Part shown: positions 1-64,000 of the stretch, in pieces
Position numbering within the stretch: the first letter of the stretch is position 1
How the letters are laid out: each line of letters starts with the position of its first letter
NCBI RefSeq assembly: GCF_000022205.1
Contig: NC_012029.1
Coordinates: forward strand, 1,550,001-1,614,000
Reading direction: 5' to 3'
Source of the DNA: Halorubrum lacusprofundi ATCC 49239
GTDB lineage: Archaea > Halobacteriota > Halobacteria > Halobacteriales > Haloferacaceae
DNA length: 64,000 nucleotides
Notes under the pieces: generated by a model
The model's database searches: none
The model's input: only the letters and a program-made list of their open reading frames with translations
Told to the model about the DNA's origin: nothing
Made by a program: the position numbers and the translations under genes

Positions 1-126
1 AAGGCGACTCCGGCGGGTCCTCGGAGGGCTCGTCGCTCACTGATTTATAAGCGGGCGCCTCGGTCCATCAGGCTTCCGGTTCCTTGGAAGCGCGCGCCAC
101 GGGGTGACACGCCCGAAGCGCCCGAG
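1..126. other. Intergenic left edge of the window
   Basis: No coding region is supported here. The stretch contains an ATTTATAAGCG string near position 43, a motif that recurs at the ends of the repeat elements at 11.6, 19.0 and 27.8 kb, and a GCGCGCCAC string near position 91 that also occurs near the end of those elements. It may be a degraded piece of the same element, but the match is short and could be chance. Confidence 0.4.
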
Positions 127-1245
127 TCACCGATTATCGCCCGACTCGTCTCCGCCGCTAAGGTCGGTCTGGGCAGCGGCGTCCGCTCCCGTCGATGGCT
201 CACTGTCGGTCAGTGTTGCTTCCGCGGCTCCGTCCGGAGATCCATTTCCGCCACGGCCCTCCGAGCCGGGCTTGTCGCCGGCGCGCTCGCCTGCCGGACG
301 ACCCGATTCTGGGCCGCCCACACGCGCGATCCCGGAGGTGTCGTCGAAGACGAGGTGTCGGTGCGGATACGCCATCTCAACGTCGGCGTCCGTGACCCGC
401 TCACGGATTCGGGTGTTCACGTCAGACTGCACCTTCGCGAGCTTGTACGGCTTCTTCACCCAGTACCGGAGGCGAAGGAGCACGCCATCGTCCCCGAACT
501 CGTGGAGCCGGCAGTCCGGGCTGGCGACGTAGCGCGCGACCCCGACCCGGATGTCGGGCCCGCCGTCGATCACCGCGTCGCAGTCGCGGGCCGCCCGCTC
601 GATGAGCCGTCGGGCCTCGGAGACGTCGCTCTCGTAGGTGACGAGCACCTCGATCGTCCGCCGGGTCCGCTCGTCCTCGGCGGAGTAGTTGGTCACGTCG
701 CGCTCGCGCATCGTCCCGTTCGGCACGACGAGGAAGGTATTGTCGAGCGTGAATATCTTCGTGTACCGGATCGTGATGTCCTCGACGAACCCGGTTGTCC
801 CGTTCTCTAACTCGATCATGTCGCCGATTTCGAACGGCTGGTCCGCGAGGATGAACACGCCGTTGATGAAGTTCCCGACGAGCGGCGCGAGGATGATCCC
901 GATCACGGCGGAGAAGACGGCGGTCCCCACGAGGAGGTCGGTAAAGCGGAACCCGATCGCCCAGAGACCGACGAGCAGCGAGAGCGTGATCGTCCCGACG
1001 CGGACCCCCCTGACGATCGTCTGCGCGACGCTTTGTCTCGACACCCGCCGGGCGACGGGTCGGCCGATGAGCCGCACGAGGAACTTCGAGACGAGGACGC
1101 CGACCGCGACCGACAAGCCCACGAGCAGCACTCCCCCGAGGGCGGAGCCCGCGATCCCCCCGAGTACGTCTGCGAAACGCGTGAGCCGCCCCCCGATCGA
1201 GACGAGGGCCTCGGGCCGTGCCATAGCCAACCCGCTGTCCCCCAT
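127..1245 (-). CDS. MscS-family mechanosensitive ion channel
   Basis: Small-conductance mechanosensitive channel of the cytoplasmic membrane, a pressure valve under osmotic downshock. Of 372 residues, roughly 25-60, 75-100 and 105-135 are hydrophobic helices. The third is followed by the family signature: VGNFINGVFI, then PFEIGDMIE, a glycine-rich beta turn, IRYTKIFTLD and VVPNGTM, which is the TM3-to-beta-domain junction of MscS. The last 60 or so residues are a low-complexity acidic Gly/Ser/Asp tail that is probably disordered. The ATG at 1245 was chosen; an in-frame ATG seven codons later is also possible. The gene stands alone, divergent from the PAC2 gene at 1403. Family assignment is firm; gating properties cannot be inferred. 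Confidence 0.93.
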   Translation of the reverse strand: MGDSGLAMARPEALVSIGGRLTRFADVLGGIAGSALGGVLLVGLSVAVGVLVSKFLVRLIGRPVARRVSRQSVAQTIVRGVRVGTITLSLLVGLWAIGFRFTDLLVGTAVFSAVIGIILAPLVGNFINGVFILADQPFEIGDMIELENGTTGFVEDITIRYTKIFTLDNTFLVVPNGTMRERDVTNYSAEDERTRRTIEVLVTYESDVSEARRLIERAARDCDAVIDGGPDIRVGVARYVASPDCRLHEFGDDGVLLRLRYWVKKPYKLAKVQSDVNTRIRERVTDADVEMAYPHRHLVFDDTSGIARVGGPESGRPAGERAGDKPGSEGRGGNGSPDGAAEATLTDSEPSTGADAAAQTDLSGGDESGDNR

Positions 1246-1402
1246 CCGAAAAAACGTTTCTCCCGGCGTCCGAGAGCGCGGTGTTCGCCGGCGATCGACG
1301 CCGCGGTGTCCGGGACCGAGAGTCGAACGTTTGGCAAAGCGTTTCGGCAGGAAAGACGCATGTTGGGGTAACCACTAACACACATCCCAGCGAAGTGAGA
1401 GT

Positions 1403-2143
1403 ATGTCGGAACATCCACGCGATCGTCCGTCGTTCAGTGTCACACACGATCCCACCCCGAGTGACACGCTCGTCGCCGGGTTCTCGTCGTTCGGGCTCGC
1501 CGGACTGACCGCCGTCGACTACCTCGTCAGGAACCTCGATCTCGAACAGACGGGATTCGTCCGAGCCGAAGGACTCCCATCGATCACGCCCTTCATGAAG
1601 GGACAACCGCGGCACCCGATCCGGCTGTACTCCGCGGACGACCTCGACATCACCGTGCTCGTGGCTGAGCAGTTCGTCCCGCCCGTCCTCGGCGAGCTGC
1701 TCGCGGCGGCGATCCTCGACTGGACGGAGTCGGCGGAGGTCTCGGAGATCGCGGTGCTCTCTGGGGTTCCGATCCCGCACGGACCGGACGCCCACCGCAC
1801 CTTCTACGTCGCGACGGACGACTACCGCGAGCGACGCCTCGATGACGAGCAAGTCCCGCCGATGGAGTCGGGGTTCCTCGACGGGACGAACGCGTCGCTG
1901 CTCGAACAGGGGATCGACTCTCCGCTTGGCGTCGGCGTATTCATCACGCCGGTTCACGCACAGGCACCGGACGCCGACGCCGCGGTGCGGCTCGTAGATA
2001 CGATCGACGAGACGTACGATCTAGGCGTCGATTCGGAGCCGCTGGCGTCGTTTGCGGCCGACGTCCGCCGACACTACGAGGACCTCGCCGAGCGAATCGA
2101 AGAGCGCGAGCCAGACGGGACCTACGATCGGATGTACATGTAG
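1403..2143 (+). CDS. PAC2 family protein (proteasome assembly chaperone-like)
   Basis: A 246-residue PAC2-family protein. The PAC2 fold is related to eukaryotic proteasome assembly chaperones, and archaeal members are widespread but poorly characterised. The N-terminal GFSSFGLAGLTAVDYLV segment (about residues 26-43), the EGLPSITPF strand and the later LSGVPIP stretch match the usual beta-alpha layout. Length is typical for archaeal members. The C-terminal 40 residues form an acidic helix (RRHYEDLAERIEERE). ATG at 1403 follows a purine-rich GAAGTGAGAGT leader. It is divergently arranged with the MscS gene and is likely monocistronic. Family is confident; the client complex is unknown. Confidence 0.85.
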   Translation: MSEHPRDRPSFSVTHDPTPSDTLVAGFSSFGLAGLTAVDYLVRNLDLEQTGFVRAEGLPSITPFMKGQPRHPIRLYSADDLDITVLVAEQFVPPVLGELLAAAILDWTESAEVSEIAVLSGVPIPHGPDAHRTFYVATDDYRERRLDDEQVPPMESGFLDGTNASLLEQGIDSPLGVGVFITPVHAQAPDADAAVRLVDTIDETYDLGVDSEPLASFAADVRRHYEDLAERIEEREPDGTYDRMYM

Positions 2144-2216
2144 GATCCGGCTCCGAAAACGCGTGCAACTCGACTCATAGTAAAAACCTATATCGGAGGA
2201 CCGTCTCGTCACGGTC

Positions 2217-3269
2217 ATGACCGACGACCTCCGCGGCACGCTCGATCGCGTCGGGGACCGCTTCAACCTCGGCGAGTACGAGATCGATGCGTACCTCGCC
2301 GTGCTGGAACACGGTGAGTTGACGGCGAGCGACATCGCCGACCGAACCGATATCCCGCAGCCGCGCGTGTACGACACCGTTCGGAGTCTTTCGGACCGAG
2401 GGCTCGTCGAGCTCCGCGAATCGCGGCCGATGAAGATCGTCGCCGTCGATCCGGACGACGCGTTCGGTGACCTCCAGTCGTCGTTCACGGAGATGGTCGA
2501 CGAGCTGGAAGCCCGCTACACCGCACCTACCCGCGAGACTGAGGCGGTGTCGCTGGTGAAATCGCGGTCGACGATCCTCCGGTACCTCGAAGAAGTCATC
2601 GCGGGCGCCGAGTACGAGCTGGCGCTCTCGCTCACGCCGGGCCTGCTCCGCCGCTTCCGAGACGAACTCGCGGCGAAGGTCCAAGCGGGTGTCAGCGTCG
2701 AACTCCTCGTCACGCCGGCGTCTCGGGCGCCGAACCCGGATGAGTTCGATTACCTGGAGGTCTCGACCATCGCCCGCGCGCGCCGGGGGATCACCACGCC
2801 GATCCTCGCCGTCGGCGACGGCGAGTACTCGGTGTACGCCACGCAGGACGCGCTCCGCGACGACCGCGAGCGGTACGGCGTCATCTTCAACCGCTCCGCG
2901 CTCGGGTTCCTCGTCTCCGGCTTCTTCGGCACCGTGTTGTGGACGACCGCCGAGACGCTCGCCGCCGACGGGGACGCCCGACCGTTCCCGCGCCGCTACG
3001 CCTCGATCCGTCGCGCAGTCAAGGACATTCGCGAGTTCGAGGGCGAGACGTTCTACGCGACTGTCGAGGGGCGCGACATCGAGACGGGCGACTCGGTGAC
3101 GGTGCAGGGGCGCGTCGTCGACCTCGCGTTCGAGGACACCGAAGAGGTGGCGTCGCTGACCGTCGAGACCGCGACCGGTCGGATCGCCATCGGCGGCCGC
3201 GTCGCCGCCCTCGAAGACGTCGAGGGCCAGGAGATAGTCATCGGCCGCGACGAACCCCCAGCGCTATAA
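2217..3269 (+). CDS. trmB: TrmB-family sugar-sensing transcriptional regulator
   Basis: A 350-residue TrmB-type regulator. Residues about 15-75 form the winged helix ([13 protein letters not shown], then [22 protein letters not shown] as helix-turn-helix). A short helical linker leads to a long C-terminal TrmB sensor domain (about 110-345) with the typical ending [18 protein letters not shown]. In Halobacterium the TrmB protein represses or activates central-carbon and gluconeogenic genes depending on glucose; the same role here is inferred from similarity of layout. The upstream segment contains AT-rich CCTATATC about 30 bases before the ATG, consistent with a promoter for a near-leaderless transcript. 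The next gene (aldo/keto reductase) is in the same direction but 68 bases away. Confidence 0.88.
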
Positions 3270-3337
3270 GCAAATGGCACCGTCGAGGTGGACCGCCGGC
3301 GCTGTGATTTTTTAAGTCCCGAGGCTCCCCGACCCGT

Positions 3338-4306
3338 ATGGAGTACACGACGCTGGGCGATACGGGCGCGACCGTCAGCCGACTCGCCCTCGGCTGTATG
3401 AGCTTCGGGAGCGAACACGAGTGGATGCTCGACGAGGAGGAGGGCCGGGAGCTGATCGAGCGCGCGATCGATCTGGGTATCACGTTCTTCGACACCGCGA
3501 ACGTCTACTCGAACGGCGAGAGCGAGGCGATCCTCGGCGACGTGCTCGCCGAGTACGACCGCGACCGGTTCACCGTCGCCACCAAGGTGTACGGCGAGAT
3601 GGACGAGTCGAACCCGAACTCGGGCGGGCTCTCGCGGAAGGCGATCGAACAGGAGCTGGAGAACAGCCTCGATCGGCTCGGGATGGACACGGTCGACCTG
3701 TATCAGATCCACCGGTGGGACTACGACACGCCGATCGAGGAGACGCTGTCCGCGCTCGACGACGCCGTGCGGCGCGGGAAGGTACGGTACCTCGGCGCCT
3801 CCTCGATGTGGGCCCACCAGTTCGCCGAGGCGCTGCACACGAGCGACCGGGAGGGATACGAGCGGTTCGTCACCATGCAGAACCTCTACAACCTCGCGTA
3901 CCGCGAGGAAGAGCGCGAGATGGTTCCCCTCTGTCAGCGGGAGGGAATCGGGATGCTCCCGTGGAGCCCGCTCGGCGCGGGGTACCTCACGCGCCCCTAC
4001 GAGCAGGACGACGCGACGACCCGCGGGGAACACGAGACGGCGCTCGGGCGTCCGTACCGCGAGGGCGGCGGCGAGGAGATCAACCGCCGGATCGAAGAGT
4101 TGGCCGACGAGAAGGACGTGAAGATGGCCCAGATCGCGCTCCGCTGGGTGGCCGGCAAGGAAGTCGTCGACGCGCCTATCGTCGGCACCTCCAGCGTCGA
4201 GCACCTCGAAGACGCCGTCGAGGCGCTCGACGTCGATCTCTCGGACTCGGACGTGGAGTGGCTGGAGGAGCCGTACGAGGCGGTCCGCGTCTCCGGTCAC
4301 GAGTGA
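3338..4306 (+). CDS. Aldo/keto reductase
   Basis: NAD(P)H-dependent TIM-barrel oxidoreductase of the aldo/keto reductase superfamily, 322 residues, similar in layout to YdhF/Tas-like and potassium-channel beta-type reductases. The tetrad is visible: Asp and Tyr in FFDTANVYSNGESE, Lys in VATKVYGEM and His in YQIHRWDYDTP. The NADP-binding end carries PWSPLGAGYL and the late IVGTSSVEHLEDAVEAL segment. The ATG lies just downstream of a TTTTTTAAG stretch that can serve as a TATA box. Substrate cannot be deduced. The TrmB gene immediately upstream makes sugar-related control possible but unproven. Confidence 0.92.
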   Translation: MEYTTLGDTGATVSRLALGCMSFGSEHEWMLDEEEGRELIERAIDLGITFFDTANVYSNGESEAILGDVLAEYDRDRFTVATKVYGEMDESNPNSGGLSRKAIEQELENSLDRLGMDTVDLYQIHRWDYDTPIEETLSALDDAVRRGKVRYLGASSMWAHQFAEALHTSDREGYERFVTMQNLYNLAYREEEREMVPLCQREGIGMLPWSPLGAGYLTRPYEQDDATTRGEHETALGRPYREGGGEEINRRIEELADEKDVKMAQIALRWVAGKEVVDAPIVGTSSVEHLEDAVEALDVDLSDSDVEWLEEPYEAVRVSGHE

Positions 4307-4447
4307 GACCCTAGAGAGCCCGGTCACGAGTGAGGAAACGGAGAGTTTCGGCCGCGAGAAACGCTTATAACGCTAGTCACGGGACCGCCTGACCGCACCC
4401 CTGTGTCGCCGTAACACACTTAAGAGACCGCTCTGTACCAACACCTA

Positions 4448-5170
4448 GTGGCATCCCGACAGGGCGGGCCGGGGGACACGGAGTCATCTCGCCCCGGATC
4501 GACGGAGCGTCGGACCGCATCCACGACTGCGCCGGCAGAGTCTCGTCAACGGTCCGCGACGAGATCGGACTCTCTCCCGCACGGGACCGACCCCGACGCC
4601 CCCCGAAGCCGGTCTCCGACAGCAGGGAAACGCTCCTCGACCCGCCGAACGGCCGAGGATCCCCCTGTCCGCGATCCCGGGCTTTACGCCCTCACCGATC
4701 ACTTCCGCGAGCGGTTGGAACAGCCCGGACGATACGTCTCGACCCGGACCGTCAGCAACGCGATCCGTCACGGACAGCTCCGCTGGAACCGGACAGACGG
4801 CTGGCGCTTCGCCCTCGTCGACGGCGGGATCCGGTTCGTCGTCGTGGTGAGCGACACCGAGACGAACTCCCCGGTTGTCGTCACCGGCTGGACCGAGGTG
4901 GCCAACCGCGAGGCGGCCCTCGAAGCCCCCCGCTGGGACCCCGTCGACGTCGACACCATCGCCGTGCGAACGGCGCTAAGCGAATCTGCCTCGACGCCGA
5001 TCCCCGACCGGATCCGTCCCCGTACCGTGACGCGCCCCTTCGTCGTCGGCGACCACCGACTCGAAACGGAGCCCGGTGAGCCGTTCGTCCGCTGTACGGC
5101 CTGTGGTTGCCGGTTCCGGTCGAAGGACGCGATCACTGGCCGCGACTGTCACGGTCGCTCCGGTCAATAG
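4448..5170 (+). CDS. Conserved-looking hypothetical protein with C-terminal zinc-finger motif
   Basis: A 240-residue protein that I do not recognise. The GTG start at 4448 is used. The first 75 or so residues are low-complexity Ser/Thr/Arg and probably disordered. Residues about 78-165 (ALTDHFRERLEQPGRY, then a compact beta-rich segment IRFVVVVSDTETNSPVVVTGW) look like a small folded domain. The C-terminus carries CTACGCRF followed by a downstream Cys-His pair, a plausible zinc site. It sits directly upstream of the XPB-like helicase, so the two may be transcribed together, with a 24-bp tandem repeat between them. No function is assigned. Confidence 0.7.
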   Translation: MASRQGGPGDTESSRPGSTERRTASTTAPAESRQRSATRSDSLPHGTDPDAPRSRSPTAGKRSSTRRTAEDPPVRDPGLYALTDHFRERLEQPGRYVSTRTVSNAIRHGQLRWNRTDGWRFALVDGGIRFVVVVSDTETNSPVVVTGWTEVANREAALEAPRWDPVDVDTIAVRTALSESASTPIPDRIRPRTVTRPFVVGDHRLETEPGEPFVRCTACGCRFRSKDAITGRDCHGRSGQ

Positions 5171-5200
5171 CCGAGGTCGTTCCGGTCTGCACCACCCGGT

Positions 5201-5272
5201 CGCGGACGCTATCCATTTCCCCCTCGCGGACGCTATCCATTTCCCCCTCGCGGACGCTATCCATTTCCCCCT
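5201..5272 (+). repeat. Three perfect 24-bp tandem repeats before the helicase start
   Basis: Three identical 24-bp units at 5201-5224, 5225-5248 and 5249-5272, each beginning CGCGGACGCTATCC, lie 20 bases upstream of the helicase ATG at 5292. They are in frame with the helicase and have no stop, so a longer protein starting at 5076 would contain an eight-residue ADAIHFPL repeat. The preferred start at 5292 leaves them untranslated. Confidence 0.9.
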
Positions 5273-5291
5273 CGCGACCGAACCAGAGGTA

Positions 5292-7268
5292 ATGACCGAC
5301 GACTCCGGCGATCCCGCCGCCGGCGATGCTTCCGATTCTGACACCGGCGACGCCCCCGATTCCGCTGCTGGCAACGACTCCAGAGCGGACCCCGATTCTC
5401 AGGATAACGACGCCGCCGAAGAGCTCTCGCTCGACCGCTTCCACGAGGCGTTAGAGGCCGAGGAACGACCCGTCGCGACCGCGAGCGAGGTCGCGAGACG
5501 GCTCGGTACCACGCAGGCGGCCGCGCGCGACGCCCTCGCTGCGCTCGTCGACCGCGGCGACGTGGACCGGCTTGACGTCGAGAGCGATCCCATCGTCTTC
5601 TACCCGACCGACTGGGGCCGGCTGGCGACCCGCGAGCGCGTCGTCGCGTTTCCGAGCCGCCGAGAGATCGTGGTCGACCGCCCGACGCAGTTCACCCGGG
5701 CGCGGCTCTCGCAGTTCGCGCACCTCGTCGACACCACCGGCACCGAGCCCGGCACGCGCGGGTACCTTTATCGGATCCGCCAGGAGGACGTGTGGGCCGC
5801 GCCGTTCGAGGACGCCGACGGCCTGATCGCGAGCCTCCGCTCGGTGCTTCCTCGCCGGTTCGACCACCTCGAAGACTGGATCCGCGACCAGTGGCGCCGG
5901 GCGCACCGCTTCCGGTTATATACCCACGAGGACGGCTACGTCGTCCTGCAGGCCGCCTCCGAGAGCCTGATGGGCAACGTCGCGGACCAGCACCTCGACG
6001 ACGATCACCTCCGGGCACCCATCTCCGAGACGGAGGCGTGGGTCAACGAGGACGCCGTCGCCGCGGTGAAACGCGCCCTCTACGACGCCGGCTACCCGGT
6101 CGAGGACGACCGCGACCTCGACGTGGGCGACCCGGTCGATATCGACCTGACAACCGATCTCCGGTCGTATCAGGAGACGTGGGTCGAGACCTTCCTCGAC
6201 GCGCGCTCCGGAGTGTACGTCGGCCCGCCGGGGTCCGGCAAGACCGTCGCCGCCATCGCGACCATCGCGGCGATCGGCGGCGAGACGCTGATTCTCGTCC
6301 CCTCCCGCGAACTCGCCGGCCAGTGGCGCGAGGAACTGCTCGAACACTCCACGGTCGACCCGGCCGACATCGGACTGTACCACGGCGGCCAAAAGGAGAT
6401 CCGACCGGTCACGATCGCGACCTACCAGATCGCCGGGATGGACCGCCACAGGGCCTTGTTCGACTCCCGGAAGTGGGGGTTGATCTGCTTCGACGAGGCT
6501 CATCATATCACCGCCCCCATATTTTCACGGTCTGCAGAGCTGCAAGCAAAACACCGCCTTGGCCTCTCGGCCACGCCGGTCCGTGAGACCGGCAGCGAAG
6601 AGGAGATATACACCCTGATCGGTCGGCCGATCGGTGCCGACTGGGACGAGCTGTTCGAGGCCGGCTTCGTTCAGGAGCCGGAGGTCGAGATTCGGTACGT
6701 CCCGTGGCGCGACGAGATGGCCCGCAACGAGTACGCCAGCGCCGACGGGCGGGAGCGACGACGCCTCGCCGCAGAGAACCCCGCGAAGATCGAGGAGATC
6801 CGGTACCTGCTCGCCGCTCACCGCGACAAGAAGGCGCTCGTGTTCATCGAATACCTCGATCAGGGCGAGGCGATCGCCGATGCGCTCGGCGTCCCGTTTA
6901 TAAGCGGCGAGACGCCCCACCACGAGCGGGCGGAGCTGTTCCGGCGATTCCGCGAGGAGGGCACGGAGGGCGGAGAACGCGAGGGAATCGGTGCAGACGG
7001 AGACGACGTCGACACCCTCGTCGTCTCCCGTGTCGGTGACGAGGGAATCGATCTCCCGAACGCCGAACTCGCGATCGTCGCCAGCGGGCTCGGCGGCTCG
7101 CGCCGGCAGGGCTCTCAACGGGCGGGCCGCACCATGCGACCGACCGGCTCCGCGCTCGTGTACGTCCTCGCGACCCGCGGATCGAGCGAGGAGGAGTTCG
7201 CCCAGCGACAGATGCGCCACCTCGCGCGCAAGGGGATCCGGGTTCGGGAGACGAACGTCGCGGAGTGA
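5292..7268 (+). CDS. XPB/Rad25-like superfamily 2 DNA helicase
   Basis: ATP-dependent SF2 helicase of the XPB/Rad25 type, 658 residues from the ATG at 5292, probably acting in DNA repair or transcription-coupled remodelling. A winged-helix-like stretch (ATASEVARRLGTTQAAARDAL) lies in the first 100 residues after an acidic tail. The core shows motif I GPPGSGKTVAAIA, motif II CFDEAHHI, motif III LSATPV and motif VI QRAGRTMRP. ATG 5292 is favoured because GAGGT stands just before it, the acidic MTDD start is typical, and the alternative 5076 start would overlap the previous gene and translate the 24-bp repeats. A second, shorter XPB-like helicase lies at 26225. The precise pathway is unknown. 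Confidence 0.9.
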   Translation: MTDDSGDPAAGDASDSDTGDAPDSAAGNDSRADPDSQDNDAAEELSLDRFHEALEAEERPVATASEVARRLGTTQAAARDALAALVDRGDVDRLDVESDPIVFYPTDWGRLATRERVVAFPSRREIVVDRPTQFTRARLSQFAHLVDTTGTEPGTRGYLYRIRQEDVWAAPFEDADGLIASLRSVLPRRFDHLEDWIRDQWRRAHRFRLYTHEDGYVVLQAASESLMGNVADQHLDDDHLRAPISETEAWVNEDAVAAVKRALYDAGYPVEDDRDLDVGDPVDIDLTTDLRSYQETWVETFLDARSGVYVGPPGSGKTVAAIATIAAIGGETLILVPSRELAGQWREELLEHSTVDPADIGLYHGGQKEIRPVTIATYQIAGMDRHRALFDSRKWGLICFDEAHHITAPIFSRSAELQAKHRLGLSATPVRETGSEEEIYTLIGRPIGADWDELFEAGFVQEPEVEIRYVPWRDEMARNEYASADGRERRRLAAENPAKIEEIRYLLAAHRDKKALVFIEYLDQGEAIADALGVPFISGETPHHERAELFRRFREEGTEGGEREGIGADGDDVDTLVVSRVGDEGIDLPNAELAIVASGLGGSRRQGSQRAGRTMRPTGSALVYVLATRGSSEEEFAQRQMRHLARKGIRVRETNVAE

Positions 7269-7346
7269 CATCCTCCCCGGCGTGAACGCCGGAACCGCCG
7301 CTCCAAGCGTCGAAGGTTTCAACACCCGGTCCGTCGACCTCGCGGT

Positions 7347-9095
7347 ATGGACACGGACGAGTCCCAGAGCGGTACGGATCCGAGCGCGGTCGACGCTCCG
7401 ACCGTCGCCGAGGCGGTCGTCGACTGCATGCTCGACCGCGGGATCGACGTCGCCTTCGGGATCCCCGGCAAGCAGACGCTCCCGCTGAATCGGGCGCTCG
7501 GCGAGCGCGACGCCCGGTTTGTCGTCGCGCGCCACGAGACGGCCGTGACTCATCAGGCGTGGGGATACGCTGAGACGAGCGATCCCGGAGCGATGGCGGC
7601 GTCGATCGTCGTCCCCGGCCCCGGCGATATGAACGCGATGAACGGGCTGAAAAACGCCCTGAACGACTGCGTCCCTCTCCTCCACCTCGCGGTCGAGACC
7701 GAACGAGAGGTCCGCGGCGGCGACGGGATCCACGAGACGCCGCCCGAGACGTACGACACGGTCGTCAAGGAGAACGTCCTCGTCGACTCGCCGGCCGGTG
7801 CGGTCCCCGCCGTCGCCGAGGCGATCCGGGTCGCCCGCGAGCACCCGCAGGGACCCGTCCGCGTCGGGATCCCAAAAGATGTACTCGCGAGCCGGACGCC
7901 CCAGCCGGCGATCGGGGACCGAGAGCCGGCCGCGCCGCCGGACCCGCCCGCGGACGCGGTCGATCGCGCGGCCGACCTCCTCGCTGGAGCCGGTTCGCCG
8001 GTGATTCTCGCGGGCGGCGGCGTCCGGCGCGCGGGCGCGAGCGACTCGCTCCGCGCGATCGCCGAGCGCCTCGACGCCCCGGTCGTCACGACTTATAAAG
8101 GAAAGGGGACGCTTCCCGAGACGCACCCCCTCTCCGCGGGCGTGCTCTGTGGCGGATCGAGCACGGAGCTCCGCGATCTCCTCGCCGACGCGGACCGCGG
8201 GCTCGTCGTCGGCTCCGACCTCGACGCGGTCGCGACCGCCTCCTGGTCGGTGTCGCTGCCTGATTCCCTGATTCACGTCACGCTCGACGGCGACGATATC
8301 GGCTTCGGCTACGAGGCAGATCTCGGGATCGTCGCGGACGCTGACCGATTCCTGCAGGCGCTCGGGGACCGGCTGGGAGACGAGGAGGAGGAGATGTTGG
8401 CCAGTGAGCCGGCGGGCTCGGCTTCGCATCCTGAGTCGCCCGGCGCCGCCCGTGCCGACGCGGTCCGGTCCGCAGACCGAGAGCGATTCGCCGCGCTCGC
8501 TGACGAGCGCAGCGCCAACGATCCCCTCCGTTCCGTCGAGGTCCTCCGCGAGGTCCGCGAAGCGCTCCCAGCAGAGGCGGTCGTCACCGCGGACGCCGGC
8601 GGGTTCCGGCTGTGGACGCTCGTCTCGTTCCCCGCGGCTGGCCCCTCGCGGTACGTGAATCCGGGATCGTGGGCGACGATGGGGACCGGGCTCCCGTCGG
8701 CGATCGGCGCCAAACTCGCGAACCCCGACCGCGACGTGGTCGCCCTCACCGGTGACGGCGGCCTCATGATGTGCGTTCACGAGTTGCACACGCTGGCCGC
8801 GGAGGGGATCGACGTGACCGTCGTCGCGTTCACCAACGACGACTACGCGATTATCAGCGAGGAGGCGTCGCGGTCGTACGACCTCCCGGCGGGCGCGTAC
8901 GGCTGGGCGGAGACCGCGATCGACCTCGTCGCCGTCGCATCCGGGATGGGCGTCCGCGCCGAGCGGGTGACCGATCGAGACGCGGTCGGCGAGGCCCTCA
9001 CATCGGCGCTGGCCCACGACGGACCGGCTCTGATCGAGGTCGCCACCGATCCGGACGAGCCACAGGCGAGCGAGTGGATGACGCGGGAACGCTGA
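7347..9095 (+). CDS. Thiamine pyrophosphate-binding enzyme, acetolactate-synthase-like
   Basis: A 582-residue ThDP-dependent enzyme of the acetolactate synthase/benzoylformate decarboxylase family. The N-terminal PYR domain has the catalytic glutamate in VARHETAVTHQAWGYA (about residue 55). The middle domain (about 190-330) is Rossmann-like (PVILAGGGVRRAG). The C-terminal PP domain carries the cofactor motif GDGGLMM with a downstream FTNDDYAII. Ordinary ilvB-type synthases are usually followed by ilvN and ilvC. Here the following gene is a Gfo/Idh oxidoreductase, so a specialised 2-oxoacid or aldehyde-forming reaction is more likely than branched-chain biosynthesis (inference). Start is ATG 7347. 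Confidence 0.87.
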   Translation: MDTDESQSGTDPSAVDAPTVAEAVVDCMLDRGIDVAFGIPGKQTLPLNRALGERDARFVVARHETAVTHQAWGYAETSDPGAMAASIVVPGPGDMNAMNGLKNALNDCVPLLHLAVETEREVRGGDGIHETPPETYDTVVKENVLVDSPAGAVPAVAEAIRVAREHPQGPVRVGIPKDVLASRTPQPAIGDREPAAPPDPPADAVDRAADLLAGAGSPVILAGGGVRRAGASDSLRAIAERLDAPVVTTYKGKGTLPETHPLSAGVLCGGSSTELRDLLADADRGLVVGSDLDAVATASWSVSLPDSLIHVTLDGDDIGFGYEADLGIVADADRFLQALGDRLGDEEEEMLASEPAGSASHPESPGAARADAVRSADRERFAALADERSANDPLRSVEVLREVREALPAEAVVTADAGGFRLWTLVSFPAAGPSRYVNPGSWATMGTGLPSAIGAKLANPDRDVVALTGDGGLMMCVHELHTLAAEGIDVTVVAFTNDDYAIISEEASRSYDLPAGAYGWAETAIDLVAVASGMGVRAERVTDRDAVGEALTSALAHDGPALIEVATDPDEPQASEWMTRER

Positions 9096-9181
9096 GTCCG
9101 ATCTCGCCTCTGTTCACCGACTCGGTTCCTCGCTGCCGATCGGAGCGTGAACCTTAACAACATTCGTTGTGAATTCGGCCC

Positions 9182-10252
9182 ATGACTCACGCGAACGACG
9201 TGGCCGTCGGTATCGTCGGTCTCGGCGGGATCGGTCACCACCACGCCGCGAAGCTTGTCGACCGCGGCGCGACCCTCGTCGGCGGGATGGACATCGACGC
9301 CGACGCGCGCCGACGGTTCCACGAGGAGTTCGACGTTCACGCCTACGAGGACGAGTCGGACCTCTACGAGGACTGCGACGCCGTCCTGATCACGACGCCG
9401 AACCGATTCCACGAGCAGTACGCGGTCTCGGCCCTCGAAGCCGGCCTCGACGTGCTCTTGGAGAAGCCGCTGGCGCACACCGTCGAAAGCGCGGAGCGCA
9501 TCGCCGAGGCCGCCCGCGACGCTGAGGGGTTCTGCATGATCGGGTTCAACAACCGCTTCGCGGAGCCGGTGCAGGTTCTTAAAGGGTATCAGGAAGAGGG
9601 CCGGTTCGGCGAGACGACCCACGTCGAGGCCAACTACGTCCGGCGACGCGGCGTCCCCGGTCGCGGGTCGTGGTTCACGTCTGAGGCCGTCGCCGGCGGC
9701 GGCGCGCTCATCGACATCGGCGTCCACGCGATCGATCTCGCGCTCTACTTCCTCGATCACCCCGAGGTCGTCGAGGTGTCCGGCGAGACGCGCTCGGAGT
9801 TCGGCGGCCGCGACGACTACACGTTCGTCCACATGTGGGGCGACGACGACGGGCCCGAGGGGTTCGACGTCGAGGACTCCGCGTCGGCATTCATCCGCGG
9901 CGCTGACGGCAACACCGTCTCGCTGGAGGTCGCGTGGGCGACGAACCGCCCGACGAACGACGAGTTCGTGATCCGCGGCACGGAGGCGGGCGCGACGTTC
10001 GACCGCGGGAGCGACGAGCTCACCCTCCACGAGTCGACCGCCTTCGACGACGACCACCACCACTTCTCGGACGCCGAGATCGAGACGCGCGAGAGCGACA
10101 GTCACGCCGCCGAGCAGGTGGCGTTCCTCGACGCGGTCGCCGCGGGCGAGGCGCCCGACATCAACACGATCGACGAGGCGCTGTCGGTCCAGCGCGTCAT
10201 CGACGCGATCTACCGGTCCTCGGAGCGCGGGGAGGCCGTCCGGCTGGACTGA
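9182..10252 (+). CDS. Gfo/Idh/MocA-family NAD(P)-dependent oxidoreductase
   Basis: Sugar- or cyclitol-type dehydrogenase of 356 residues. The Rossmann fold begins VGIVGLGGIGHHHAAKL. The family motif EKPLAHT holds the conserved Lys-Pro near residue 98, and the C-terminal alpha/beta domain begins near residue 125. IDIGVHAIDLALYFL contains the conserved Asp-x-x-x-His of the active site. It is 86 bases downstream of the TPP enzyme, and AT-rich sequence before the ATG could provide its own promoter. Substrate is not deducible. A second family member at 30817 is more distinctly xylose-dehydrogenase-like. Confidence 0.92.
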   Translation: MTHANDVAVGIVGLGGIGHHHAAKLVDRGATLVGGMDIDADARRRFHEEFDVHAYEDESDLYEDCDAVLITTPNRFHEQYAVSALEAGLDVLLEKPLAHTVESAERIAEAARDAEGFCMIGFNNRFAEPVQVLKGYQEEGRFGETTHVEANYVRRRGVPGRGSWFTSEAVAGGGALIDIGVHAIDLALYFLDHPEVVEVSGETRSEFGGRDDYTFVHMWGDDDGPEGFDVEDSASAFIRGADGNTVSLEVAWATNRPTNDEFVIRGTEAGATFDRGSDELTLHESTAFDDDHHHFSDAEIETRESDSHAAEQVAFLDAVAAGEAPDINTIDEALSVQRVIDAIYRSSERGEAVRLD

Positions 10253-10334
10253 TCGATTCGCGGCGACCGCGATTCGGGCGGCCGCCCGCTATCCGAACCT
10301 ATTCGGTCCTGCGTTCCCTTTTGCGAGCCAACTC

Positions 10335-11555
10335 GTGACCCGCGACGCCGGCCCGACGCCGCCCTCCGAACGCATCGTCGCCCTCGACGCCCTCCGCGGG
10401 GTCGCCCTGCTCGGCATCCTCCTGATCAACGTCTGGGCGTTCGCGATGCCCGAGACGACGCTGTTTAATCCGACGGTGTACGCCGACACCACCGTTTACG
10501 GCGACTTCACGGGGGCGAACTACTGGGCGTGGGCGTTCAGCCACGTGTTCGCACAGAACAAGTTCATCACGCTGTTCTCGGCGCTGTTCGGTGCGGGAAT
10601 CCTACTGTTCATCGAGAGCAAAGAGGAGAAGGGGCAAGACGCGGTGCGGCTCCACTATCGCCGGACCGCGATTCTCATCGCGATCGGGCTCATGCACGCG
10701 TATCTGCTGTGGTACGGCGACATCCTCGTCGCGTACGGGGTGACCGCGCTGGTCGTCGTCGCGTTCCGGAATCTCGAAGCCCGGAAGCTCGCTGGGGTCG
10801 GCGTGGTCTTCCTGCTGTTCCTCCCCGTGGTCGAACTGTTCGCCGCGATCACTCTCGGCGGCGACGCGATCGCATCGCAGTGGGCACCGGCGGAAGCCGC
10901 GATCGAACAGCAGGTCGCGACGTACCGCGGCGGCTGGCTCGAACAGCTCGACCACCGGGTCCCATCCTCGTTCAGCCGACAGACGACCGGCTACATCAAC
11001 GGGCCATTCTGGCAGGTCGGTGGCACCATGCTCCTCGGGATGGCGCTGTACCGCTGGGGCGTGTTGACCGGCGAGCGGTCGTCGGCCCTGTACCGCCGGC
11101 TCGTTGCGCTCGGTGTTGTCGGCCTCGCGATCACCGTCGCCGGCGTCGTCTACATCGAGGCCAACGACTGGAGCGCCGGCGCCGCGCTGTACTGGCGGCA
11201 GTTCATCTACGTCGGCAGCTTCCCCCTCGCCGGCGGCTACCTCGGGATCGTGATGCTGTACGCCCGCCGGCGCCCGGACGGCCCCGTGACTCGCGGCCTC
11301 GCCGCGGTCGGGCGGACCGCGTTCACGAACTACCTCCTGCAGACGGTGATCGCGACCACCGTCTTCTACGGCCACGGCCTCGGGCTGTTCGGCTCCGTTA
11401 CCCGCGTCGAGCAGCTCGGGTTCGTTCTCGTCGTTTGGGTGGTGCAGATCGTTTTGTCAGTCCTGTGGCTGCGATCTTTCCGGTTCGGTCCCGTCGAGTG
11501 GATCTGGCGGACGCTTACGTACGGGGAGCGACAGCCGATACGAAACCCGGAGTAG
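10335..11555 (+). CDS. DUF418-domain polytopic membrane protein
   Basis: A 406-residue integral membrane protein of the YeiB/DUF418 group. It opens with the family hallmark ALDALRGVALLGILLINVWAFA and contains about nine to ten hydrophobic segments. The C-terminal DUF418 part runs from about residue 220 (FWQVGGTMLLGMALYRWGVLTG) to the end and includes ALAAVGRTAFTNYLLQT-like sequence. The GTG start at 10335 was chosen because the haem/DUF418 opening sequence begins only about 14 codons later. Function in the family is unknown; transport or envelope roles have been suggested. It is followed by the repeat element. Confidence 0.88.
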   Translation: MTRDAGPTPPSERIVALDALRGVALLGILLINVWAFAMPETTLFNPTVYADTTVYGDFTGANYWAWAFSHVFAQNKFITLFSALFGAGILLFIESKEEKGQDAVRLHYRRTAILIAIGLMHAYLLWYGDILVAYGVTALVVVAFRNLEARKLAGVGVVFLLFLPVVELFAAITLGGDAIASQWAPAEAAIEQQVATYRGGWLEQLDHRVPSSFSRQTTGYINGPFWQVGGTMLLGMALYRWGVLTGERSSALYRRLVALGVVGLAITVAGVVYIEANDWSAGAALYWRQFIYVGSFPLAGGYLGIVMLYARRRPDGPVTRGLAAVGRTAFTNYLLQTVIATTVFYGHGLGLFGSVTRVEQLGFVLVVWVVQIVLSVLWLRSFRFGPVEWIWRTLTYGERQPIRNPE

Positions 11556-11625
11556 GTGGACGAAAGACGTGTTGGCGAGTTTGACTGGAGTTCTGACGTG
11601 ACTTCTTACTGAACCCCAGCCGCTC

Positions 11626-12020
11626 GCTTATAGGTTGTTGACTGAAGATCGACGGTGAACTCCTCCAAAGCCCCAGCCGCGAGGACTCGCGCACCTCGCT
11701 GCGGTCCTCAGTCACTCGCGTTGCTCGCTTCCTGCGGTCCTTGCGTCGGTGTGCTTCGTCCTCGCGGCAGGGCGAGAGCAAAGCTCTCGCTTGCAACCGG
11801 CGCATAGCGCCGGTAACAGCGAGGCGCTTCGCGCCTCTGGCAGCCGGCGGCAAAGCCACCGGCGACTGCCCCTTTGAGTCCCACCCTGCACCGCAACCGC
11901 ACCCCATACCTCCCCAGCCTCGCGGCTCGCGCTCTCCGAGCGCTCACCGCGTTCCTCGCACGCGCTCCTCACGCCCGTCGGGCGTTCGCAGGCGCGCGCC
12001 ACCGCACATGTTTTAAAAAG
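11626..12020. repeat. Roughly 400-bp non-coding repeat element, copy A
   Basis: The space between the DUF418 gene and the FAH gene is not random. It opens with TTATAG and GTTGTTGACTGA. It contains in order the anchors TCCAAAGCCCCAGCCG, GACTGCCCCTTTGAGTCCCA, CCTCCCCAGCCTCG and GCGCGCCACCGCAC, and ends in an AT run TTTTAAAAAGCG. Copy B at 27770 has matching anchors in the same order with the same spacing style. Apparent ORFs inside it are composition artefacts. Confidence 0.8.
11772..11863. repeat. Array of four triloop hairpins inside copy A
   Basis: Four short perfect or near-perfect hairpins with three-base loops follow one another: 11772-11790 (stem GCGAGAGC, loop AAA), 11796-11814 (ACCGGCGC, loop ATA), 11821-11837 (GAGGCGC, loop TTC) and 11843-11863 (GCCGGCGGC, loop AAA, one mismatch). 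The spacers are five to six bases (TTGCA, AACAGC, TGGCA). The same architecture recurs at 28011 and inside the gene at 58975. Confidence 0.85.
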
Positions 12021-12029
12021 CGTTCTCGG

Positions 12030-12749
12030 TTACTCTCCCTCGACGATCGGGTTCGACAGCGTTCCGACGCCCTCGTAGGTGATTTCGACGCGTTCGCCGG
12101 GCTCGACGAGCCCCGGGTTCGCCGGGCTCCCGAAGGCGATGCAGTCGCCGGGCTCGAAGGTGAACCGCTTCGAGAGGTACGAGACGATCTCGTGCGGGCC
12201 GAACAGCATCAGTTTGGTGTTGGCGTCCTGCCGCTGCTCCCCGCCGACGGTCGTCGAGATATCGAGGCTCGTCGGGTCCACGTCGGTCTCGATCCACGGA
12301 CCGAGCGGACCGGAGCCGTCGAATGCCTTACGCGCGGTCCGGCCCTGCTGGTCGAGCGCGTCCATGTCGTTCATAATGGTGTACCCGCGGACAATCTCGG
12401 GTACGTCCGCGGGCTCGACATCGCGACACCGCTCGTCGATGACGGCGACCAGCTCGCCGGCGTAGGTCAGCTCGTCAGTCCACTCGGGATACCGAATCGG
12501 CTCGCCGTGCGCGAGCAGACTCGCAGGCGGCTTGATAAAGAAGTCCGGCTCCTCGGGGCGCTCGTACTCCATCTGATCGAGCGTCTCCGCGTAGTTCCGG
12601 CCGACGCAGTAGAGCGCGCCCGGATCGCAGGGCGGCAGGAGCCGTCCGTCGCGGCCGACCTCGTACCGGCCGTCGTCGGCGACGATGACTCCGTCCTCGT
12701 AGCGTCCCGAAACCGGTCCGTCCGGCGTGAGCAGGCGAGCGAGTCGCAT
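12030..12749 (-). CDS. Fumarylacetoacetate hydrolase family protein
   Basis: A 239-residue FAH-superfamily enzyme that would cleave or hydrate a beta-diketo or 2-oxo-enoate acid in catabolism of aromatic or sugar-derived acids. The metal-binding signature is present: YCVGRNYAETL near residue 47, then KPPASLLAHGEPI, TDELTYAGELVAVI (metal-binding Glu residues), GYTIMNDMDALDQQ and the late CIAFGSPANPGLVEPGERVEI. Length fits the short bacterial/archaeal acylpyruvase-like members. It is downstream of the MoaD-like operon on the same strand, with a 54-base gap. Exact substrate is unknown. Confidence 0.92.
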   Translation of the reverse strand: MRLARLLTPDGPVSGRYEDGVIVADDGRYEVGRDGRLLPPCDPGALYCVGRNYAETLDQMEYERPEEPDFFIKPPASLLAHGEPIRYPEWTDELTYAGELVAVIDERCRDVEPADVPEIVRGYTIMNDMDALDQQGRTARKAFDGSGPLGPWIETDVDPTSLDISTTVGGEQRQDANTKLMLFGPHEIVSYLSKRFTFEPGDCIAFGSPANPGLVEPGERVEITYEGVGTLSNPIVEGE

Positions 12750-12803
12750 GTCGACACCTCCCGCGCGGGGCGCCGAAAAGGCGTCGGTGGCCGCAACGGT
12801 TCG

Positions 12804-13247
12804 TCACTCCTCGTTGCGATTGTCCGGCACGCCGATCACGACGCCGGACCGGATCTCCAGTGCGGTCTCGAACTCCGCCCGTTGGTCGCTGCCGCCGGCG
12901 CGCTCGACGGCGGCCTCGTGGGCGCGGGCGGCGGCGTCGCGCTCGCGGTCCGAGAGACCGAGTCGGTCTGCGACCCCCTCCCAGTGGTCGGACTCGACGA
13001 GGAACGTCTCGCGGTCCGGCTCCGCCGCAATACGCTCGTACCGCCGGCGGTACTCGTCGAGCCGCGGACCGAGGTCGGCCTGCACCCGCGCGAGCAGTTC
13101 GGGGAGGCGCTCGGCGGGAACGCTCGCGAGCGCCGCCGTCTTCACGAGAGCCGTTCCTTCGATCGGATACGGACCGGGGGATCCGGAGTCGCCGTCGGTG
13201 GAATCGCCGTCGGAGCGATCGTCGCTCGGCGTCTCGTCGTCGGCCAT
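12804..13247 (-). CDS. Hypothetical protein coupled to the MoaD-like operon
   Basis: A 147-residue acidic protein that I do not recognise. The ATG at 13247 is used because it overlaps the stop codon of the upstream gene (TGATG) and gives an acidic MADDE start. Longer in-frame starts would run antisense-like through the neighbour. The first 30 residues are Asp/Ser-rich; the rest is predicted helical (LPELLARVQADLGPRLDEYRR, then RDAAARAHEAAVERAGG) and ends GVVIGVPDNRNEE. It is the last member of a three-gene coupled operon with the MoaD-like protein, so a role in sulfur transfer, molybdopterin or small-modifier chemistry is possible by context only. Confidence 0.72.
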   Translation of the reverse strand: MADDETPSDDRSDGDSTDGDSGSPGPYPIEGTALVKTAALASVPAERLPELLARVQADLGPRLDEYRRRYERIAAEPDRETFLVESDHWEGVADRLGLSDRERDAAARAHEAAVERAGGSDQRAEFETALEIRSGVVIGVPDNRNEE

Positions 13248-13597
13248 CACCCGCCCGCGCGCATCGCCTTCTGCCGGTACTTCGGGAGCAACTCCGCGAG
13301 CGCCTCGGGCTCGCCCGCGAACTCCGCGGTCACCTCCGTGAGCGAGATGGAGCCGGCGGCCTTCACCGTCTCGGCGCTGAGCCCGACTCGCCACCCGTCG
13401 CCGTCCACGCGGGTCGCCTCCGCGGGGTCGTCGGTCCCGATGAGTTCGCCGCCGAGATTGACGAGGTAGTGGGCCGCGAGTCGTCGCGAGATCCCCCGGT
13501 ACGCGACCTCCTCGCGCTCCCAGCCCGCCTCGGCGGGCGGCTGGGTTTCGGACGCGCCATCGACTGACCCGTCGTTCCCGTCCCCGGCGTCGCTCAT
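13247..13597 (-). CDS. Small protein resembling a MoaD-associated C-terminal domain
   Basis: A 116-residue protein translated from the ATG at 13597, which overlaps the stop of the MoaD-like gene (ATGA). The folded part begins about residue 25 (EEVAYRGISRRLAAHYLVNLGGELIG). It resembles, from memory, the C-terminal domain found fused to MoaD in the Thermus MoaD-related protein (DUF1952 type); here the two would be separate coupled genes. The rest is beta-rich (GWRVGLSAETVKAAGSISLTEV) and ends in a Lys/Arg-rich helix. The domain assignment is tentative; the coupling to the MoaD-like gene is directly visible. Confidence 0.65.
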   Translation of the reverse strand: MSDAGDGNDGSVDGASETQPPAEAGWEREEVAYRGISRRLAAHYLVNLGGELIGTDDPAEATRVDGDGWRVGLSAETVKAAGSISLTEVTAEFAGEPEALAELLPKYRQKAMRAGG

Positions 13598-13881
13598 ACT
13601 TCGCACCCGCCCGCGACAGGCGGGAACACCGAGAGCCGGTCGCCGTCGTCGAGGGACGTATCGAGCCCGTCGAGGTGGAGCACCTCGCGGCCGTTCTTCA
13701 GCACGTTGATCTGCGGGGCGAGGCCGCCGTCGACGATCAGACGACCGTTCATCCCCTCGTACCCCGCCTCAAGCTCTCGTAACACGTCGCCGACGCTCGA
13801 CCCGTCGGCGAACTCCGCCTCGACGATCTTCCCGCCAGCAGCTTCGCGAAACGTCGCGAAGAACCGCAGTTCCAGTTCCAT
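13594..13881 (-). CDS. MoaD/SAMP-like ubiquitin-fold protein with a post-GG extension
   Basis: A 95-residue beta-grasp protein of the MoaD/ThiS/SAMP family, the sulfur carrier for molybdopterin synthesis or a small archaeal protein modifier. MELELRFFATFREAAGG, the central LRELEAGYEGMNGRLIVDG, INVLKNGREVLHLDGLDTSLDDGD and the closing VFPPVAGG are all typical. The diglycine is at residues 91-92, but three more residues (Cys-Glu-Val) follow, whereas active MoaD and SAMP proteins normally end at the diglycine. It is the first gene of a tightly overlapping operon with the two genes downstream. Family is confident; whether the tail is removed is unknown. Confidence 0.88.
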   Translation of the reverse strand: MELELRFFATFREAAGGKIVEAEFADGSSVGDVLRELEAGYEGMNGRLIVDGGLAPQINVLKNGREVLHLDGLDTSLDDGDRLSVFPPVAGGCEV

Positions 13882-13949
13882 ATGCGTTTATCGGACCGCG
13901 GTGGCTTAAAAACGGGCGCCACGTACGCGGGCGGTCCTGGTGTCGTCGC

Positions 13950-14333
13950 TTATAAATCCGACAGGCGAATCCCGTCCTCAACGAGCCGGAAGTTGCGCTC
14001 ACGGCCGAGTTCGTCCCCCAGCCACTCGTGTTCGTACAGCTGGCCGATAAGCTCCACGTAGAGGTTCCGCCACGCGATGGCGTAGATCGGCGACTGTCCC
14101 CACGCGCGCAGTTCCGGGACGAACTCGTGGTACGTGCTCGCCTGCGCTTCCATGCGCTCGACGGCGTCGGCGACGACCTCGGCCGCCTCGGCGGGCTCCG
14201 CACCCGCGATCTCGTCGTTCAGTCGCGACTGAATCCCGGCTATCGCGCGTCGCATGTCCTGCTCGGCGGTGCCGTCCTCCTCGGGCAGCGACTCGACGAC
14301 GCCCTTCGGCACGCCGAGTTCGATCTCTGGCAT
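13950..14333 (-). CDS. Conserved hypothetical protein
   Basis: A 127-residue acidic, mostly helical protein without a recognised domain. The ATG at 14333 is chosen (MPEIELGVP); an upstream GTG or ATG would add a poorly conserved-looking Gly/Arg segment. The core AEQDMRRAIAGIQSRLNDEI and MEAQASTYHEFVPELRAWGQSPIYAIAWRNLYVELIGQLYEHEWLG looks well structured, with several aromatic residues at regular spacing. No signal peptide or membrane segment. A TTATAAAT string follows the gene at 13952. Function unknown. Confidence 0.72.
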   Translation of the reverse strand: MPEIELGVPKGVVESLPEEDGTAEQDMRRAIAGIQSRLNDEIAGAEPAEAAEVVADAVERMEAQASTYHEFVPELRAWGQSPIYAIAWRNLYVELIGQLYEHEWLGDELGRERNFRLVEDGIRLSDL

Positions 14334-14369
14334 ACCGATCCGTCCGCCGGCGACGCCCAAAAAACCCGC

Positions 14370-15134
14370 TTACCCGGCGAGCCACGCACCGGTGGCGTTG
14401 CCGACACGCTCGCGCATCGCGGCCGGTTCGGTGGCCACCGGCCGGTCGCCGCGCTGTGGCCCGTACGCGCCGAACCCCGCGTGGTTGACCCCGTCGAGTT
14501 CGACGACCCGCGTCTCCGGTGGGAGGTTCGCACGGCTCTCTCGCTCCCGCTCGGCGTCAAGCACCCCGTCGGCCGCGCCAAGCACGGAGAGGACCCGGAG
14601 CCCGCTCTCTGAGACGTCGCGGTCGCAGTACGAGGCGTGAAGCACGAGCCCGTTCAGCTCGTCGGCGTTGTCGGCGGCGTACCGACAGGCCATCGCGCCG
14701 CCCAGCGAGTGGCCGCCGACCGCCCACGACTCGATCGCTGGGAACGCCTCCCGGGCGCCGTCAGCGCGGTTCGGTCCTAGAACGGCCAGGTTCAGCGGCA
14801 TGTCGACGATCACGACCGCAACGTCCCGTCCCGCGACCATCTCCGCGGCGGTCGGGACGTAGCTCTCGTGGTTCACCCGGCCACCGGGGTAGTAGACCAG
14901 TCCCGTCGTCTCCGCGGTCACCGGGCCGCTCCGGACCACAGTCGCGCCGTCGAGCCGTTCGACGGTCACGTCCTCGGAGGACTCGACCGCGCTGACCGCG
15001 GCCTCATCAGGGCCGAGCCCGACCGCGAAGTAGAGCCCCGCACCGCCGGCGACGACCGCGACGACGAGAAGCAGCGCCGCGAGCACGACGCCGACGGTTC
15101 GGCGGTCGGGCAACGTCTCGCGACCGAGACTCAC
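14370..15134 (-). CDS. Membrane-anchored alpha/beta hydrolase
   Basis: A 254-residue alpha/beta-hydrolase-fold protein. One N-terminal membrane helix (about residues 14-38, VGVVLAALLLVVAVVAGGAG) places the catalytic domain outside the cell. The nucleophile elbow is GGHSLGGAMACRYA (about residue 140), an acid is likely in SVLGAADGVLDAE and the histidine in GVNHAGFGAYGPQ. The GTG start at 15134 overlaps the PhoU gene's stop (GTGA), so the two are translationally coupled. A lipase, esterase or peptidase activity cannot be chosen from sequence. Confidence 0.85.
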   Translation of the reverse strand: MSLGRETLPDRRTVGVVLAALLLVVAVVAGGAGLYFAVGLGPDEAAVSAVESSEDVTVERLDGATVVRSGPVTAETTGLVYYPGGRVNHESYVPTAAEMVAGRDVAVVIVDMPLNLAVLGPNRADGAREAFPAIESWAVGGHSLGGAMACRYAADNADELNGLVLHASYCDRDVSESGLRVLSVLGAADGVLDAERERESRANLPPETRVVELDGVNHAGFGAYGPQRGDRPVATEPAAMRERVGNATGAWLAG

Positions 15135-16129
15135 GGCGTCGGCGCGGCCTTCTGGAGCGCCGTCTCCGCGACGTTACCGCCGTAGTCGGCCGACCGAAGC
15201 ACGGAGTCGACGACCAGCCCGAGCAGTTGCGCGCGGGTGGGATCTAGGTCGCGGAGCAGTTCGTCGATGGCGCGCACTCGCTCGTCGATCGCCCGGACAC
15301 CGGTGCGTGCCTCGTTCGCGAGGCGAGTCGCCTCCTCGCTGTCGTCCGCGAACAGCGCGTCCATCGCGGTGTCGATCACCTCGACCGCGTCGCCATGGAG
15401 CTCGTTGACCGCCTCGACAACGTCGTCGGGAAGCGGCTCGTCGATGTTGAGCGTCAGGTGAGCTATCTTGGTCGCGTGGTCCCCGATCCGCTCCAGCTGG
15501 CGGGCGCTGGAGTGGTAGTCGAAACACTCCTCGCGGGGGAGGCCGAGTTCCTCGGCCGCCTTCGGCGTCCGGAGGGTCGCCCGGAAGATCCGCGAGACAA
15601 CGAGCCAGAGGCGGTCGAGGTCGTCGTCCCTCCCGATCACGTCGCGTGCGAGGTCGTGGTCGCGCTCGGAGAGCGCGGCGATGGCGTCTTCGAGCATCGA
15701 CAGCGAGATCAGGCGCATCCGCGTGACCGCGTTGTGGATCGACAGCTCCGAGGAGTCGAGCAGGTCTTGGACGACCACCCGGTTGCGAGTCTCCTCTAAC
15801 ACCTCCAGCCCGACGAGACCCTGAACCGCTTCGCGAACCGTCGATCGCTGCTCGGTGGTGATCTCGGTGCCTTCGAGTTCGATCACGTCGAATCCGCTGA
15901 CGTACATCGTCGTCACCGCGCGGGTGAGTGCCTGTCCCGACAGATCGGTGATGTCGATCGTCCCCCGAGTGCGCTCCTCCTCGGAGCGGGGCGTGAGGAA
16001 CAGCGAGTCGCCGTCGGGGTGGAACTCAATCTCCGTTCCCGCCTCAACGTCATTTTCGGTCGCCCACGTCTTGGGAATCGAGACCGTGTACGTCGAACCG
16101 CCGGTGACTTGCACCTTCCTCGTCTCCAT
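15131..16129 (-). CDS. AbrB-PhoU phosphate-uptake type regulator
   Basis: A 332-residue fusion typical of haloarchaea. Residues 1-47 form a SpoVT/AbrB-like DNA-binding domain (METRKVQVTGGSTYTVSIPKTWA). Two PhoU helical repeats follow, roughly residues 110-215 and 220-325, with metal-binding-type acidic clusters (ERIGDHATKIAHL). PhoU proteins usually restrain PstSCAB phosphate uptake, but no pst genes lie nearby, so this may be a free-standing regulator. The ATG at 16129 is chosen because it gives the canonical METRKVQ start. The upstream non-coding strand holds a TATATATTTCGG string about 40 bases before it. Confidence 0.9.
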   Translation of the reverse strand: METRKVQVTGGSTYTVSIPKTWATENDVEAGTEIEFHPDGDSLFLTPRSEEERTRGTIDITDLSGQALTRAVTTMYVSGFDVIELEGTEITTEQRSTVREAVQGLVGLEVLEETRNRVVVQDLLDSSELSIHNAVTRMRLISLSMLEDAIAALSERDHDLARDVIGRDDDLDRLWLVVSRIFRATLRTPKAAEELGLPREECFDYHSSARQLERIGDHATKIAHLTLNIDEPLPDDVVEAVNELHGDAVEVIDTAMDALFADDSEEATRLANEARTGVRAIDERVRAIDELLRDLDPTRAQLLGLVVDSVLRSADYGGNVAETALQKAAPTP

Positions 16130-16338
16130 GCCTCGATATCTTATTCCATCTCCCTTAAGATTGTCCGAAATATATACACTAGTACAACCGCTCCTCTGGC
16201 CCATATGCCCACTTTCAAAGGATCTACTGACTCTGGCACGCTACAGTCAGGGTGTTATATCCTCAATATAAATAATTTATATAGAACTATATAGTCCACT
16301 GCGAACAGGTGGCGAAGATCGGATGAAACTGCACGCCT
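16130..16338. promoter_or_regulatory. AT-rich intergenic region upstream of phoU
   Basis: A markedly AT-rich stretch in a GC-rich chromosome. It contains TATATACAC near 16172 and a cluster AATATAAATAATTTATATAG near 16264-16283. It probably contains the promoter of the phoU-hydrolase operon (minus strand). The second AT cluster has no annotated gene downstream other than tRNA-Glu, 235 bases away. No coding region is supported. Confidence 0.5.
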
Positions 16339-16407
16339 CGGACACACAGCCTTCTACGGCTCGGACACGCAATCTCCTCCAACCCGGACACGCGGTTCGT
16401 TCGATGA
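16339..16407. repeat. Three CGGACACRC motifs at exact 23-bp spacing
   Basis: The string CGGACACRC starts at 16339, 16362 and 16385, that is with a strict 23-bp period, while the bases between copies are not conserved. It lies between phoU and tRNA-Glu. Phased short motifs two helical turns apart are compatible with a cooperative protein-binding site, but a decayed tandem repeat is equally possible. Confidence 0.6.
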
Positions 16408-16486
16408 GGCAACGACACTTGGTGCCGGATCGAATCGGGAGACGCAACCCTGCCGACGCCTCCCACAGTGCCGCGACTTGAGAAGA

Positions 16487-16494
16487 GTTAAATT
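16487..16494 (+). promoter_or_regulatory. TATA box of tRNA-Glu
   Basis: GTTAAATT lies about 25-32 bases before the tRNA 5' end in an otherwise GC-rich context, the expected place for an archaeal TATA element. GAAGA just upstream can act as a purine-rich BRE. Confidence 0.6.
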
Positions 16495-16518
16495 GGATGC
16501 GGCACAAGCCGAAATTGC

Positions 16519-16629
16519 GCTCGGTTGGTGTAGTCCGGCCAATCATGTTGGCCTTTCGACAAACGCGGCGCGACGACGCGCCGGTTTGGAAGACAGCCGA
16601 CGACCAGGGTTCAAATCCCTGACCGAGCA
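16519..16629 (+). tRNA. tRNA-Glu (anticodon TTC) with a 36-nt intron
   Basis: The acceptor stem GCTCGGT pairs with ACCGAGC, the discriminator is A, and no CCA is encoded. The anticodon stem TTGGC (16548-16552) pairs with GCCGA (16596-16600), and the loop CTTTCG-A gives anticodon TTC. The T arm is CAGGG-TTCAAAT-CCCTG. An intron at 16559-16594 lies between positions 37 and 38. It forms a textbook bulge-helix-bulge: CTTT pairs with GAAG (4 bp, one wobble), flanked by three-base bulges CGA and ACA, then CAAAC pairs with GTTTG. Removing it gives a 75-nt tRNA. An extended hairpin (CGGCGCG with CGCGCCG) fills the intron. tRNA-Glu introns are not among the usual haloarchaeal ones (Trp, Met, Gln). Confidence 0.95.
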
Positions 16630-16748
16630 CTTCTCACTTCTACGTCGCTAGCGGCCGTACTCGCGACACACTCTCGGCCCACTCTCGACACATCCTTCGA
16701 CCGTCTCAGAAGGGGAAGAATCACCTCCCTCGGCGACGATCGTCGGGT

Positions 16749-17957
16749 ATGAGCGATCGATCCGACTCCCACGAGGGCGACGCCGACGACGAGGGCGACG
16801 CCGACGACCGCCGCTTCGAGACCCGCGCGATCCACGCCGGACAGGAACCCGACCCGGAGACCGGCGCGCTGATGACACCAATTCACGCAAACTCCACGTA
16901 TAAACAGGACGCGCCGGGCGAGCACCGCGGCTACGAGTACAGTCGAACCGGAAACCCGACTCGAACCGACCTCGAAGCCAACCTCGCCTCGCTGGAATCG
17001 GGGAGTCACGCGCGCTGCTTCTCCTCCGGGATGGGCGCAATAAACACCGTCCTCAACCTGCTTGAGGCGGGTGACCACGTCGTCGCCGGCGACGACGTGT
17101 ACGGCGGGACCCACCGCATCCTCACGCAGGTGTACGAGCAGTACGACTTGGAGACCACCTTCGTCGACACGACCGACCACGACGCGGTCCGGGATGCGAT
17201 GCGTGAGGAGACGGAGTTAGTGTGGGTCGAGACGCCGACGAACCCCCTGTTGAACGTCAACGACATCGGCGCACTTGCCGATATCGCCCACGAGGCAGAT
17301 GCGCTCTGCGCGGTCGACAACACGTTTGCGACCCCGTATCTCCAGCGCCCGCTCGAACACGGCGCCGACATCGTCTGCCAGTCGCTGACGAAGTACCTCG
17401 GCGGTCACTCCGACACCATCGGCGGGGCGCTCGTCGTCGACGACGCAGAACTGGACGAGCGGCTCGGCTTCTACCAGAACTCGGTGGGCGCGACGCCCGG
17501 CCCGTTCGACTCCTTCCTCGTGTTACGCGGGACGAAGACGCTCCCGGTCCGGATGGACCGCCACTGCGAGAACGCGATGGAACTGGCTCAGTGGTTAGAG
17601 GACCACGACGACGTGAGCCGCGTCTACTACCCCGGACTAGAGAGCCACCCGGACCACGACCTCGCGGCCGAGCAGATGGACGCCTTCGGCGGGATGCTCT
17701 CCTTCGAGTTCGACGGCACCCTCGAACAGGGCTCGACAGTCGTCAGTGAGACGGAAGTGTTCACCCTCGCGGAGTCGCTCGGCGGCGTCGAGAGCCTGAT
17801 CGAGCAGCCGGCAGCGATGACCCACGCCGCGATCCCCCGCGAGGAGCGGCTCGCAGCCGGGCTCACGGACGGCCTCATTCGAGTGTCGGTGGGGATCGAG
17901 CACGTGGACGACATGAAGGCCGACTTCCAGCAGGCGTTCGACGCGGCGCTGGAGTAG
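16749..17957 (+). CDS. Cystathionine gamma-synthase/lyase family PLP enzyme
   Basis: A 402-residue PLP-dependent trans-sulfuration enzyme. After an acidic 20-residue N-terminus comes ETRAIHAGQEPDPETGALM, then the YSRTGNPTR substrate loop and FSSGMGAINTVL. Next are the DDVYGGTHRIL segment with the ring-stacking Tyr, VETPTNPLL, VDNTFATPYLQ and the Schiff-base lysine in QSLTKYLGGHSD. The C-terminal domain contains AESLGGVESLIEQPAAMTHA and GLIRVSVGIE, typical of gamma-lyases and synthases. It catalyses gamma-replacement or elimination on cystathionine or O-acyl-homoserine; which one cannot be told. It is 120 bases after tRNA-Glu and apparently has its own promoter. Confidence 0.92.
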   Translation: MSDRSDSHEGDADDEGDADDRRFETRAIHAGQEPDPETGALMTPIHANSTYKQDAPGEHRGYEYSRTGNPTRTDLEANLASLESGSHARCFSSGMGAINTVLNLLEAGDHVVAGDDVYGGTHRILTQVYEQYDLETTFVDTTDHDAVRDAMREETELVWVETPTNPLLNVNDIGALADIAHEADALCAVDNTFATPYLQRPLEHGADIVCQSLTKYLGGHSDTIGGALVVDDAELDERLGFYQNSVGATPGPFDSFLVLRGTKTLPVRMDRHCENAMELAQWLEDHDDVSRVYYPGLESHPDHDLAAEQMDAFGGMLSFEFDGTLEQGSTVVSETEVFTLAESLGGVESLIEQPAAMTHAAIPREERLAAGLTDGLIRVSVGIEHVDDMKADFQQAFDAALE

Positions 17958-18040
17958 TAGACACACACGCCCGACGGACGAATCCGGCACCGGTCGCCGG
18001 ACGGACATCCTTTATATATGTCGCGCCGAGTCTCCTCGCC

Positions 18041-18988
18041 ATGAGCGACCCAGATATCGTCGTGTTGCGACAGACGATCCACGGCTCGGGCGGCGCGGAG
18101 CTGGCCGCGGCGATCCGCGAGCGACTCTCCGACCGATCTGTTGCGCTGGCGCGGACGCCAGCCGAGGAGCGCGAGCTGCTCGAAACAGCCCGGATCGCCG
18201 TCGGGCTCGATATCGACGAGGGGCAGTTGGCCGCCGCCGAGAACCTAGAGCTGTTCGCGTGCGTATTCGCCGGGACCGGCCACCTCCCCCGAGACGCGCT
18301 CGCGGACCACGGCGTCGCCCTGACGAACGCCTCCGGGGTCCACGGACCGAACATCGCCGAACACGTTCTTGGGTCGATGATCACGCACGCCCGGCAGTGG
18401 GCGCGCGCGCACCGCCAGCAGGAGCGCCGGGAGTGGCGGAGCTACGAGACGACCGAGATGTACGGCTCGACCGTCGCCGTTGTCGGGCTCGGCGCGATCG
18501 GCTCGGCCATCGTCGACCGGCTGGAGCCGTTCGACGTGGACACGGTCGGCGTCCGGTACTCGCCCGAGAAGGGCGGCCCGACCGACGAGGTGTACGGGTT
18601 CGACGCGTTCCACGACGCGATCGCGGACGCCGAGTACGTGGTGCTCGCGTGCCCGCTCACGGAGACGACCCGCGGGCTCGTCGACGCCGAGGCGCTCCGG
18701 ACGATGCGGGCCGATGCGATCCTCATCAACATCGCGCGCGGACCGATCGTCGACACCGACGCACTCGTCTCCGAACTCCGGAACAACCGCATCCGCGGGG
18801 CCGCACTCGACGTGACCGACCCCGAACCACTGCCCGAAGACCACCCGCTGTGGGGGCTCGGTAACGTCACGATCACCCCGCACAACGCCGGCCACACGCC
18901 CCACTACTACGAGCGCGTCGCCGACATCCTCGCGGAGAACGTCGGTCGGCTCGACGACGGCGACGACCTGAAAAACCGGGTCCTGTGA
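18041..18988 (+). CDS. D-2-hydroxyacid dehydrogenase
   Basis: A 315-residue NAD-dependent D-isomer hydroxyacid dehydrogenase (phosphoglycerate/glyoxylate reductase type). The nucleotide-binding glycine motif is VVGLGAIGSAIVDRL (about residue 147). The substrate-binding Arg lies in NIARGPIVDTDAL (about 230), the catalytic Glu near DPEPLPEDHPLW and the His in ITPHNAGHTPHYYERV (about 282). TTTATATATG sits about 25 bases before the ATG and is a good TATA element. It is monocistronic, followed by a repeat-rich gap before katG. Substrate not determinable. Confidence 0.92.
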   Translation: MSDPDIVVLRQTIHGSGGAELAAAIRERLSDRSVALARTPAEERELLETARIAVGLDIDEGQLAAAENLELFACVFAGTGHLPRDALADHGVALTNASGVHGPNIAEHVLGSMITHARQWARAHRQQERREWRSYETTEMYGSTVAVVGLGAIGSAIVDRLEPFDVDTVGVRYSPEKGGPTDEVYGFDAFHDAIADAEYVVLACPLTETTRGLVDAEALRTMRADAILINIARGPIVDTDALVSELRNNRIRGAALDVTDPEPLPEDHPLWGLGNVTITPHNAGHTPHYYERVADILAENVGRLDDGDDLKNRVL

Positions 18989-19007
18989 GCGGACGGCCGG
19001 TGGCGTC

Positions 19008-19160
19008 GTGATCACTTATAAATGACTGTGCGGTGGCGTCGCCGGCGGTGAGGCTGAGGAGGTGTTCGCCGTCGATCAGCCGTCGCCCATTTATAAGTGA
19101 ACGGCCGGGCTGTGGCGGCAATAGCGACCGATCCGTCGTCGATCACTTATAAAGAGAAAC
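19008..19160. repeat. Intergenic region with inverted TTATAA boxes and a truncated reverse copy of the repeat element
   Basis: CACTTATAAATG at 19013-19024, its exact reverse complement CATTTATAAGTG at 19088-19099, and CACTTATAAAG at 19144-19154 frame two short GC-rich spacers. Read on the minus strand, 19013-19064 gives CTCCTCAGCCTC, GACGCCACCGCAC and CATTTATAAGTG in that order. These match the terminal anchors of copies A and B (CTCCCCAGCCTC, CGCGCCACC.CAC, TTTATAAG), so this looks like an internally deleted, inverted third copy. Confidence 0.65.
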
Positions 19161-19263
19161 GACGCACAAAAAGGTCTCTGAGAGACTCAACGAGTACCAA
19201 AACCACAGCCTTCCCGTTTAAAAACTGCACCGCGAAAAGCGTGATCGACCGACTGATCGACCT

Positions 19264-21722
<2,459 letters not shown>

Positions 21723-22157
21723 CTACTCCGCGTCGGTCCGCGAATCGAACTCCCCGCGTCGGATTCCCTCCCGAACCGGGTCGTGTTCGGCGTCCGTCGG
21801 CTGCGGCGCGGTGACGAGTGTCGCTTCAAGTCGCTCCTCGTCGCTCGCCCGCACGCCACGCGCGGTTCCGGCGGGCACGACGACGACATCACCGGGTCCG
21901 ACCGACCGATCCGTCTCGCCCTCTCGAACGACGCCGGAGCCGGAGCGAACGATGATCGCCACGTCGCTGTCGGGCGCGTGAACGGGAATGAACTGTCCCG
22001 GCTCGAAGTAGCCACAGACGATCTTCATCCGATCGCTGTGAAACACCTCGCTGGTCGAGAACCGCTCGTCGTCGTAGCTCCGCTCGGCGTCGAAGTCGGT
22101 TGCAGGCACGTCACTCACCTCTGTGGGGTGTTTCGGTCGGGAGTCGGTCCACGCCAT
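21723..22157 (-). CDS. Small cupin-domain protein
   Basis: A single-domain cupin of up to 144 residues. The conserved barrel is visible from FHSDRMKIVCGYFEPGQFIPVHAPDSDVAIIVRSGSG to GDVVVVPAGTARGVRA. It has one clear metal-type His (PVHAPDSD) rather than the full HxH of enzyme cupins, so a binding or sensing role is as likely as catalysis. The start is uncertain: ATG 22157 gives a 35-residue pre-barrel extension, and a GTG near 22118 (VSDVPATDF) is plausible. It is divergent from the DUF2249 gene across a CGAA-N4-TTCG palindrome, so it probably shares the regulation of the 22-23 kb cluster. Confidence 0.82.
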   Translation of the reverse strand: MAWTDSRPKHPTEVSDVPATDFDAERSYDDERFSTSEVFHSDRMKIVCGYFEPGQFIPVHAPDSDVAIIVRSGSGVVREGETDRSVGPGDVVVVPAGTARGVRASDEERLEATLVTAPQPTDAEHDPVREGIRRGEFDSRTDAE

Positions 22158-22222
22158 TCTTCCGGTGTGCAGTCGGGTCGATCACGCTCGGGACTTCTCC
22201 TCCCGACAGCGAGTGCGTGTCC

Positions 22223-22236
22223 CCGAACGTGTTCGG
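22223..22236. promoter_or_regulatory. CGAA-N4-TTCG palindrome upstream of the DUF2249 gene
   Basis: CCGAACGTGTTCGG is a perfect 14-bp palindrome whose core CGAA-CGTG-TTCG fits the motif reported for the haloarchaeal denitrification regulator NarO. It ends 39 bases before the ATG at 22276, just upstream of where a TATA box of a near-leaderless transcript would be, the usual activator position. It also lies upstream of the divergent cupin gene. Confidence 0.7.
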
Positions 22237-22275
22237 CTCAACACGGATTCAGTTGTGTTCCCACTCTCCGATCGC

Positions 22276-22509
22276 ATGCCCAGACTCGACGTTCGCGAAA
22301 TTTCGCCGGTGAACCGCCACGAGAAGATACACGAGGAGTTCGAGGGGATGGACCCGGGCGAGACGCTCACGATCGTCAACGACCACGAGCCGAAGCCGCT
22401 GTACTACGAGATGGCAGCCGAGGTCCCCACCTTCGACGAGGAGGCCTACGAAGTCCGTCAGGACGCACCCGACGAGTTCGTCGCGGAGTTCCCGAAAAGC
22501 GAGGAGTGA
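22276..22509 (+). CDS. DUF2249 domain protein
   Basis: A 77-residue single-domain protein of the DUF2249/SirA-like fold. MPRLDVREISPVNRHEKIHEEF, MDPGETLTIVNDHEPKPLYYEM and the acidic end match the family closely. The ILVNDHxP-type motif around residues 35-45 is the family signature. Family members are commonly encoded beside hemerythrin, cupin and nitric-oxide/denitrification genes, and here a cupin and a truncated haemoglobin are neighbours. No catalytic function is known. A NarO-type palindrome precedes it. Confidence 0.88.
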   Translation: MPRLDVREISPVNRHEKIHEEFEGMDPGETLTIVNDHEPKPLYYEMAAEVPTFDEEAYEVRQDAPDEFVAEFPKSEE

Positions 22510-22549
22510 GGCGGCGGTAGGACGACGGCGACGGTGCTCCGGATCGAAG

Positions 22550-22867
22550 CTACGACTCGTCGAGATCGAAGAGCCGACGGATCGCTCGTGTCCGAGCCCG
22601 TGCTCGCGTTTTCCCGCTTTGAGGTGCCCGCTCTAGCGCTCGCTCCGGGGCGCCGATCAGTTCCTCGACAAGGGAGGCTCCGAGTTCCCGAACGGTTTCG
22701 CGCTGCTCGTCGGTAAGATCGCCGCGCGCTTCGAGCTTCGAGACGGCCGCCTCAAGCTCTTCTCGCTTGATCTTCGCGCTCCGACATCGGAGCCGTTTTT
22801 GGAGAGACTCCGGATCGGGGGCCGATTCGGACCGGTCGAGAAGGGATTCGGACCCGTCGGTGCTCAT
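22550..22867 (-). CDS. Stand-alone glutamyl-tRNA-reductase C-terminal-like helical domain
   Basis: A 105-residue protein from ATG 22867. Residues 33-83 (IKREELEAAVSKLEARGDL, then LTDEQRETVRELGASLVEEL and IGAPERAL) read like the dimerisation domain of archaeal glutamyl-tRNA reductase (HemA), including the loop that ends in an ApxxAL-type motif. The final RRLFDLDES also resembles HemA ends. The catalytic and NADPH domains are absent, and there is no sign of a longer ancestral frame. It is divergent from the haemoglobin gene, with its own NarO-type palindrome 37-50 bases upstream, so a link to haem supply under low oxygen or NO is attractive. The homology is from pattern memory and needs testing. 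Confidence 0.68.
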   Translation of the reverse strand: MSTDGSESLLDRSESAPDPESLQKRLRCRSAKIKREELEAAVSKLEARGDLTDEQRETVRELGASLVEELIGAPERALERAPQSGKTRARARTRAIRRLFDLDES

Positions 22868-22903
22868 ACCCGAGGGTCGGTCGGGGCCGGGGTGCGTGTT
22901 CTC

Positions 22904-22917
22904 CCGAACGTATTCGG
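22904..22917. promoter_or_regulatory. CGAA-N4-TTCG palindrome upstream of the HemA-like domain gene
   Basis: CCGAACGTATTCGG, core CGAA-CGTA-TTCG, lies 37-50 bases upstream of the minus-strand ATG at 22867. The sequence and spacing are nearly the same as at the DUF2249 and haemoglobin genes. Confidence 0.7.
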
Positions 22918-22943
22918 GGGTTGAACGGGTGCTACGGACCCTC

Positions 22944-22957
22944 CCGAACATGTTCTT
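22944..22957. promoter_or_regulatory. CGAA-N4-TTC(G) palindrome upstream of the haemoglobin gene
   Basis: CCGAACATGTTCTT, core CGAA-CATG-TTCT (one mismatch to the consensus), ends 39 bases before the ATG at 22997. It is the third such site within 750 bp. Confidence 0.65.
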
Positions 22958-22996
22958 TCGGAGGCGTCTTCCGTTGGAACCGAGTCGCTCGACGTG

Positions 22997-23362
22997 ATGT
23001 CCGATTCCCAGTCGATCTACGCGACCATCGGCGGTCAAGAGGCCGTCGAGGCCGTCGTGTCTGACTTCTACGACCGCGTCTTCGACGATCCCGTCCTCGA
23101 ACCGTACTTCGAGGGCGTCGACCGCGAGGCGCTGTACGCCCATCAGGTCCAGTTCATCAGCGCGGTCGCCGGCGGGCCGGTCTCGTACGACGGAGCCGAC
23201 ATGCGGGCCGCCCACGAGGGGATGGGGGTTACCGAGGAGGCCTTCGGTCGCGTCGCGACCTATCTCGCTGAGGCGCTCAGAGAGAACGGCGTCGCCGAGG
23301 CGAACGTCGAGACGATTCTCGACGAAGTCGGCGCGCTCGAACCCGACGTGGTCGGACAGTAA
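22997..23362 (+). CDS. Group I truncated haemoglobin
   Basis: A 121-residue 2-on-2 globin. IYATIGGQEAVEAVVSDFYDRV is the canonical opening of group I truncated haemoglobins. DPVLEPYFEG and HQVQFISAVAGGP follow, and the proximal haem-binding His is residue 73 in MRAAHEGMGVTEEAF. It probably binds O2 or NO and may dioxygenate NO. ATG 22997 is preferred over the GTG one codon earlier. It lies within the CGAA-N4-TTCG cluster, with a site 40-53 bases upstream, which suggests induction under low oxygen or nitrosative conditions (inference). Confidence 0.93.
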   Translation: MSDSQSIYATIGGQEAVEAVVSDFYDRVFDDPVLEPYFEGVDREALYAHQVQFISAVAGGPVSYDGADMRAAHEGMGVTEEAFGRVATYLAEALRENGVAEANVETILDEVGALEPDVVGQ

Positions 23363-23441
23363 TCGGAACGCCGCCGATCGTCGATCGGCGACGATTCCGA
23401 CCGGCACGCACACTCAAGTCCCCGCCGCGAGACATGTCGCC

Positions 23442-24752
23442 ATGGACACTGAGCGCTTCCTGTTCGTCTCTGCGGACACCGCGCTGATCACCGACCTCGC
23501 GTGGCAGGTCCACCGCGAAGGTCACGACGTGAAGTACTACATCGAGGCCGAAAGCGACCGAGAGATCGGTGAGGGGTTCGTCCCGAAGACGGACGACTGG
23601 CGCGCGGAGGTCGAGTGGGCCGACGTCATCATTTTCGACGACATCTGGGTCGGCTCCGACATCGGGACGGGTGCGCTCGCCGAGGAACTCCGCGAGCAGG
23701 GGAAAGCCGTCGTGGGCGGGACGCCGAACACCGATCACCTCGAAGAGGATCGGGGCTACGCGATGGAGATTCTCGAAGACCACGGCGTCAACACCGTCGA
23801 ACACCACATCTTCCACGACTTCGACGCCGGGATCCGACACGTCCAGGAGAACCCCGCCCCGTACGTCATCAAACCGCTCGGCGAGGTCCAAAACGTCAAG
23901 CGGCTCCTCTACGTCGGCAACGAGGACGACGGCAGCGACGTCGTCGACGTGCTGAACGCCTACAAGAAGGCGTGGGGCCACCGGATGAAGGGGTTCCAGC
24001 TTCAGCGAAAAGTCGAGGGCGTCGAAGTCGCTATCTGCGGCTTTTTCAACGGCAACGAGTTCATTGACCAAGTCAACTTCAACTTCGAGCACAAGAAATT
24101 GTTCCCGGGCAACATCGGTCCGTCGACCGGTGAGATGGGAACGTCGATGTTCTGGGCGGGCCAGAACAAGCTGTTCAAAGAGACCTTCGGCAAGCTCGAA
24201 GGCTGGCTCGCCAACGAGGGATACGTGGGCAGTATCGATCTGAACTGCATCGTGAACGAGACCGGGATCTACCCGCTAGAGTTCACGCCGCGGTTCGGGT
24301 ACCCGACGATCGCCTTACAGGAGGAGTCGATCGAGTCGTCGACCGGCGCATTCTTCGCCGATCTCGCGCGCGGTAACGAACCTGAAGTCGACGTTCACAA
24401 CGGCTACCAGATCGCGGTTCGGATCGTCCTCCCGCCGTTCCCGTTCGACGACGAGAAGACGTACGACGAGAACTCCCGGAACGCGGCCGTGGTCTTCGAG
24501 ACGGAGAGCCGGGACGGCATCCACCTCGAAGACGCGAAGCGGGTCGACGGCCAGTGGCGCGTCGCCGGCAACAACGGGATGCCCATCGTCGTGACCGGCA
24601 AGGGCGACACGATGCAGGCCGCGCGCGAGCAGGCGTACGACCGGATCGACGACATCGTGATGCCCAACATGTACTACCGCGACGATATCGGCGAGCGCTG
24701 GATCGACGGCGACGGCGACCGGTTACAGGCGTGGGGGTATCTCGGGCCGTAA
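23442..24752 (+). CDS. ATP-grasp ligase resembling PurD (GAR synthetase-like)
   Basis: A 436-residue ATP-grasp enzyme related to phosphoribosylamine-glycine ligase. The N-terminal pre-ATP domain is Rossmann-like (FLFVSADTALITDLAWQVHREGHDVKYY). The central ATP-grasp shows APYVIKPLGEV (about residue 142), QRKVEGVEVAICGFFNG, GSIDLNCIV and PLEFTPRFGYPT with metal-binding Glu and Asn equivalents. In haloarchaea such proteins are often annotated purD, but true PurD has GDPE and glycine-rich motifs not obvious here, so a different carboxylate-amine ligation is possible. Single gene with start ATG 23442, 79 bases after the globin. Confidence 0.8.
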   Translation: MDTERFLFVSADTALITDLAWQVHREGHDVKYYIEAESDREIGEGFVPKTDDWRAEVEWADVIIFDDIWVGSDIGTGALAEELREQGKAVVGGTPNTDHLEEDRGYAMEILEDHGVNTVEHHIFHDFDAGIRHVQENPAPYVIKPLGEVQNVKRLLYVGNEDDGSDVVDVLNAYKKAWGHRMKGFQLQRKVEGVEVAICGFFNGNEFIDQVNFNFEHKKLFPGNIGPSTGEMGTSMFWAGQNKLFKETFGKLEGWLANEGYVGSIDLNCIVNETGIYPLEFTPRFGYPTIALQEESIESSTGAFFADLARGNEPEVDVHNGYQIAVRIVLPPFPFDDEKTYDENSRNAAVVFETESRDGIHLEDAKRVDGQWRVAGNNGMPIVVTGKGDTMQAAREQAYDRIDDIVMPNMYYRDDIGERWIDGDGDRLQAWGYLGP

Positions 24753-24780
24753 ACACCGCCAAAGCCCCACCCGGTACCGA

Positions 24781-25152
24781 TCAGATCGCTCCGAGCGACC
24801 GGACAAAGGGCACTCCGACCGCGTCGGTGACGCCCCCGAACGGGAGCACCGCCAGCACGAGCACCGCCGACGCCCACGCGATGAATCCGATTACCCCCGC
24901 GTGAACCCACGAGGCCCCGTAGCGCGCCCGGATGACCCAGACCCACGCGAGAAGCGGGAGGAAGTCGCCGATCAGCGGGACCCACGAGAGGAAGAGGGCG
25001 GTGAGTCCCCAGACGATCGCGCCGACGAGCGCCGTGAACACGGCGTGTCCGTAGTCGCGCGTGCCGGTGACGACCGCGGCGGCGATGAAGATGGCCAGTC
25101 CGCCGACGAGCAGGCTGACAGCGAAGGTTATAGCCGATCCGATAAGACTCAT
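24781..25152 (-). CDS. Small polytopic membrane protein
   Basis: A 123-residue hydrophobic protein from ATG 25152 with four predicted membrane helices: residues about 4-26, 34-54, 57-75 and 83-110. Charged residues are confined to short loops (TGTRDYGH, IRARYGASW). The longer frame starting at 25221 adds a basic segment without the look of coding sequence. The protein resembles widespread haloarchaeal hypotheticals; no function is known. Convergent with the ATP-grasp gene: the two stops are 26 bases apart. Confidence 0.75.
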   Translation of the reverse strand: MSLIGSAITFAVSLLVGGLAIFIAAAVVTGTRDYGHAVFTALVGAIVWGLTALFLSWVPLIGDFLPLLAWVWVIRARYGASWVHAGVIGFIAWASAVLVLAVLPFGGVTDAVGVPFVRSLGAI

Positions 25153-25224
25153 GGCGCCCGGTTTCGGGGCGAGGCACTTGGAGCCGTCGCCGTCGCGGCG
25201 TCGGGTGATTACCGCTCTCAACGC

Positions 25225-26175
25225 TCAGAGCCGTTCCCGCACGTCGTCGGCGACCGCCGACAGCGCCGCCTCCGCGGCGGCGACGCGGTCGGAGAGACTA
25301 CAGAACCCGTGCGCCATCGCGGGGTAGTGACGGTGATCTACCGGGGTCCCCTCGCGCTCGAACCGCTCCGCGAGGGCGACGCCGTCGTCTCGGAGCGGAT
25401 CGAAGCCGGCGGTGACGACCGTCGCGGGCGGGAGGTCACCCAAATCGTCGGCGCGAAGCGGCACTGCGAAGGGGTTGTACGCGTCGGCCGGACTCCGGAG
25501 GTACTGCTCGAAGAACCACCGCATGTCCGCGCAGGTGAGAAGGGGACCGTCGGCGTTCTCGCGGTAGGAATCGGTCTCGAAGTCGTGGCCCGCGATCGGG
25601 TACAGCAGGAACTGGCCGGCTGGCTCTACGAACTCGCCGAACTCGCGGGCGTGCAGCGCCGCCGCGAGCGCGAGCGTCCCGCCCGCACTGGTGCCGGAGA
25701 CGCCGAGCCGGTCGGGGTCGCCGCCGAACGTCGCCGCGTTGCGCGCGACCCACGAGACGGCCGTGGCCGCCTCGTCGACCGCAACGGGGAAAGGGTGCTC
25801 TGGGGCGAGCCGGTAGTCAACGGAGACGACGACTGCGTCCGCGCGGGTCGCGAGCTCGCGACACGGACCGTCGATCGAGTCGAGCGTCCCGAGGGTCCAC
25901 CCGCCGCCGTGGAAGTGGACGAGGGTCCGGGCGGACGGCGTCGATTCGTCGAGGGCTGCCTCCGGCCGGTACACCCGCACTGGCACCTCGCCGTGCGGCC
26001 CGTCAAATGCGAGGTCCCGCACCTCGGCGACGGGCGGTTCGGAGTCGCCGGAGAACACCTCGTCTTCGACGCGCCTCGCGGCGTCGACCGAAAGCTCGTG
26101 CCACTCCGGGAGCCCGAGCGCCGCGATCTCGTCGACGACGGCGGCGATCTCGGGGTCGAGTTCGTCCGCGCGCAT
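25225..26175 (-). CDS. Alpha/beta hydrolase of the hormone-sensitive-lipase type
   Basis: A 316-residue carboxylesterase or lipase of family IV. The oxyanion motif is VHFHGGGWTLGTLD (about residue 87) and the nucleophile elbow is GVSGTSAGGTLALAAAL (Ser near 162). The catalytic Asp lies in VTAGFDPLRDDGVAL and the His in YPAMAHGFCSL. An N-terminal cap helix (DPEIAAVVDEIAALGLPEWHEL) is present. It hydrolyses short-chain acyl esters in the cytoplasm (family knowledge). It is divergent from the XPB helicase gene, with 49 bases between starts. Confidence 0.94.
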   Translation of the reverse strand: MRADELDPEIAAVVDEIAALGLPEWHELSVDAARRVEDEVFSGDSEPPVAEVRDLAFDGPHGEVPVRVYRPEAALDESTPSARTLVHFHGGGWTLGTLDSIDGPCRELATRADAVVVSVDYRLAPEHPFPVAVDEAATAVSWVARNAATFGGDPDRLGVSGTSAGGTLALAAALHAREFGEFVEPAGQFLLYPIAGHDFETDSYRENADGPLLTCADMRWFFEQYLRSPADAYNPFAVPLRADDLGDLPPATVVTAGFDPLRDDGVALAERFEREGTPVDHRHYPAMAHGFCSLSDRVAAAEAALSAVADDVRERL

Positions 26176-26224
26176 GGCGGACGGAGGCGGTGGCCCTTTG
26201 TAAGTCGGTCGGCAACGTTCGCCG

Positions 26225-27637
26225 ATGGACGTCCGGCTGACCTACGAGGACGGGACGATCCGGGTCGTCGCTGGCGACGCCACTGGCAACGGTGCGAACG
26301 ATGCCGACGGCGACGCTCTGGAGTCGCTCCCGCCGCTCCCCGGCGTCGAGAGCGACCCGCGATCGGGGACCGGGCGCGCCCCGGCCTACCGCTACGCCGC
26401 GATCCGACGAGCCTTGGAGGTCGCCGGCGTGAGCGTCGAGGATCACGTGCTGGACGCGAGCGACCGCGCGGGAGCGGCAGCCGGGCTCGACACCGGCCTT
26501 TCGACCGACTACGATCTCCGGGAGTACCAGCGTGAGGCGCTCGACGCGTGGCGCGACGCCGGCGACCGCGGCGTGCTCGAACTCCCGACCGGGGCCGGCA
26601 AGACCGTGATCGCAATACGCGCGATGGTCGAGCTAGGCGTGCCGACCCTCGTCGTAGTGCCCACGGTCGATCTCCTCAATCAGTGGCAGCGGGAGCTAGA
26701 AGCGGAGTTCGACGTACCAATCGGGCGGTTCGGCGGCGGCGAACAGCGCCAAGAGGCGATCACGGTGTCGACGTACGACTCTGCGTACCTGAAAGCCGAG
26801 GATATCGGCGACGCCTTCGAGTTCGTCGTCTTCGACGAGGTCCACCACCTCGGCGGCGAGGGGTATCGTGACGTGGCGCGGCTGCTCGCGGCGCCCGCCC
26901 GGCTCGGGCTCACCGCCACCTTCGAGCGCCCCGACGACGCGCACGAGACCGTCGCAGAGCTGATCGGCGACCGCGTGTACGCGCTCGACGTGGACGACCT
27001 CGCGGGCGACCACCTCGCCTCCTACGACATCCGACGGATCGAGGTGGAGCTGACGCCCGACGAGCGCGAGCGCTACGACGCGAAGCAGGGCACCTTCGTC
27101 GAGTACGTCCGGGACGCGGGGATCACGTTCACGAGCGGGAGCGACTATCAGGAACTCGTCAAGCGCTCCGGCAACGACCCGGCCGCGAGGGAGGCGCTCC
27201 TCGCGAAACAGGACGCCCGCGAGATCATGATGAACGCGCGCCGGAAGATCGACCGCTTGGAGTCGATCCTCGACCGCCACCGCGACGACCGCGTGATCGT
27301 GTTCACCGCCCACACCGACCTCGTCTACCGGCTTTCCGAGCGATTCCTGCTGCCCGCGATCACCGCCGAGACGGGCGCGAAGGAGCGCCGCGAGATTCTG
27401 GAGCGCTTCCGCGAGGGGACCTACGGTCGGGTCGTCGCCGCCAACGTCCTCGACGAGGGCGTCGACGTGCCCGACGCGAACGTCGCGGTCGTGCTCTCCG
27501 GCTCGGGGAGTGAACGAGAGTTCACCCAGCGGCTCGGGCGGGTGCTCCGTCCCAAAGACGACGGTGGGCGGGCGATCCTCTACGAGGTCGTCAGCACGGA
27601 GACCGCGGAGGAGCGGGTGGCGAGCCGGCGGCGGTGA
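26225..27637 (+). CDS. rad25: XPB/Rad25-family DNA helicase
   Basis: A 470-residue archaeal XPB-type SF2 helicase. An N-terminal damage-recognition-like region (about residues 1-95) is followed by the Q region YDLREYQREALDAW and motif I LPTGAGKTVIAIRAM. Then come motif II FDEVHHLGGEGY, motif III LTATFERPDDA, a thumb-like insertion (about 255-330), motif V ANVLDEGVDVPDANVAV and motif VI QRLGRVLRPK. Archaeal XPB works with the Bax1 nuclease (DUF790), whose gene is commonly next door. Here the following 590 bases are non-coding and no Bax1 gene is seen. Start ATG 26225, divergent from the esterase. Confidence 0.93.
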   Translation: MDVRLTYEDGTIRVVAGDATGNGANDADGDALESLPPLPGVESDPRSGTGRAPAYRYAAIRRALEVAGVSVEDHVLDASDRAGAAAGLDTGLSTDYDLREYQREALDAWRDAGDRGVLELPTGAGKTVIAIRAMVELGVPTLVVVPTVDLLNQWQRELEAEFDVPIGRFGGGEQRQEAITVSTYDSAYLKAEDIGDAFEFVVFDEVHHLGGEGYRDVARLLAAPARLGLTATFERPDDAHETVAELIGDRVYALDVDDLAGDHLASYDIRRIEVELTPDERERYDAKQGTFVEYVRDAGITFTSGSDYQELVKRSGNDPAAREALLAKQDAREIMMNARRKIDRLESILDRHRDDRVIVFTAHTDLVYRLSERFLLPAITAETGAKERREILERFREGTYGRVVAANVLDEGVDVPDANVAVVLSGSGSEREFTQRLGRVLRPKDDGGRAILYEVVSTETAEERVASRRR

Positions 27638-27769
27638 GCAGTGTTACTGGGTGACAATGTCGAACTCGTGGCTGTTTGTCGACAGGAACTGTCAGATATA
27701 TGTTGAGAGTACGCGATTCGGGTTGACTGAGAGTTTGTTTATAAATCGGAGCGAGGTGTCGCTGTTTGC
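27638..27769. other. Short AT-rich gap after the helicase
   Basis: Nothing coding. The stretch is less GC-rich than the surroundings and includes TTTATAAATCGG near 27739, another instance of the TTATAA box that accompanies the repeat element starting at 27770. Confidence 0.4.
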
Positions 27770-28010
27770 CATTTATAAACTATTGACGAGTCTGAGGTGA
27801 CGATCTCTAAAGCCAGCCGGGAGGACGGCGCACGCTCGCTGTGCTCCTCGTTCAGTCGCTGCCGCTCCTTCGCTGCGGTGCTTACATCGCCTGCGCCGTC
27901 CTCCCGGCTGCCCCTTTAACTCCCACCCCACCCCGCACAGCACCGCCGGAAGACGATCCTGCTCGCTTCGCTGCGCGGGCTGCGACTTCCGTTCTCCCGC
28001 TCGTTGCATC

Positions 28011-28053
28011 GCCGGCGCTTCGCGCCGGCTGCAAGAGGGACCGCCGGTCCCTC
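28011..28053. repeat. Two triloop hairpins inside copy B
   Basis: 28011-28029 (stem GCCGGCGC, loop TTC) and 28035-28053 (stem GAGGGACC, loop GCC) are perfect eight-pair hairpins with three-base loops. They are separated by the five-base spacer TGCAA and match the style of the array at 11772. Confidence 0.85.
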
Positions 28054-28092
28054 ACTGCTCGCGGGACCGCAGCCTCACGCCTCCCCAGCCTC

Positions 28093-28122
28093 GTCGGCCG
28101 GCGCTTTTAAGCGCCGGCCGAC
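28093..28122. repeat. Twelve-pair perfect hairpin in copy B
   Basis: GTCGGCCGGCGC at 28093-28104 and its exact complement at 28111-28122 flank a TTTTAA loop. It would form a very stable stem in RNA or cruciform DNA. No T-tract follows, so an ordinary terminator is not obvious. Confidence 0.8.
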
Positions 28123-28311
28123 TCCCTCGCGCGTGCAACTCGCAGCCTGACGGCTGCTCGTCGGCACGCGCCACCACACCGCTCATTTATAAGCGATCAT
28201 CAATACTGACCTGCAAGAAGCACTCCTACAATCGATTACCGCTGTTCCGGTGTTGGCCACATACGCGCCGGAACGCGGCAGTCGTCGACTCCCTCGATGG
28301 GTCCGGTCCGT

Positions 28312-29007
28312 TCAGTCGTCGTCCATGTCGAGCGAGCGCTTCTCGCCGAGTTCCTCCTCCAAACTGCCGCGCTCCCAGCTCCGGACGGCGTCGCCCTCGA
28401 CCTCGGCACGGAGCTTCTCCTCTAAGAGGTTCACCGCGACGCTGTTGGCGCCCTCCGGGATGATCACGTCGGCGTGTTTCTTCGAGGGTTCGATGAACTG
28501 CTCGTGCATCGGCTTCACCGTCGAGAGGTACTGGTCGATGACGCCCTCCAAGTCGCGGCCGCGGTCGATCACGTCTCGGCGGATCCGGCGTAAAATTCGG
28601 ACGTCGGCGTCGGTCTCGACGAACAGTCGGAGGTCCATCATGGCGTTTATTTCCTCGTCGTACAGCGCTAGGATTCCTTCGAGCACGATGACGTCGGTCG
28701 GCTCGACCAGGATACGCTCCTCCTTCCGGTTGTGGATCTCGAAGTCGTACTGCGGCATCTGCACCGACTGGCCTTCGAGCAGGGCTTCGAGGTGCTCTCT
28801 GAGCAGTTCCCACTCGAACGCCGAGGGGTGGTCGTAGTTGACCGATTGGCGCTCTTCGAAGTCGAGGTGCGAGAGGTCCTCGTAGTAGTTGTCGAGCGGG
28901 ATGCGGGTGACGCTGTCGCCGAGGTCGCGGGTGACGAGCCGGGAGACGGTCGTCTTCCCCGCGCCACTTCCCCCCGCGATCCCGATCACGAACGAGGGAA
29001 TGGTCAT
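28312..29007 (-). CDS. udk: Uridine kinase
   Basis: Phosphorylates uridine and cytidine in pyrimidine salvage; cytoplasmic. 231 residues from ATG 29007 (MTIPSFVIGIAGGSGAGKTT), placing the P-loop at residues 9-18 as in other Udk proteins. NYYEDLSHLDFEERQSVNYDHPSAFEW is the uridine-binding region, followed by MPQYDFEIHNRKEE. LEGILALYDEEI and LFVETDADVRILRRIRRD match the lid and base regions. An upstream extension would be Arg-rich and atypical. Monocistronic, reading towards repeat copy B. Confidence 0.95.
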   Translation of the reverse strand: MTIPSFVIGIAGGSGAGKTTVSRLVTRDLGDSVTRIPLDNYYEDLSHLDFEERQSVNYDHPSAFEWELLREHLEALLEGQSVQMPQYDFEIHNRKEERILVEPTDVIVLEGILALYDEEINAMMDLRLFVETDADVRILRRIRRDVIDRGRDLEGVIDQYLSTVKPMHEQFIEPSKKHADVIIPEGANSVAVNLLEEKLRAEVEGDAVRSWERGSLEEELGEKRSLDMDDD

Positions 29008-29112
29008 ATCCTTCGCTCGGGCGCCGGAGGGTTTGAAGGCTCCTTTTCGTCGCCGTCGGCGGTGCGGGGCAGTCGCTGAGGAAGCCACCCTCTCGATAAC
29101 GGTTCCCTACCG

Positions 29113-29164
29113 CCTGCGTCTCCCCTCCCACCTGCGTCTCCCGTCCCGCCTGCGTCTCCCATCG
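29113..29164. repeat. 18-bp tandem repeat, nearly three copies
   Basis: CCTGCGTCTCCC begins three successive 18-bp units at 29113, 29131 and 29149, the last incomplete. They lie between the divergent udk and CBS-protein genes. Part of a local tendency to tandem duplication. Confidence 0.75.
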
Positions 29165-29251
29165 TTATCACACCGATCGGCAATCTACGCGAGGAACCCG
29201 TATAACGATACCGGGGGCACCTTTTAGCCGATCGGGACGGAATCACGTTTC

Positions 29252-29872
29252 ATGCGAACAGACACCACGGCTCGTGACGTGATGCATCGCGAGTTCCTCG
29301 GCGTGAGCGAGTCGGACCCGTTACGCGACGCGGCAGCACTTCTGGTCGACGAGGGAACGAACTGCCTCGTCGTCCTCCGGGGTGGCGAACCAGTCGGTCG
29401 ATTGAGCTGGCGTGACGCCCTCGGTGCGCTCCTTGACGCGGGGGCCGGCGACGAACACGACCTCACAGTCGAGTCGGTCATGGGTCCACCGCTCCCGACG
29501 GTGACGCCCGACGACGCGCTGGCCGTGGTCGAGGAGCGGCTCATCGCGGAAGGGGTCGACCGCGTCGTCGCCGTCGAAGACGGCGAGGCGCTTGGCGTCG
29601 TCACCGCGAGCGACGTGCTCGCAGTGGGGGCGCCCCGGACCGGAAACGGCGCCCACGACCCCCTCAGCGACGAGGGAGCGACCGGAGATCCCCGGCGCGG
29701 AGACGCAGCGATGATGGGATCGGACGGCGGCGTCGACCCTGCCGTGGAGGCGTCCTCAACCGACACGTCCGGCTCGCGGACTCAGGGCGTCTGCGAGAGC
29801 TGCGGAGCGCTCGTGCCCGACCTCGTGACCGCGAACGGGCAGGCGGTTTGTCCGGAGTGCCGCGAAGTGTGA
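29252..29872 (+). CDS. CBS-pair protein with C-terminal zinc ribbon
   Basis: A 206-residue protein. Two CBS motifs occupy residues about 5-60 (TTARDVMHREFLGVSESDPLRDAAALLVDEG) and 68-125 (VESVMGPPLPTVTPDDALAVVEERL, then GVVTASDVLA), a Bateman module that usually binds adenine nucleotides. An acidic linker follows, then CESCGALVPDL and CPEC about 16 residues later, a four-Cys zinc ribbon. The protein probably senses energy state; partner unknown. It resembles other haloarchaeal CBS-zinc ribbon proteins. Confidence 0.88.
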   Translation: MRTDTTARDVMHREFLGVSESDPLRDAAALLVDEGTNCLVVLRGGEPVGRLSWRDALGALLDAGAGDEHDLTVESVMGPPLPTVTPDDALAVVEERLIAEGVDRVVAVEDGEALGVVTASDVLAVGAPRTGNGAHDPLSDEGATGDPRRGDAAMMGSDGGVDPAVEASSTDTSGSRTQGVCESCGALVPDLVTANGQAVCPECREV

Positions 29873-29979
29873 CTCGGCGGCATCTCGGTATCGCACGCCC
29901 GGCTCCGCATCTCCCGGCTCCGAACCCCCCACCGACTCGCCGGTAGGCTCAAACAGCTAGCACGTCGAACACCGAACGA

Positions 29980-30519
29980 ATGGCCGACAGCGACCGCGTG
30001 CACGTCACGCCCGCCACCGTCGACGATGTCGACCCAGTCACCGACCTGTGGATCGCGCTCGCCGAGGGGCAGCGGGCGCACGGGTCGACGCTGCTCGCTG
30101 AGGAGAACCGCGGATCGGTCCGCGAGTGGGTCGCGCGTTCGGTGGTCACCGCCGAACTACTCGTCGCGCGCGACGGCGCCGATGACCTGATCGGGTTCGT
30201 CGGGTTCGCACTCGATCGCGGCGGCTACGAGCGCGACCGGACCCGTGGAGTCGTGAGCAATCTGTTCGTCGTCCCCGAGCGTCGCGACGAGGGAGTCGGC
30301 GCCGACCTGCTGGACGCAGCCGAGCGAGCCCTCCGCGAGGCGGGTGCCGAAGCCGTCGCACTGGAGGCACTCGCGGCTAACGATCGCGCCCGCGAGTTCT
30401 ACGCGGAACAGGGGTACGAGCCACACCGGGTGGAGCTGACGAAGTCGCCGACGGCGGGTGGCCAGGAAGGTGCCGGAAAGAACAGTGGAGACGGCGACGA
30501 CGACGATCGGGGCACCTGA
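29980..30519 (+). CDS. GNAT-family N-acetyltransferase
   Basis: A 179-residue acetyl-CoA-dependent acyltransferase. VTPATVDDVDPVTDLWIALAEG is the GNAT opening and VVSNLFVVPERRDEGVGADLLDAAERAL holds the acetyl-CoA-binding R/Q-x-x-G-x-G/A loop (about residues 90-110). ANDRAREFYAEQGYEPHRVEL is the typical closing strand-helix-strand. The last 25 residues are a low-complexity Gly/Asp tail. Substrate unknown. It is followed by tRNA-Thr after 77 bases. Confidence 0.92.
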   Translation: MADSDRVHVTPATVDDVDPVTDLWIALAEGQRAHGSTLLAEENRGSVREWVARSVVTAELLVARDGADDLIGFVGFALDRGGYERDRTRGVVSNLFVVPERRDEGVGADLLDAAERALREAGAEAVALEALAANDRAREFYAEQGYEPHRVELTKSPTAGGQEGAGKNSGDGDDDDRGT

Positions 30520-30596
30520 GCGCGGCACCCCCGGCATCGCGTCACCTTCGCGGAAAGCGACACGCACTCATAGGAGGACCGAGTACGCCCGCCTGC

Positions 30597-30670
30597 GCCA
30601 GGGGAGCATGGGCGGTTCATGCACTCGACTTGTAATCGAGACTTCCGGGGTTCAAATCCCTGCCCTGGCT
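30597..30670 (+). tRNA. tRNA-Thr (anticodon TGT)
   Basis: The acceptor GCCAGGG pairs with CCCTGGC, the discriminator is T, and no CCA is encoded. The D arm is GCAT...ATGC. The anticodon stem CTCGA/TCGAG encloses CTTGTAA, giving TGT for ACA codons. The T arm is CGGGG-TTCAAAT-CCCTG with one wobble. 74 nt with no intron. No strong TATA is visible upstream. Confidence 0.95.
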
Positions 30671-30816
30671 CTTCTGACGGAACGACCTGGAGTCGAAGAG
30701 CCGCGGGAGAGATATAAACCGGTTTCCCACCGGATCGACGCGGTTCGGCACCGGTCGACCTCGGTAACGGCCGGAGTCGCCGGAGTTATGATCCAGCCGC
30801 GCGTCGACCGGACGGT

Positions 30817-31917
30817 ATGGAGACCGCTTTCGCGGACTACCTCGACGACTTCACGCGCCGGGACTGGGAGCATCTCGATCCGAAAGCCGTGACGGACCCC
30901 GTTCGGGTCGCCATCGTGGGGCTCGGGTGGTTCGCCCGCGAATGGGCGCTCCCGGGGATCGCACGCTCGGCGTTCACCGAGGCCACCGTCGTCACCGACG
31001 TTGATGCCGACGCGGTCGAAGCGGTCGCCGCCGAACACGACGTGACCGGCGTGACGCCGGCGGAATTCCGCGCGGGCGCCGTCGTCGATGAGTACGACGC
31101 GGTGTACGTTGCGACGCCGAACGCGACCCACTTGGAGTACGTGGCGGCCGCCGCCGAGCAGGGGAAGGCGGTCTTATGCGAGAAGCCTTTGGAGGCGACG
31201 CTGGACCGCTCCCGGCGACTCGTCGCGGCGTGTCGAGACGCCGGAGTGCCACTGATGGCCGGATACCGCATGCAGACCGATCCGGCGGTTAGACGCCTTC
31301 GAGACCTGCTTGAGGCGGGCGTCGCCGGCGACGTGATCCACGTCCACGCGACGATGTCACAGACGATGCTCGGTGAGCTCGGGAGCGACCACGACCAGTG
31401 GCGCCTCGACTCGGAGCTGTCCGGCGGCTGTGCGCTCATGGATCTGGGCGTGTACCCGCTCAACACGATTCGGTTCGTGCTCGGCGCCGACCCCGTGCGC
31501 GTGTCGGGACGGACCCGCACGAACCACGAGGCGTTCGCCGATGTCGACGAACACGCCACGTACCGGCTGGAGTTCCCCGGTGGCGTCGACGCGCTGTGTT
31601 CGGTGAGCCAGAACGCCCAGCACGCGAGCCGGCTCGAAGTCACCGGAACGGACGCCAGACTGATCCTCGATCCGGCGTTCTACGAGCGGGAGGACCGAGG
31701 GTTCGCGGTCGTCCGCGACGGAACCCGCGTCGACGTCGACTTCGACCAAGTTCACCAGATCGAAGAGGAATTCGCGTACTTCGGCCACCAGCTGCTGGCG
31801 GAGGAGCCGTTCCATCCGAACGGGACACACGCGCTGGCGGACGTGCGGACGCTCGCCGCCATCTACGAATCCGCCGAGACCGGCCGACCGATCGCCCTCA
31901 CCGACGACGCGGAGTGA
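30817..31917 (+). CDS. gfo6: Gfo/Idh-type oxidoreductase, D-xylose 1-dehydrogenase-like
   Basis: A 366-residue NADP-dependent sugar dehydrogenase resembling the haloarchaeal xylose dehydrogenase (Gfo6) that begins the oxidative pentose pathway. It shares the N-terminal FxRRDWE stretch before the Rossmann fold (VRVAIVGLGWFAREWALPGI). It also has VYVATPNATHLEYV, CEKPLEATLDRSRRLV, GYRMQTDPAVRRL, DQWRLDSELSGGCALMDLGVYPLNTIRFVL and a C-terminal EEEFAYFGHQLL. No other pentose-pathway gene is near. An aldo/keto reductase gene is convergent just downstream (ends 9 bases apart). Family certain; xylose specificity probable. Confidence 0.85.
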   Translation: METAFADYLDDFTRRDWEHLDPKAVTDPVRVAIVGLGWFAREWALPGIARSAFTEATVVTDVDADAVEAVAAEHDVTGVTPAEFRAGAVVDEYDAVYVATPNATHLEYVAAAAEQGKAVLCEKPLEATLDRSRRLVAACRDAGVPLMAGYRMQTDPAVRRLRDLLEAGVAGDVIHVHATMSQTMLGELGSDHDQWRLDSELSGGCALMDLGVYPLNTIRFVLGADPVRVSGRTRTNHEAFADVDEHATYRLEFPGGVDALCSVSQNAQHASRLEVTGTDARLILDPAFYEREDRGFAVVRDGTRVDVDFDQVHQIEEEFAYFGHQLLAEEPFHPNGTHALADVRTLAAIYESAETGRPIALTDDAE

Positions 31918-31926
31918 AGGCTCGCC

Positions 31927-32763
31927 TCACTGCTCGATGCCGTACACCGGATCCGTCCAGTCACGGGCCGGAGTGTCGTACACCGGCCGGTCGCGGTCGC
32001 GCTCATCGAGCCGCTGGCGGTCGGCTGCGTCGAGCTCCCAGTCGAGGTCGGCGTTGGCTCGAACGTGTTCCGGCGTCGACGAGCGCGGCAGCGCGACCAC
32101 GTCGCGGTCGAGCGCCCATCGGAGAATGACCTGAGCGGGGCTTTTGTCGTAGCTCTCGGCGAGTTCGGCAACGACCTCGTCGTCGAACACTTCTGTTCGC
32201 GCGAGCGGCGCCGCCGCCTCGATCACGGTGTCGGACTCGTGACAGTAGTCGACGAGGTTCGGGCGCTGGAACCACGGATGGAACTCGATCTGATTGACTG
32301 CGATCGGGACCTCGGAGATGTGATTGGCACAGCTCAGTTGATAGGCGCTGAAGTTCGAGACGCCAACGTTGCGAACCAGTCCGCGGTCGTGGAGTTCCGC
32401 CATCGCCTGGAGCGACTCTCGCAGCGAGATCGCGGGGTTGGGCCAGTGGATGAGGTACAGATCGAGATAGTCGGTCTCGAGCCGTTCGAGGGACGCTTCA
32501 CAAGACTGGATCAGCGACTCGTAGCCGAGGTTCTTCGCGAGCACTTTCGAGGTGAGGAACACGTCGTCGCGGTCGTACTCGGCGAGCACCTCGCCGATGG
32601 CCTCCTCGTTGTGGTATCCCTCGGCAGTATCGATGTGTGTGTACCCGGACGAAAGCGCCGCACGGACGCTGTCGGCGATTTGGTCGTCGTCGAGCGCGTA
32701 CGTGCCCAGTCCGAGCGCCGGTAGGGTGTCACCGCTCGGGAGCGTCTGTGTTGGAATGGTCAC
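31927..32763 (-). CDS. Aldo/keto reductase (AKR3/5-like)
   Basis: A 278-residue NADPH-dependent aldo/keto reductase. The GTG at 32763 is preferred: it gives VTIPTQTLPSGDTLPALGLGTYAL, the normal family N-terminus, whereas the longer frame would add 51 non-homologous residues. Tetrad residues lie in YTHIDTAEGYHNEEAIGE (Asp, Tyr), LTSKVLAKNLG (Lys) and LYLIHWPNP (His). The late LPRSSTPEHVRANADLDWELD is the cofactor phosphate-binding region. A different subgroup from the gene at 3338. Substrate unknown. Confidence 0.92.
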   Translation of the reverse strand: MTIPTQTLPSGDTLPALGLGTYALDDDQIADSVRAALSSGYTHIDTAEGYHNEEAIGEVLAEYDRDDVFLTSKVLAKNLGYESLIQSCEASLERLETDYLDLYLIHWPNPAISLRESLQAMAELHDRGLVRNVGVSNFSAYQLSCANHISEVPIAVNQIEFHPWFQRPNLVDYCHESDTVIEAAAPLARTEVFDDEVVAELAESYDKSPAQVILRWALDRDVVALPRSSTPEHVRANADLDWELDAADRQRLDERDRDRPVYDTPARDWTDPVYGIEQ

Positions 32764-32957
32764 ACGAGGTGGGTTCAACGGTTCACTGATTGAAACTACC
32801 GCTTCCGACACCCGTTTTCCGTCGCGCTCGTCGCGGTCACCGTCCCAGAGCGGCACCCGGTCGTCGTCACAGATCGGCGATCGTCCCGTCTGCGCGCGCT
32901 TATGAAGAGACCACAAAACGGAGATCCGTTTATATACATCCCCCGCGGATCCGGGGT

Positions 32958-33161
32958 ATGGACCGGACCGACGCCGTACTCCTCGGCGTTTCCGGCGTCG
33001 TCGCCGCGCTCGTGCTCGCGGGCGCGCTGTCGGCGGCGGCGCTGTTCGGCTTCGACGAGTCAGTGGCCCGTCCGATCCGGCTGCTCGCCGCCGAGCCGCT
33101 CGCGTGGATCGTCATCGCCGCGCTGCTCGTCGCGGTCGTCGGGCACGCGTTCATCGAGTGA
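32958..33161 (+). CDS. Small two-helix membrane protein
   Basis: A 67-residue protein from ATG 32958 with two hydrophobic helices (about 6-31 and 45-64), joined by an FGFDESVARPIRLLAAEPLA loop. TTTATATACATC about 28 bases upstream is a good TATA element, which supports expression from this ATG rather than from the longer frame upstream. It resembles short haloarchaeal membrane hypotheticals. Confidence 0.75.
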   Translation: MDRTDAVLLGVSGVVAALVLAGALSAAALFGFDESVARPIRLLAAEPLAWIVIAALLVAVVGHAFIE

Positions 33162-33205
33162 GCGGGCAGCGCGGCCGCCCCGGCGATCGAGTCACCCAGA
33201 TTGCC

Positions 33206-33796
33206 TCACTCCTCGGCGTCGACCTCGCGGATCGTCCGGACGAGCGCGTCCAGCGCTGTGTCGACCGCCTTCCGTTTCACGGCGCCGCGGTCGCCGTTGA
33301 GGACGACCCGCTCCGTGCGAACGAACGACGCCTCGGTCCCCCACGGCGCGGCGTAAGCCACCCCGACGTACACGAGTCCGACCGGCTTCTCCGCGGTGCC
33401 GCCGTCCGGCCCGGCGATTCCGGTCGTGGCGACAGCCCACGTCGTGTCGGCGTGGTCGCGCGCACCCGCCGCCATCTGCTCGGCGACCGCCGCGCTCACG
33501 GCGCCCTCGGCGTCGAGCGACTCGCGAGACACTCCGAGCAGTTCGCGTTTGGCGTCGTACGCGTAGGTCACGAACCCGCGGTCGAAGTAGGCGCTCGCGC
33601 CCGGCACTTCGGTCACACGCGACCCGACGAGTCCCCCTGTCAGCGACTCCGCGGTCGCGAGGGTCTCCCCGCGTTCGGTCAGCAGGTCGCCGAGCGTCTT
33701 CTCGATCGGCTCCGACTCGTCGGTCCCGGCGATCTCGTCGGCGCTTCCGGTTCCCTCCTCACTCTCGGTCCCCTTCCCGCTCCCGCTCTCGTCCAT
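33206..33796 (-). CDS. CinA C-terminal-type nicotinamide-nucleotide amidohydrolase
   Basis: A 196-residue protein from ATG 33796. An acidic Ser/Gly/Glu leader of about 35 residues precedes a complete CinA/PncC domain: LGDLLTERGETLATAESLTGGLVGSRVTEVPGASAYF with the catalytic Ser near residue 55. GFVTYAYDAKRELLGV, AVATTGIAGPDGGTAEKPVGLVYVG and RVVLNGDRGAVKRKAV follow. It recycles NMN to nicotinate mononucleotide in the pyridine nucleotide cycle. Divergent from the methyltransferase, with 59 bases between starts. Confidence 0.93.
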   Translation of the reverse strand: MDESGSGKGTESEEGTGSADEIAGTDESEPIEKTLGDLLTERGETLATAESLTGGLVGSRVTEVPGASAYFDRGFVTYAYDAKRELLGVSRESLDAEGAVSAAVAEQMAAGARDHADTTWAVATTGIAGPDGGTAEKPVGLVYVGVAYAAPWGTEASFVRTERVVLNGDRGAVKRKAVDTALDALVRTIREVDAEE

Positions 33797-33855
33797 GCCC
33801 TCGCTGAGTCGTCCACGCCCGTGGGGTTTACGCTCGCCGCGGCGCAAGCGCCGGC

Positions 33856-34506
33856 ATGACCGACTGGGACGACCGCTTCGTGTCCGGGGAGTACCCGCGT
33901 GCGCCGGAGCCATCCGCCGTCCTGCGCTCGTACGAGCCCGCGATCCCCGACGGCCGCGCGCTCGACGTGGCCGCCGGTACCGGCCGCAACGCCGTCTACC
34001 TCGCGGAGGCTGGCTACGCGGTTGACGCCCTCGACGCCTCCCGCGAGGGGCTCGCCATCGTCCGCGAACGCGCCGCCGAGCGCGATGTCGCTGATCGGGT
34101 CGAAACGATTCAGGCCGACGCCTCGACGTACGGCTTCCCGGATGAGACGTACGAGCTGATCACGATGAGCTTTTTCCACACGCTCGACCGGTTCGCCGAC
34201 CTGATCGAGTCGCTCACTCCCGGTGGGTACCTGTTTGTCGAAGGACACCTGCGGTCGGCCGACGCGACTCCGTCCGGTCCGAGCGACGACCGCTACCGGT
34301 TCGCCGCCAACGAACTCCTGCGCGCCGGGCTCGGGCTGACCGTGCTGTACTATGACGAGACGACGGAGGAGCGCCCGGGCGACCACCGACGCGCGACCGC
34401 CCGCCTGCTCGCGCGACGGTCGAGCGGCGGGCGACAGACGTACCCACCGAGACCGGACGAGGGTGACGAGAGAGACGAGGCGGGCGCGGAGCGAACGGAT
34501 GGCTGA
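33856..34506 (+). CDS. Class I SAM-dependent methyltransferase
   Basis: A 216-residue Rossmann-fold methyltransferase of the tellurite-resistance/TehB-like shape. YPRAPEPSAVLRSYEPAIPDGRALDVAAGTGRNAVYLAEAGYAVDALDAS contains motif I and the acidic ribose-binding residue. ETIQADASTYGFPDETYELITMSFFHTLDRF gives motifs II-IV. The last 40 residues are Arg/Glu-rich and probably disordered. Its stop overlaps the next gene's ATG at 34499 by eight bases, so the two are coupled. Substrate unknown. Confidence 0.88.
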   Translation: MTDWDDRFVSGEYPRAPEPSAVLRSYEPAIPDGRALDVAAGTGRNAVYLAEAGYAVDALDASREGLAIVRERAAERDVADRVETIQADASTYGFPDETYELITMSFFHTLDRFADLIESLTPGGYLFVEGHLRSADATPSGPSDDRYRFAANELLRAGLGLTVLYYDETTEERPGDHRRATARLLARRSSGGRQTYPPRPDEGDERDEAGAERTDG

Positions 34507-35053
34507 CGCCGACTCGCCCGGAGCGGTCCTCCGGCGGCTGGTCGCGGAGGCGGTCGGCGTCGACAGCGTCGCCCTCCTCGCCGACGATGTCGATCTCGTC
34601 GAGCGTGGGGACGACCCGGGGACGGCGGCCCGGCTCTCCGGAATCGTCGACACGGGCGATACCGTTGTCGGGGTCGTGCCTCGCGCCGATCCCGCCCTTG
34701 CACGACGGCTGACGGGTGACAGTGACGGGGACGACGACGGATCGATCGTCGGTGTCGACGACGACAACGTCGACGGCCGAACGCTCCGACTCGTGTTTAC
34801 TGGACGGGCCGCAGATAGGCTCACCGGCCCCTCGGGGACCGTAATACGGTCGGTCCTCGCCGAGCGAGGGATCGAGGCGTACCGCCACGACGGCGATTCC
34901 CCGATCGGACTGCTCCTCGTCGACGACCGAGCCGTGGTCGGCCTCTTTGACGAGAGCGGGCTCGCCGCGCTACTGTGGTCGGACGCCCCCGCAGTCCGGG
35001 AGTGGGCGGCGGCGACTTGCCGGCGCTACCTCTCGGCGGCCGAACCGGCGTGA
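34499..35053 (+). CDS. Sensor-like domain protein resembling the FilR1 middle domain, without HTH
   Basis: A 184-residue protein from ATG 34499, overlapping the upstream methyltransferase. The C-terminal part, PIGLLLVDDRAVVGLFDESGLAALLWSDAPAVREWAAATCRRYLSAAEP, resembles the regulatory domain of archaeal FilR1-type winged-helix regulators (GLxLxDxxVGL, then an acidic patch and a terminal aromatic helix). The usual N-terminal winged helix is missing; instead there are acidic segments and short strands. It may be a ligand sensor acting through the coupled methyltransferase or a partner. Assignment tentative. Confidence 0.65.
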   Translation: MADADSPGAVLRRLVAEAVGVDSVALLADDVDLVERGDDPGTAARLSGIVDTGDTVVGVVPRADPALARRLTGDSDGDDDGSIVGVDDDNVDGRTLRLVFTGRAADRLTGPSGTVIRSVLAERGIEAYRHDGDSPIGLLLVDDRAVVGLFDESGLAALLWSDAPAVREWAAATCRRYLSAAEPA

Positions 35054-35096
35054 GACGCGCCGCATCGTTTTTGCACGCGCCCCGCGAAGAGGAAGT

Positions 35097-35387
35097 ATGA
35101 AGGCGTTACTACTGTTGGTCGCCGGAATCGGCGGACTGATCGAGACGCTCGTTCCGCGGGCGGTCGTCCGCGCGTGGACGAAGGCGCTGTACCGGAACGC
35201 CGGGGAAGCCGAGCCCCGCGAGTGGGTGTACGCCGCCACGCGCGCCGAGGGCGCAGTCGTCGTGCTCGCCGCGCTCGTCGGCTTGTACGGTGTCGCGACC
35301 GCCGAGGAGGACGAGCCGGAGCGCGTCAAATCGGATCGTGTCGAAACGGATCGTGTCGAAACGGATCGCGTCAACACCAACGACTGA
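35097..35387 (+). CDS. Small membrane protein with repetitive charged tail
   Basis: A 96-residue protein from ATG 35097 with a hydrophobic N-terminal helix (ALLLLVAGIGGLIETLVP), an amphipathic segment, and a second helix at about residues 50-68 (EGAVVVLAALVGLYGVA). The tail is a short tandem peptide repeat (SDRVETDRVETDRVNT) encoded by 15-bp repeats at about 35327-35375. It resembles small haloarchaeal membrane hypotheticals; no function known. 43 bases after the previous gene in the same direction. Confidence 0.75.
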   Translation: MKALLLLVAGIGGLIETLVPRAVVRAWTKALYRNAGEAEPREWVYAATRAEGAVVVLAALVGLYGVATAEEDEPERVKSDRVETDRVETDRVNTND

Positions 35388-35456
35388 ACGGTCGAAACAG
35401 TCGACGACCGAACGGCAGACATCGGGATTCCGGAGGGGCCGATGCCCCGAACTCGG

Positions 35457-36146
35457 TCAGTCGTCGGTCGCGCCGGAGTCTATCGGCTCTTCTTGCTTTT
35501 CGGAGCCATTCTCGGCGACTCTTTCACCGTTCAGATACGCTCGATCGGCCTCCGAGCGCTCGCCGGTCCGCAACACGTGGCAGTCACGACACCGCGCCTC
35601 GTAGGACTCCTCGGCGCCGACGAGGATCGTCGGATCGTCGACGTGGGCCGGCTCCCCCTCGATGAGGCGCTGGTTCCGGGAGGCGGGCTCGCCGCACTGC
35701 GAGCAGATCGCTTGTAGCTTGTCGACGTACTCGGCGGTCGCCATCAGCTCCGGCAGGGGTTCGAACGGCTCGCCGCGGAACGTCTGATCGGTGCCGGAGA
35801 CGATCACGCGGGTGCCGTTGTCCGCTAAGGCGTTACACACCTCCACCAGCGCGTCCGAGAAGAAATTCGCCTCGTCGATCGCGACGACCTCGGGGAACGG
35901 CTCGTCGTCGAGGATTGCAAGCGGGCCGCCACCCTCGTTGTCGACGACGGTCGCCTCCCACTGCCGGCCGTTATGGCTCCCGATCGTCGTCTCGCCGTAG
36001 CGGTCGTCAACGGCCGGCTTGTACACCGCGACGGATTGGCCGGCGATCTCAGAGCGCCGGAGCCGCCGGAGCAGCTCCTCTGTTTTCCCCGAGAACATCG
36101 ATCCAGAAATGACCTCGATCCAGCCGGATCGAGTGATCGCGTGCAT
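35457..36146 (-). CDS. tdk: Thymidine kinase
   Basis: Type II thymidine kinase of pyrimidine salvage, 229 residues (longer than the usual 190-200 because of a 35-residue acidic C-terminal tail). P-loop VISGSMFSGKTEELLRRL at residues 12-27, switch VAIDEANFFSDALVEV, the lasso FRGEPFEPLPELMATAEYVDKLQAICSQCG, and a four-Cys zinc site (CSQCG with CRDCH). TTRQ-like thymidine-binding YEARC near the end. It makes dTMP from thymidine in the cytoplasm. Convergent with the small membrane protein gene. Confidence 0.96.
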   Translation of the reverse strand: MHAITRSGWIEVISGSMFSGKTEELLRRLRRSEIAGQSVAVYKPAVDDRYGETTIGSHNGRQWEATVVDNEGGGPLAILDDEPFPEVVAIDEANFFSDALVEVCNALADNGTRVIVSGTDQTFRGEPFEPLPELMATAEYVDKLQAICSQCGEPASRNQRLIEGEPAHVDDPTILVGAEESYEARCRDCHVLRTGERSEADRAYLNGERVAENGSEKQEEPIDSGATDD

Positions 36147-36170
36147 GCTCTGACGGGCACGAGCCAGCGA

Positions 36171-37235
36171 CTAAACCGTTTCTCTCCCGGCCGGCTCGCC
36201 GCCGATTACGACCCGAGACACGTCGGCCGCGCCGGCGCGCCTGACGATCGCGCGAACGAGGTCGTGCGCGCCGGCAAGGTTGTCGGAGTCGCCGTCGAGC
36301 ACCAACAGATCGGCATCCGCGCCCAGCTCGATCACGCCGCGGTTCAGCCCCGCGATCGCCGCGCCGTTCACCGTCGCCATCCGCAGGATCTCTCGGGCCG
36401 GGAGATCGGAGAGCTTCGCGGCGAACTCCATCTCGCGGAACATCGACGGCGAGTCGAGCATGACGTTGTCGGTGCCGAGCGCGACCGTCGTCCGCTCGGC
36501 GAGGTCGCGGATCGGCGGCACGCCGACGTTCGTCACGAGATTCGACCGGGGGCAGACGGCCACGGGCGTCCCGCGGTCGGCGAGCCGCTCGAGGTGGATC
36601 GGCTCGGCGTGGACCATGTGGACGAGAAAGTCGGGGTCGAGATCCATCGCGGCGTTGATGTCGTCGGCGTCGCGCTCGCCGGCGTGGATCCCGAACAGCT
36701 TGCCCGCCTCGCGAGTCTCCGAGCGCACCGCGTCGAAGTCGGCGTCGCGGGCACCGGAGGCGCCGTACCCGTCAGCGACCGAGAGCACGTCGGGGTCGTC
36801 ACGACCGAACACGACCGGATCGATCGCGCGCTCGCCGAAGTCGACGCCCTCGCCCGCGACCGCGTCCCGGAGCGCGGCCACGCCCTTGACGCCGCCCTCG
36901 CGGAACTCCAGGAACGTGCCGGTCCCGGTCGACTCCATGTACCGGAGGCTCCGCGCCATCGCGGCGACTTTCGCCTCGTGGCTCGCCTCCCGCAGGAGGC
37001 GGTGTTTGAGCCCGTCCGGCGGTGCGACCAGCTCGTCGAGCGAGAGGCCCTCGCCGGCCTCCTTGGCGATGGAGTCACCGATGTGGGTGTGGGCGTTGAC
37101 GAACGCCGGGAGGATCACGTCGTCGGAGTCGACGCTCGTCTCCTCGATCCGGACGATCTCGTCGTCGGCGACGATGACCCGGCCTTCGACCGGCTCGAAC
37201 TCCGGACCGACCAGAACGGTCCCTTCAAGGTGCAT
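36171..37235 (-). CDS. Amidohydrolase-superfamily metal-dependent hydrolase
   Basis: A 354-residue TIM-barrel deaminase or amidohydrolase of the TrzN/cytosine-deaminase-like group. The small beta domain opens the protein (GRVIVADDEIVRIEETSV). VILPAFVNAHTHIGDS is the metal HxH motif. FGIHAGERDADDINAAMDL and LVHMVHAEPIHLERLADRG provide the other histidines, and LGTDNVMLDSPSMFREMEF contains the metal Asp. DLLVLDGDSDNLAGAHDLVRAIV closes it. It could deaminate a nucleobase or a related compound. 24 bases upstream of tdk's start and on the same strand, so a pyrimidine-salvage link is plausible. Confidence 0.88.
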   Translation of the reverse strand: MHLEGTVLVGPEFEPVEGRVIVADDEIVRIEETSVDSDDVILPAFVNAHTHIGDSIAKEAGEGLSLDELVAPPDGLKHRLLREASHEAKVAAMARSLRYMESTGTGTFLEFREGGVKGVAALRDAVAGEGVDFGERAIDPVVFGRDDPDVLSVADGYGASGARDADFDAVRSETREAGKLFGIHAGERDADDINAAMDLDPDFLVHMVHAEPIHLERLADRGTPVAVCPRSNLVTNVGVPPIRDLAERTTVALGTDNVMLDSPSMFREMEFAAKLSDLPAREILRMATVNGAAIAGLNRGVIELGADADLLVLDGDSDNLAGAHDLVRAIVRRAGAADVSRVVIGGEPAGRETV

Positions 37236-37292
37236 ACTCGGCGGTCGCCGGCGCGGGAGTAAAAGGTCACGACAGGGGATCGACTCGGCCGA

Positions 37293-38537
37293 TCACGCCC
37301 CGTCTCGGAACTCGTCGAGCGTCGTCGGCATCGCGCCGCGCACCTCCGCGACGAGCCCGTCGGGGTCGAGTCCGAGCACGTCGGCGGCGGCGCGGCCGAC
37401 GCGATCGGTCGCGGGGTGAGGGGCGTAGACACCGAGGCGCCACTGGTTGCGCTGGGCGGTCCGGAGCGTGGAGACGAGGGGTGACTGCCGCTCTAACCGA
37501 CGCACCTCGCCGTTGACGGTGACCCGCGCTGTCGACTCCCGCATCGACGGCTCCGGGGGGACATCGAGGATCACGTGCTGACGGGCGACGCCCGCCTCCT
37601 CGGCGATCTCGCGTTCCAGCGCACTCTCAGTGTCGTGGTCGGCCTCATGGACACGCTCGGCCACGTCGTCGTACTCGGCCCACACCGCCCGCTTGTACAG
37701 GTCGCGCTCGTCGTACCGCCGGGAGAGCTCGGCGGTCTCCGAGCAGCTTCGGATCGCCGCGAGGAAGTCGTGGTCGTCCATCCGGCGAAGCTGGGCCGGG
37801 GTCGTCGTGGTCGCGTCGAGTAAGTCGCTCGCCGCCCGCCGAAGCATTGCCTTCGAAATGCGCGCGACGTGGTGGGTGTACACGACCGGGTTCATCAGTG
37901 CGCGCGCCAGAAGGAGGCTCTCGGCCGTCTGGACGTTCCCCTCGTCCAAGACGAGTTCGTTGGTGCCGGTGCCCACGTCGACGAACGTCAGCTCCCGGAC
38001 GAACCGCTCGGTGTCGATGGTGCCGTACGGCACCCCGGTGTGGTAGGCGTCGCGCACGAGGTAGTCCATGCGATCAACGTCGAGCTCGCCCGAGACGAGC
38101 CCGCCGTACGGTCCCTCGCCGGCGACGAGCCCGGCGATCTTCTCCGGGTCGAGGTCGTGATCGCGGAGCACCTCGCCGACCGCGCCGGTCGCGAGCACCT
38201 CGTCGACGTCGTCGTGGTACTTCCCCGTGCGGCGGTGGGTGAGCGACTCCAGATTGTGGCTGAACGGGCCGTGACCCACGTCGTGGAGCATGGCCGCGGC
38301 TTCGATCCGGTCTGCGCGCTTTCCCCCAATCCCGAGGTGGCCGAGCGCGCGGCTGGCGAGGTGGTAGACGCCGAGCGAGTGCTCGAAGCGGGTGTGGTTC
38401 GCGGAGGGGTAGACGAGCTGGACCGTGCCGAGCTGTTTGACGTGTCTGAGCCGCTGGACTGCGGGGGTGTCGAGGAGGTCCGCCGCGACACCGTCGATCT
38501 CGATGTGGTCGTGGACGGTGTCCTTGACCGTGATCAT
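37293..38537 (-). CDS. HD-domain phosphohydrolase (dNTPase-like)
   Basis: A 414-residue HD-superfamily metallohydrolase related to SAMHD1/dGTPase-like archaeal proteins. ATG 38537 gives MITVKDTVHDHIEIDGVAADLLDT. LRHVKQLGTVQLVYPSANHTRFEHSLGVYHLA contains the first His. AAMLHDVGHGPFSHNLES is the HD motif, and GELDVDRMDYLVRDAYHTGVPYG gives the last metal Asp. The C-terminal 150 residues are less conserved. It probably hydrolyses nucleotides. A broken paralogue lies at 39081-40297 on the other side of a UspA gene, pointing to an old duplication. Confidence 0.92.
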   Translation of the reverse strand: MITVKDTVHDHIEIDGVAADLLDTPAVQRLRHVKQLGTVQLVYPSANHTRFEHSLGVYHLASRALGHLGIGGKRADRIEAAAMLHDVGHGPFSHNLESLTHRRTGKYHDDVDEVLATGAVGEVLRDHDLDPEKIAGLVAGEGPYGGLVSGELDVDRMDYLVRDAYHTGVPYGTIDTERFVRELTFVDVGTGTNELVLDEGNVQTAESLLLARALMNPVVYTHHVARISKAMLRRAASDLLDATTTTPAQLRRMDDHDFLAAIRSCSETAELSRRYDERDLYKRAVWAEYDDVAERVHEADHDTESALEREIAEEAGVARQHVILDVPPEPSMRESTARVTVNGEVRRLERQSPLVSTLRTAQRNQWRLGVYAPHPATDRVGRAAADVLGLDPDGLVAEVRGAMPTTLDEFRDGA

Positions 38538-38671
38538 GCGTCGACGTTCGGCGGCATGGGATAAAAGCGGCGTGCGTCCCCGGAGACGCCCCGACCAACC
38601 GGAATTCGCTCTGTTGCCGAAATCTGGAACGGCCGGCACGATTTATACGTGCGGTATCCGAACGGTCGACC

Positions 38672-39076
38672 ATGTACGATGTACTCATCGGGATCGACAA
38701 CGCGGAGGATAGCCGTGCGATCGCGCAGGCGGAGGCGATCGTGGATCTCCCGACGGTGGATGGCGCGGTGACCGCTCACCTGTGTCACGTGTTCCAGGAG
38801 AACCCCGAGGGGGCCTCAGTCCACCAGATATCGGCGGTCCGACGCGCCCGCGAGACCCTCGAAGAAGCCGGCATCAACTGCGTCCACTACGAGGCAAGCG
38901 GCGACCCCACAGACGAACTGCTCGCGGCCGCGGACGACATCGACGCGGACGCAATCTGCGTCTCCGGCCGCAAGCGACGCCCGACCGGGAAGGCCGTCTT
39001 CGGGAGCGTGACGCAGGACGTGATCTTGGGTGCCGATCGTCCGATCTTCGCGGTCCCGGCGCCGCGAAGCGACTGA
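38672..39076 (+). CDS. Universal stress protein A family protein
   Basis: A 134-residue single UspA domain. MYDVLIGIDNAEDSRAIAQAEAIVDLP gives the first strand and helix. The ATP-binding signature is in ICVSGRKRRPTGKAVFGSVTQDVILGADRPIFAVPAP (G-x2-G-x9-G-S/T spirit, with the first Gly in SGRKR). Soluble, probably dimeric, nucleotide-binding stress protein. ATTTATACGTG upstream is a TATA-like element. It is sandwiched between the two HD-hydrolase genes on the opposite strand. Confidence 0.92.
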   Translation: MYDVLIGIDNAEDSRAIAQAEAIVDLPTVDGAVTAHLCHVFQENPEGASVHQISAVRRARETLEEAGINCVHYEASGDPTDELLAAADDIDADAICVSGRKRRPTGKAVFGSVTQDVILGADRPIFAVPAPRSD

Positions 39077-39080
39077 GCCG

Positions 39081-40297
39081 CTACGTCCGCGCGCCGACGC
39101 CGCGGAGCCCGAGCACGTCGCGCGCCGCCTCGCCGACCGCGTCGACGTGTTCGGCCGGACAGTAGACGCCGAGCGTCCAGCGGCGGCGCTCGGCGCTGCG
39201 CAGGCCCGCCACCAGCTCCGAGGCGTCCTCCAGTCGCTGGGGAACACCGTCGACGACGACGGTCGAGCCGGATTCTTTTAACCCGGGACGGGAGGGCACG
39301 TCCACGACGACCTCGTCGCGATCGAGCCCGACCGTCTCGGCGATCTCGCGTTCGGCCGCGCGCTCCTCGGCGTGGCCGGCGTCGACGGTGCCCGCCGGCA
39401 CATCCGCTAACCCGACCCACACCGCCCGCTTGTAGAGGTCGCGGCGCTCGATCCGTTCTCCGAGCGCGGGGACCGCTTCCCGGAGCGCGACGAGGAGGTC
39501 GTGGTCGGCCATCCGGCGGAACGCCCTCACGTCGGTGTCGGTCCGGTCGAGGTAGCGCTCGCAGGCGCGCTCCAACATCGCGCCGGCGACCCGCGAGACG
39601 TGGTGGCGGTAGACGACGGCGTTCATCAGCGATCGGGCGACGAGCAGGCTCTCGGCGGTGGGAACGTTCCCCTCGGCGAGCACCAGCGCCGCGTCCTCGG
39701 GGTCGCCCGAGCCGGAGCCATTTGCTCCGTCGCCCGCGAGCCGGAGTTCGTTGACGAGCCGGCCGGTGTCGACCGTGCCGTACGGGACCCCGGTGTGGTG
39801 GGCGTCGCGCACGAGGTAGTCCATCCGGTCCACGTCGAGTTCGCCCGACACGAGGGCGCCGAGCGCGCCCTCGCCCGCGATCAGGGAGGCGACGCGCTTC
39901 GGGTCCAGCCCGCTGCGTTCGAGGACCCGACACACCTCGCGGTCGGTGTCGGTCAGGAGCTACGCGATGTCGTCGTGGTCGCGTCCCGTCGCTCGCCGGA
40001 TGATCCCCTCGTCTGGTGCCCGTAGGGGGCATGTCCGATGTCGTGGAGGAGCGCCGCCGCGCGGACGTGAGCGGCGGTGTCGTCGTCGATCCCCAACCCG
40101 TCTACCGCGCCGCGCGCGAGGTGGTAGACGCCCAGCGAGTGCTCGAAGCGGGTGTGGTTCGCGGAGGGGTACACCAGCCGGACGGTGGACAGCTGTTTGA
40201 TGTGACGCAGCCGCTGAAAGGCGGGCGTGTCGACCAACTCGGCGGCGAGGTCGCCGAGCCGGACGTGACCGTGGACGCTGTCCTTGATCGCCTTCAT
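39081..40297 (-). pseudogene. Broken HD-domain phosphohydrolase, paralogue of the gene at 37293
   Basis: Two frames together encode one HD hydrolase. The 5' part from 40297 reads MKAIKDSVHGHVRLGDLAAEL and reaches the HD motif ALLHDIGHAPYGHQT. The frame then shifts near 40010, where the shifted frame would continue EGIIRRATGRDHDDIA before a TAG stop (39960-39962). After that LLTDTDREVCRVLERSGLDP continues to the end with a normal GELDVDRMDYLVRDAHHTG. Both a frameshift and an in-frame stop interrupt it, so simple sequencing error is less likely than real decay. The start is 13 bases after the aMBF1 stop. The 3' two thirds (39081-39935) could still be translated from an internal start but would lack the HD motif. 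Confidence 0.85.
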
Positions 40298-40309
40298 CGG
40301 TTCACGCGC

Positions 40310-40879
40310 TCACTCGTCGACGATATCGACGCCGAGCCGCTCTTCGAGCGCGCGGACGACGGAGCCGCCGACGCCGGCGGTCGCGGCCCGACCGTCCTCG
40401 ACAGCGAACAGGTCGTCCTCGTCGACGTCGAGCTCCTCGGCCAGCTCCTCGACCGTGAGTCCGGCGTCTTGCCGGGCCGCCGCCACGTCGTCGCCGTAGC
40501 CGGAGACGAGGTACGGGAGCCGGTCCGACTCGTAGTTGGTGCCGCCTTCCTCCCAGTGTTTGGAGTCGCCGGTCGCGGAGTCGTACATCTTCGCCTGCTT
40601 GCGGGCGATTTCCTTCTTCCGGCTCTCCGTCCCGGTTCCGGTCGACTCGGAGCTGGCGCCGCCGGGGCTTCCGCCGGAACTTCCGCCCCGACTCCCACCG
40701 GATCCGCCGCGCCCGCCGGGCGCGTTGCCGGCGTCGTCGTGGGGGCGGCAGTCCGAGCAGACGAGGAGCTTCGCCCCGGCGACCGTGGCCCGCTGGAGGT
40801 CTGTGGTCTCGCGCCCGCAGAGCTCGCAGGCGTCGCCGTCGTCGCCGCCGCCGCCACCGCCCGTCGAGTACTTCGCCAT
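40310..40879 (-). CDS. Multiprotein bridging factor 1-like regulator (aMBF1)
   Basis: A 189-residue protein with the haloarchaeal MBF1 arrangement. MAKYSTGGGGG leads into a four-Cys zinc ribbon (CELCGRETTDL with CSDCRPH), then an unusually long Gly/Ser-rich linker (about residues 50-85) and a basic KKEIARKQAKMYD segment. The Cro/C1-type HTH follows (DVAAARQDAGLTVEELAEELDVDEDDLFAVEDG). aMBF1 bridges TBP or ribosome-associated factors with regulators in archaea (established for the family; mechanism not fully settled). Upstream on the same strand is a UspA gene. Confidence 0.9.
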   Translation of the reverse strand: MAKYSTGGGGGGDDGDACELCGRETTDLQRATVAGAKLLVCSDCRPHDDAGNAPGGRGGSGGSRGGSSGGSPGGASSESTGTGTESRKKEIARKQAKMYDSATGDSKHWEEGGTNYESDRLPYLVSGYGDDVAAARQDAGLTVEELAEELDVDEDDLFAVEDGRAATAGVGGSVVRALEERLGVDIVDE

Positions 40880-40956
40880 ACCGCGAGTAGTGGACCCCGA
40901 TCGTTAAAAGGCCGTGGAGGGACACCCGCCGGTCGGGAAGCGGCGACCGTCGTTGC

Positions 40957-41406
40957 TCACTCCGAAACCGTCGTCTTCACGATGCTCACTGGCGCGGTCG
41001 ACTGTCGGGAGACGCGCTCGGTGACGGAGCCGAGCATCCGCCGGTAGTTCCCCGATCGGGTCTTCGATCCCATCACCGTGAGGTCGATATCCTCGTCGTT
41101 GATGTAGCCGAGAATCTCCTCGTGGGGGACGCCGTACACCAGCTCGGTCACCACGTCGACGCCCGCGTCCGCGGCGTGCGAGGCCACCTCGTCGAGCGCC
41201 TCGCGGCCGCGCTCTTCCAGCGTCTCGGAGGCGCCTTCCGATCCGTCAACGAACTCGTCGCCAGAATACGCGTTGACCACGTCGCTGTCGACGACGTACA
41301 GCACGTGAAGGGTCGCGCCGTAGCGCTCGGCGGCGTCGATCGCGTGGTCGATGGCTCGGTCGACGCCCTTGCTGCCATCCGTGGGGAGTAGTATCTGATC
41401 GTACAT
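40957..41406 (-). CDS. Universal stress protein A family protein
   Basis: A 149-residue UspA protein with the full nucleotide-binding motif. MYDQILLPTDGSKGVDRAIDHAIDAAERYGATLHVLYVVD opens it, and DLTVMGSKTRSGNYRRMLGSVTERVSRQSTAPVSIVK contains the G-x2-G-x9-G-S-type loop. A second copy of the family in the window (see 38672), but closer to classical ATP-binding Usp. Divergent from the amidohydrolase gene. Confidence 0.95.
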   Translation of the reverse strand: MYDQILLPTDGSKGVDRAIDHAIDAAERYGATLHVLYVVDSDVVNAYSGDEFVDGSEGASETLEERGREALDEVASHAADAGVDVVTELVYGVPHEEILGYINDEDIDLTVMGSKTRSGNYRRMLGSVTERVSRQSTAPVSIVKTTVSE

Positions 41407-41487
41407 GCACGGAGATCCGTCCCATCATCGAATAAATCGGTCGCCGTTTCCCGAACGATTAACATGCTGCCAGCCCCGGACTCGGCC

Positions 41488-43086
41488 ATGACCGACGCCG
41501 CGGACCGGCTGTTCGTGAACGGGGAGATACACACGCTTGCGACTCCCGACGAGACCCACGAGGCCGTCGCCGTGCGGGACGGCGCGGTCGTCCGCCTCGG
41601 TCGGAGCCACGAGGTGCGGTTCCTCGAAGGCGTCGACACCGAGGTGATCGATCTCGACGGTTGCGTGCTCCTCCCCGGCTTCGTCGACGCGCACACCCAC
41701 CTGACGACGGTCGGGCGCTACCTTGTCCACGCCGACCTCTCGGTCGCGGACTCGCCGATGGAGGCGGTCGATCTGCTTGCGGAACGGGCGGCAGCGGTCG
41801 AGGATGGGAACTCGGACGCGTCGGACGGCGGGTCCGACGACCCCGCAACCGACTGGGTGCTCGGCTACGGCTACGACGAGTCGACGTGGGACGACGACCG
41901 CTACCTGACCCGCGAGGACCTCGACCGCGTCTCGACGGAACGTCCCGTCGCGGCCGTCCGCGAGGACATGCACGTCGCCGCGGTCAACGGGGTCGTCCTC
42001 GACCGGTTCGCGGACGCTCTCGACTCGGTCCCCGACGAGACGGTGCCGACCGACGACGCGGGCGAGCCGACGGGCGTCCTCCTAGAGAGCGCGATCGATC
42101 CGATCTACGAGGCGGTCGAACCGGGGCCGGCGGCGACTCGCGACCTCGTCACCGCTGCGCTCGACGACTGCGCCGCCAAGGGGATCACGGGCTTTCACGA
42201 CATGGTGCGAAACTCGCACGCTCCGCGCGTCTACCGCGACCTCGACGCCGCCGACGAGCTGACCGCACGTGTCCGGATCAACTACTGGAGCGACCACCTC
42301 GACGCGCTGCGGGAGGTCGGCCTGACGACGAACGCCGGAAGCGACATGGCCGAGACGGGCGCGATCAAGTCGTACACCGACGGGAGCTTCGGCGGGCGGA
42401 CCGCGAGGCTCTCCGAACCGTACGCGGACGCACCGGGCGAGACCGGGCAGTGGGTCGTCGACCCGGACGAACTGGCAGAGACGGTCGCGGACGCGACCGG
42501 GGCGGGCTACCAGTTCACCGCCCACGCGATCGGCGACGAGGCGATCGACGCCGTCCTCGACGCCTACGAGGAGGAGTCGCACACCGACCCCGGCGCGGCG
42601 CGTCACCGGATCGAACACGTCGAACTCGCAGACGACGCGGCGATCGAGCGGCTCGCGGAGACGGGCGTGGTCGCCAGCGTCCAGCCGAACTTCCTCAAGT
42701 GGGCGGGCGCAGACGGGCTTTACGAGGGGCGTCTCGGGCCGGAACGCACCGCCGAGACGAACCGCTACCGCGACATGCTCGACGCGGGAGTTCACCTCGC
42801 GTTTGGCTCCGACGGAATGCCGATGGACCCCTTACTCGGCGTCCACCACGCCGTCAACGCGCCGGCCCCTGCCCAGCGGCTCACGGTGACCGAGGCCCTG
42901 CGCGCGTACACCCGGGGCGCGGCGTACGCGGGCTTCGACGAGGACCGGCTCGGCACGGTCGAGCCCGGCAAGTGCGCCGATTTCGCCGTCCTCGACGCGT
43001 CGCCGTGGGAGGAGTCGGACGCGATCCGCGGGGTCGACGTGGCGATGACGGTCGTCGACGGCGAGGTCGTATACGACGGGCGGTAA
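41488..43086 (+). CDS. YtcJ-like amidohydrolase
   Basis: A 532-residue member of the amidohydrolase superfamily, YtcJ/LAF-type. MTDAADRLFVNGEIHTLATPDETHEAVAVRDGAVVRLG is the beta-sandwich start; the ATG at 41488 is preferred over that at 41464. VLLPGFVDAHTHLTTVGRYL carries the metal HxH. Long insertions with VLGYGYDESTWDDDRYLT follow, then HRIEHVELADDAAIERL. SVQPNFLKWAGADGLYEGRLGPERTAETNRYRDML, AFGSDGMPMDPLLGVHHAV and PGKCADFAVLDASPW are family-typical. It hydrolyses an amide or related bond; substrate unknown. Confidence 0.92.
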   Translation: MTDAADRLFVNGEIHTLATPDETHEAVAVRDGAVVRLGRSHEVRFLEGVDTEVIDLDGCVLLPGFVDAHTHLTTVGRYLVHADLSVADSPMEAVDLLAERAAAVEDGNSDASDGGSDDPATDWVLGYGYDESTWDDDRYLTREDLDRVSTERPVAAVREDMHVAAVNGVVLDRFADALDSVPDETVPTDDAGEPTGVLLESAIDPIYEAVEPGPAATRDLVTAALDDCAAKGITGFHDMVRNSHAPRVYRDLDAADELTARVRINYWSDHLDALREVGLTTNAGSDMAETGAIKSYTDGSFGGRTARLSEPYADAPGETGQWVVDPDELAETVADATGAGYQFTAHAIGDEAIDAVLDAYEEESHTDPGAARHRIEHVELADDAAIERLAETGVVASVQPNFLKWAGADGLYEGRLGPERTAETNRYRDMLDAGVHLAFGSDGMPMDPLLGVHHAVNAPAPAQRLTVTEALRAYTRGAAYAGFDEDRLGTVEPGKCADFAVLDASPWEESDAIRGVDVAMTVVDGEVVYDGR

Positions 43087-43172
43087 GGCGGCTTCCGACC
43101 GACCTCCGGGCCGAAACCTCGCAAGCACTGCCAGAAGACAGTAGTTATTAATAATGTAGGTTATATACGGGT

Positions 43173-43424
43173 ATGGCAGAGATCGCCATCGAGTACGCCG
43201 CCGGCAGTCGCCTCCGATCGGAAGCGGAGACGGCTCGACGCCTGATCGACTCCTACCTCGGCGACCGCTCCGATGTCGACCGCGTTACGCTCTCGCCCTC
43301 CAGCGAGTCCGTGTTCTGCGTCAGCGTCGAGGGCGACCGCATCTGGTGTACGGACCCCCGCGAGTGGATCGACGCCGTGGAGGCGGTGACCGCGGCCCGG
43401 AAACGACTATCGGAGCTATCCTAA
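43173..43424 (+). CDS. Small Rdx/SelW-fold-like protein lacking the CxxC
   Basis: An 83-residue protein. The pattern VEIEYxxxxRLRxEAExxxxxL, then VTLSPSSESVFCVSVEGDRIWCTDPREWID resembles the thioredoxin-like Rdx/selenoprotein-W family. However, the place of the redox CxxC after the first strand reads AAGSR, so redox activity of that type is lost. Two isolated cysteines remain further on. GGTTATATAC about 25 bases before the ATG is a clear TATA element, so the gene is probably expressed. Function unknown. Confidence 0.6.
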   Translation: MAEIAIEYAAGSRLRSEAETARRLIDSYLGDRSDVDRVTLSPSSESVFCVSVEGDRIWCTDPREWIDAVEAVTAARKRLSELS

Positions 43425-43580
43425 CCGAAGCGATCAGCACAATTCAAGAGAGCGTGTCATAGAATCCGTGTCATACCCTGAGCATCTCACGTCCCGGGTT
43501 GTCTCCTCGTTCGCAATTGGTGATTGCGACGATAAGACGGAGGTAGAGTGAGAGATACACCTCCGTTCGTTCGTGGACGC

Positions 43581-43608
43581 GGCCTCGGGCACGGCCGTGC
43601 CCGAGGCC
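43581..43608. repeat. 28-bp perfect palindrome
   Basis: GGCCTCGGGCACGG followed directly by its exact reverse complement (14+14, no loop). It lies between the Rdx-like gene and the insertion-sequence remnant and may be a hairpin terminator-like or recombination relic of the lost transposon. Confidence 0.85.
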
Positions 43609-43627
43609 ACAGTCCTTGACCGCAGCG

Positions 43628-43768
43628 TTCGCTGGAGGCGAACACATCGTACCCCAGCAGGAACTCGAAGGACAGGTATTCAAACAGCGGTATTGTCTCG
43701 GTTGCCGCGACGTTCAGGAAATTGTCGACCGAAACTGCATCTTGTAGGGCTTGGTTTTTGCTGGACAT
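43628..43768 (-). pseudogene. N-terminal remnant of an IS5-like haloarchaeal transposase
   Basis: Reading the minus strand from ATG 43768 gives MSSKNQALQDAVSVDNFLNV, then ATETIPLFEYLSFEFLLGYD and VFASSE. This resembles, from memory, the start of haloarchaeal ISH/IS5-family transposases (about 47 residues). After that the frame turns into GC-rich nonsense ending in the 28-bp palindrome, so most of the transposase is gone. Its presence explains the drop in GC between 43425 and 43900. The rest of that gap has no gene; short repeats GTGTCATA occur near 43445-43470. Confidence 0.7.
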
Positions 43769-43904
43769 TATTCCCAGGTACACGAGCTCGTACGTGATGC
43801 TTCGTATGGAACGCTCGTAGAGAGAAGCCCTGCGACTCGTTAGAGGATCTCTACCCCGGGTTATCAACTGTATTATCAAAAAAACCCATCCGATATGCTT
43901 CGAT

Positions 43905-46900
43905 ATGCAGACCGGTACTGAAGATGACGGTATTGAACAAGTAGATGGGGAAAATTCGGTGAATCGGCGGACGTTCGTGCAAGGGGTGGGGATGCTACCG
44001 CTCTCCACGTCGCTTCTCGACAATGAGGAGGCTCGACAGCAGTTAGATCTTGGGAATAGCGCGCACGGTAGCGGGCGCACTCGGCGGTTCACGATTCACG
44101 CTATCGAGGTCGACATCGTCTACAATCGATTCGGGCTCCACCAGCCCAACGGTGTGATGTACGTGCTGGACGAGAACCTCGACGCAGTGCGCGAGGCGTC
44201 CGGCGAAACACCCGACGACGCCTTCTCGCTGGTCGAAAACGAGACAGCGAGCGCGGAACAGCGTGGCAATCCGAACGAAGACGACGGCGAGGTCGACACC
44301 TCGCTCATCGAGCCGCTGGTCATTCGGGCGAACGAAGGCGACACGATCCAGATCAGGTTCGTCAATCACCTCGACCGGCAGGCGTCAATCCACCAGACCG
44401 CCCTGCCGTACAACGTCCAGACATCCGACGGTATGGCCGTCGGGCTCAACCCCGACACGACTGCAAAACCGGGGGGAACGGTCCAGTACCGCTGGGAGGC
44501 CACACATACGGGCACCCACTTCTTTTACGACGGGGCGAATCAGGCGGTCGACAGTGCCAACGAGCCGCCAGAGGAGGCGAACCTGCTATCCCGGGGACTG
44601 TTCGGGGCTATCGCGGTCGAACCGCCGGGAGCGACGTGGAGCGACCCTGAGACCGGCGGCGAACTCCACAGTGGTACCAAGGCCGTCATCGACGACCCGA
44701 ACGGACTCGGAACGACGTATCGCGAGTTCGTTCCCTTCTATCACACGCCTGAGGGAATAGAACCCGAAGTACAGTGGCCGAGCACTGGAGAGGAACAGAC
44801 GATTCACGCCATCAACTACCGGGCCGACCCTCTGGGACAGCGCGACGACGAGTTCTACAACTCGTGGACGAACGGGGACCCAGGTGGCGGCGACAACGTC
44901 TTCCCGGCGTATAAGGGCGATCCCATCAAGTACACATTCGTCGGAGCCTCTCTGGAAGAGAATCACGTCCACCACCTACACCAGCATCGCTGGAAGGAAG
45001 TACCGCGCACGGCAGCCGACACCATCGATTCACAGACCATCGGTCTCGGTGATACCTTCGACGCCTATCTCGTCGCCGGACACGGTCCCCAGACGAATCG
45101 GCCAGGCCTGAGCTTCTCCGAGGCCTTCGAGGTCGGGGCCGGCTATAACCACGGGTCGGCTGGTGACGTACTCTTCCACTGTCACCTTTTCCCCCATTAC
45201 GCCGAAGGGATGTGGGCTATCATGCGTATACTCGACAAGGTGCAACCGGGCCTCCAGCCGCTGGCGAACTCCAGCGGACTCATCCAAGAGGGATCCGACG
45301 CACCCGGGTATCCCGAGCTCGTCGCCGACGCGATAAAGGAGGTCGAAGGCGTCGACGACCCGATAGGACATCTGGCTCCGAAGCCGCCGCTCTCGTCGGT
45401 AAACAACCCGCGCGAACCGACCGACGTGGAGCGCCAAGCGTTCGGTGACGACATCGTCCCCGGAGCACCGTACGCAGATCCCTGCACCGACCCCGAGCCG
45501 GAACGGATTCTCGAATACACCATCGCGGTGATGAAGCCCGGGAATCCCAACGGTATCGTCTACAACGACGTCGGGGACCACGACCCTGAGGGTCTGGCGT
45601 ACGTTCTCGATCGGGTCAGGGTCAAAGCTCCTGACGGTACCGTGCAGAAAGATGTCGACGTTGACGACGCGGAATTGCTCCGAGAAGGCAAATTGAATCC
45701 AGAACCGTTGTTCATCCGCGCCAACGTCGGCGACTGTGTGGAGGTCCGCCTTCAGAACGAACTCGTCGAGGAGGAGTTCCATACTTCCGTCCATCCGCAC
45801 TTCGTCGGCTTCGATCAGTTAGGTTCCGAATCGGTCACGACGGGCTTCAACTACGAGCAGTCAACCGACCCCGGCGATACGATGCAGTACCGCTGGTACG
45901 CGGACGAGGAGGGTGCGATCTTCTTCCACGACCACATCGTCGGCGTTTCAGAGGGTATGCACGGGCTGTTTTGTGGCCTCCTCGTCGAGCCCGAGAGGTC
46001 GGAGTGGACCGACCCATACTCGGGAGAGCGCATCTTCAGCGGCGCCCAGGCCGTCATCGACCCGCCCGAGGCTGACGCCTTCCGTGAGCAGGCGCTTCAC
46101 TACCATGACTTCGCCCAGTTGAGAGACCCGGATACCGGTGAGTTCGTCAATCCCGATCGCGAGCACAACCAGAACGCCGGGACAAACGCCATCAACTACC
46201 GGAATTCGCCGTTCTACCACCGCGACGACGAAGACCCAGCTTACGTCCACAGTTCGCAGGTCCACGGCGACCCCGAGACGCCGATCCTCGAGGCCTACGA
46301 GGGCGACAAGATCCGGTTCCGGCTCTTCCAGGGGTCCTGGGAGGAACAGCACAACTTCGATCTCAGCGGCCTCCGGTTCGACCCGGAAGGGTTCGCCGAT
46401 CAGGACATGGTCTCGCAGGTCATCGGTACGTCCGAGGCGTTCACATTCACGGTCCGACCCGAAGAGAGCCAGCAGGACTTCAAGCACATCACGAATCCCG
46501 ACGACCTGCCGGTCCGCGATTACCGCTACGGCTCGAACGTGATCGACGACATGTGGACGGGGATGTGGGGGCTGTCGCGTATCTGGGGGGCCGAGGTCAA
46601 CCACCTCCAAACACTCCCCGGCCAGGCCGCGCCGAGCGAGTCCATCGCCGAGGCCCAACTCGAGGCGATGGGTCATCCGGCACCCTTCTCCAACTTCGAC
46701 TGGACCGAGGAAGGCCAGCGAGCGAAACTCCGCTATGCAGAGGGCGAGGACCTGACGCGGCCACCGGACAAGGACGCCCGGCAGAACGGCAACGTCGGGG
46801 AGATCCCACCACAGGCACCTGACCCGGGCGACCCGTGCCCAGACGATGCCCCGGTGCGGTCGTTCGACGTGACGGCGTTCCAGGTCGACATCCCGTACAA

Positions 46901-48482
46901 CGACTACGGTGACCACGACGAACACGGCGTCGTCTTCGCACTCGACCGCTACGTCGACGAGATCAAGAACGGCGACCGACCGGTCGAACCCCTGACGCTC
47001 CACGCGAACAAGGGTGACTGTATCGAGATCAATCTTACGAACAACCTGCCCAGCGGCCTCGACAACGACCACGCCCACCCAAAGATGCGTATCTCCCAGG
47101 AGTGGGACCGGTCGGATCGGATCTCGCTCCATCCGGTGCAGGTAATCAACGACGTGAACGGATCCAACGGGTCGACGGTCGGGTTCAACTACGACACGAC
47201 CGTCGATCGTGGCGAGACGATTACCTACCGCTGGTACGCTGACGTCGAGGTAGGGACCTCACTCCTATGGGACATGGCGGACGTTCGCAGCACCCGTCAT
47301 CACGGCGCCTTCGGTCAGCTGGTTATCGAGCCACAGGATTCGGTGACGCTCGATAACCGAACTGGCGAAGTCAGCGTCACGAGTGTGGCATCGATGATCA
47401 AGACGGGGAACGGAGACCCCGACTTCCGCGAGAACGCATTGATATTCGCGGACGGACAGTTCGTATTGAATCGAGACGACCCTACGGACTGCGTCGTCCC
47501 GCCCGGACCCGACATCGAGAACCCGAACGATCCCTGCAACCAGCTCGGTGACAGCGAAGACCAGGGGTACGGCGGCATCAACTACCGCTCGGAACCGTTC
47601 TCGCGCCGTTTCGAACAGAACGACGCCCAACATCTCGTATACAGTTCGCGGGTTCACGGCGATCCCAACACGCCAATCTGGAAGGCAGCCACCGACGACC
47701 CCGTCAAGTTCCGGGTGGCCTCGGGGGCTGATAAGGCCCGGGCGGTCGCGTTCCACCTCGCCGAACATCAGTGGCAGCGCTACCAGGGCGTAAACGAGTC
47801 ACCCGTTATCGGCGTCGACGGGCAACTCAGCCCTGGGAAGGCCCAGACGTTCGACCTGCTCGGTGGGGCTGGCGGGCTGACGGGCGGTAGCGGGAGCGGT
47901 GACTACATCTACCAGGAGACGAAGCAGCGCCGCCGGCTCGAAGCGGGGCTGTGGGGCATCTTCCGGGTCCGTCGACAGCCGGATCGGTTTCCCGACGAGG
48001 CTATCCAACCGCTGCCTGACAGAGCGGGCGCTGTTCCGCTCGCTGGGCGACCCGGATACGTCGTCCGGACGGGAGACGTGACGGGAAACGGCCAGCGGGA
48101 TGTCGTCATCGGCGTCACTGGAAGCGATATCGGTGCTACGCAGGCTGGTGCCGTGTACGTATTCACGGACACGAACCCGAGCCAGGTCACCGACCTCTCG
48201 GCCGCCGACCTCCAGGTGCCGAGTGAGACCGTTGGAGAGCAGGCTGGCACCGACATCCGTCTTGTTTCGAGGGAGGGCAGTACCCAGAATATCGTCGTGG
48301 GTACCGCTAGCGGCGACCAACGGGTTATCGAGGGCGGGCAGCCGTTGCTCGACCTCATCGAATCTCCGCCACCGTCGGAAGTAGCCGAGTTCGTCCGAGG
48401 AACGACCAACACGAGAGTGCTGTCGATCGTTCCGTTCGAAATGGCGTCGACGCCGATGGACGGAAACGGTAACAGGAACTGA
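43905..48482 (+). CDS. Giant MnxG-like multicopper oxidase with FG-GAP-like C-terminus
   Basis: A 1525-residue exported multicopper oxidase. A Tat-type signal NRRTFVQGVGMLPLS lies at about residues 20-34. Three cupredoxin units follow, starting near 60, 535 and 983, the last two opening with the related IVYNDVGDHDPEGLAYVLDR and IPYNDYGDHDEHGVVFALDR. Unit 1 carries HVHHLHQHRW (about 354) and the complete type 1/type 3 copper motif FHCHLFPHYAEGMW (about 424). Unit 2 has HPHF and FFHDHIVGVSEGMHG, and unit 3 a partial set (AFHLAEHQW). From about 1385, DVTGNGQRDVVIGVTGSD resembles an FG-GAP/integrin calcium loop. Architecture resembles MnxG-type manganese oxidases. Codon use is less GC-biased than neighbours and an IS remnant lies upstream, suggesting acquisition. 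Confidence 0.88.
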   Translation: MQTGTEDDGIEQVDGENSVNRRTFVQGVGMLPLSTSLLDNEEARQQLDLGNSAHGSGRTRRFTIHAIEVDIVYNRFGLHQPNGVMYVLDENLDAVREASGETPDDAFSLVENETASAEQRGNPNEDDGEVDTSLIEPLVIRANEGDTIQIRFVNHLDRQASIHQTALPYNVQTSDGMAVGLNPDTTAKPGGTVQYRWEATHTGTHFFYDGANQAVDSANEPPEEANLLSRGLFGAIAVEPPGATWSDPETGGELHSGTKAVIDDPNGLGTTYREFVPFYHTPEGIEPEVQWPSTGEEQTIHAINYRADPLGQRDDEFYNSWTNGDPGGGDNVFPAYKGDPIKYTFVGASLEENHVHHLHQHRWKEVPRTAADTIDSQTIGLGDTFDAYLVAGHGPQTNRPGLSFSEAFEVGAGYNHGSAGDVLFHCHLFPHYAEGMWAIMRILDKVQPGLQPLANSSGLIQEGSDAPGYPELVADAIKEVEGVDDPIGHLAPKPPLSSVNNPREPTDVERQAFGDDIVPGAPYADPCTDPEPERILEYTIAVMKPGNPNGIVYNDVGDHDPEGLAYVLDRVRVKAPDGTVQKDVDVDDAELLREGKLNPEPLFIRANVGDCVEVRLQNELVEEEFHTSVHPHFVGFDQLGSESVTTGFNYEQSTDPGDTMQYRWYADEEGAIFFHDHIVGVSEGMHGLFCGLLVEPERSEWTDPYSGERIFSGAQAVIDPPEADAFREQALHYHDFAQLRDPDTGEFVNPDREHNQNAGTNAINYRNSPFYHRDDEDPAYVHSSQVHGDPETPILEAYEGDKIRFRLFQGSWEEQHNFDLSGLRFDPEGFADQDMVSQVIGTSEAFTFTVRPEESQQDFKHITNPDDLPVRDYRYGSNVIDDMWTGMWGLSRIWGAEVNHLQTLPGQAAPSESIAEAQLEAMGHPAPFSNFDWTEEGQRAKLRYAEGEDLTRPPDKDARQNGNVGEIPPQAPDPGDPCPDDAPVRSFDVTAFQVDIPYNDYGDHDEHGVVFALDRYVDEIKNGDRPVEPLTLHANKGDCIEINLTNNLPSGLDNDHAHPKMRISQEWDRSDRISLHPVQVINDVNGSNGSTVGFNYDTTVDRGETITYRWYADVEVGTSLLWDMADVRSTRHHGAFGQLVIEPQDSVTLDNRTGEVSVTSVASMIKTGNGDPDFRENALIFADGQFVLNRDDPTDCVVPPGPDIENPNDPCNQLGDSEDQGYGGINYRSEPFSRRFEQNDAQHLVYSSRVHGDPNTPIWKAATDDPVKFRVASGADKARAVAFHLAEHQWQRYQGVNESPVIGVDGQLSPGKAQTFDLLGGAGGLTGGSGSGDYIYQETKQRRRLEAGLWGIFRVRRQPDRFPDEAIQPLPDRAGAVPLAGRPGYVVRTGDVTGNGQRDVVIGVTGSDIGATQAGAVYVFTDTNPSQVTDLSAADLQVPSETVGEQAGTDIRLVSREGSTQNIVVGTASGDQRVIEGGQPLLDLIESPPPSEVAEFVRGTTNTRVLSIVPFEMASTPMDGNGNRN

Positions 48483-48499
48483 ACCCGTACGGACGGGTC

Positions 48500-49330
48500 T
48501 TACTCGCCCTGCGCTGCTGCGTGCGACTGCACGAACTCCCGGAGAAGTTTGCCCGCTAGCGCCGCCGCCTGCCCGTCGTCGCGGTCGTTCACCTCGACCA
48601 CGTCGAACCCGTCGGCGGCGGGTGCGACCGCGCGAACGAGGTCGCGAGCCTCTCGCGGGGCGAGTCCGAACGGCTCCATCGTCCCTGTCCCCGGTGCGAA
48701 TCCGGGGTCGAGGCCGTCGATGTCGACCGAGCAGTACACCGACTCCTTTTCAAACGTGTCCGCGTCGATGCCGTCGATCCACTGCCCGGCATCTTCGGGG
48801 GGAACGACCGTCACGTCGGCGTCGGCGGCGCGGTCCCACTCCGCCTCGGAGCCGGTGCGCGCGCCGACGATCACCGCGCGGTCGACGCCGAGGTCGTCGA
48901 GGGCGCGCCGAGTGACGCAGGCGTGGCTCAGTGGGTTCCCGTCGTAGGCGTCGCGCAGGTCGAGGTGGGCGTCGCAGACGACGAGCGTGTCGGGGCCGAC
49001 CGCTTCGACGCCGGCGTGCGTGACGGTGTGCTCGCCGCCGACGAGGAGGGGGACGGCGTCGTCGTAGGTGACGCTTCGCAGTTCGGCAGCGAGGTGGTCA
49101 AGATATTCTTTTACGTCGTCCCACGACCGCACGTCGCCGGCGTCGCAGACGCCGAGCGCGGAGAAGTCGCTGTCCGTTCTGCGGTCGTAGTCGTCGTAGG
49201 TCTCGGCGAAGCGCCGGATCCGGTCCGGTCCGAATCGGGTGCCCGGCTGAAAAGTGGTCGTGGCGTCTAAGGGAGCGCCGACGACCACGTAGGAAGCAGC
49301 GTCGCGGTCTGTCGTCGCTCCGGGGAACAT
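48500..49330 (-). CDS. speB: Agmatinase/ureohydrolase family protein
   Basis: A 276-residue dinuclear manganese ureohydrolase. VVVGAPLDATTTFQPGTRFGPDRIR is the family opening. Metal ligands lie in LLVGGEHTVTHAG, VVCDAHLDLRDAYDG (DAHxD) and CSVDIDGLDPGFAPGTGTMEPFGL (DxDxxDP). It hydrolyses agmatine to putrescine and urea, or a guanidino-intermediate of hypusine formation. It is 9 bases downstream of the eIF5A gene; in Haloferax an agmatinase-like gene beside eIF5A has been linked to hypusination (from memory). Start ATG 49330. Confidence 0.93.
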   Translation of the reverse strand: MFPGATTDRDAASYVVVGAPLDATTTFQPGTRFGPDRIRRFAETYDDYDRRTDSDFSALGVCDAGDVRSWDDVKEYLDHLAAELRSVTYDDAVPLLVGGEHTVTHAGVEAVGPDTLVVCDAHLDLRDAYDGNPLSHACVTRRALDDLGVDRAVIVGARTGSEAEWDRAADADVTVVPPEDAGQWIDGIDADTFEKESVYCSVDIDGLDPGFAPGTGTMEPFGLAPREARDLVRAVAPAADGFDVVEVNDRDDGQAAALAGKLLREFVQSHAAAQGE

Positions 49331-49339
49331 CGGCCTCGA

Positions 49340-49717
49340 TTACCCGACGACCTTGCGCTGGCCCTCGTATTCCAGGTACTCGATGTTGTCGTCGGAGGTG
49401 AAGTCCTCACCTTCGGGGATACGCATGGTGAACGTCTCGTAGGTGTCAAGATCCATGACCTGCGCGTCGTCGCCGGAGACGGAGACGACCTGACCCTGCT
49501 TCCGCTGGATGATCGGGACCCAAACCTTCGCGTCGACCGGCTGCGAGAGCGAGCGCTTCTTCTCGTCGAAGACACCCTTGCCCTCGACGCGCGCCTTGGC
49601 GCTCCCGTGTTTTCCGGGTTTTGCTGTGCTGTAGTGGTTGATCTTGCAGGGAGAGCTGTCCATCATGACGTAACTGCCCTCCTGTAGTTCGCGAACCTGC
49701 TTCTGCTCTCGCGGCAT
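49340..49717 (-). CDS. eif5A: Translation factor eIF5A/aIF5A
   Basis: Relieves ribosome stalling at difficult peptide motifs. 125 residues: an N-terminal SH3-like domain with the hypusine loop [20 protein letters not shown], the modified lysine being residue 36, and a C-terminal OB-fold ([21 protein letters not shown]). Start [20 protein letters not shown] is canonical. It is followed closely by the agmatinase gene, and a six-copy 14-bp repeat precedes it. Assignment certain. Confidence 0.98.
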
Positions 49718-49775
49718 GCCCGCTACTTCCGGAGGCGCGGGTATAAACGGTTTGGAACGCCGTCGCGGAGGCTGG

Positions 49776-49859
49776 GATCGACAGGCCGAGATCGACAGGC
49801 CAAGATCGACAGGACGGGATCGACAGGCCGAGATCGGTAGGCGGGAATCGACCGATCGG
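49776..49859. repeat. Six 14-bp tandem units upstream of eIF5A
   Basis: GATCGACAGGCCGA-type 14-bp units start at 49776, 49790, 49804, 49818, 49832 and 49846; the last two are degenerate. The 84-bp array fills the gap between the eIF5A gene start (49717) and the stop of the next gene upstream (49868). A TATAAACGG string at 49742, 25 bases before the eIF5A ATG, is the likely promoter, so the array is just upstream of it. Confidence 0.85.
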
Positions 49860-49867
49860 CGAGCCGA

Positions 49868-50149
49868 TTAAGGGTCCATCTCGTCGACGTACTCCTCGCG
49901 CTTGTCGTCGTCAGCGTCCTCGTCCGGGGGAACGAACTGCCCGGTGAGGAGGTAGCTGGCGATGAAGAGGCCGATGAAGCCGACGCCGACCGCGGCGGTC
50001 GTCCGGACCACGAACGGGAAGTCGATCCACCAGAGCGCACGGTCGGCGATCATCATCACGACAACCGCGACGAACAGCGCCTTCTGCTCGTCGGTCGGGT
50101 CGCGAATGAAGCCGACCACGTCGTCTTTGATATCACTGAAAAACCCCAT
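49868..50149 (-). CDS. Small two-helix membrane protein, haloarchaeal type
   Basis: A 93-residue protein from ATG 50149, two bases after the aminotransferase stop, so co-transcribed and probably coupled. MGFFSDIKDDVVGFIRDPTDEQKALFV leads into two membrane helices (about 25-45 and 50-75), and the tail is acidic. Small proteins of this shape are common in haloarchaea and are of unknown function. Confidence 0.78.
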   Translation of the reverse strand: MGFFSDIKDDVVGFIRDPTDEQKALFVAVVVMMIADRALWWIDFPFVVRTTAAVGVGFIGLFIASYLLTGQFVPPDEDADDDKREEYVDEMDP

Positions 50150-50151
50150 TT

Positions 50152-51300
50152 TTAAGCACCTCCTTCCGCGTCGACCTCGCTCGCGCTCTCTCCCTCGATG
50201 ACGCGACTCACCCGCTGCAGGCCCTCCTCCAACTCTGCGGTCGGGAGCCCGAACCCGATCCGGAAGCGGTCCGGGAAGCCGAACAGCCCGCCGGGCGCGA
50301 GCACGACGCTCTCCGTCTCGACGACGGCCCGGCAGAACGCCTCGGCGTCGTCGAACCCATCGGGCACCGTGACGAACCCGTTGACGCCGACCGGGTCGTA
50401 CCAGTCGAGGTCGTGGCGATCGAGCCAGTCGGCGACGATAGCGCGGTTCGTTTCCGCCAGCTCGCGGTTCTCCTCTAAGATGCGCGGCTCGCGCCGACCG
50501 AGGGCCTGCTTCGCGACGTGCTGGCCGAACAGGCTCGGCGAGATGGTGGTGTAGTCCTTCCACCGCCGCGCGCGCTCGACGACCGCCTCGGGGCCGGCGA
50601 TCCAGCCGAATCGGAGCCCGGCGAGCCCGTACGCTTTGGTGAGACTCGTCGTCGAAATTCCGTGGGCCCCGAAGCTCGCGACCGGCGGCTGCGGCTCCTC
50701 GGCGAGCAGGCGGTACACCTCGTCCGAGAGGAGGTACGCGTCGTGGTCGACGGCCACGTCGTAGACCGCCCGCATCGCCGCCTCGTCGTGGTACCGACCG
50801 GTGGGGTTGTTCGGGTTGTTCACGACGATCACGGCGGTGTCGTCGCGGGCGGCGTCGGCTATCGTGTCGGGGTCGAGCTCCCACTCCGGCGGCTCTAGTT
50901 CGACGCGGGTCACGTCGCCGAACGCCTCGGGGACCGCGTGGAGCGCTTGGTACGTGGGCGTGACGACGACGGCGTGGCTGCCGGAGCCGACCGTCGAGTC
51001 GGTCGACGAGTCGACTTCGAGTCCCTCGGCGTCCCCGAGCAGCGAGAGGAACGTAAGGAAGTTCGCCTCCTGCGTCCCGCAGGTGAACAGCACCTCGTCG
51101 GCGCTCCGGCCGTACCGCTTGCCGACCGAGTCACGGAAGTCGGGGTCGCCGTTCGTCGGGATGACGTAGTCGAGCCGGCCCGGATCGAGGTCGAACCGGC
51201 TCGCGTCCAGTGACCGGATCCCGCTTTCGGCCAACATGATGTCGGCCTCGTGTTCGTACTCGGCGAACCAGCGTTCGAGGCCGAACGGGTCGATGCGCAT
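50152..51300 (-). CDS. Class I/II PLP aminotransferase
   Basis: A 382-residue fold-type I aminotransferase. MRIDPFGLERWFAEYEHEADIMLAESGIRSLDASRFDLD is the N-terminal arm. YVIPTNGDPDFRDSV and FTCGTQEANFLTFLSLLGD form the substrate pocket. VVNNPNNPTGRY is the conserved Asn-Pro motif, LSDEVYRLL holds Asp and Tyr for PLP, and STTSLTKAYGLAGLRFGWIAG contains the Schiff-base Lys. RIGFGLP near the end has the carboxylate-binding Arg. Substrate unknown, possibly aspartate or an aromatic amino acid. Confidence 0.93.
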   Translation of the reverse strand: MRIDPFGLERWFAEYEHEADIMLAESGIRSLDASRFDLDPGRLDYVIPTNGDPDFRDSVGKRYGRSADEVLFTCGTQEANFLTFLSLLGDAEGLEVDSSTDSTVGSGSHAVVVTPTYQALHAVPEAFGDVTRVELEPPEWELDPDTIADAARDDTAVIVVNNPNNPTGRYHDEAAMRAVYDVAVDHDAYLLSDEVYRLLAEEPQPPVASFGAHGISTTSLTKAYGLAGLRFGWIAGPEAVVERARRWKDYTTISPSLFGQHVAKQALGRREPRILEENRELAETNRAIVADWLDRHDLDWYDPVGVNGFVTVPDGFDDAEAFCRAVVETESVVLAPGGLFGFPDRFRIGFGLPTAELEEGLQRVSRVIEGESASEVDAEGGA

Positions 51301-51453
51301 ACCGGACGTGGGAGTGGCGCGAGGTTATGTGCTGCGGTCCCTCGTGGCGGTCTCTGGAGAGGAGCGTCTCCGAAGTAGTGACGAGTACCGACGCCGAGAC
51401 GCCGCAGACACCGCCATCGCAACGATTTTTGCCGGCGGATGTGACCCCGAATC

Positions 51454-52479
51454 ATGATTCTCAACCGGCGGCGACTGCTGGCTACACTGCTCGTCGCGGT
51501 GGCCGCGCTCGCGGCGGTCGTGTTGGCGGAAGTGCTGCGAACCGTCGTCTTCGCGGTCACGGTCGCGTACGTCCTGTACCCGATCTGCCAGTGGCTCGTC
51601 GGACGAGGATTGTCCCGCCGGATCGCGTGCGTCGGCACCACCGTCATCGCCTTCGTTGCCGCCGCGATTCTCGTGGTTCCGTTGCTCTACGTGCTGTATC
51701 GGCGGCGGGCGGAGCTGATCGAGATCCTCGAGCAGATCCCCGATGTCGTCCCGATCAGCGTGGGTGGGTTCGAGCTGGTCATCGAGATGGTGCCGTACGT
51801 GGCGGCCGCCGAGGTGTGGGTTCGACAGGTCGCGCTCGCGCTCGCGGCGGCGGCGCCGCGGCTCGTACTCGAACTCGTCGTGTTCACGTTCCTCGTGTAC
51901 GGGCTCCTCTATCGACCGGGTTCGGTCGAAGCCGCCGTCTTCGGTGTGGTCCCGGCGGAGTACCACGACATCCCGACGCGGCTCCACGAGCGGACGCGAG
52001 AGACGCTGTACTCGATCTACGTCCTGCAGGCGGCGACGGCCGCGGGGACGTCCGTGCTCGCATTCGTGGTGTTTTGGGCCTTAGGGTACGGGTCACCGGT
52101 CTTGCTTGCCGTCATCGCCGGCGTCCTCCAGTTCATCCCCATTATCGGCCCGAGCGTGCTCGTCGTCGCACTGGCCGTGGGAGACCTCCTCGTCGAGGAG
52201 ACCGGGCGGGCGATTGCCGTGCTAGTACTCGGTCTCGTCCTCGTCTCCTTCGTCCCCGACGCGGTGATCCGGACGCAGCTCGCCGACTGGACCGGAAGGA
52301 TCTCTCCGGGACTGTACTTCGTCGGATTCGTCGGCGGTATCCTCACTCTCGGCGCGGTCGGACTCATCGTCGGTCCCCTCGTCGTGTCGCTGTTGCTCGA
52401 AGTGATCGACATGCTCTCCGAGCGCGACGTGCCGCCCGACCGGATCGGGAAAGAAGAGAGGGCGGAGTCGACGGACTGA
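51454..52479 (+). CDS. AI-2E family transporter-like membrane protein
   Basis: A 341-residue polytopic protein of the AI-2E (PerM/YdiK-like) family. Helices at about 10-30, 34-50, 65-88, 140-160, 190-220, 220-245, 250-285 and 290-320; PIIGPSVLVVALAV and GLYFVGFVGGILTLGAVGLIVGPLVVSLLLEV are the family hallmarks. Such proteins export small molecules or act as Na+(Li+)/H+ antiporters; the archaeal role is unknown. The C-terminus is short and acidic. Start ATG 51454. Confidence 0.9.
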   Translation: MILNRRRLLATLLVAVAALAAVVLAEVLRTVVFAVTVAYVLYPICQWLVGRGLSRRIACVGTTVIAFVAAAILVVPLLYVLYRRRAELIEILEQIPDVVPISVGGFELVIEMVPYVAAAEVWVRQVALALAAAAPRLVLELVVFTFLVYGLLYRPGSVEAAVFGVVPAEYHDIPTRLHERTRETLYSIYVLQAATAAGTSVLAFVVFWALGYGSPVLLAVIAGVLQFIPIIGPSVLVVALAVGDLLVEETGRAIAVLVLGLVLVSFVPDAVIRTQLADWTGRISPGLYFVGFVGGILTLGAVGLIVGPLVVSLLLEVIDMLSERDVPPDRIGKEERAESTD

Positions 52480-52551
52480 CCGCTCTCGTCGCCCGTTCCA
52501 CCCGATCCACCGGCACGGCTTTCCCCTGTCCGACCGTGCGTCGCGTATCCG

Positions 52552-54207
52552 ATGTCCTCGACGAATTCTCCCACCGCGCTCGACGACGCTCCGAGTCTCG
52601 CGGCGCGGCGGCTCGACGATCTCGCTGATCGCGTGGCGCGTTCGAGTTCCGCGGACGCCGACGGCGACGCGGACGGGCCGGCCGCCGGGACTGACGCGAT
52701 CGACGTGTTCGCTCCGGCGACCACCGAGCGAATCGGCTCGGTGCCAGCCTGCGAGGCGAGCGACGTCGACGCCGCGGTCGAGCGCGCCCGGGAGGCGCAG
52801 GCGGAGTGGGCGGCGACGCCCGCGAGGGAGCGCGCGGCGGTCCTCGACCGGTTCGGCGACCTCGTGCTCGACCGCCATGCAGAGCTGCTCGACCTCCTCC
52901 AGCTGGAGACCGGGAAGTCGCGCCGAACCGCGGTCGAAGAGTTGTTCGACGTACCGATGGGATGCGGCTACCTCGCCGAGACAGCGCCCGGCGTCCTCGC
53001 CGACGAGCGGCGCGCGGGCGTCGCACCGGGGATGACCACTGCGACCGTCACCTACGATCCGGTCGGCGTCGTCGGCGTGATCTCGCCGTGGAACTACCCG
53101 CTGACGCTGTCGATGGCGGACGCGCTCCCCGCGCTGGTCGCGGGCAACGCGGTCGTGCTTAAACCCGACGAGAAGACGCCGTACGGCGCGCTCGCGCTCG
53201 GCGAGCTGCTGGAGGTCGCGGGTCTCCCGGACGACCTGTTCCAAGTTGTCACAGGTGACGGACCGACCGTCGGTCCCGCGCTCATCGACGCGGTCGACTA
53301 CGTCGCGTTCACCGGGAGCACCGAGACCGGCCGGATCGTGGCCGAGCGCGCGGGACGGAACCTCATCGACTGCTCGCTGGAGCTCGGCGGCAACAACCCC
53401 CTCATCGTCCTCGACGACACCGACGTCGACGAGGCGGCCCGCGGCGCGGTACAGGCCTGCTTCTCGAACGCTGGGCAGCTCTGTCTGTCGGCGGAGCGAA
53501 TCTATGTCGTTGAGTCGGCCTACGACGAGTTCGTCGACGCGTTCGTCCGCGAGACGGAACGGCTCACGCTGGGGACCGGTTACGACTACGACGCCGAGGT
53601 CGGCTCGCTCATCGACGCCGCCCAGCTCGATCGGGTCCAGAACCACGTCGACGACGCGCGGGAGCGCGGCGCGACCGTGCTGACGGGCGGCCGCGCCCGT
53701 CCCAACGTGGCGCCGTACTGCTACGAGCCGACGATCCTGACCGACGTGGAGCCGGATGCGACCGTCGCGTGCGAGGAGACGTTCGGTCCAGTGGTCTCCG
53801 TGGCACCCGTTCCAGACGCCGACGCCGCGGTCGCAGCCGCCAACGACTCCCCGTACGGGCTCAACGCGAGCGTGTGGACGCGGGACCGGGATCGGGGCGC
53901 CGAAATCGCCCGCGATATCGACTGCGGCACCGTCAACGTCAACGACGCCTTCCTCGCGACGTGGGGCGCCGTCGACGCGCCAATGGGTGGTTTCGGCGAC
54001 TCCGGGATGGGCCGCCGCCACGGGCCCGAGGGGATCCGGCGGTACGTCGAGTCCCGGACGATCGGGGTCTCGCGCGTCGGTCCCCTCACCTTCCCGGACC
54101 GAATCCCGATCGGCTGGTTCGTCCGCGGCGCGTTCGCGGCGCTCTCGCTCGGGCGGCGGGCGAGCCGCGGCGTGCGGCGGCTGAAAGAGCGGATTCGGCT
54201 GCGATAG
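52552..54207 (+). CDS. Aldehyde dehydrogenase (succinate-semialdehyde dehydrogenase-like)
   Basis: A 551-residue NAD(P)+-dependent aldehyde dehydrogenase. VIDVFAPATTERIGSVP, VGVISPWNYPLTLSM, VVLKPDEKTPYGAL and FTGSTETGRIVAERAGR form the cofactor domain. LELGGNNPLIVL holds the catalytic Glu and FSNAGQLCLSAERIYV the catalytic Cys (about residue 310). ESPYGLNASVWTRD-type and GGFGDSGMGRRHGPEG sequences close the core. The C-terminal extra 40 residues are basic and include a short hydrophobic helix, longer than usual. Oxidises a semialdehyde to an acid; exact substrate unknown. Confidence 0.92.
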   Translation: MSSTNSPTALDDAPSLAARRLDDLADRVARSSSADADGDADGPAAGTDAIDVFAPATTERIGSVPACEASDVDAAVERAREAQAEWAATPARERAAVLDRFGDLVLDRHAELLDLLQLETGKSRRTAVEELFDVPMGCGYLAETAPGVLADERRAGVAPGMTTATVTYDPVGVVGVISPWNYPLTLSMADALPALVAGNAVVLKPDEKTPYGALALGELLEVAGLPDDLFQVVTGDGPTVGPALIDAVDYVAFTGSTETGRIVAERAGRNLIDCSLELGGNNPLIVLDDTDVDEAARGAVQACFSNAGQLCLSAERIYVVESAYDEFVDAFVRETERLTLGTGYDYDAEVGSLIDAAQLDRVQNHVDDARERGATVLTGGRARPNVAPYCYEPTILTDVEPDATVACEETFGPVVSVAPVPDADAAVAAANDSPYGLNASVWTRDRDRGAEIARDIDCGTVNVNDAFLATWGAVDAPMGGFGDSGMGRRHGPEGIRRYVESRTIGVSRVGPLTFPDRIPIGWFVRGAFAALSLGRRASRGVRRLKERIRLR

Positions 54208-54290
54208 CTCATAAATAATTCTCCGACTGCATATATCTAGAAAGATATTTATACGATAAATTAAACAATTTCGGGACGGGTGTTACCAGT

Positions 54291-55649
54291 ATGCACAGAA
54301 GGCGGTTCCTTCGGAGCAGTATCGCCGCGGTCGGCCTCGCAGGGTTCGGATCCACGGTGAGCGCACAGTCGGGCGGCGACTACCGTCCCGGCGGGCCGTG
54401 GGCGCCGAACGAGCGCGCGGTCAACTACGAGGCGTATCTCGACAACCAACAGCTCGGCGAGCGCCTCAAGCAGATCGACCGGCGGAGCGACCGGGTCGAA
54501 CTTGAACAGATCGGCGCCTCGGCCGGCCGTGAGGACCCGATCTGGGAGGTCACGATCGGCGACGGCAACGAGAGCCTCCACCTCATCAACCAGATCCACG
54601 GCGACGAGCCCTCCGGCGCCGAGGCCGTCGTGAAGATCCTCAACCGGCTGGCGACCGGCGGCTCCCGGCGGGTCGAGACGATCTTGGACAACCTCACGAT
54701 CACGATCGTCCCGCGGGTCAACCCGGACGGGGCGAACTTCGTCGGTGACGACGGGCTCGAAACGGATGGGGAGCTCCGGCAGCGCCGGTACAACACCAAC
54801 ACGTGGGAGGAGGGCGACTCCCGGTACATCAACCGCAACTCGTACTTCGCCGGCGACGTGCCGGGATACGACATGAACCGGGGGTTCAGTATCCTCCCCG
54901 ACTTCGAGCCGGGCGACGAGGACGAAGACTGGTGGGATGTCGTCGAGGAAGCCCCGCAGTTCGGATACCTCAATATCCCGGTCGAGGACGTCCCGGTCGA
55001 TGTCCGCGACCCGACGGTCGCCGCCGGCGAGAATCCGTACGACGAGCTGTGGTCGATGGGACTCAATCTCAACCCGGAGAACCGGGCAGTGACGGAGTCG
55101 TTCCTCGACGCCGACCCCGACTGGGCGATCACTCATCACCACCAAGGCGCGGTCGTGGATCCGGACTCCCCCGATCGGGGGAACGGACCCAAACAGCAGT
55201 CGATCATGAGCGTGATGGCGCCGTTCGGTCCCAGATACATCGACCACGATAGGTTCGACTACGCCAGCTACGTCGGCAACGGGAACCCGTACCTCTCTGA
55301 GGACGCCCAGACGCGCTCGCTGCAGCTCAATCAGCTGGTCAACGAGCAGGCCCAGCAGTTCGGCAAGGGGAAGTTCAACACGCTCACCCGGTACGGATAC
55401 GGTCCGCTCTGGGGGTCGTACCTCGACGCGCTGTGTCCGCGGACGGACGCCGCCGGGATGCTCTACGAGGTGTCCCACCAGAGCGACGAGCGCGGCCACA
55501 AGGCGATCGGCACGACGGTCAAGATCACCGTCGAGGGGTTCATGGCGACGTTCGAGCGGATCGCCGACGGCTCGATCAGCGAGGTCGACGAACTGGACTA
55601 CTTCGACATGCCGCTGGCCGAGGGCATCGAGAGTCCGTTCGGCCGATAG
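54291..55649 (+). CDS. Tat-exported M14-family zinc carboxypeptidase
   Basis: A 452-residue secreted metallopeptidase. MHRRRFLRSSIAAVGLAGFG is a twin-arginine signal with cleavage near residue 25 (SAQS). ILNxIHGDEPSGAEAVVKIL gives HxxE (zinc His and Glu), VNPDGANF and YNTNTWEE follow, and the third zinc His is probable in WAITHHHQGAVVDPDS. The C-terminal region contains VSHQSDERGHKAIGT. Carboxypeptidase-type exopeptidase working outside the cell. An AT-rich upstream patch (CATATATCTAG, then TATTTATACG) near 54230-54254 is the promoter. Assignment good; catalytic Glu not pinpointed. Confidence 0.88.
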   Translation: MHRRRFLRSSIAAVGLAGFGSTVSAQSGGDYRPGGPWAPNERAVNYEAYLDNQQLGERLKQIDRRSDRVELEQIGASAGREDPIWEVTIGDGNESLHLINQIHGDEPSGAEAVVKILNRLATGGSRRVETILDNLTITIVPRVNPDGANFVGDDGLETDGELRQRRYNTNTWEEGDSRYINRNSYFAGDVPGYDMNRGFSILPDFEPGDEDEDWWDVVEEAPQFGYLNIPVEDVPVDVRDPTVAAGENPYDELWSMGLNLNPENRAVTESFLDADPDWAITHHHQGAVVDPDSPDRGNGPKQQSIMSVMAPFGPRYIDHDRFDYASYVGNGNPYLSEDAQTRSLQLNQLVNEQAQQFGKGKFNTLTRYGYGPLWGSYLDALCPRTDAAGMLYEVSHQSDERGHKAIGTTVKITVEGFMATFERIADGSISEVDELDYFDMPLAEGIESPFGR

Positions 55650-55731
55650 ACCGGCCTCGATACCACGGTCTCCGAGTGCGAGCGGCCCGTCGGACCTGCG
55701 GATTCAAGGCCCGTGCCCACCATGTGACACC

Positions 55732-56535
55732 ATGGCAGGACCGGATCCCGCCGAACTGTGGCGGGTCGTCGACGCGTTCCCCGCAGCGCCCGACGGCGAC
55801 GACGCCGACCGCATCAACGACGCCGACCGCATCAACGACGCCGACCGCGTCGACGACCTCCTCGACGGCACGTACAGCAGGCTGACCCGCGAGTGGTACC
55901 CCGATCTCGTGGAACTGACCGAGACGTTTGCCGACGACGACATCCTCCGGGAGGACGTGCTCGAACACGTCGAAGCGGCGCCGTCGTTCCGGCTTTCCGA
56001 CGGGGCCGCGCCGCTCCCGGAGAAGCGCCGCGCGCTCGCGGCGGCCGACGAGGCGGCCGACGAGGTGACCGAGATCGCGGGCTGGTACGCGACGCTGCGG
56101 TCGATGCTCGACGACGACCCCGACGACCTGACTCGCGTCGAGCGACTGCTCCACGGCTTCGGCTACGTCCTCGCACACGGGCTCTTCCTCGGCGCGTCGT
56201 CGCCCGAGCGCGTCGTTCGGCGGCTCCGGCTGGCGTACCGGTCGGTCGGCGTCAGCATCGACGACACCGCCAGCGAGGCCGGCGCCGAGCGGACGACGTT
56301 CACCTGTCCGTATCGCGACGTGGGCGCGCGGATCTACGGCGAGAAGTGGGTGTGTCACGAGAAGCTCGATCGCGTCGACGACGGCTACGTGACGTACCTC
56401 GCGAAGCGGGGTATCGACTACCAGCGACCCCGGGGCTGCGACGGGAGCGAGGTGTGTTACTCCACCGTCGTGCGCGACGGGCCTGAGCTGTGGTGGCCGA
56501 AGACCGCCCCCGCGGCGGTCCGCGCCCACTCGTGA
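55732..56535 (+). CDS. Hypothetical protein with a cysteine-rich C-terminal domain
   Basis: A 267-residue protein that I cannot name. Residues about 24-41 contain three tandem copies of DADRIN/DADRVD, encoded by 18-bp repeats at 55801-55854. The middle is helical (ADEAADEVTEIAGWYATLRSML). The C-terminal domain has a regular set of cysteines: TFTCPYRDVGARIYGEKWVCHEKLD, then RPRGCDGSEVCYSTVV. Four Cys in this arrangement could bind zinc or an iron-sulfur cluster. The stop overlaps the methyltransferase GTG at 56532 (GTGA), so the genes are coupled. Confidence 0.7.
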   Translation: MAGPDPAELWRVVDAFPAAPDGDDADRINDADRINDADRVDDLLDGTYSRLTREWYPDLVELTETFADDDILREDVLEHVEAAPSFRLSDGAAPLPEKRRALAAADEAADEVTEIAGWYATLRSMLDDDPDDLTRVERLLHGFGYVLAHGLFLGASSPERVVRRLRLAYRSVGVSIDDTASEAGAERTTFTCPYRDVGARIYGEKWVCHEKLDRVDDGYVTYLAKRGIDYQRPRGCDGSEVCYSTVVRDGPELWWPKTAPAAVRAHS

Positions 56536-57278
56536 CCCGAGATCGTCGAGGGTCGCGGTCGACACCGTCGCGACCGCACTCCGGGGACGAGTCGCCACCG
56601 GCGGCCGGCGACGAGCCCGCGGCACACCGGATCCAGCGCGCGTACGCCGTGCGGGCGCGGGTCTATGACTGGTTCGCGCGAGCGACCGCCTCGGTCGGGG
56701 GCGTGCGGGCGGGCTGCGTGCGAGCGCTCGACCTCGATCCGGGCGACACGGTCGTCGAATTCGGCTGCGGTCCGGGGGTCAACGTTCCCGCACTACGCGA
56801 GGCCGTGGGCCCGACGGGGCACGTCGTCGGCGTCGACATCACCGGCGCGATGCTCGATCGGGCGCGGGGTATGACCGAGCGCCGCGGCTGGGAGAACGTC
56901 TCGTTCGTGCAGGCCGACGCCACCGACCCGCCGATCCGCTCGGCAGACGCCGTCCTCGCGACGTTCGTCACCTCCCTGTTCCCGGACCCGTACGCGGCCG
57001 TGAGCGGCTGGTGTGAGCTGGCCGATAGCGTCGTCATCGCGGCGTTCGCGCCGCGAGGGAGCCGCCCCGCGAACGCCGCCCTCTCCGCGTTTGCCAGATT
57101 GAACGGCCGGCTGTTCGACGCGGGCGGGGGCGACCCGCTCGACCAGCTCGACGCACGGACGGCGGCGGCGCAACGGGCGCTCGCTGACACCGCGGAGACG
57201 GTGACGGAGGAGCGGTACCTGTTCGGGACGATCACGATGTGTGCCGGGTACGGGTGCGCGGGTGACCGTTGCGGGTGA
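56532..57278 (+). CDS. SAM-dependent methyltransferase coupled to a cysteine-rich protein
   Basis: A 248-residue class I methyltransferase. The GTG at 56532 is chosen for its GTGA overlap with the previous stop; the ATG at 56490 would lie inside that gene. VVEFGCGPGVNVPALREAVGPTGHVVGVDITGAML is motif I-II, and FVQADATDPPIRSADAVLATFV gives motifs III-IV. The C-terminal YLFGTITMCAGYGCAGDRCG ends with three Cys. UbiE-like shape; substrate unknown, but a link with the coupled Cys-rich protein is likely. Confidence 0.85.
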   Translation: MTRDRRGSRSTPSRPHSGDESPPAAGDEPAAHRIQRAYAVRARVYDWFARATASVGGVRAGCVRALDLDPGDTVVEFGCGPGVNVPALREAVGPTGHVVGVDITGAMLDRARGMTERRGWENVSFVQADATDPPIRSADAVLATFVTSLFPDPYAAVSGWCELADSVVIAAFAPRGSRPANAALSAFARLNGRLFDAGGGDPLDQLDARTAAAQRALADTAETVTEERYLFGTITMCAGYGCAGDRCG

Positions 57279-57335
57279 CGGGCGGATCCCGAGCGGAACG
57301 CAACGTTTAGCGCGCCCCCGGACGCAGTGACGGCC

Positions 57336-58166
57336 ATGAGCTTCTTCGAGACACTCGCGGACCGGATCGAAGCGACCGACAGCGTCGTCTCGGTCGGACT
57401 CGACCCGGACCCGAATCGCCTCCCCGAATTCCTCGCCAACGCCGACCTACCGCGGTGGGCGTTCAACCGCCGGATCATCGACGCGACCCACGAGCACGCC
57501 GCCTGCTACAAGCCGAATGCGGCCTTCTACGAGGACGCCGACGGCTGGCGCGCGTTAGAGGAGACGATCGCGTACGCCCACGGGAAGGACGTGCCGGTCC
57601 TCTTAGACGCCAAGCGCGCCGACATCGGCAACACGACCCGGCAGTACGCCGCCGCGCTCGACCGCGCCGACGCGATCACTGTGAACCCGTACCTCGGTCG
57701 CGACTCCCTCCAACCGTTCCTCGACCGGGAGGAGAAGGGCGTGTTCGTCCTCTGTCGCACCTCGAACCCGGGCGGGAGCGACCTGCAGGACCTCGAACTC
57801 GCCTCCGGCGAGCCCCTCTACGAGCGCGTCGCGGCGCTCGCGGACGTGTGGAACGGCAACGACAACGTCGGTCTGGTCGTGGGTGCGACCGCGCCCGAGG
57901 AGCTGGCCGAGGTCCGCGAGATCGTCCCCGAGATTCCCTTCCTCGTTCCCGGCGTCGGCGCGCAGGGCGGCGACGCGGAGGCCGCGGTCGAACACGGGCT
58001 CGCCGACCGCCCGGACGCCGCCGTCGACGTGGGGCTCGTCAACTCCTCGCGCGGGATCATCTTCGCCGGGGAAGAGTCGAGCCGCCCGGACGACGAGGCG
58101 ACGTACTTCGGCGCCGCCGGCGACGCGGCGAAGCGACTCAAAAAGCGGCTGAATCAGTACCGGTAG
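57336..58166 (+). CDS. pyrF: Orotidine 5'-phosphate decarboxylase
   Basis: Last step of UMP synthesis. 276 residues of the long (PyrF type 2) form. SVVSVGLDPDPNRLPEFL at the start, LLDAKRADIGNTTRQYA with the catalytic DxKxxDI-type Lys-Asp pair, and FVLCRTSNPGGSDLQ. NVGLVVGATAPEELAEVREIVPEIPFLVPGVGAQGGDAEAAV and the C-terminal GLVNSSRGIIFAGEE complete the phosphate site. ATG 57336 is preferred over the GTG nine bases earlier. Assignment certain. Confidence 0.97.
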   Translation: MSFFETLADRIEATDSVVSVGLDPDPNRLPEFLANADLPRWAFNRRIIDATHEHAACYKPNAAFYEDADGWRALEETIAYAHGKDVPVLLDAKRADIGNTTRQYAAALDRADAITVNPYLGRDSLQPFLDREEKGVFVLCRTSNPGGSDLQDLELASGEPLYERVAALADVWNGNDNVGLVVGATAPEELAEVREIVPEIPFLVPGVGAQGGDAEAAVEHGLADRPDAAVDVGLVNSSRGIIFAGEESSRPDDEATYFGAAGDAAKRLKKRLNQYR

Positions 58167-58176
58167 CGAATCCGAC

Positions 58177-58320
58177 TCACTGCGTCTGCCCCTGCGCGCA
58201 CGCCGTGCAGATATCGGCGTCGTCGTCCCAGTGGTCCTCACAGACGGCGCGGCCGCATCGCGGACACGTGTGGCTCGCCGGCGCCGCCTCGCAGACGTGA
58301 CAGAGTCCGGTGACGCTCAT
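58177..58320 (-). CDS. Small HIT-type zinc-finger protein
   Basis: A 47-residue protein too short for routine gene calls, on the minus strand: MSVTGLCHVCEAAPASHTCP, then RCGRAVCEDHWDDDADICTA and CAQGQTQ. The CxxC, CxxC, CxxxH and CxxC spacing fits a HIT-type or B-box-like zinc finger. ATG 58320 and TGA 58177 are clear, and it fits between pyrF (stop 58166) and trmY (start 58371). Such proteins are common in haloarchaea; role unknown. Confidence 0.82.
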   Translation of the reverse strand: MSVTGLCHVCEAAPASHTCPRCGRAVCEDHWDDDADICTACAQGQTQ

Positions 58321-58370
58321 GGACCCGCTTGGGTCGGGTCGCTTATGAGTGTCGGGGGCGACCCCCGCGT

Positions 58371-58994
58371 ATGCGCCAGTTCGTCGTCATCGGCCACGAC
58401 GTGCCCACCGATCCGGACGCGATCTCGCTGTCGGACATCCCCGGTGCGGGCCGGCTCGACCTCCTCTGCCGGTGTGTCGCCGCCGGCGTGTTCCTCTCGC
58501 ACGGGATCCGCGAGCGCGTCCGAGTCCACCTCGTCGTCGCCGACGAGTTTACGGTCACCTTCGACGCCGACAGCCTCCGGCACCTCCACCCCGACGAGCG
58601 CAACGTCGCCGCGCGGATCCGGGACGCGCTCGACGCGCAGGACGACGCCATCGGGCACATGCCCGCCGACGTTTCGCCCGGCGTCGAACTCCGGCGGATG
58701 GGACTGGAAGCGACCCTCGACCGGGTGCTCGACACTCCCGGTACCTCCAGCGCGTCTGCCGACCCAACCCTTGTCCAGCTTCACGAGGACGGCGATCCCC
58801 TCGTCGACGCCGCGCCGCCGACCGACCCCGTGTTCGTGCTCTCCGACCACAACGATTTCGCCCCCGCCGAGCGCGACCTGCTCGCGGACCGTGCGGAGCG
58901 CCGCGTACGCGTCGGTCCCGAGCTACTCCATGCCGACCACACCGTCTCTGTCGTCCACAACTGGCTCGACACCGATGGCTACGAGTCCTACTGA
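58371..58994 (+). CDS. trmY: tRNA (pseudouridine54-N1)-methyltransferase TrmY
   Basis: SPOUT-family enzyme that methylates pseudouridine 54 in tRNA T loops, 207 residues. MRQFVVIGHDVPTDPDAISLSDIPGAGRLDLLCRCV is the characteristic TrmY beginning. The trefoil-knot SAM site is in DPVFVLSDHNDFAPAERDLL and the C-terminal LLHADHTVSVVHNWLDTDGYE. ATG 58371; a longer frame from 58329 adds only leader-like residues. Its last 20 bases overlap the CHY zinc-protein gene. Confidence 0.94.
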   Translation: MRQFVVIGHDVPTDPDAISLSDIPGAGRLDLLCRCVAAGVFLSHGIRERVRVHLVVADEFTVTFDADSLRHLHPDERNVAARIRDALDAQDDAIGHMPADVSPGVELRRMGLEATLDRVLDTPGTSSASADPTLVQLHEDGDPLVDAAPPTDPVFVLSDHNDFAPAERDLLADRAERRVRVGPELLHADHTVSVVHNWLDTDGYESY

Positions 58995-59445
58995 CGACCG
59001 GCGCACGACGACCGCGCCCGCGACTGACGACCGGTTCGCGGTCCCGCTCCGGGGCGTCGCCGTCGACCCCGAGACGCGCTGTGCCCACTGGGACGACCCC
59101 GTCGACGTGGTCGCGCTCCGGTTCGGTTGCTGTGAGGCGTATTACCCCTGTGACGCGTGCCACGACGCCGCGACCGACCACGAGGCCGAGCCGTGGCCCC
59201 GTGACCGGTTCGACGAGCCGGCGGTGCTGTGCGGCGTTTGCGGGGCGACGCTCACCGCCCGCGAGTACCTCGACGGCGACGGAAAGGCGCAACGTGCCTC
59301 TGGCAGCGAGGGACAGAGTCCCTCGGGCAACCGGGCTTCGCCCGGTGACAGCCAGGGGAAGCCCGACGACGACGCCTGTCCCCGGTGTGACGCCGCGTTC
59401 AACCCCGGCTGCCGGGCGCATCGCGACCGGTACTTCGAGGCGTGA
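58975..59445 (+). CDS. CHY zinc-finger protein with a repeat-derived insertion
   Basis: A 156-residue CHY-type zinc protein. GVAVDPETRCAHWDDPVDVVALRFGCCEAYYPCDACHDAATDHEAEPWP carries the C-x-H, CC, CxxCH and H residues of the family. VLCGVCGATLTAREYLD and CPRCDAAFNPGCRAHRDRYF complete the site. The ATG at 58975 lies inside trmY. Between those Cys pairs lies a roughly 30-residue Gly/Ser/Pro segment (residues about 104-133) whose DNA is an array of triloop hairpins like those in the intergenic repeat elements, apparently inserted in frame. Function of CHY proteins is unclear; some are thought to bind redox proteins. Confidence 0.88.
   Translation: MATSPTDDRRTTTAPATDDRFAVPLRGVAVDPETRCAHWDDPVDVVALRFGCCEAYYPCDACHDAATDHEAEPWPRDRFDEPAVLCGVCGATLTAREYLDGDGKAQRASGSEGQSPSGNRASPGDSQGKPDDDACPRCDAAFNPGCRAHRDRYFEA
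59285..59346 (+). repeat. Triloop hairpin array inside the CHY gene
   Basis: Hairpins at 59285-59299 (AGGCGC/GTGCCT, loop AAC), 59307-59325 (CGAGGGAC/GTCCCTCG, loop AGA) and 59330-59346 (ACCGGGC/GCCCGGT, loop TTC). They are separated by CTGGCAG and GGCA and followed by GACAGC. The spacer and hairpin style is the same as at 11772-11863. Confidence 0.8.
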
Positions 59446-59509
59446 GGCGGGGGATCGGGGCCGGTTCTCGTTGGGATCGATCCCCGATCGCCCCCGACTT
59501 TCGGAAAGG

Positions 59510-59517
59510 TTAAAAGA
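59510..59517 (+). promoter_or_regulatory. TATA box of tRNA-Pro
   Basis: TTAAAAGA preceded by GGAAAGG lies 24-31 bases before the tRNA 5' end, in a GC-rich surrounding. Good BRE-TATA placement for an archaeal tRNA gene. Confidence 0.7.
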
Positions 59518-59540
59518 ACGAACGGCCTTCCTGAAAATGC

Positions 59541-59613
59541 GGGCCGGTGGGGTAGCTTGGTATCCTTCGGCCTTCGGGTGGCCGTAACCACGATTCAAAT
59601 TCGTGCCGGCCCA
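59541..59613 (+). tRNA. tRNA-Pro (anticodon CGG)
   Basis: The acceptor GGGCCGG pairs with CCGGCCC, the discriminator is A, and no CCA is encoded. The anticodon stem CGGCC/GGCCG encloses TTCGGGT, giving CGG for CCG codons. The T arm is CACGA-TTCAAAT-TCGTG. 73 nt, no intron. Its 3' half is partly duplicated 80 bases downstream. Confidence 0.95.
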
Positions 59614-59650
59614 CTTCTCCCGCATCCGTTTTCAATCTGAGCAGCGACGT

Positions 59651-59788
59651 CCTTCGGGTGGCCGTAACCACGTCCCCGCGAGCGAAGCGAGCGGGGGACG
59701 ACGAGTCGCACGCCCGGGAAGCGACCGCAGGGAGCGACCCGGAACGTCTCGTCTGTATTCAAATTCGTGCCGGCCCACTTCTCCCGCA
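59651..59788 (+). repeat. Interrupted duplicate of the tRNA-Pro 3' half
   Basis: 59651-59672 repeats 59571-59592 exactly (anticodon loop to variable loop). 59757-59788 repeats 59593-59624 exactly (T arm, acceptor and 11 bases beyond). The 84-bp insertion 59673-59756 begins with a GTCCCCGC...GCGGGGGAC inverted repeat containing a GAGCGAAGCGAG palindrome-like core. Downstream similarity (TTTCAA...GCGAC) continues weakly. The copy cannot fold as a tRNA and looks like an attachment-site scar. Confidence 0.85.
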
Positions 59789-59882
59789 CTTTCAACCGGT
59801 TAGCGACAGCCCTCGTCAGCTTCAATCGGTGTTCGAGAACGACTGATCGCGAAGAGATCGGCGTCTTCGCGACCTCTGCGAG

Positions 59883-60134
59883 ATGGCGACGAAGACGAAC
59901 TCGCTCGTCGGCCGGCTGACGGCGATCGAACTGCCGGCCGTGGACGACGTGGCTGACGGCTTGGAGAACCACCTCCGGACGGTCGAAAGTGTCGAGAAGC
60001 TCAACGAGGAACTGGTGATCAGCTACGCGATCGTCAACGACGGCGATGCGAAGCACAAGCGAGAGCAGATCGAGACCGACCTGATCGGGGCGCACTGGCT
60101 GGTGACTGAAGCAGCGCCGTGGGACCAGTTCTAA
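59883..60134 (+). CDS. Small hypothetical protein, possible gene fragment
   Basis: An 83-residue frame starting MATKTNSLVGRLTAIELPAV, mainly helical and acidic, ending VTEAAPWDQF. The DNA is still GC-rich, unlike the operon that begins 90 bases later. It has no recognised domain and lies between a tRNA-derived scar and foreign-looking genes, so it may be the start of a truncated gene rather than a complete one. The next 90 bases hold only AT-rich sequence that can serve as a terminator for the operon reading towards it. Confidence 0.5.
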   Translation: MATKTNSLVGRLTAIELPAVDDVADGLENHLRTVESVEKLNEELVISYAIVNDGDAKHKREQIETDLIGAHWLVTEAAPWDQF

Positions 60135-60227
60135 ACGGTTTTGACGGCTAAGCAGTTTGACGAACTTCCTATATAGAAATCATAGAGACGAACCTAGCCT
60201 ACCAAAACAATCTGAAAGAGGAGCTGT

Positions 60228-60671
60228 CTATACTTGCGACTGCTCCGTCTCTTCTTTCGCCTCCTGGATAACCTCGTCTCCGACGATATCTGAGCCTGGG
60301 CGATCCTTGTCAGATTCTGCAATCCCCAAGATGGTCTGAATCCGTGGCTTGAAACCCGGGTCTAGTTTACTCAATCCGCGTTTGAGTCCGCCTGCGACCT
60401 CTTTCCCGCCTTCTGTTAACCAGAATATGTGAATTCGATCATCCTTGTCCAGTTCGGTGAGATCTAGATCATCCAGTGACTGCATAATCTCCGTGAAGCC
60501 CGGATCAGTCGGGCCCCACCGCTCCCTCGTGAATCCCCAGTCTTCCTCTTCAAGTGCGTTTACTCGATACTTGTAGAGGACTTTTTGGTACTTTAGTTCC
60601 CCATCTATCTCCCCATCAAACTCATCAAGCATGAGCAGATGGGGATGGTTCTTCGCTTCTTCGTCTTTCAT
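60228..60671 (-). CDS. Small winged-helix-like protein, third gene of the AT-rich operon
   Basis: A 147-residue protein. The layout HPHLLMLDEFDGEIDGELKYQKVLYKYRV, WGFTRERWGPTDPGFTEIMQSLDDL and HIFWLTEGGKEVAGGL fits a winged helix of the YwgA/DUF4065-like type (helix, KxQK turn, GP motif, Lx(T)ExG wing). A variable helical tail follows (EVIQEAKEETEQ). Its ATG shares one base with the stop of the ATPase gene (TAATG), so it is translationally coupled. AT-rich codon use (many AGA, TCT and TTC) sets it apart from the chromosome. Possible roles: adaptor, regulator or toxin-antitoxin-like partner. No function proven. Confidence 0.72.
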   Translation of the reverse strand: MKDEEAKNHPHLLMLDEFDGEIDGELKYQKVLYKYRVNALEEEDWGFTRERWGPTDPGFTEIMQSLDDLDLTELDKDDRIHIFWLTEGGKEVAGGLKRGLSKLDPGFKPRIQTILGIAESDKDRPGSDIVGDEVIQEAKEETEQSQV

Positions 60672-62404
60672 TATGTATACCTCCCGAGAGATGCTTGGAT
60701 TCGGTGACGAGTCAGCTGCCCCGTCTTGGGGAACTCATCCAATAAACTCTTATCAGATGACGTACAAATTATCTGCTCGTCACACGATTCGATGAACTCC
60801 AGTAGATTCACTCTACCTTCGGCATCGAGATTCGAGAACGGTTCGTCGCAAACGATAGTTGACCATTCAGTCGTATCTGACTCCCGCACAAAACGGTTGT
60901 ACGCAACCGCAAAGGAGATATTCATAAATGTGATTTCTGCGTCACTCAAGTCTCCTGCTCGGTCATACTTTCTGGGTCCTTCAGCTCCAGGGATCTCGAT
61001 ATCGCCATCCTGCATCATCTGGATCTCCAGTCCGATTTCGCCAGCCATTTTCTCGAAGATCTCCTGCCACTCCTCTGAGAACTCCTCAATCTCTGCATTG
61101 ATGCTGTCTTCTCGCATTTCTTCCACCTCGTCTTTAGCCTCCTCCAGCCGTTCTTCAGAGGACTCTAGTTCGGCTTCTAACTCCTCAATCTTATTTTCTT
61201 GCTCCGAGATCACTTCCTCGATTTCGTCAATACTCGACTGATAGCGTTCCAGTTCCTCCTCGATTTCCTCAACGATAGCGGAGAAGTCGTAGTCATTATT
61301 CCGAATGACCCTTTCAATTCGGCCGTCGACATCACTCAGTGCCGGTTGTTCCTCACGGATCTCTGCGATCTCTTTGTCGACACTTTCTAACTCTGAGTCA
61401 ATCTCCTCCAGTTCCTCTTCAATCTCCTCTAACTCTTCTTCCGACCGGCTGATCTTCTCATCGATGTCTGCCTTGATTTCGTCACTGCGATCTTTCACAG
61501 CACAGAACGGGCAGCGAGACCGACTCAGTCGATTCTCGGCTAACTCCGTATCGACGTGTCCACTACAGGCGGGACAGACGAAGTCATTTACAGCTTCGGC
61601 GATTATCCCGTTCCTCTCTGACTCCCGATACCGTTCCCATTGTCTCTTTTCTTTTCTCTTACTCCTCTGTTTGCGTTGTAAGAAATCCTGCTTCTGGGAA
61701 GCTTCCGAGAGATCTTGTTGGAGTTCTTCGTTCGTCTCAATTGTCTCGATGATTTCCTCAAGTTCTCCAGACTCGGCAAGAGACTGAATCCGCTCGTATT
61801 TTTCCAGTTGGTTTTCGTCGCTACGGAGATTACTATCTCGCTCCTGTTTATCCTCCTCTCTTCGACGTAGAGTCTGCTTGATCTCTGCAATCCTCTCTTC
61901 AAGCTGATCAATCTCTTGATCGGTCTCTTCTATGCTCTCCTGAGTGCCTTGATCGACTGCCGACCTAATGTGATCCAGTCGGGCGTCTTCCGACAGTCGC
62001 GAAATCGGCATTTGTTCGATGTGCGAGTGTACGAAGTGGTTTTTGATAACTTGTGAACTGGAGACCTCAGTGGATGGATCTTCAGCTAACCAGTCCGCGA
62101 GTGCTTCTTGTGCTTCCTCCTCACTTTTCTCGATATCACCCCTTCTAAACTGAGCGCCCAGCTTACCTCGGCGGAATTCCGTTCCGTCACTGAAGTGTAG
62201 GGATACGTTGTTGTTCCGACCGGTGGACAGCTCAATGGTTTCCCTCGAACCAAGGAGATTGTACAGAATCGCGTTGAAAGTGAGCGTTTTTCCTGTTCGG
62301 TTGCCCCCCTGTATTAGTAGGTTCTCACCTTCGATGTTTGTGTGTTCAAACCCCCCGTACTCTTCTTTTGCAAATTCGCGAGAATGAATTTTCGTGATAG
62401 TCAT
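60671..62404 (-). CDS. SMC/Rad50-like ATPase with zinc-ribbon apex
   Basis: A 577-residue ABC-type ATPase with long coiled coils. Walker A is GGNRTGKT (residues 33-40) and Walker B STIVCDEP (515-522) followed by SNLD. The signature region reads DLSDAE (485-490) instead of LSGGE. Two coiled-coil arms (about 152-265 and 303-433) are joined by a compact four-Cys site: CPACSGH (277-283) and CPFC (298-301). This is a full zinc ribbon within one chain, not the single CxxC hook of Rad50. The protein is shorter than Rad50 and SMC. It is between a membrane protein and a small winged-helix protein in one operon and is rich in AT-type codons. It probably binds DNA ends or senses foreign nucleic acid (inference). 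Confidence 0.85.
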   Translation of the reverse strand: MTITKIHSREFAKEEYGGFEHTNIEGENLLIQGGNRTGKTLTFNAILYNLLGSRETIELSTGRNNNVSLHFSDGTEFRRGKLGAQFRRGDIEKSEEEAQEALADWLAEDPSTEVSSSQVIKNHFVHSHIEQMPISRLSEDARLDHIRSAVDQGTQESIEETDQEIDQLEERIAEIKQTLRRREEDKQERDSNLRSDENQLEKYERIQSLAESGELEEIIETIETNEELQQDLSEASQKQDFLQRKQRSKRKEKRQWERYRESERNGIIAEAVNDFVCPACSGHVDTELAENRLSRSRCPFCAVKDRSDEIKADIDEKISRSEEELEEIEEELEEIDSELESVDKEIAEIREEQPALSDVDGRIERVIRNNDYDFSAIVEEIEEELERYQSSIDEIEEVISEQENKIEELEAELESSEERLEEAKDEVEEMREDSINAEIEEFSEEWQEIFEKMAGEIGLEIQMMQDGDIEIPGAEGPRKYDRAGDLSDAEITFMNISFAVAYNRFVRESDTTEWSTIVCDEPFSNLDAEGRVNLLEFIESCDEQIICTSSDKSLLDEFPKTGQLTRHRIQASLGRYT

Positions 62405-62905
62405 CTATTCTAACATCACTGGAGCCATTTGAATAGTCCTTTTGATTTTCATAAAAGAAGAGAGACATAATATGAGGATGGATAGTAGAGAGAGGGCAAA
62501 AAGCCCGAGACTCATTAGTCGACCAGTTATCAGATACGCGTGAATTCCGAAGACTACGGAAGCAAGCAATCCAGAATAGAATAGACAAGTATATCGAAAT
62601 ACTTGACCATCAAACTTGTCAAGATCTTCTCTGTTTCCTTTATATTTATCAATAAAATTCTCTTGACTGTTCTTTTTCTCCATATCTCTTTTCACCTGAA
62701 GAATAATAGGAAACGAGAGAAAGGAAATCGCTGGCTTGCTAAGCAGTTCCAGAATGAGCATAAATAGAAATCCGGTAACTGCTGCGCTAAACACTAGCTC
62801 ACTTCTAGCTAGGTCAGGAAGCCAGTAGCTCGCAGTGCCATATGTAAGAATAGTTGTAATGACCCCTCCTGGTCCAGTTTGAGTAATTATCCGAATTAAA
62901 GACAT
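62405..62905 (-). CDS. Four-helix membrane protein, first gene of the AT-rich operon
   Basis: A 166-residue hydrophobic protein from ATG 62905 (MSLIRIITQTGPGGV). Likely membrane helices at about 12-33, 38-58, 105-128 and 134-154, with a basic/acidic cytoplasmic loop (KRDMEKKNSQENFIDKYKGNREDLDKF) between the pairs. The TAG stop is directly followed by the ATPase ATG. A longer frame to 63037 would enter the GC-rich remnant on the other side of the junction and is rejected. An AGCATAAG string about 25-32 bases upstream could be the operon's TATA box. A membrane-acting effector is the obvious hypothesis for a defence-type operon, but no family is recognised. Confidence 0.75.
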   Translation of the reverse strand: MSLIRIITQTGPGGVITTILTYGTASYWLPDLARSELVFSAAVTGFLFMLILELLSKPAISFLSFPIILQVKRDMEKKNSQENFIDKYKGNREDLDKFDGQVFRYTCLFYSGLLASVVFGIHAYLITGRLMSLGLFALSLLSILILCLSSFMKIKRTIQMAPVMLE

Positions 62906-62990
62906 ATTACGAGATTCTATGCCAATCAACTTATGCTTGATTATGGAACCGACTCCTGTAATCACTATTCTTTCACAGTGGTTCGTACTA

Positions 62991-63107
62991 GAAAACCACC
63001 TGCGGAAGAAGGAGCGCGCCGAGGAATTCGATGCCAATGTCGAGCAGACGGACCGGCTTATCGACGAGATCGTCTACGAACTCTACAGGCTGATCGAGGA
63101 AGTCTGA
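62991..63107 (+). pseudogene. C-terminal remnant resembling Eco57I/BREX-type methylases
   Basis: In this frame ENHLRKKERAEEFDANVEQT leads to DRLIDEIVYELYRLIEEV and a stop. The TDxLIDxIVYELYxL pattern is the usual C-terminus of haloarchaeal Eco57I-like restriction-modification and BREX PglX-type methyltransferases. The rest of that gene is absent: directly upstream the sequence switches to the AT-rich operon. It shows that a restriction or phage-exclusion gene once stood here. Confidence 0.65.
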
Positions 63108-63395
63108 TTACGTATCGTCTTCAGATTTCTGTTCTCGCGGGAAGCGGGCGGATGAGGTTACGTCGACGTAGCCGGCGAGGTAGCCGACGACGCGGATCGT
63201 GATCGACCAGTGGTCGTCGAGGTCGCCGCGATCGTCAGTAGCGACCCAGCCGGCCTTCGCGAGGACGCGGAGGCGAGTCCAGACGAGACGACCACCGAGG
63301 TGGAGGTCATGAACGGTCTGCCACCACGACGAGATCGACACCTCACAACTACGACTTTGACAAGCTTCAAGTCCACCGCTGGCCGGGTGTAACAC
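63108..63395 (-). pseudogene. Fragment of a winged-helix regulator
   Basis: On the minus strand, LVWTRLRVLAKAGWVATDDRGDLDDHWSITIRVVGYLAGYVD reads like the second half of haloarchaeal PhiH1-type winged-helix repressors (RLRxLxxAGWV, then wing and YLxGxVD). The first helices and a proper start are missing; the N-terminal 35 residues look like noncoding sequence. It probably is a broken regulator belonging to the lost island genes. Confidence 0.55.
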
Positions 63396-63397
63396 GA

Positions 63398-64000
63398 ATG
63401 CAACTCTTCGCCTCGGCGTCGGATCGGCGGCGGGGGATCCTCGCCGTCGTCGCCGTCGGGCTCGCGTTCGTCGCCCTCTACCTCTTCGTCCGCGAGTACG
63501 CGAGTTTCATCACGGACACCGAGGCCTTGCGGCTGTGGCTCCAGCAGTTCGGCGTCCTCGCTCCGCTCGTGTTCATCGCCATTCAGGCGCTTCAGGTCAT
63601 CGTCGCGCCGATCCCCGGACAGGTCGTCGCGCTCGTTGCGGGCTACCTCTTCGGTCCGTTCTGGGGCACCGTCTACAGTATCACGGGCGTCCTCATCGGG
63701 AGCGCGATCGCGTTCTCGCTCGCGAAGCGGTACGGCCGGTCGTTCGTCGAAGACATCCTCCACGAGGACGTGGTCACCCGCTTCGACGAATTCGTCGACA
63801 CCGTCGGCGTTCCGGGATTGTTCGCGTTCGTTATCATCCCCGGCCTCCCCGACGACGCGATCTGCTTTTTAAGTGGACTCACGAAGTGGAAGCTCCCCAC
63901 CTTCATCGCCGTGATCAGCGTCGGTCGACTGCCGGCGTACGTGTTCACGGTCTACGCCGGCGGCAGGATCGCCGACGGACGGTTCCTCTCCGGACTCGCG
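63398..64000 (+). CDS. TVP38/TMEM64 (VTT-domain) membrane protein, truncated by the window end
   Basis: An open frame of 201 codons with no stop before the window ends. MQLFASASDRRRGILAVVAVGLAF begins with a membrane helix (about 12-31). The VTT/SNARE-associated domain follows: VLAPLVFIAIQALQVIVAPIPGQVVALVAGYLFGPFWGTVYS with the GYLFGxxxG motif, AIAFSLAKRYGRSFVE, and FVIIPGLPDDAICFLSGLTK (F-x-P-x-P-D/N-D-x-x-C/N-xx-xG). Family members are membrane proteins related to DedA, thought to act on lipids or ion homeostasis. ATG 63398 opens directly after the island, so it marks the conserved chromosomal flank. Confidence 0.92.
   Translation, partial: MQLFASASDRRRGILAVVAVGLAFVALYLFVREYASFITDTEALRLWLQQFGVLAPLVFIAIQALQVIVAPIPGQVVALVAGYLFGPFWGTVYSITGVLIGSAIAFSLAKRYGRSFVEDILHEDVVTRFDEFVDTVGVPGLFAFVIIPGLPDDAICFLSGLTKWKLPTFIAVISVGRLPAYVFTVYAGGRIADGRFLSGLA

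Follow-up and report, generated by a model that had tools for sequence, protein, structure and literature searches.

Hairpin arrays of Halorubrum lacusprofundi as probable copies of a short, non-autonomous mobile palindromic element of haloarchaea

In a stretch of 64,000 nucleotides of Halorubrum lacusprofundi DNA (the window), which lies inside a 2,735,295-bp replicon of the 3.69-Mb genome, four consecutive triloop hairpins occupy positions 11772 to 11863, and the question that they raise is whether such an array is a product of chance, a feature of RNA, or a module that multiplies and, if the last, by what means. The first three hairpins have perfect stems of 8, 8, and 7 pairs with the loops AAA, ATA, and TTC, the fourth has 8 pairs, including one mismatch, around the loop AAA, and the spacers between them are TTGCA, AACAGC, and TGGCA. 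Two 8-bp hairpins with the loops TTC and GCC and the spacer TGCAA lie at 28011 to 28053. An earlier note on this DNA had described both clusters and had named their frequency in shuffled sequence as the decisive comparison. We carried out this comparison for triloop hairpins with stems of at least 7 bp and gaps of 3 to 7 nt, with dinucleotide-preserving shuffles of the window as the null model, and the observation stands at both places: the window has 4 adjacent pairs, whereas the shuffles average 0.01 and never exceed 1 (n = 600). A third hairpin-pair site, at 59304 to 59349, had been overlooked. Single triloop hairpins exceed their number in shuffles only mildly (21 versus 11.5, approximately 2-fold), indicating that the signal lies in the hairpins coming paired and not in the hairpin itself. 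When folded as single-stranded DNA, the region from 11769 to 11866 has a z score of −5.1, and 0 of 200 shuffles are equally stable. The mild excess of single hairpins is what chance palindromes of a GC-rich genome might give, but the number of adjacent pairs and the presence of homologous copies in the hundreds refute that explanation.

Hairpin pairs collected from ~1 Mb of Halorubrum DNA yield a consensus cassette of 45 to 51 bp, which recurs with defined ends: CAG, hairpin 1, T(G/T)GCA, hairpin 2, and GA, followed by C. Both hairpins share the same orientation and thus have a direct-repeat geometry, each being preceded by CAG or GCA(G). Positions 11768 to 11865 are two such cassettes arranged head to tail in tandem (Table 1). 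The proposal of the earlier note that the array is modular is therefore retained, but the module is this two-hairpin cassette with defined ends rather than a single hairpin. Likewise, the unit had been thought to be defined by structure and spacer; structure does define it, but sequence does so as well, because a few stem types recur across Halorubrum species, often at the identical position of the host element described below, with variable loops. Pairing had also been said to persist while stem sequences differ, and this is borne out by the stem alignments, in which 100% of the cells are paired and 28 are double-change cells, against 9.1 in shuffles.

We represented the cassette by a covariance model of 46 columns (R1; threshold, E ≤ 1e-3), which matches cassette 2 of the array at 11817 to 11866 (E = 3.7e-18); inserts 94 to 100% identical to cassette 2 are found elsewhere in the source genome. 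The stem type of the inverted cassette is present in 39 of 51 Halorubrum species. With ~48 covariance-model matches at E < 1e-3 in the source genome, where genome-wide counts are drawn from searches and stretches, the cassette is a high-copy element with two hairpins per unit, and none of these matches is a split (autonomous) copy whose two hairpins are separated by a gene.

Loops of the GNA or TNC type are found in 173 of 237 hairpins in pairs, compared with 104 of 404 lone triloop hairpins, and both forms occur on the same stems. The sequence GCGAAGC is a classical, very stable DNA mini-hairpin, and the loop preference hints that the hairpins might act as DNA. At the 3′ flank of the cassette, a C is nearly constant (159 of 178 copies), and no conserved target tetranucleotide is found 5′ of the insertion in the same 178 copies. 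The motif GACG (the reverse of CGTC) stands at the end in only 63 of 178 copies, making a CGTC tag inconsistent, and GTAG is absent from the aligned cassette ends. Unlike MITEs and SMRs, the cassette has no terminal inverted repeats, its ends being CAG... and ...GA. We also considered a target duplication of GAC, which is unsupported since it fits coding sites only and is incompatible with intergenic ones, and an unusual openness in all six reading frames, which was dismissed as a special property (47 of 139, compared with 38 of 139 after shuffling).

Table 1. Cassettes and associated features in the window
Feature	Coordinates	Strand	Length	Composition and remarks
Cassette 1	11768..11816	+	49 bp	CAG-GGCGAGAGC/AAA/GCTCTCGC-TTGCA-ACCGGCGC/ATA/GCGCCGGT-AA; stems and junction type recur in other copies
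Cassette 2	11817..11865	+	49 bp	CAGC-GAGGCGC/TTC/GCGCCTC-TGGCA-GCCGGCGGC/AAA/GCCaCCGGC-GA; directly 5′ of CTGCCCCTTTGAGTCCC
Single inverted cassette	28008..28057	-		CAGT-GAGGGACC/GGC/GGTCCCTC-TTGCA-GCCGGCGC/GAA/GCGCCGGC-GA; R1 E 2.4e-13
Cassette in coding gene	59304..59348	+	45 bp	CAGCGAGGGAC/AGA/GTCCCTCGGGCAACCGGGC/TTC/GCCCGGTGA; R1 E 2.9e-24; in frame
Outer older cassette, left half	59281..59303	+		GGAAAGGCGCAACGTGCCTCTGG; partly decayed; intact in orthologues L304, L306, and L308
Outer older cassette, right half	59349..59369	+		CAGCCAGGGGAAGCCCGACGA; intact GTCGGGC/GAA/GCCCGAC in L304, L306, and L308
CHY zinc-finger protein gene (PF05495)	58975..59445	+		Carries in-frame inserts; Pfam zf-CHY E 7e-12
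Host intergenic element	11611..12030	+		Cassettes between positions 11767 and 11866
Host intergenic element, second copy	27737..28200	+		Contains the inverted cassette

The cassettes of the first two sites lie within an intergenic host element composed of tandem 54- to 57-bp units with TTTATAAG, a long stem around AAAGCCCCAGCCG...CGGCTGCCCCTTTGAGTCCC, then CCTCCCCAGCCTCG, and then more hairpins. This Halorubrum-specific element stands at no fewer than 56 chromosomal positions; 48 of 52 Halorubrum species have it, with up to 184 pattern matches per genome (0 for the reversed control pattern), and nearly all of the matches listed fall in Halorubrum. Double compensatory changes are seen in 28 of its 42 predicted pairs (28 insert-free copies). 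Since most copies are without an array, and since the span across the insertion site peaks at ~105 bp with further groups at ~155 and ~205 bp (i.e., quantized at about +50 and +100), the array is an insert of whole ~50-bp units. The earlier suggestion that the array grows as a modular repeat agrees with this result, one to three units being present at one site across species in insert steps of ~50 bp. Beyond that suggestion, the array is probably a mobile insertion, which occurs in frame in coding genes too. Two variants of the host element were also observed. At one locus (L049; G000:C2:466223-466412), approximately five tandem 54-bp units (TTTATAAG...CCAAAGCCCCAGCCG) lie upstream of the element, compared with one to three elsewhere; at another (L170:4802-5038), the inner domain of the long stem is inverted between otherwise normal stem arms.

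Both window copies of the host element lie between convergent ORFs. This location and the strong covarying structure of the element would be consistent with hairpins that function at the RNA level, as terminators, stability elements, or structured RNA, the array then being a variable domain of a Halorubrum RNA. We regard this as quite improbable, as the cassettes also occur within coding genes, outside the host element, and in other genera, and as the hairpins match no Rfam family (Rfam 15 searched over the window gave nothing above the gathering score except a tRNA at 30597 to 30670). For an intrinsic terminator in particular, the T-run 3′ of the hairpins is absent, and copies are found inside genes.

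The third site of the window lies within the reading frame of a zinc-finger gene with genus-wide orthologues, one of which is annotated as "CHY zinc finger protein," and its 45-bp cassette lies nested within the spacer of an outer, older cassette (Table 1). Between anchors in the orthologues, the site measures 73 to 76 bp when empty, 118 to 124 bp with one cassette, 163 bp with two, and 205 to 208 bp with three, so that inserts of about +42 to 45, +87, and +132 bp are present in combinations that differ between orthologues. A gene encoding a DUF7095 protein provides a second set of empty and filled orthologous sites: by a by-eye count from the alignment, the site is empty in 15 of 29 aligned Halorubrum species and carries an in-frame insert at the same point in the other 14, usually of 45 bp, and of greater length in nested or repeated cases. 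Other Halorubrum genes with in-frame cassettes encode a 5-formyl-THF cyclo-ligase, a PIN-domain protein, and a histidine kinase; one more, recognized as a helicase by reading its sequence rather than by a profile, has two separate cassettes, and another, for an esterase, has the cassette in inverted orientation. Beyond this genus, cassettes without internal stops are found in genes annotated as MerA (Natrinema zhouii and Salinigranum rubrum), aconitate hydratase (Halobacterium sp. DL1), CobN (Natronococcus occultus), and an alkaline-phosphatase-family protein (Halolamina). Each in-gene copy adds ~15 amino acids, and a PDB search with the cassette peptide gave no match.

The reading frame is kept in these hosts, and lengths divisible by 3 account for 55 of 57 cassettes in the coding-locus set (54 being exactly 45 bp), compared with 34 of the 106 cassettes that neighbor the intergenic element, most being 49 bp there; the predominance of 45 bp in genes is partly biased because the coding-locus set was found in part with R1, which was itself built from 45-bp copies. 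As a separate observation, a cassette-bearing aconitase reading frame is shared by the C1 contig of the source genome (G000:C1:298830; L385) and a plasmid of Halobacterium sp. DL1 (L443; CP007061.1), which suggests gene exchange between genera.

The cassette is spread through the order: R1 had matches in 211 of the 243 Halobacteriales genomes, in 69 of the 78 genera (best E, 3.5e-24), with per-genome counts being lower bounds since ~25 candidates were scored per genome. In a phylum-wide sample, 30 of 33 genomes inside Halobacteriales had matches, while 7 genomes outside it had 1 or 2 weak ones each (E of 1e-6 to 9e-4). Phage records gave no cassette match, and IMG/VR gave none to one exact cassette pattern.

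We consider it likely that each cassette in the arrays is one copy of a haloarchaeal mobile palindromic element, non-autonomous and consisting of two direct triloop hairpins in 45 to 51 bp. Such a cassette would insert precisely, without recognizable target duplication, into intergenic elements and coding genes, where a 45-bp insertion would keep the reading frame of the host gene. It would also insert beside other copies (tandem) and into their spacers (nested), and by these two routes the arrays would grow. The two hairpins may be recognized, as single-stranded DNA, by an enzyme that is provided in trans (HUH/Y1-like or other); that they serve as a handle for such an enzyme is what we infer from the parallel with REP and IS200/IS605 elements. 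Our searches found no enzyme for cassette movement, and no movement was observed within one species.

Resident IS200/IS605 elements were rejected as the parent on the basis of their ends (TTGACATCCTCCCC... and ...GGAGGATGTCAC, from the source genome's elements only), which are unlike the cassette ends. Of 51 Halorubrum genomes, 10 have no Y1_Tnp, and among these are G018 and G001, in which cassettes or host elements are plentiful; hence, the presence of Y1 was set aside as a correlate, being not required. Among 38 Y1 loci, no Y1 gene is flanked by standard cassettes. A related two-hairpin insert was seen at 4 of the 38, all of the IS605 type and from different Halorubrum species (L361, L366, L368, and L353), where it lies near the end or the transposase gene as an insert and not as the terminus. 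These data bear on the possibility that the cassettes are terminal-only PATEs, that is, IS605-type remnants reduced to two near-terminal palindromes and moved by IS200/IS605 TnpA. Terminal-only PATEs of 52 bp are described for Haloquadratum (PMC3119063), and the cassette matches them in size, in its two palindromes, and in having neither terminal inverted repeats nor target duplication; moreover, most Halorubrum have Y1 transposases, and the inserts of the four IS605 elements do lie near their ends. We nevertheless find this unlikely in view of the differing ends of resident IS605 elements, the placement of those inserts near rather than at the terminus, and the cassette-rich genomes without Y1_Tnp.

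A serious rival to enzyme-driven movement involves no transposase at all: through replication errors, single strands that form hairpins at the fork would switch template at CAG/GAC microhomology and so be copied to other places, and the arrays would grow by slippage or by unequal recombination between copies. Several cassette-rich genomes are without Y1 transposases, a conserved target site is absent, and every tandem and nested junction falls at CAG/GAC repeats, as this mechanism would have it; switching at inverted repeats would also yield both the GNA and TNC loops on the same stems and the inverted inner domain between the stem arms of L170. However, the cassette ends are precise and identical in distant genera, and the gene targets are unrelated, with almost no homology, which would be hard to achieve by microhomology alone. 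We therefore hold template switching to be possible but not probable.

A mobile cassette of this kind is small enough for exact tracking, and the order includes laboratory model species. It would allow a direct test of the movement of hairpin elements that have no transposase and of the way in which new peptides enter conserved proteins. In haloarchaeal proteins, a segment such as SEGxSPSGSRTQSGDD would be an insertion and not a conserved loop, which has a bearing on alignment, annotation, and structure work. Our search of open-access papers turned up no account of such an element for haloarchaea. The chances seem to us evenly balanced that the cassettes are previously undescribed, order-wide protein-coding micro-transposons, with no terminal repeats or target duplications and with machinery other than a Y1 transposase, that have seeded in-frame peptides in many conserved proteins.

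The cassette behaves much as several known palindromic elements do, but no cognate transposase was found for it. Among the repeats of Haloquadratum (PMC3119063), SMR-A elements resemble it as small, transposase-free repeats that prefer sites inside other repeats, but they are ~110 bp long and have inverted terminal repeats, which the cassette does not. The PATEs share with it the features listed above and are also often nested in other mobile elements; they differ in that their ends match IS605-type ends, whereas the cassette ends are unlike those of resident IS605 elements (in the source genome's set), and the protein-coding nature described here for the cassette does not figure in the passages on PATEs that were consulted. 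Repeats of the REP/BIME GTAG and CGTC families are hairpin units that are often paired and sometimes intragenic in frame or inside larger palindromes; REPs are thought to be non-autonomous, GTAG REPs being moved by RAYT (Y1) transposases, and the survey reporting this does not mention haloarchaea (PMC3733652). The cassette, too, is a high-copy unit, with two hairpins in each copy, but it has no GTAG/CGTC tag, its geometry is that of a direct repeat, and a dedicated Y1 (RAYT) gene was not found. The array stands nearer to the class of REPs and Rickettsia palindromes than the earlier note had placed it, although it does not have the tag of that class. Protein-coding palindromic repeats have also been reported for Wolbachia and Methanocaldococcus jannaschii (cited in PMC2996958). 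The Rickettsia palindromic elements are short mobile palindromes that, like the cassette, lie between genes and in frame in unrelated housekeeping genes and add a short peptide. In-frame insertion into conserved genes with absence from orthologues is seen for the cassette as well, a likeness of behavior alone. The cassette would be the haloarchaeal counterpart of these elements with a far wider range, covering most genera of the order, and is set apart from them by its two separate direct triloop hairpins, its length of 45 to 51 bp with ~15 residues added, and its distribution over a whole archaeal order.

Follow-up and report, generated by a model that had tools for sequence, protein, structure and literature searches.

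Within the window, i.e., the whole analysed stretch of 64,000 nucleotides from Halorubrum lacusprofundi ATCC 49239, four short genes are clustered beside a gene for a KatG-like peroxidase and are accompanied by three palindromes of the CGAA-N4-TTCG type:

19264..21402, minus strand: KatG-like peroxidase, adjoining the cluster (Pfam PF00141, 7.5e-70)
21723..22157, minus strand: cupin gene, 144 aa (Pfam Cupin_2, 2e-8)
22224..22235, plus strand: palindrome CGAACGTGTTCG, candidate promoter element of the DUF2249 gene, read directly
22276..22509, plus strand: DUF2249 gene, 77 aa (Pfam PF10006, 2.5e-23)
22550..22867, minus strand: gluD, 105 aa (Pfam PF00745, GlutR_dimer, 1.7e-8)
22905..22916, minus strand: palindrome CGAACGTATTCG (minus-strand reading CGAATACGTTCG), candidate promoter element of gluD, read directly
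22945..22956, plus strand: palindrome CGAACATGTTCT, candidate promoter element of the truncated haemoglobin gene, read directly
22997..23362, plus strand: truncated haemoglobin (trHb) gene, 121 aa (Pfam PF01152, Bac_globin, 4.1e-22), whose relatives are annotated as group 1 truncated hemoglobin

The original prediction had placed these palindromes before start codons, and they are indeed found there, its coordinates (22223, 22904, and 22944) being lower by one. CGAACGTGTTCG, located between the DUF2249 gene and the divergent cupin gene, is separated by a gap of 40 nt from the DUF2249 ATG (22276, plus strand), with its first base 52 nt before this ATG, a spacing shared by 18 of the 19 distinct cluster loci (53 nt in the remaining one). 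For CGAACGTATTCG the gap to the gluD ATG (22867, minus strand) is 37 nt and the first base lies at 49 nt; the same position (50 nt once) recurs at 16 of the 19 distinct gluD loci of the Halorubrum type, the gluD palindrome being missing in L066-L068. CGAACATGTTCT precedes the trHb ATG (22997, plus strand) with a gap of 40 nt and its first base at 52 nt, as in 9 of 10 cluster loci; in the exception, L050, the trHb match is limited to the first 21 residues and the site is gone. This third palindrome deviates from CGAA-N4-TTCG by one mismatch (TTCT), and the TTCT form is itself conserved before trHb. Outside Halorubrum, the relaxed form.GAA-N4-TTC. was present 51-56 nt upstream in 7 of 17 haloarchaeal trHb loci and missing at the other 10, these loci including 11 of 19 plasmid-borne haloarchaeal trHb records.

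Judged by number only, the palindrome shows no enrichment across the window, where four exact copies of CGAA-N4-TTCG were observed versus 2.41 expected (at least four in 19 of 100 shuffles) and one of them, at 22689, falls within the gluD reading frame; it is instead the placement that is unusual. Among all loci gathered, which are related to one another and were partly chosen by the motif, such that the count is no test on independent samples, 115 of 242 ATG-started frames of at least 60 codons located 15-117 nt downstream of a CGAA-N4-TTCG have it at 47-54 nt, compared to 18.8 if the distribution were flat. No peak at 47-54 nt was seen with altered spacers (N3, 2/36; N5, 0/12; N6, 1/28), and other cores yielded 2/7 for CGTT-N4-AACG and 0/2 and 0/0 for two further ones. 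The original prediction was to be given up if the palindrome proved common at random positions in the genome. This holds in part for the bare core CGAACRTRTTC: most of its 28 distinct places are not promoter-placed, and 8 of the 28 are followed at 49-52 nt by a suitable ATG frame. Although the near-expected window count and the unplaced majority of genome-wide matches would fit chance occurrences, this explanation is already contradicted by conservation and is practically untenable in view of the exact spacing over 19 loci and three different genes, the missing peak with spacers of 3, 5, and 6, and the loss of the site at L050 together with most of the trHb match.

A palindrome at a fixed promoter position conserved in relatives was thus found for DUF2249, gluD, and trHb, but not for the cupin gene, so that of the four genes originally proposed to stand under palindromes only three do so. 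The nearest palindrome is 66 nt away from the cupin start (22157); counted from its first base up to the position that aligns with the first codon of the window cupin, the distance is 69 nt in one of 12 loci, among them the window, and 78-96 nt in the other 11. Direct control of the cupin as a fourth gene, without a palindrome at conserved spacing, is not supported. Homologs of it occur in the nirK islands L087 and L097, and in L060 nirK directly adjoins the cupin gene. The KatG-like gene, kept beside the cluster in many relatives, has no palindrome at its start.

Elsewhere, the genome carries norB, nosZ, and a NarGH-like pair. Four weak matches to the Cu nitrite reductase NirK were obtained, none of which exceeds the curated cut-off (TIGR02376), and a multicopper oxidase beside norB was rejected as nirK, scoring far below it. 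Similarly, a 996-aa gene at L130 (3856-6846) does not qualify as a classical NarG, being below TIGR01580; it does exceed TIGR03479 (type II DMSO-reductase group, to which archaeal NarG presumably belongs), and its beta subunit exceeds TIGR03478. The eight well-placed sites of the genome precede four DUF2249 genes (one of them a DUF2249-cupin fusion), gluD, trHb, a ThiS-like gene, and a gene for a membrane protein. Of these, the ThiS-like gene with its full palindrome adjoins norB, while in the nos region full palindromes are found at two DUF2249 genes and one membrane protein gene. norB itself has a degenerate site at 51 nt, and a TIGR04053/AhbD-like radical-SAM gene has a site 56 nt before its start.

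The sole Pfam domain of GluD is the dimerisation domain of glutamyl-tRNA reductase (HemA, GluTR); within its 105 aa, Pfam yielded neither an N-terminal catalytic nor an NADPH domain. A complete HemA of 447 aa is encoded elsewhere in the same genome, and its C-terminal domain shares 47% identity with GluD over 70 aa. A structure model of GluD (pLDDT 86.5) had GluTR as its best PDB matches, with weak Foldseek E-values (0.1-2.5) and probabilities of 0.8-1.0, and the A1 profile matched GluTR from the PDB at 3.7e-5. In a phylogenetic tree, GluD and HemA domains fall on opposite sides of a branch with 98/98 support. Two frames considered as HemA from their open-frame length (G092, G129) were read as stand-alone copies of ~103-109 aa. 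Searches among open-licence PMC papers turned up no description of such a stand-alone domain, and excerpts of one paper on haloarchaeal haem name only a HemA-HemB fusion. GluD is apparently undescribed as a HemA-derived dimerisation domain without the catalytic domains.

Stand-alone gluD genes outside the mini-cluster co-locate with denitrification genes, recurring in islands that carry the palindrome. At 16 such loci, the fetched stretches contained nirK and/or norB in 12, DUF2249 in 15, and a TIGR04053-type radical-SAM gene in 8 cases. Outside Halorubrum, norB is present in 12 of 13 genomes with gluD versus 26 of 81 without (Fisher p 5e-5 with phylogeny ignored, or 2e-5 without ten genomes having a second, uninspected weak profile match). 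Within the genus the corresponding numbers are 17 of 21 versus 13 of 31 (Fisher p 0.009, phylogeny ignored), with G034 and G045 likewise uninspected. Two queries found no gluD on annotated plasmids, and PHROGs contained no match for it.

Taken as a whole, these observations are probably best explained by assigning the cluster to the haloarchaeal denitrification/NO regulon as a satellite, and its membership in this regulon is very likely. The original prediction had regarded the cluster as possibly standing alone, and it is correct that the window contains no nitrite or NO reductase. However, since norB, nosZ, and a NarGH-like enzyme are encoded in the genome and several genes in the nor and nos regions share the palindrome, the cluster does not stand by itself, and the idea of it acting alone is corrected here: its host is a partial denitrifier equipped with nor and nos. 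An independent NO or low-oxygen defence set outside any denitrification regulon, with which the window without reductase, the lack of a Cu nitrite reductase over the cut-off, the conserved KatG-like neighbor, and four Halorubrum genomes with gluD but without norB would agree, is accordingly unlikely, given these respiratory enzymes, the site and spacing shared by several nor- and nos-region genes, and the adjacency of nirK and cupin in L060. The defence and denitrification readings overlap in that nor also serves detoxification in a partial denitrifier.

As for the activator of the regulon, the original prediction had proposed a probable NarO-type regulon, with NarO itself (the H. volcanii-type regulator) as the possible direct activator of the cluster promoters. 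Excerpts of PMC11218638 name NarO as the sole regulator described, the H. volcanii group linked CGAA-X4-TTCG to a helix-turn-helix regulator (PMC5746218, excerpts), and 15 HTH_10 proteins are encoded in the genome. Nevertheless, Hfx. mediterranei uses the motif and is reported to lack NarO (PMC10062603, excerpts), and other haloarchaea possess an island-borne HTH_10 subfamily, which may include NarO and whose own promoter bears the palindrome. NarO as the direct activator is therefore rather doubtful. Palindromes were located 50-58 nt upstream of the island HTH_10 genes in L093, L094, L095, L125, L120, L122, and L124; upstream of those of the genome's own nos island (L080), no palindrome of the CGAA-N4-TTCG form was found in close vicinity. 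Because its own promoter often carries the palindrome, the HTH_10 protein of the nir/nor islands is the better candidate and is somewhat favored over NarO as the activator.

The role of GluD can be read in several ways. Our own tentative proposal, by analogy with the binding of FLU to this domain in plants, is that GluD might be an undescribed protein family which, standing under the palindrome that the reductases also carry, heterodimerises with glutamyl-tRNA reductase and thereby links denitrification to haem supply and to the change-over to the anaerobic Ahb route. It is likewise conceivable that GluD has a different partner, such as a haem enzyme, DUF2249, or an assembly factor, and leaves HemA untouched. 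For this speaks that the neighbors of gluD in the islands read are radical-SAM, HemG-like, norB, or nirK genes and not hemA, and that the gluD frame overlaps a DUF2249 frame in L092; the 47% identity that GluD retains to the corresponding domain of the genome's own HemA speaks against it, as does the fact that the only close PDB relatives of GluD are C-terminal domains of GluTR, one of which is complexed with the regulator FLU. That GluD is merely a decaying, functionless fragment of a duplicated hemA could be suspected from its rapid divergence (26-69% identity of copies to the one in the window), the apparent truncation at the end of the copy at L056, and the internal stop in the match in G002. 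Yet the copies stand on one side of the branch separating them from HemA domains rather than reflecting repeated local excision, open frames and the helical core are retained across genera, and the promoter site is fixed in most Halorubrum-type loci, all of which makes decay very improbable.

In the proposed mechanism, an HTH_10 (bacterio-opsin activator-like) protein would bind CGAA-N4-TTCG, the first base of which is located 49-52 nt ahead of the ATG. Many haloarchaeal transcripts are leaderless; if this applies here, the site would come to lie immediately ahead of the BRE/TATA region in promoters that would be AT-poor and activator-dependent. Upon a drop in oxygen or a rise in NO, we infer that DUF2249, trHb, and gluD would be induced along with the nor, nos, and haem genes located elsewhere in the genome. 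DUF2249 would perhaps serve as sensor or accessory protein and the truncated haemoglobin would bind NO or O2, while GluD, for which HemA would be the most likely pairing partner, might bring the first committed step of tetrapyrrole synthesis into line with the change to the anaerobic Ahb route, the direction of its effect being part of this proposal. By acting on HemA, GluD could possibly tune haem supply during denitrification and, if confirmed, would couple it to the mode of respiration via a borrowed enzyme domain. The spacing rule, for its part, makes the regulon easy to read in those haloarchaeal genomes that were examined and lets unlisted members be found.

The palindrome, which the original prediction had linked to denitrification, is described for H. 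volcanii (PMC5746218) and Hfx. mediterranei (PMC10062603), both cited here from excerpts, as are the following statements. In H. volcanii, CGAA-X4-TTCG occurs in promoters of denitrification genes and of ahbD, whose deletion reduced growth only anaerobically (PMC5746218), and it is essential for nirK transcription in the reporter assay of Hattori et al. (2016, cited in PMC5746218). The Halorubrum cluster shares this palindrome but differs in forming a satellite group, composed of DUF2249, gluD, and trHb and located apart from nor and nos, in its spacing of 49-52 nt, and in having only a candidate regulator. In Hfx. mediterranei, mutation of the motif CGAAYATDKTYG significantly lowered nos and nor promoter activity, whereas the loss for nir was not significant and nar was unaffected (PMC10062603). 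There, the motif is 66-79 nt from the ATG (nir, nor, and nos) or 319 nt (nar), in contrast to 49-52 nt here (PMC10062603). The motif class is the same, and so are truncated haemoglobin/cyanoglobin and DUF2249 as members; a cyanoglobin and four DUF2249 genes are upregulated under denitrification (PMC11218638), which bears out the original assumption that DUF2249 and haemoglobin fit denitrification. gluD is not mentioned for this regulon in these excerpts, the main text of PMC11218638 not containing the term "glutamyl". GluD itself corresponds in fold and sequence to the GluTR dimerisation domain, which is bound by FLU in plants (PDB 4yvq, 5che), but unlike GluTR it has no catalytic or NADPH domain. 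Finally, the DUF2249 protein has the same domain as Thermus DrpA/DrpB, which have been linked to nitrate respiration (cited in PMC11218638).

Direct reading of the sequence located three palindromes of the form CGAA-N4-TTCG, a denitrification promoter motif, at the places named in the original prediction, with coordinates differing by one base, among the four genes of the mini-cluster:

21723-22157, minus strand, cupin gene (Pfam Cupin_2)
22224-22235, palindrome CGAACGTGTTCG
22276-22509, plus strand, DUF2249 gene (Pfam DUF2249)
22550-22867, minus strand, gluD, encoding a stand-alone HemA (GluTR) dimerisation domain (Pfam GlutR_dimer)
22905-22916, palindrome CGAACGTATTCG
22945-22956, palindrome CGAACATGTTCT
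22997-23362, plus strand, truncated haemoglobin (trHb) gene (Pfam Bac_globin)

The number of palindromes is in itself no evidence, since the exact motif occurs four times in the whole window against 2.41 expected, and four were reached in 19 of 100 shuffles; unlike this number, palindrome position and conservation do count as evidence. An exact copy within the gluD frame (22689-22700) is not found at the same place in mapped relatives and is probably due to chance. Another, intergenic copy (CGAACCTATTCG, 10294-10305) lies approximately 40 nt upstream of a possible GTG start, a spacing that differs from that of the regulon. The mini-cluster is adjoined by a gene for a KatG-like peroxidase (19264-21402), which has retained this place in many relatives within Halorubrum and whose start carries no palindrome; a peroxide-NO link via this neighbour is possible.

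Spacing was compared across 19 distinct Halorubrum-type loci, including that of the window and excluding seven duplicates. From the first base of the palindrome to the ATG, the distance was 52 nt for DUF2249 in 18 loci and 53 nt in one, 52 nt for trHb in nine of ten loci, and 49 or 50 nt for gluD in 16 of 19. In the tenth trHb locus (L050), trHb was matched for its first 21 residues only and its palindrome was absent; before gluD, no palindrome was present at that spacing in L066-L068, three loci whose genes are ordered differently. In the 12 loci compared for the divergent cupin gene, that of the window among them, the palindrome lay 78-96 nt from the position aligned with the first codon of the window cupin, except for one locus at 69 nt. 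The cupin gene could therefore, at most, be carried along by the DUF2249 palindrome, and of the four genes placed under palindromes in the original prediction, DUF2249, gluD and trHb alone have one at the regular distance. Among ATG frames 15-117 nt downstream of the motif, 115 of 242 lay at 47-54 nt, as compared with 18.8 for a flat distribution, in loci that are related to each other and partly chosen by motif; control spacers of 3, 5, and 6 gave 2/36, 0/12, and 1/28 in this range, and control cores 2/7, 0/2, and 0/0. After filtering for one promoter per distinct protein start, with one imperfect palindrome end permitted, 117 promoters remained at 48-53 nt, and the interval from palindrome to start codon shows no strong AT-rich TATA stretch.

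In the complete genome, the core CGAACRTRTTC gave 30 rows, representing 28 distinct places, and the reversed pattern one. Eight of the 28 precede, at a distance of 49-52 nt, an ATG frame not internal to a longer gene, namely DUF2249, gluD, and trHb of the window, a DUF2249-cupin fusion, DUF2249 genes of 73 and 108 aa and a 463-aa membrane protein of the nos region, and a 140-aa ThiS-like gene adjoining norB in the nor region; most other places fall within predicted frames or outside further analysis. Thus, the concern that the palindrome is common at random positions applies in part to the bare core, which is unspecific, but not to core plus spacing. The fusion (L081, 6834-7376; C2 of this genome near 950833), with CGAACATGTTCG 51 nt upstream, joins two families that are neighbours in the window. 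Additionally, norB carries a degenerate site (CGAACATGTTGC) 51 nt upstream and a TIGR04053/AhbD-like radical-SAM gene a palindrome 56 nt upstream. The published form CGAAYATDKTYG gave seven rows at five places, two of which belong to these promoters.

The genome encodes norB, nosZ, nosD, and a NarGH-like pair matching the type II group to which archaeal NarG belongs, whereas no Cu nitrite reductase was found above cut-off. The mini-cluster therefore belongs to a partial denitrifier whose genome does encode an NO reductase, and its proposed stand-alone nature was not borne out. In another Halorubrum genome (L060, 2-508), nirK immediately adjoins the mini-cluster cupin gene, and the window may represent a version that lost nirK.

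GluD comprises 105 aa and shares 47% identity over 70 aa with the C-terminal domain of the complete HemA of the same genome. Searched against the PDB, a profile of 29 GluD sequences matched the dimerisation domain of plant GluTR (3.7e-5). The AlphaFold model shows three helices (pLDDT 86.5), and its five best Foldseek matches were all GluTR chains, with the FLU-bound GluTR C-terminal region on top (probability 1.0, E 0.1). In a phylogenetic tree, a branch with 98/98 support parts 33 GluD from 20 HemA domains; given the shortness of the domain and the long branches of several rows, all that follows is that repeated recent excision from the local HemA is unlikely. No paper describing a GluTR dimerisation domain on its own in denitrification was found in the open-licence literature searched.

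The comparison beyond the mini-cluster covered 16 loci with a stand-alone gluD (near-copies L088 and L090 counted; L124 and L125, likewise stand-alone as read from their frames, excluded). Within the fetched stretches, nirK and/or norB were present in 12, a DUF2249 gene in 15, and a TIGR04053-type radical-SAM gene in eight; three loci (L120-L122) also contained a protoporphyrinogen-oxidase-like gene (in L122 above the NCBIfam cut-off). In these three, gluD together with the AhbD-like radical-SAM and protoporphyrinogen-oxidase-like genes makes up a haem sub-cluster within palindrome-bearing denitrification islands. Across 146 genomes scored for norB, the gene was present in 17/21 Halorubrum genomes with gluD vs. 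13/31 without (Fisher p 0.009, phylogeny ignored; two genomes with an uninspected second weak gluD match) and, outside Halorubrum, in 12/13 vs. 26/81 (p 5e-5, phylogeny ignored; 2e-5 when ten genomes with such a match are excluded).

Outside Halorubrum, a palindrome form lies 51-56 nt upstream of trHb in seven of 17 haloarchaeal loci (Halomicrobium, two Halarchaeum, Haloarcula, Haloterrigena, Halosimplex, and Halolamina) and is missing in ten, 11 of the 17 being drawn from 19 listed haloarchaeal plasmid records, the other eight of which were left out. In Haloprofundus and Haladaptatus (L133, L135, L136), trHb lacks the palindrome and is preceded by a helix-turn-helix gene; lineages may thus vary in how they control trHb. 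On a Haloterrigena sp. KLK7 plasmid (L140, 2504-4317), a HemL-like glutamate-1-semialdehyde aminomutase gene comes after a trHb gene whose palindrome lies 51 nt upstream, a further tie of trHb to early haem synthesis.

Regarding the activator, the original prediction favored a regulator of the NarO type. Hfx. mediterranei, the organism of the motif mutation work, is described as lacking NarO (PMC10062603), and E6P09_00735, a bacterio-opsin-activator-like gene of its nirK-nor cluster, was singled out in PMC11218638. In other haloarchaea, island HTH_10 genes carry the palindrome 50-58 nt before their own start (L093, L094, L095, L120, L122, L124, L125). For these reasons, we prefer, with modest confidence, an island HTH_10 protein over NarO. 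The genome studied here encodes 15 HTH_10 proteins, two of them in the nos island, and no palindrome of this form precedes its own island-subfamily HTH_10 genes.

Motif, spacing, conservation, gene families, and co-location are established. In the literature on relatives, the palindrome is an activating element in low oxygen; here it would be bound by an HTH-type activator, at promoters with the presumed architecture of leaderless transcripts. The trHb might handle NO or oxygen and DUF2249 could serve as sensor or accessory protein, while GluD, in the newest and least certain step, would act on HemA and adjust the supply of haem to its anaerobic route of synthesis. In work of Hattori from 2016, as cited in PMC5746218, the palindrome was reportedly required for nirK transcription. 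Taken together, PMC5746218, PMC10062603 and PMC11218638 establish the palindrome and show that it influences the promoters of nos and nor. In H. volcanii, ahbD carries the palindrome and its deletion impaired only anaerobic growth (PMC5746218), and denitrification in Hfx. mediterranei induced a cyanoglobin (log2FC 4.16) and four DUF2249 genes (PMC11218638). Unlike in the Halorubrum mini-cluster, motif positions reported for Hfx. mediterranei are 66-79 nt (nar 319; PMC10062603).

Follow-up and report, generated by a model that had tools for sequence, protein, structure and literature searches.

What does a gene for a single domain of a haem synthesis enzyme do when it stands alone beside a haemoglobin gene? 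HemA (glutamyl-tRNA reductase, GluTR) catalyses the first dedicated step of haem synthesis, and the formation of ALA by HemA is the control point of the pathway; to our knowledge, it is not known how archaea regulate this step. In a 64,000-nucleotide stretch of the Halorubrum lacusprofundi ATCC 49239 genome (hereafter the window), a sequence-only reading had picked out a 105-residue product resembling the C-terminal domain of HemA, encoded next to a divergent globin gene, and had proposed that it could bind HemA and tune haem synthesis. We asked whether this frame is a truncated hemA or a protein in its own right, and with which processes its gene is associated. The features of the locus are listed in Table 1.

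Table 1. Coordinates of the GlutR_dimer locus in the window
Feature	Position	Strand	Remarks
Free-standing GlutR_dimer protein, CDS	22550..22867	-	ATG at 22867, stop 22550-22552, 105 aa
Truncated haemoglobin (Bac_globin, PF01152, 4.2e-22)	22994..23362	+	Divergent neighbour; part of Halorubrum only
DUF2249 protein, 76 aa	22279..22509	+	Convergent with the GlutR_dimer gene; the genus's most constant neighbour
NarO-type palindrome CGAA-N4-TTCG, exact	22905..22916		49 bp upstream of the GlutR_dimer ATG
NarO-like site, one mismatch (CGAACATGTTCT)	22945..22956		52 bp upstream of the globin ATG
NarO-type palindrome, exact	22224..22235		55 bp upstream of the DUF2249 ATG

Domain identity and predicted fold

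A profile search with the window protein gave a match to PF00745 (GlutR_dimer) at 35.2 bits (E 1.7e-8; Pfam cut-off 22.9), residues 24-102 aligning to positions 27-99 of 99, which bears out the proposed HemA C-terminal-domain identity. Positions 1-26 of PF00745, corresponding to the spinal-helix end and part of the N-terminal helix, are missing. The NCBIfam HemA models align by their C-terminal end only (residues about 25-104 against model positions 352-426 of 447), with scores far below the cut-off. As had been claimed, Pfam detects neither the catalytic N-terminal domain nor the NADPH-binding domain in the 105-aa protein, and no TPR or any other Pfam family was found besides PF00745; all 20 homologues in alignment A1 likewise have PF00745 as their sole Pfam match. 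The sole other PF00745 match in the genome is the full-length HemA, a 447-aa frame (G000:C2:2123422). These results confirm that the window protein is a free-standing HemA dimerisation-domain protein, referred to below as the GlutR_dimer protein.

An AlphaFold2 model, for which the input alignment combined the window protein with 12 free-standing homologues and the C-termini of 15 HemA sequences, reached a pLDDT of 84.3 and consists of three helices (residues 19-47, 53-80 and 86-99). The top PDB match was 4yvq_A, the FLU-bound C-terminal region of GluTR (probability 1.00, TM 0.72 on target), followed by 5che_B, a full GluTR (probability 0.99); the HemA rows within the input could favour such matches, and their E-values are weak (0.22 and 0.44, respectively), as is expected for a short helical protein. 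When the family profile was used, on sequence alone, 4yvq_A was again the first match (5e-4). The predicted fold of the window protein matches the solved GluTR C-terminal domain.

Distribution, selection and origin

A class-wide family-profile search, together with the loci fetched afterwards, yielded about 40 distinct free-standing homologues from six haloarchaeal families (f1, f4, f5, f6, f7 and f17), with Halorubrum lipolyticum, H. amylolyticum, H. halophilum and Haloarcula rara among the named carriers. A PF00745 search of 59 related genomes turned up a second short match in roughly half of those from the genus, as well as in several further families; outside the class but within the same phylum, a second match was present in 1 of 157 genomes. 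Haloferax denitrificans, H. mucosum and H. prahovense contain HemA only, the free-standing protein not being found there, and searches of plasmids and of PHROGs gave no match.

The reading frame runs for 182 codons upstream of the ATG without a stop, most of this stretch being antisense to the globin gene, and no part of HemA was found in this extension. Over the core, dN/dS was 0.23-0.46 (Nei-Gojobori, pairs of seven Halorubrum orthologues), indicating that the GlutR_dimer protein is under purifying selection. Together, the HemA-free upstream frame, these ratios and the roughly 40 loci rule out a truncated hemA pseudogene, in line with the initial view that the gene is not merely a shortened hemA. 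We also observed an in-frame TAG near the C-terminal end of one orthologue (G002, L046:4670-4909), a possible recent loss or sequencing error.

A GxLTxxQR loop and the hydrophobic core are common to the free-standing proteins and haloarchaeal HemA. Since the Q-R pair of this loop occurs in haloarchaeal HemA and is absent from other archaeal HemA, the free-standing domain probably derives from a haloarchaeal hemA; many surface residues conserved in HemA are altered in the free-standing proteins. In a tree on 112 columns, which include non-homologous N-terminal tails, all 40 free-standing domains fell into one clade (100/99), whereas the 70 core columns neither favoured nor rejected a single clade (p-AU 0.51). 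As pI ranges from 4.4 to 11.2 across members, we discarded a basic, nucleic-acid-binding character as a family trait.

Gene neighbourhood, NarO-type sites and nitrate respiration

A survey of 40 loci revealed four arrangements of the GlutR_dimer gene. In the first, it lies directly 3' of an ahbD-like radical SAM gene (TIGR04053/TIGR04545), mostly with gaps of about 5-55 bp, as found in families f1, f5, f6 and f17 and in Halorarius; a TIGR04347 AhbC-like gene, DUF2249 genes, halocyanin and HTH_10 regulators often accompany the pair, and in two loci (L051 and L163) a protoporphyrinogen-oxidase-like gene comes next after the GlutR_dimer gene. In the second, seen in Haloarcula-type genomes, the gene is directly 3' of a DUF2249 gene, and in the third, in some Halorubrum, just 5' of nirK. 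The fourth is the window type, in which the gene is convergent with DUF2249 and flanked by cupin/katG on one side and purD-like genes on the other; the globin occurs in some of these loci only. No hemA gene adjoins the GlutR_dimer gene in the loci examined. The divergent globin is thus real, but it is confined to some Halorubrum and the survey excludes it as conserved context; of the proposed conservation next to globins or nir/nor genes, what was found is nirK beside the gene in some Halorubrum. The conserved partners of the GlutR_dimer gene are haem synthesis and denitrification genes, not the globin.

Several neighbours are worth recording in their own right. The purD-like ATP-grasp gene of the window (23442-24752; TIGR00877, 90 bits, cut-off 288) is a very constant neighbour in Halorubrum. 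In denitrification islands, three co-clustered unnamed families are found repeatedly next to the GlutR_dimer gene, namely a COX1-like membrane protein of about 450 aa (L051:59-1426), a 185-aa protein (L051:2335-2889) and a 101-aa protein (L033:6310-6612).

The palindrome CGAA-N4-TTCG has been described upstream of denitrification genes and ahbD in Haloferax volcanii, where NarO controls denitrification (PMC5746218), and a related motif precedes the nirK, nor, DUF2249 and cyanoglobin genes of H. mediterranei (PMC11218638). The window contains four exact copies compared with 2.4 expected, which is not above chance; the copy at 22905-22916 counts because its position is fixed in orthologues, and not by the window total. 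In 11/11 window-type orthologues (the window included), an exact palindrome is found 49-50 bp upstream of the start codon, so that the gene does have its own NarO-type site, as had been noticed from the sequence. It also precedes the head of 9/10 ahbD operons (the exception being Halorarius, for which the fetched locus is short) and of 7/7 DUF2249-dimer units, and none of the three nirK-linked copies. Over all arrangements, 27 of 31 units carry the palindrome at the gene or operon head, compared with 5.4% of random 180-bp windows taken from the same site-rich loci. No exact site was found in the 9 kb around the window genome's own HemA gene, and the NarO-like site before its ahbD-like gene deviates from the palindrome at one base (L199:4415-4426). 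We infer that NarO itself acts on the GlutR_dimer gene.

For the co-occurrence analysis, narG-like genes were accepted at E < 1e-40 and nirK above the cut-off or, in one genome (G006), where split over contigs. narG or nirK is present in 14 of the 35 genus genomes, and the GlutR_dimer gene in all 14 of these. Among the 21 genomes with neither marker, the gene occurs in G013 and G024, with a doubtful divergent match in G034, and the remaining 18 lack all three genes; Fisher's test on these counts, which ignore relatedness, gave 5e-8, or 3e-7 when G034 is counted. Outside the genus, the gene was found in 4/5 narG genomes and confirmed in none of the others (5e-4, again ignoring relatedness). The window genome itself has narG and no true nirK. 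Two matches stand apart: the divergent PF00745-like frame of G034 (L207:5309-5560), a doubtful member from a genome without narG and nirK, and a second weak match to the family profile in G037, outside the genus. The adjacency to ahbD in several families and the co-occurrence with narG and nirK support the suggested haem role, in the form of a haem/denitrification role. Since the three Haloferax genomes include denitrifiers without the free-standing protein, it must be dispensable for haloarchaeal denitrification.

Proposed function and alternatives

In haloarchaea, anaerobic haem synthesis depends on the haem synthase AhbD, without which cells cannot grow by denitrification (PMC5746218), and the plant regulator FLU docks on the dimerisation domain of GluTR (PMC4726326). 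A HemA-directed accessory protein is the simplest reading of the GlutR_dimer protein, which has the domain through which HemA self-associates and is predicted to be produced when haem has to be formed without oxygen. We consider the chances about even that it is an accessory protein of the NarO regulon that binds HemA by the common dimerisation fold and adjusts the supply of ALA and haem in nitrate respiration. At low oxygen and with nitrate present, the protein would be produced alongside AhbD and the enzymes of denitrification and would dock onto HemA via the common helical dimerisation surface, giving a mixed assembly with HemA or capping the HemA stem. Docking would alter the amount or activity of HemA and with it the supply of ALA and haem, as aerobic haem synthesis gives way to the anaerobic route. 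Induction, HemA binding and the direction of the effect are the putative elements of this scheme; as to direction, a positive effect on HemA (stabilising or activating) appears more likely than inhibition, because a NarO-type regulon needs haem. The further claim, that an archaeal post-translational regulator of haem synthesis would be the enzyme's own dimerisation domain, pairing with HemA and, under the control of NarO, linking the formation of ALA to nitrate respiration, is put forward tentatively, as somewhat less probable than not.

The missing spinal-helix end and the altered HemA-conserved surface residues could point to a different partner. The fold may have been kept while the partner changed, so that the protein acts on AhbD or on another protein of the anaerobic haem cluster, as an assembly factor or in haem handling. 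The tight operon with ahbD in several families, the lack of hemA linkage in the examined loci and the diverged surface all fit this explanation, which we nonetheless regard as unlikely: Halorubrum and Haloarcula-type copies have left ahbD and joined DUF2249 or nirK, so a fixed partnership with AhbD is not obvious, and Haloferax has ahbD (PMC5746218) while the free-standing protein was not found in three of its genomes.

Less probable still is a small homodimeric helical protein that works with DUF2249 proteins in nitrate or NO signalling, outside haem synthesis. DUF2249 genes are the most constant neighbours across all arrangements, and their products are induced in denitrification and are kin of proposed nitrate sensors (PMC11218638); against this, every identifiable sequence signal points to a haem-enzyme domain, and adjacency to ahbD recurs in several families. 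That the gene is a decaying, functionless remnant of a duplicated hemA is very improbable and largely refuted, since the retention of the C-terminal end only and the in-frame TAG of one orthologue (L046) are outweighed by the presence at about 40 loci across six families, the dN/dS values, the fixed promoter palindrome and the lack of HemA N-terminal remains.

Compared to the C-terminal domain of HemA, the GlutR_dimer protein belongs to the same family by profile and predicted fold, but it stands alone, without catalytic or NADPH domains and without the spinal-helix end, and is less acidic. The parallel drawn with GluTR-binding proteins holds as an analogy only. Like FLU and GBP, the GlutR_dimer protein is proposed to act post-translationally on GluTR; FLU, however, is a TPR-domain membrane protein, GBP is soluble and unrelated, and neither is a copy of the HemA domain. 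With the known NarO regulon (nirK, nor, ahbD, DUF2249 and cyanoglobin genes), the GlutR_dimer gene shares the CGAA-N4-TTCG palindrome and the neighbourhood (PMC5746218, PMC11218638), and differs in being absent from the three Haloferax genomes checked. The texts of these two papers do not mention the GlutR_dimer protein, and our literature search found no paper linking glutamyl-tRNA reductase to DUF2249 or to a stand-alone dimerisation domain, which agrees with the sequence-only reading, to which no described free-standing version was known. Whereas the domain itself is known, the papers searched contain no description of a conserved free-standing form tied to nitrate respiration. If the HemA-directed function is correct, archaea would have their own kind of GluTR regulator, and the protein would be a clear case in which an enzyme's oligomerisation domain has been put to new use as a modulator in its own right. 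There is also now a testable function for a gene that otherwise goes unnamed in the denitrification islands of haloarchaea.

Finally, a second full-length HemA paralogue was observed at three loci (L192, L193 and L194), where it adjoins NirJ-like radical SAM and NirF-like genes and, in L193, also lies beside a Nar-like molybdoenzyme operon. These loci resemble a cluster of the haem-d1 type that has a HemA of its own.
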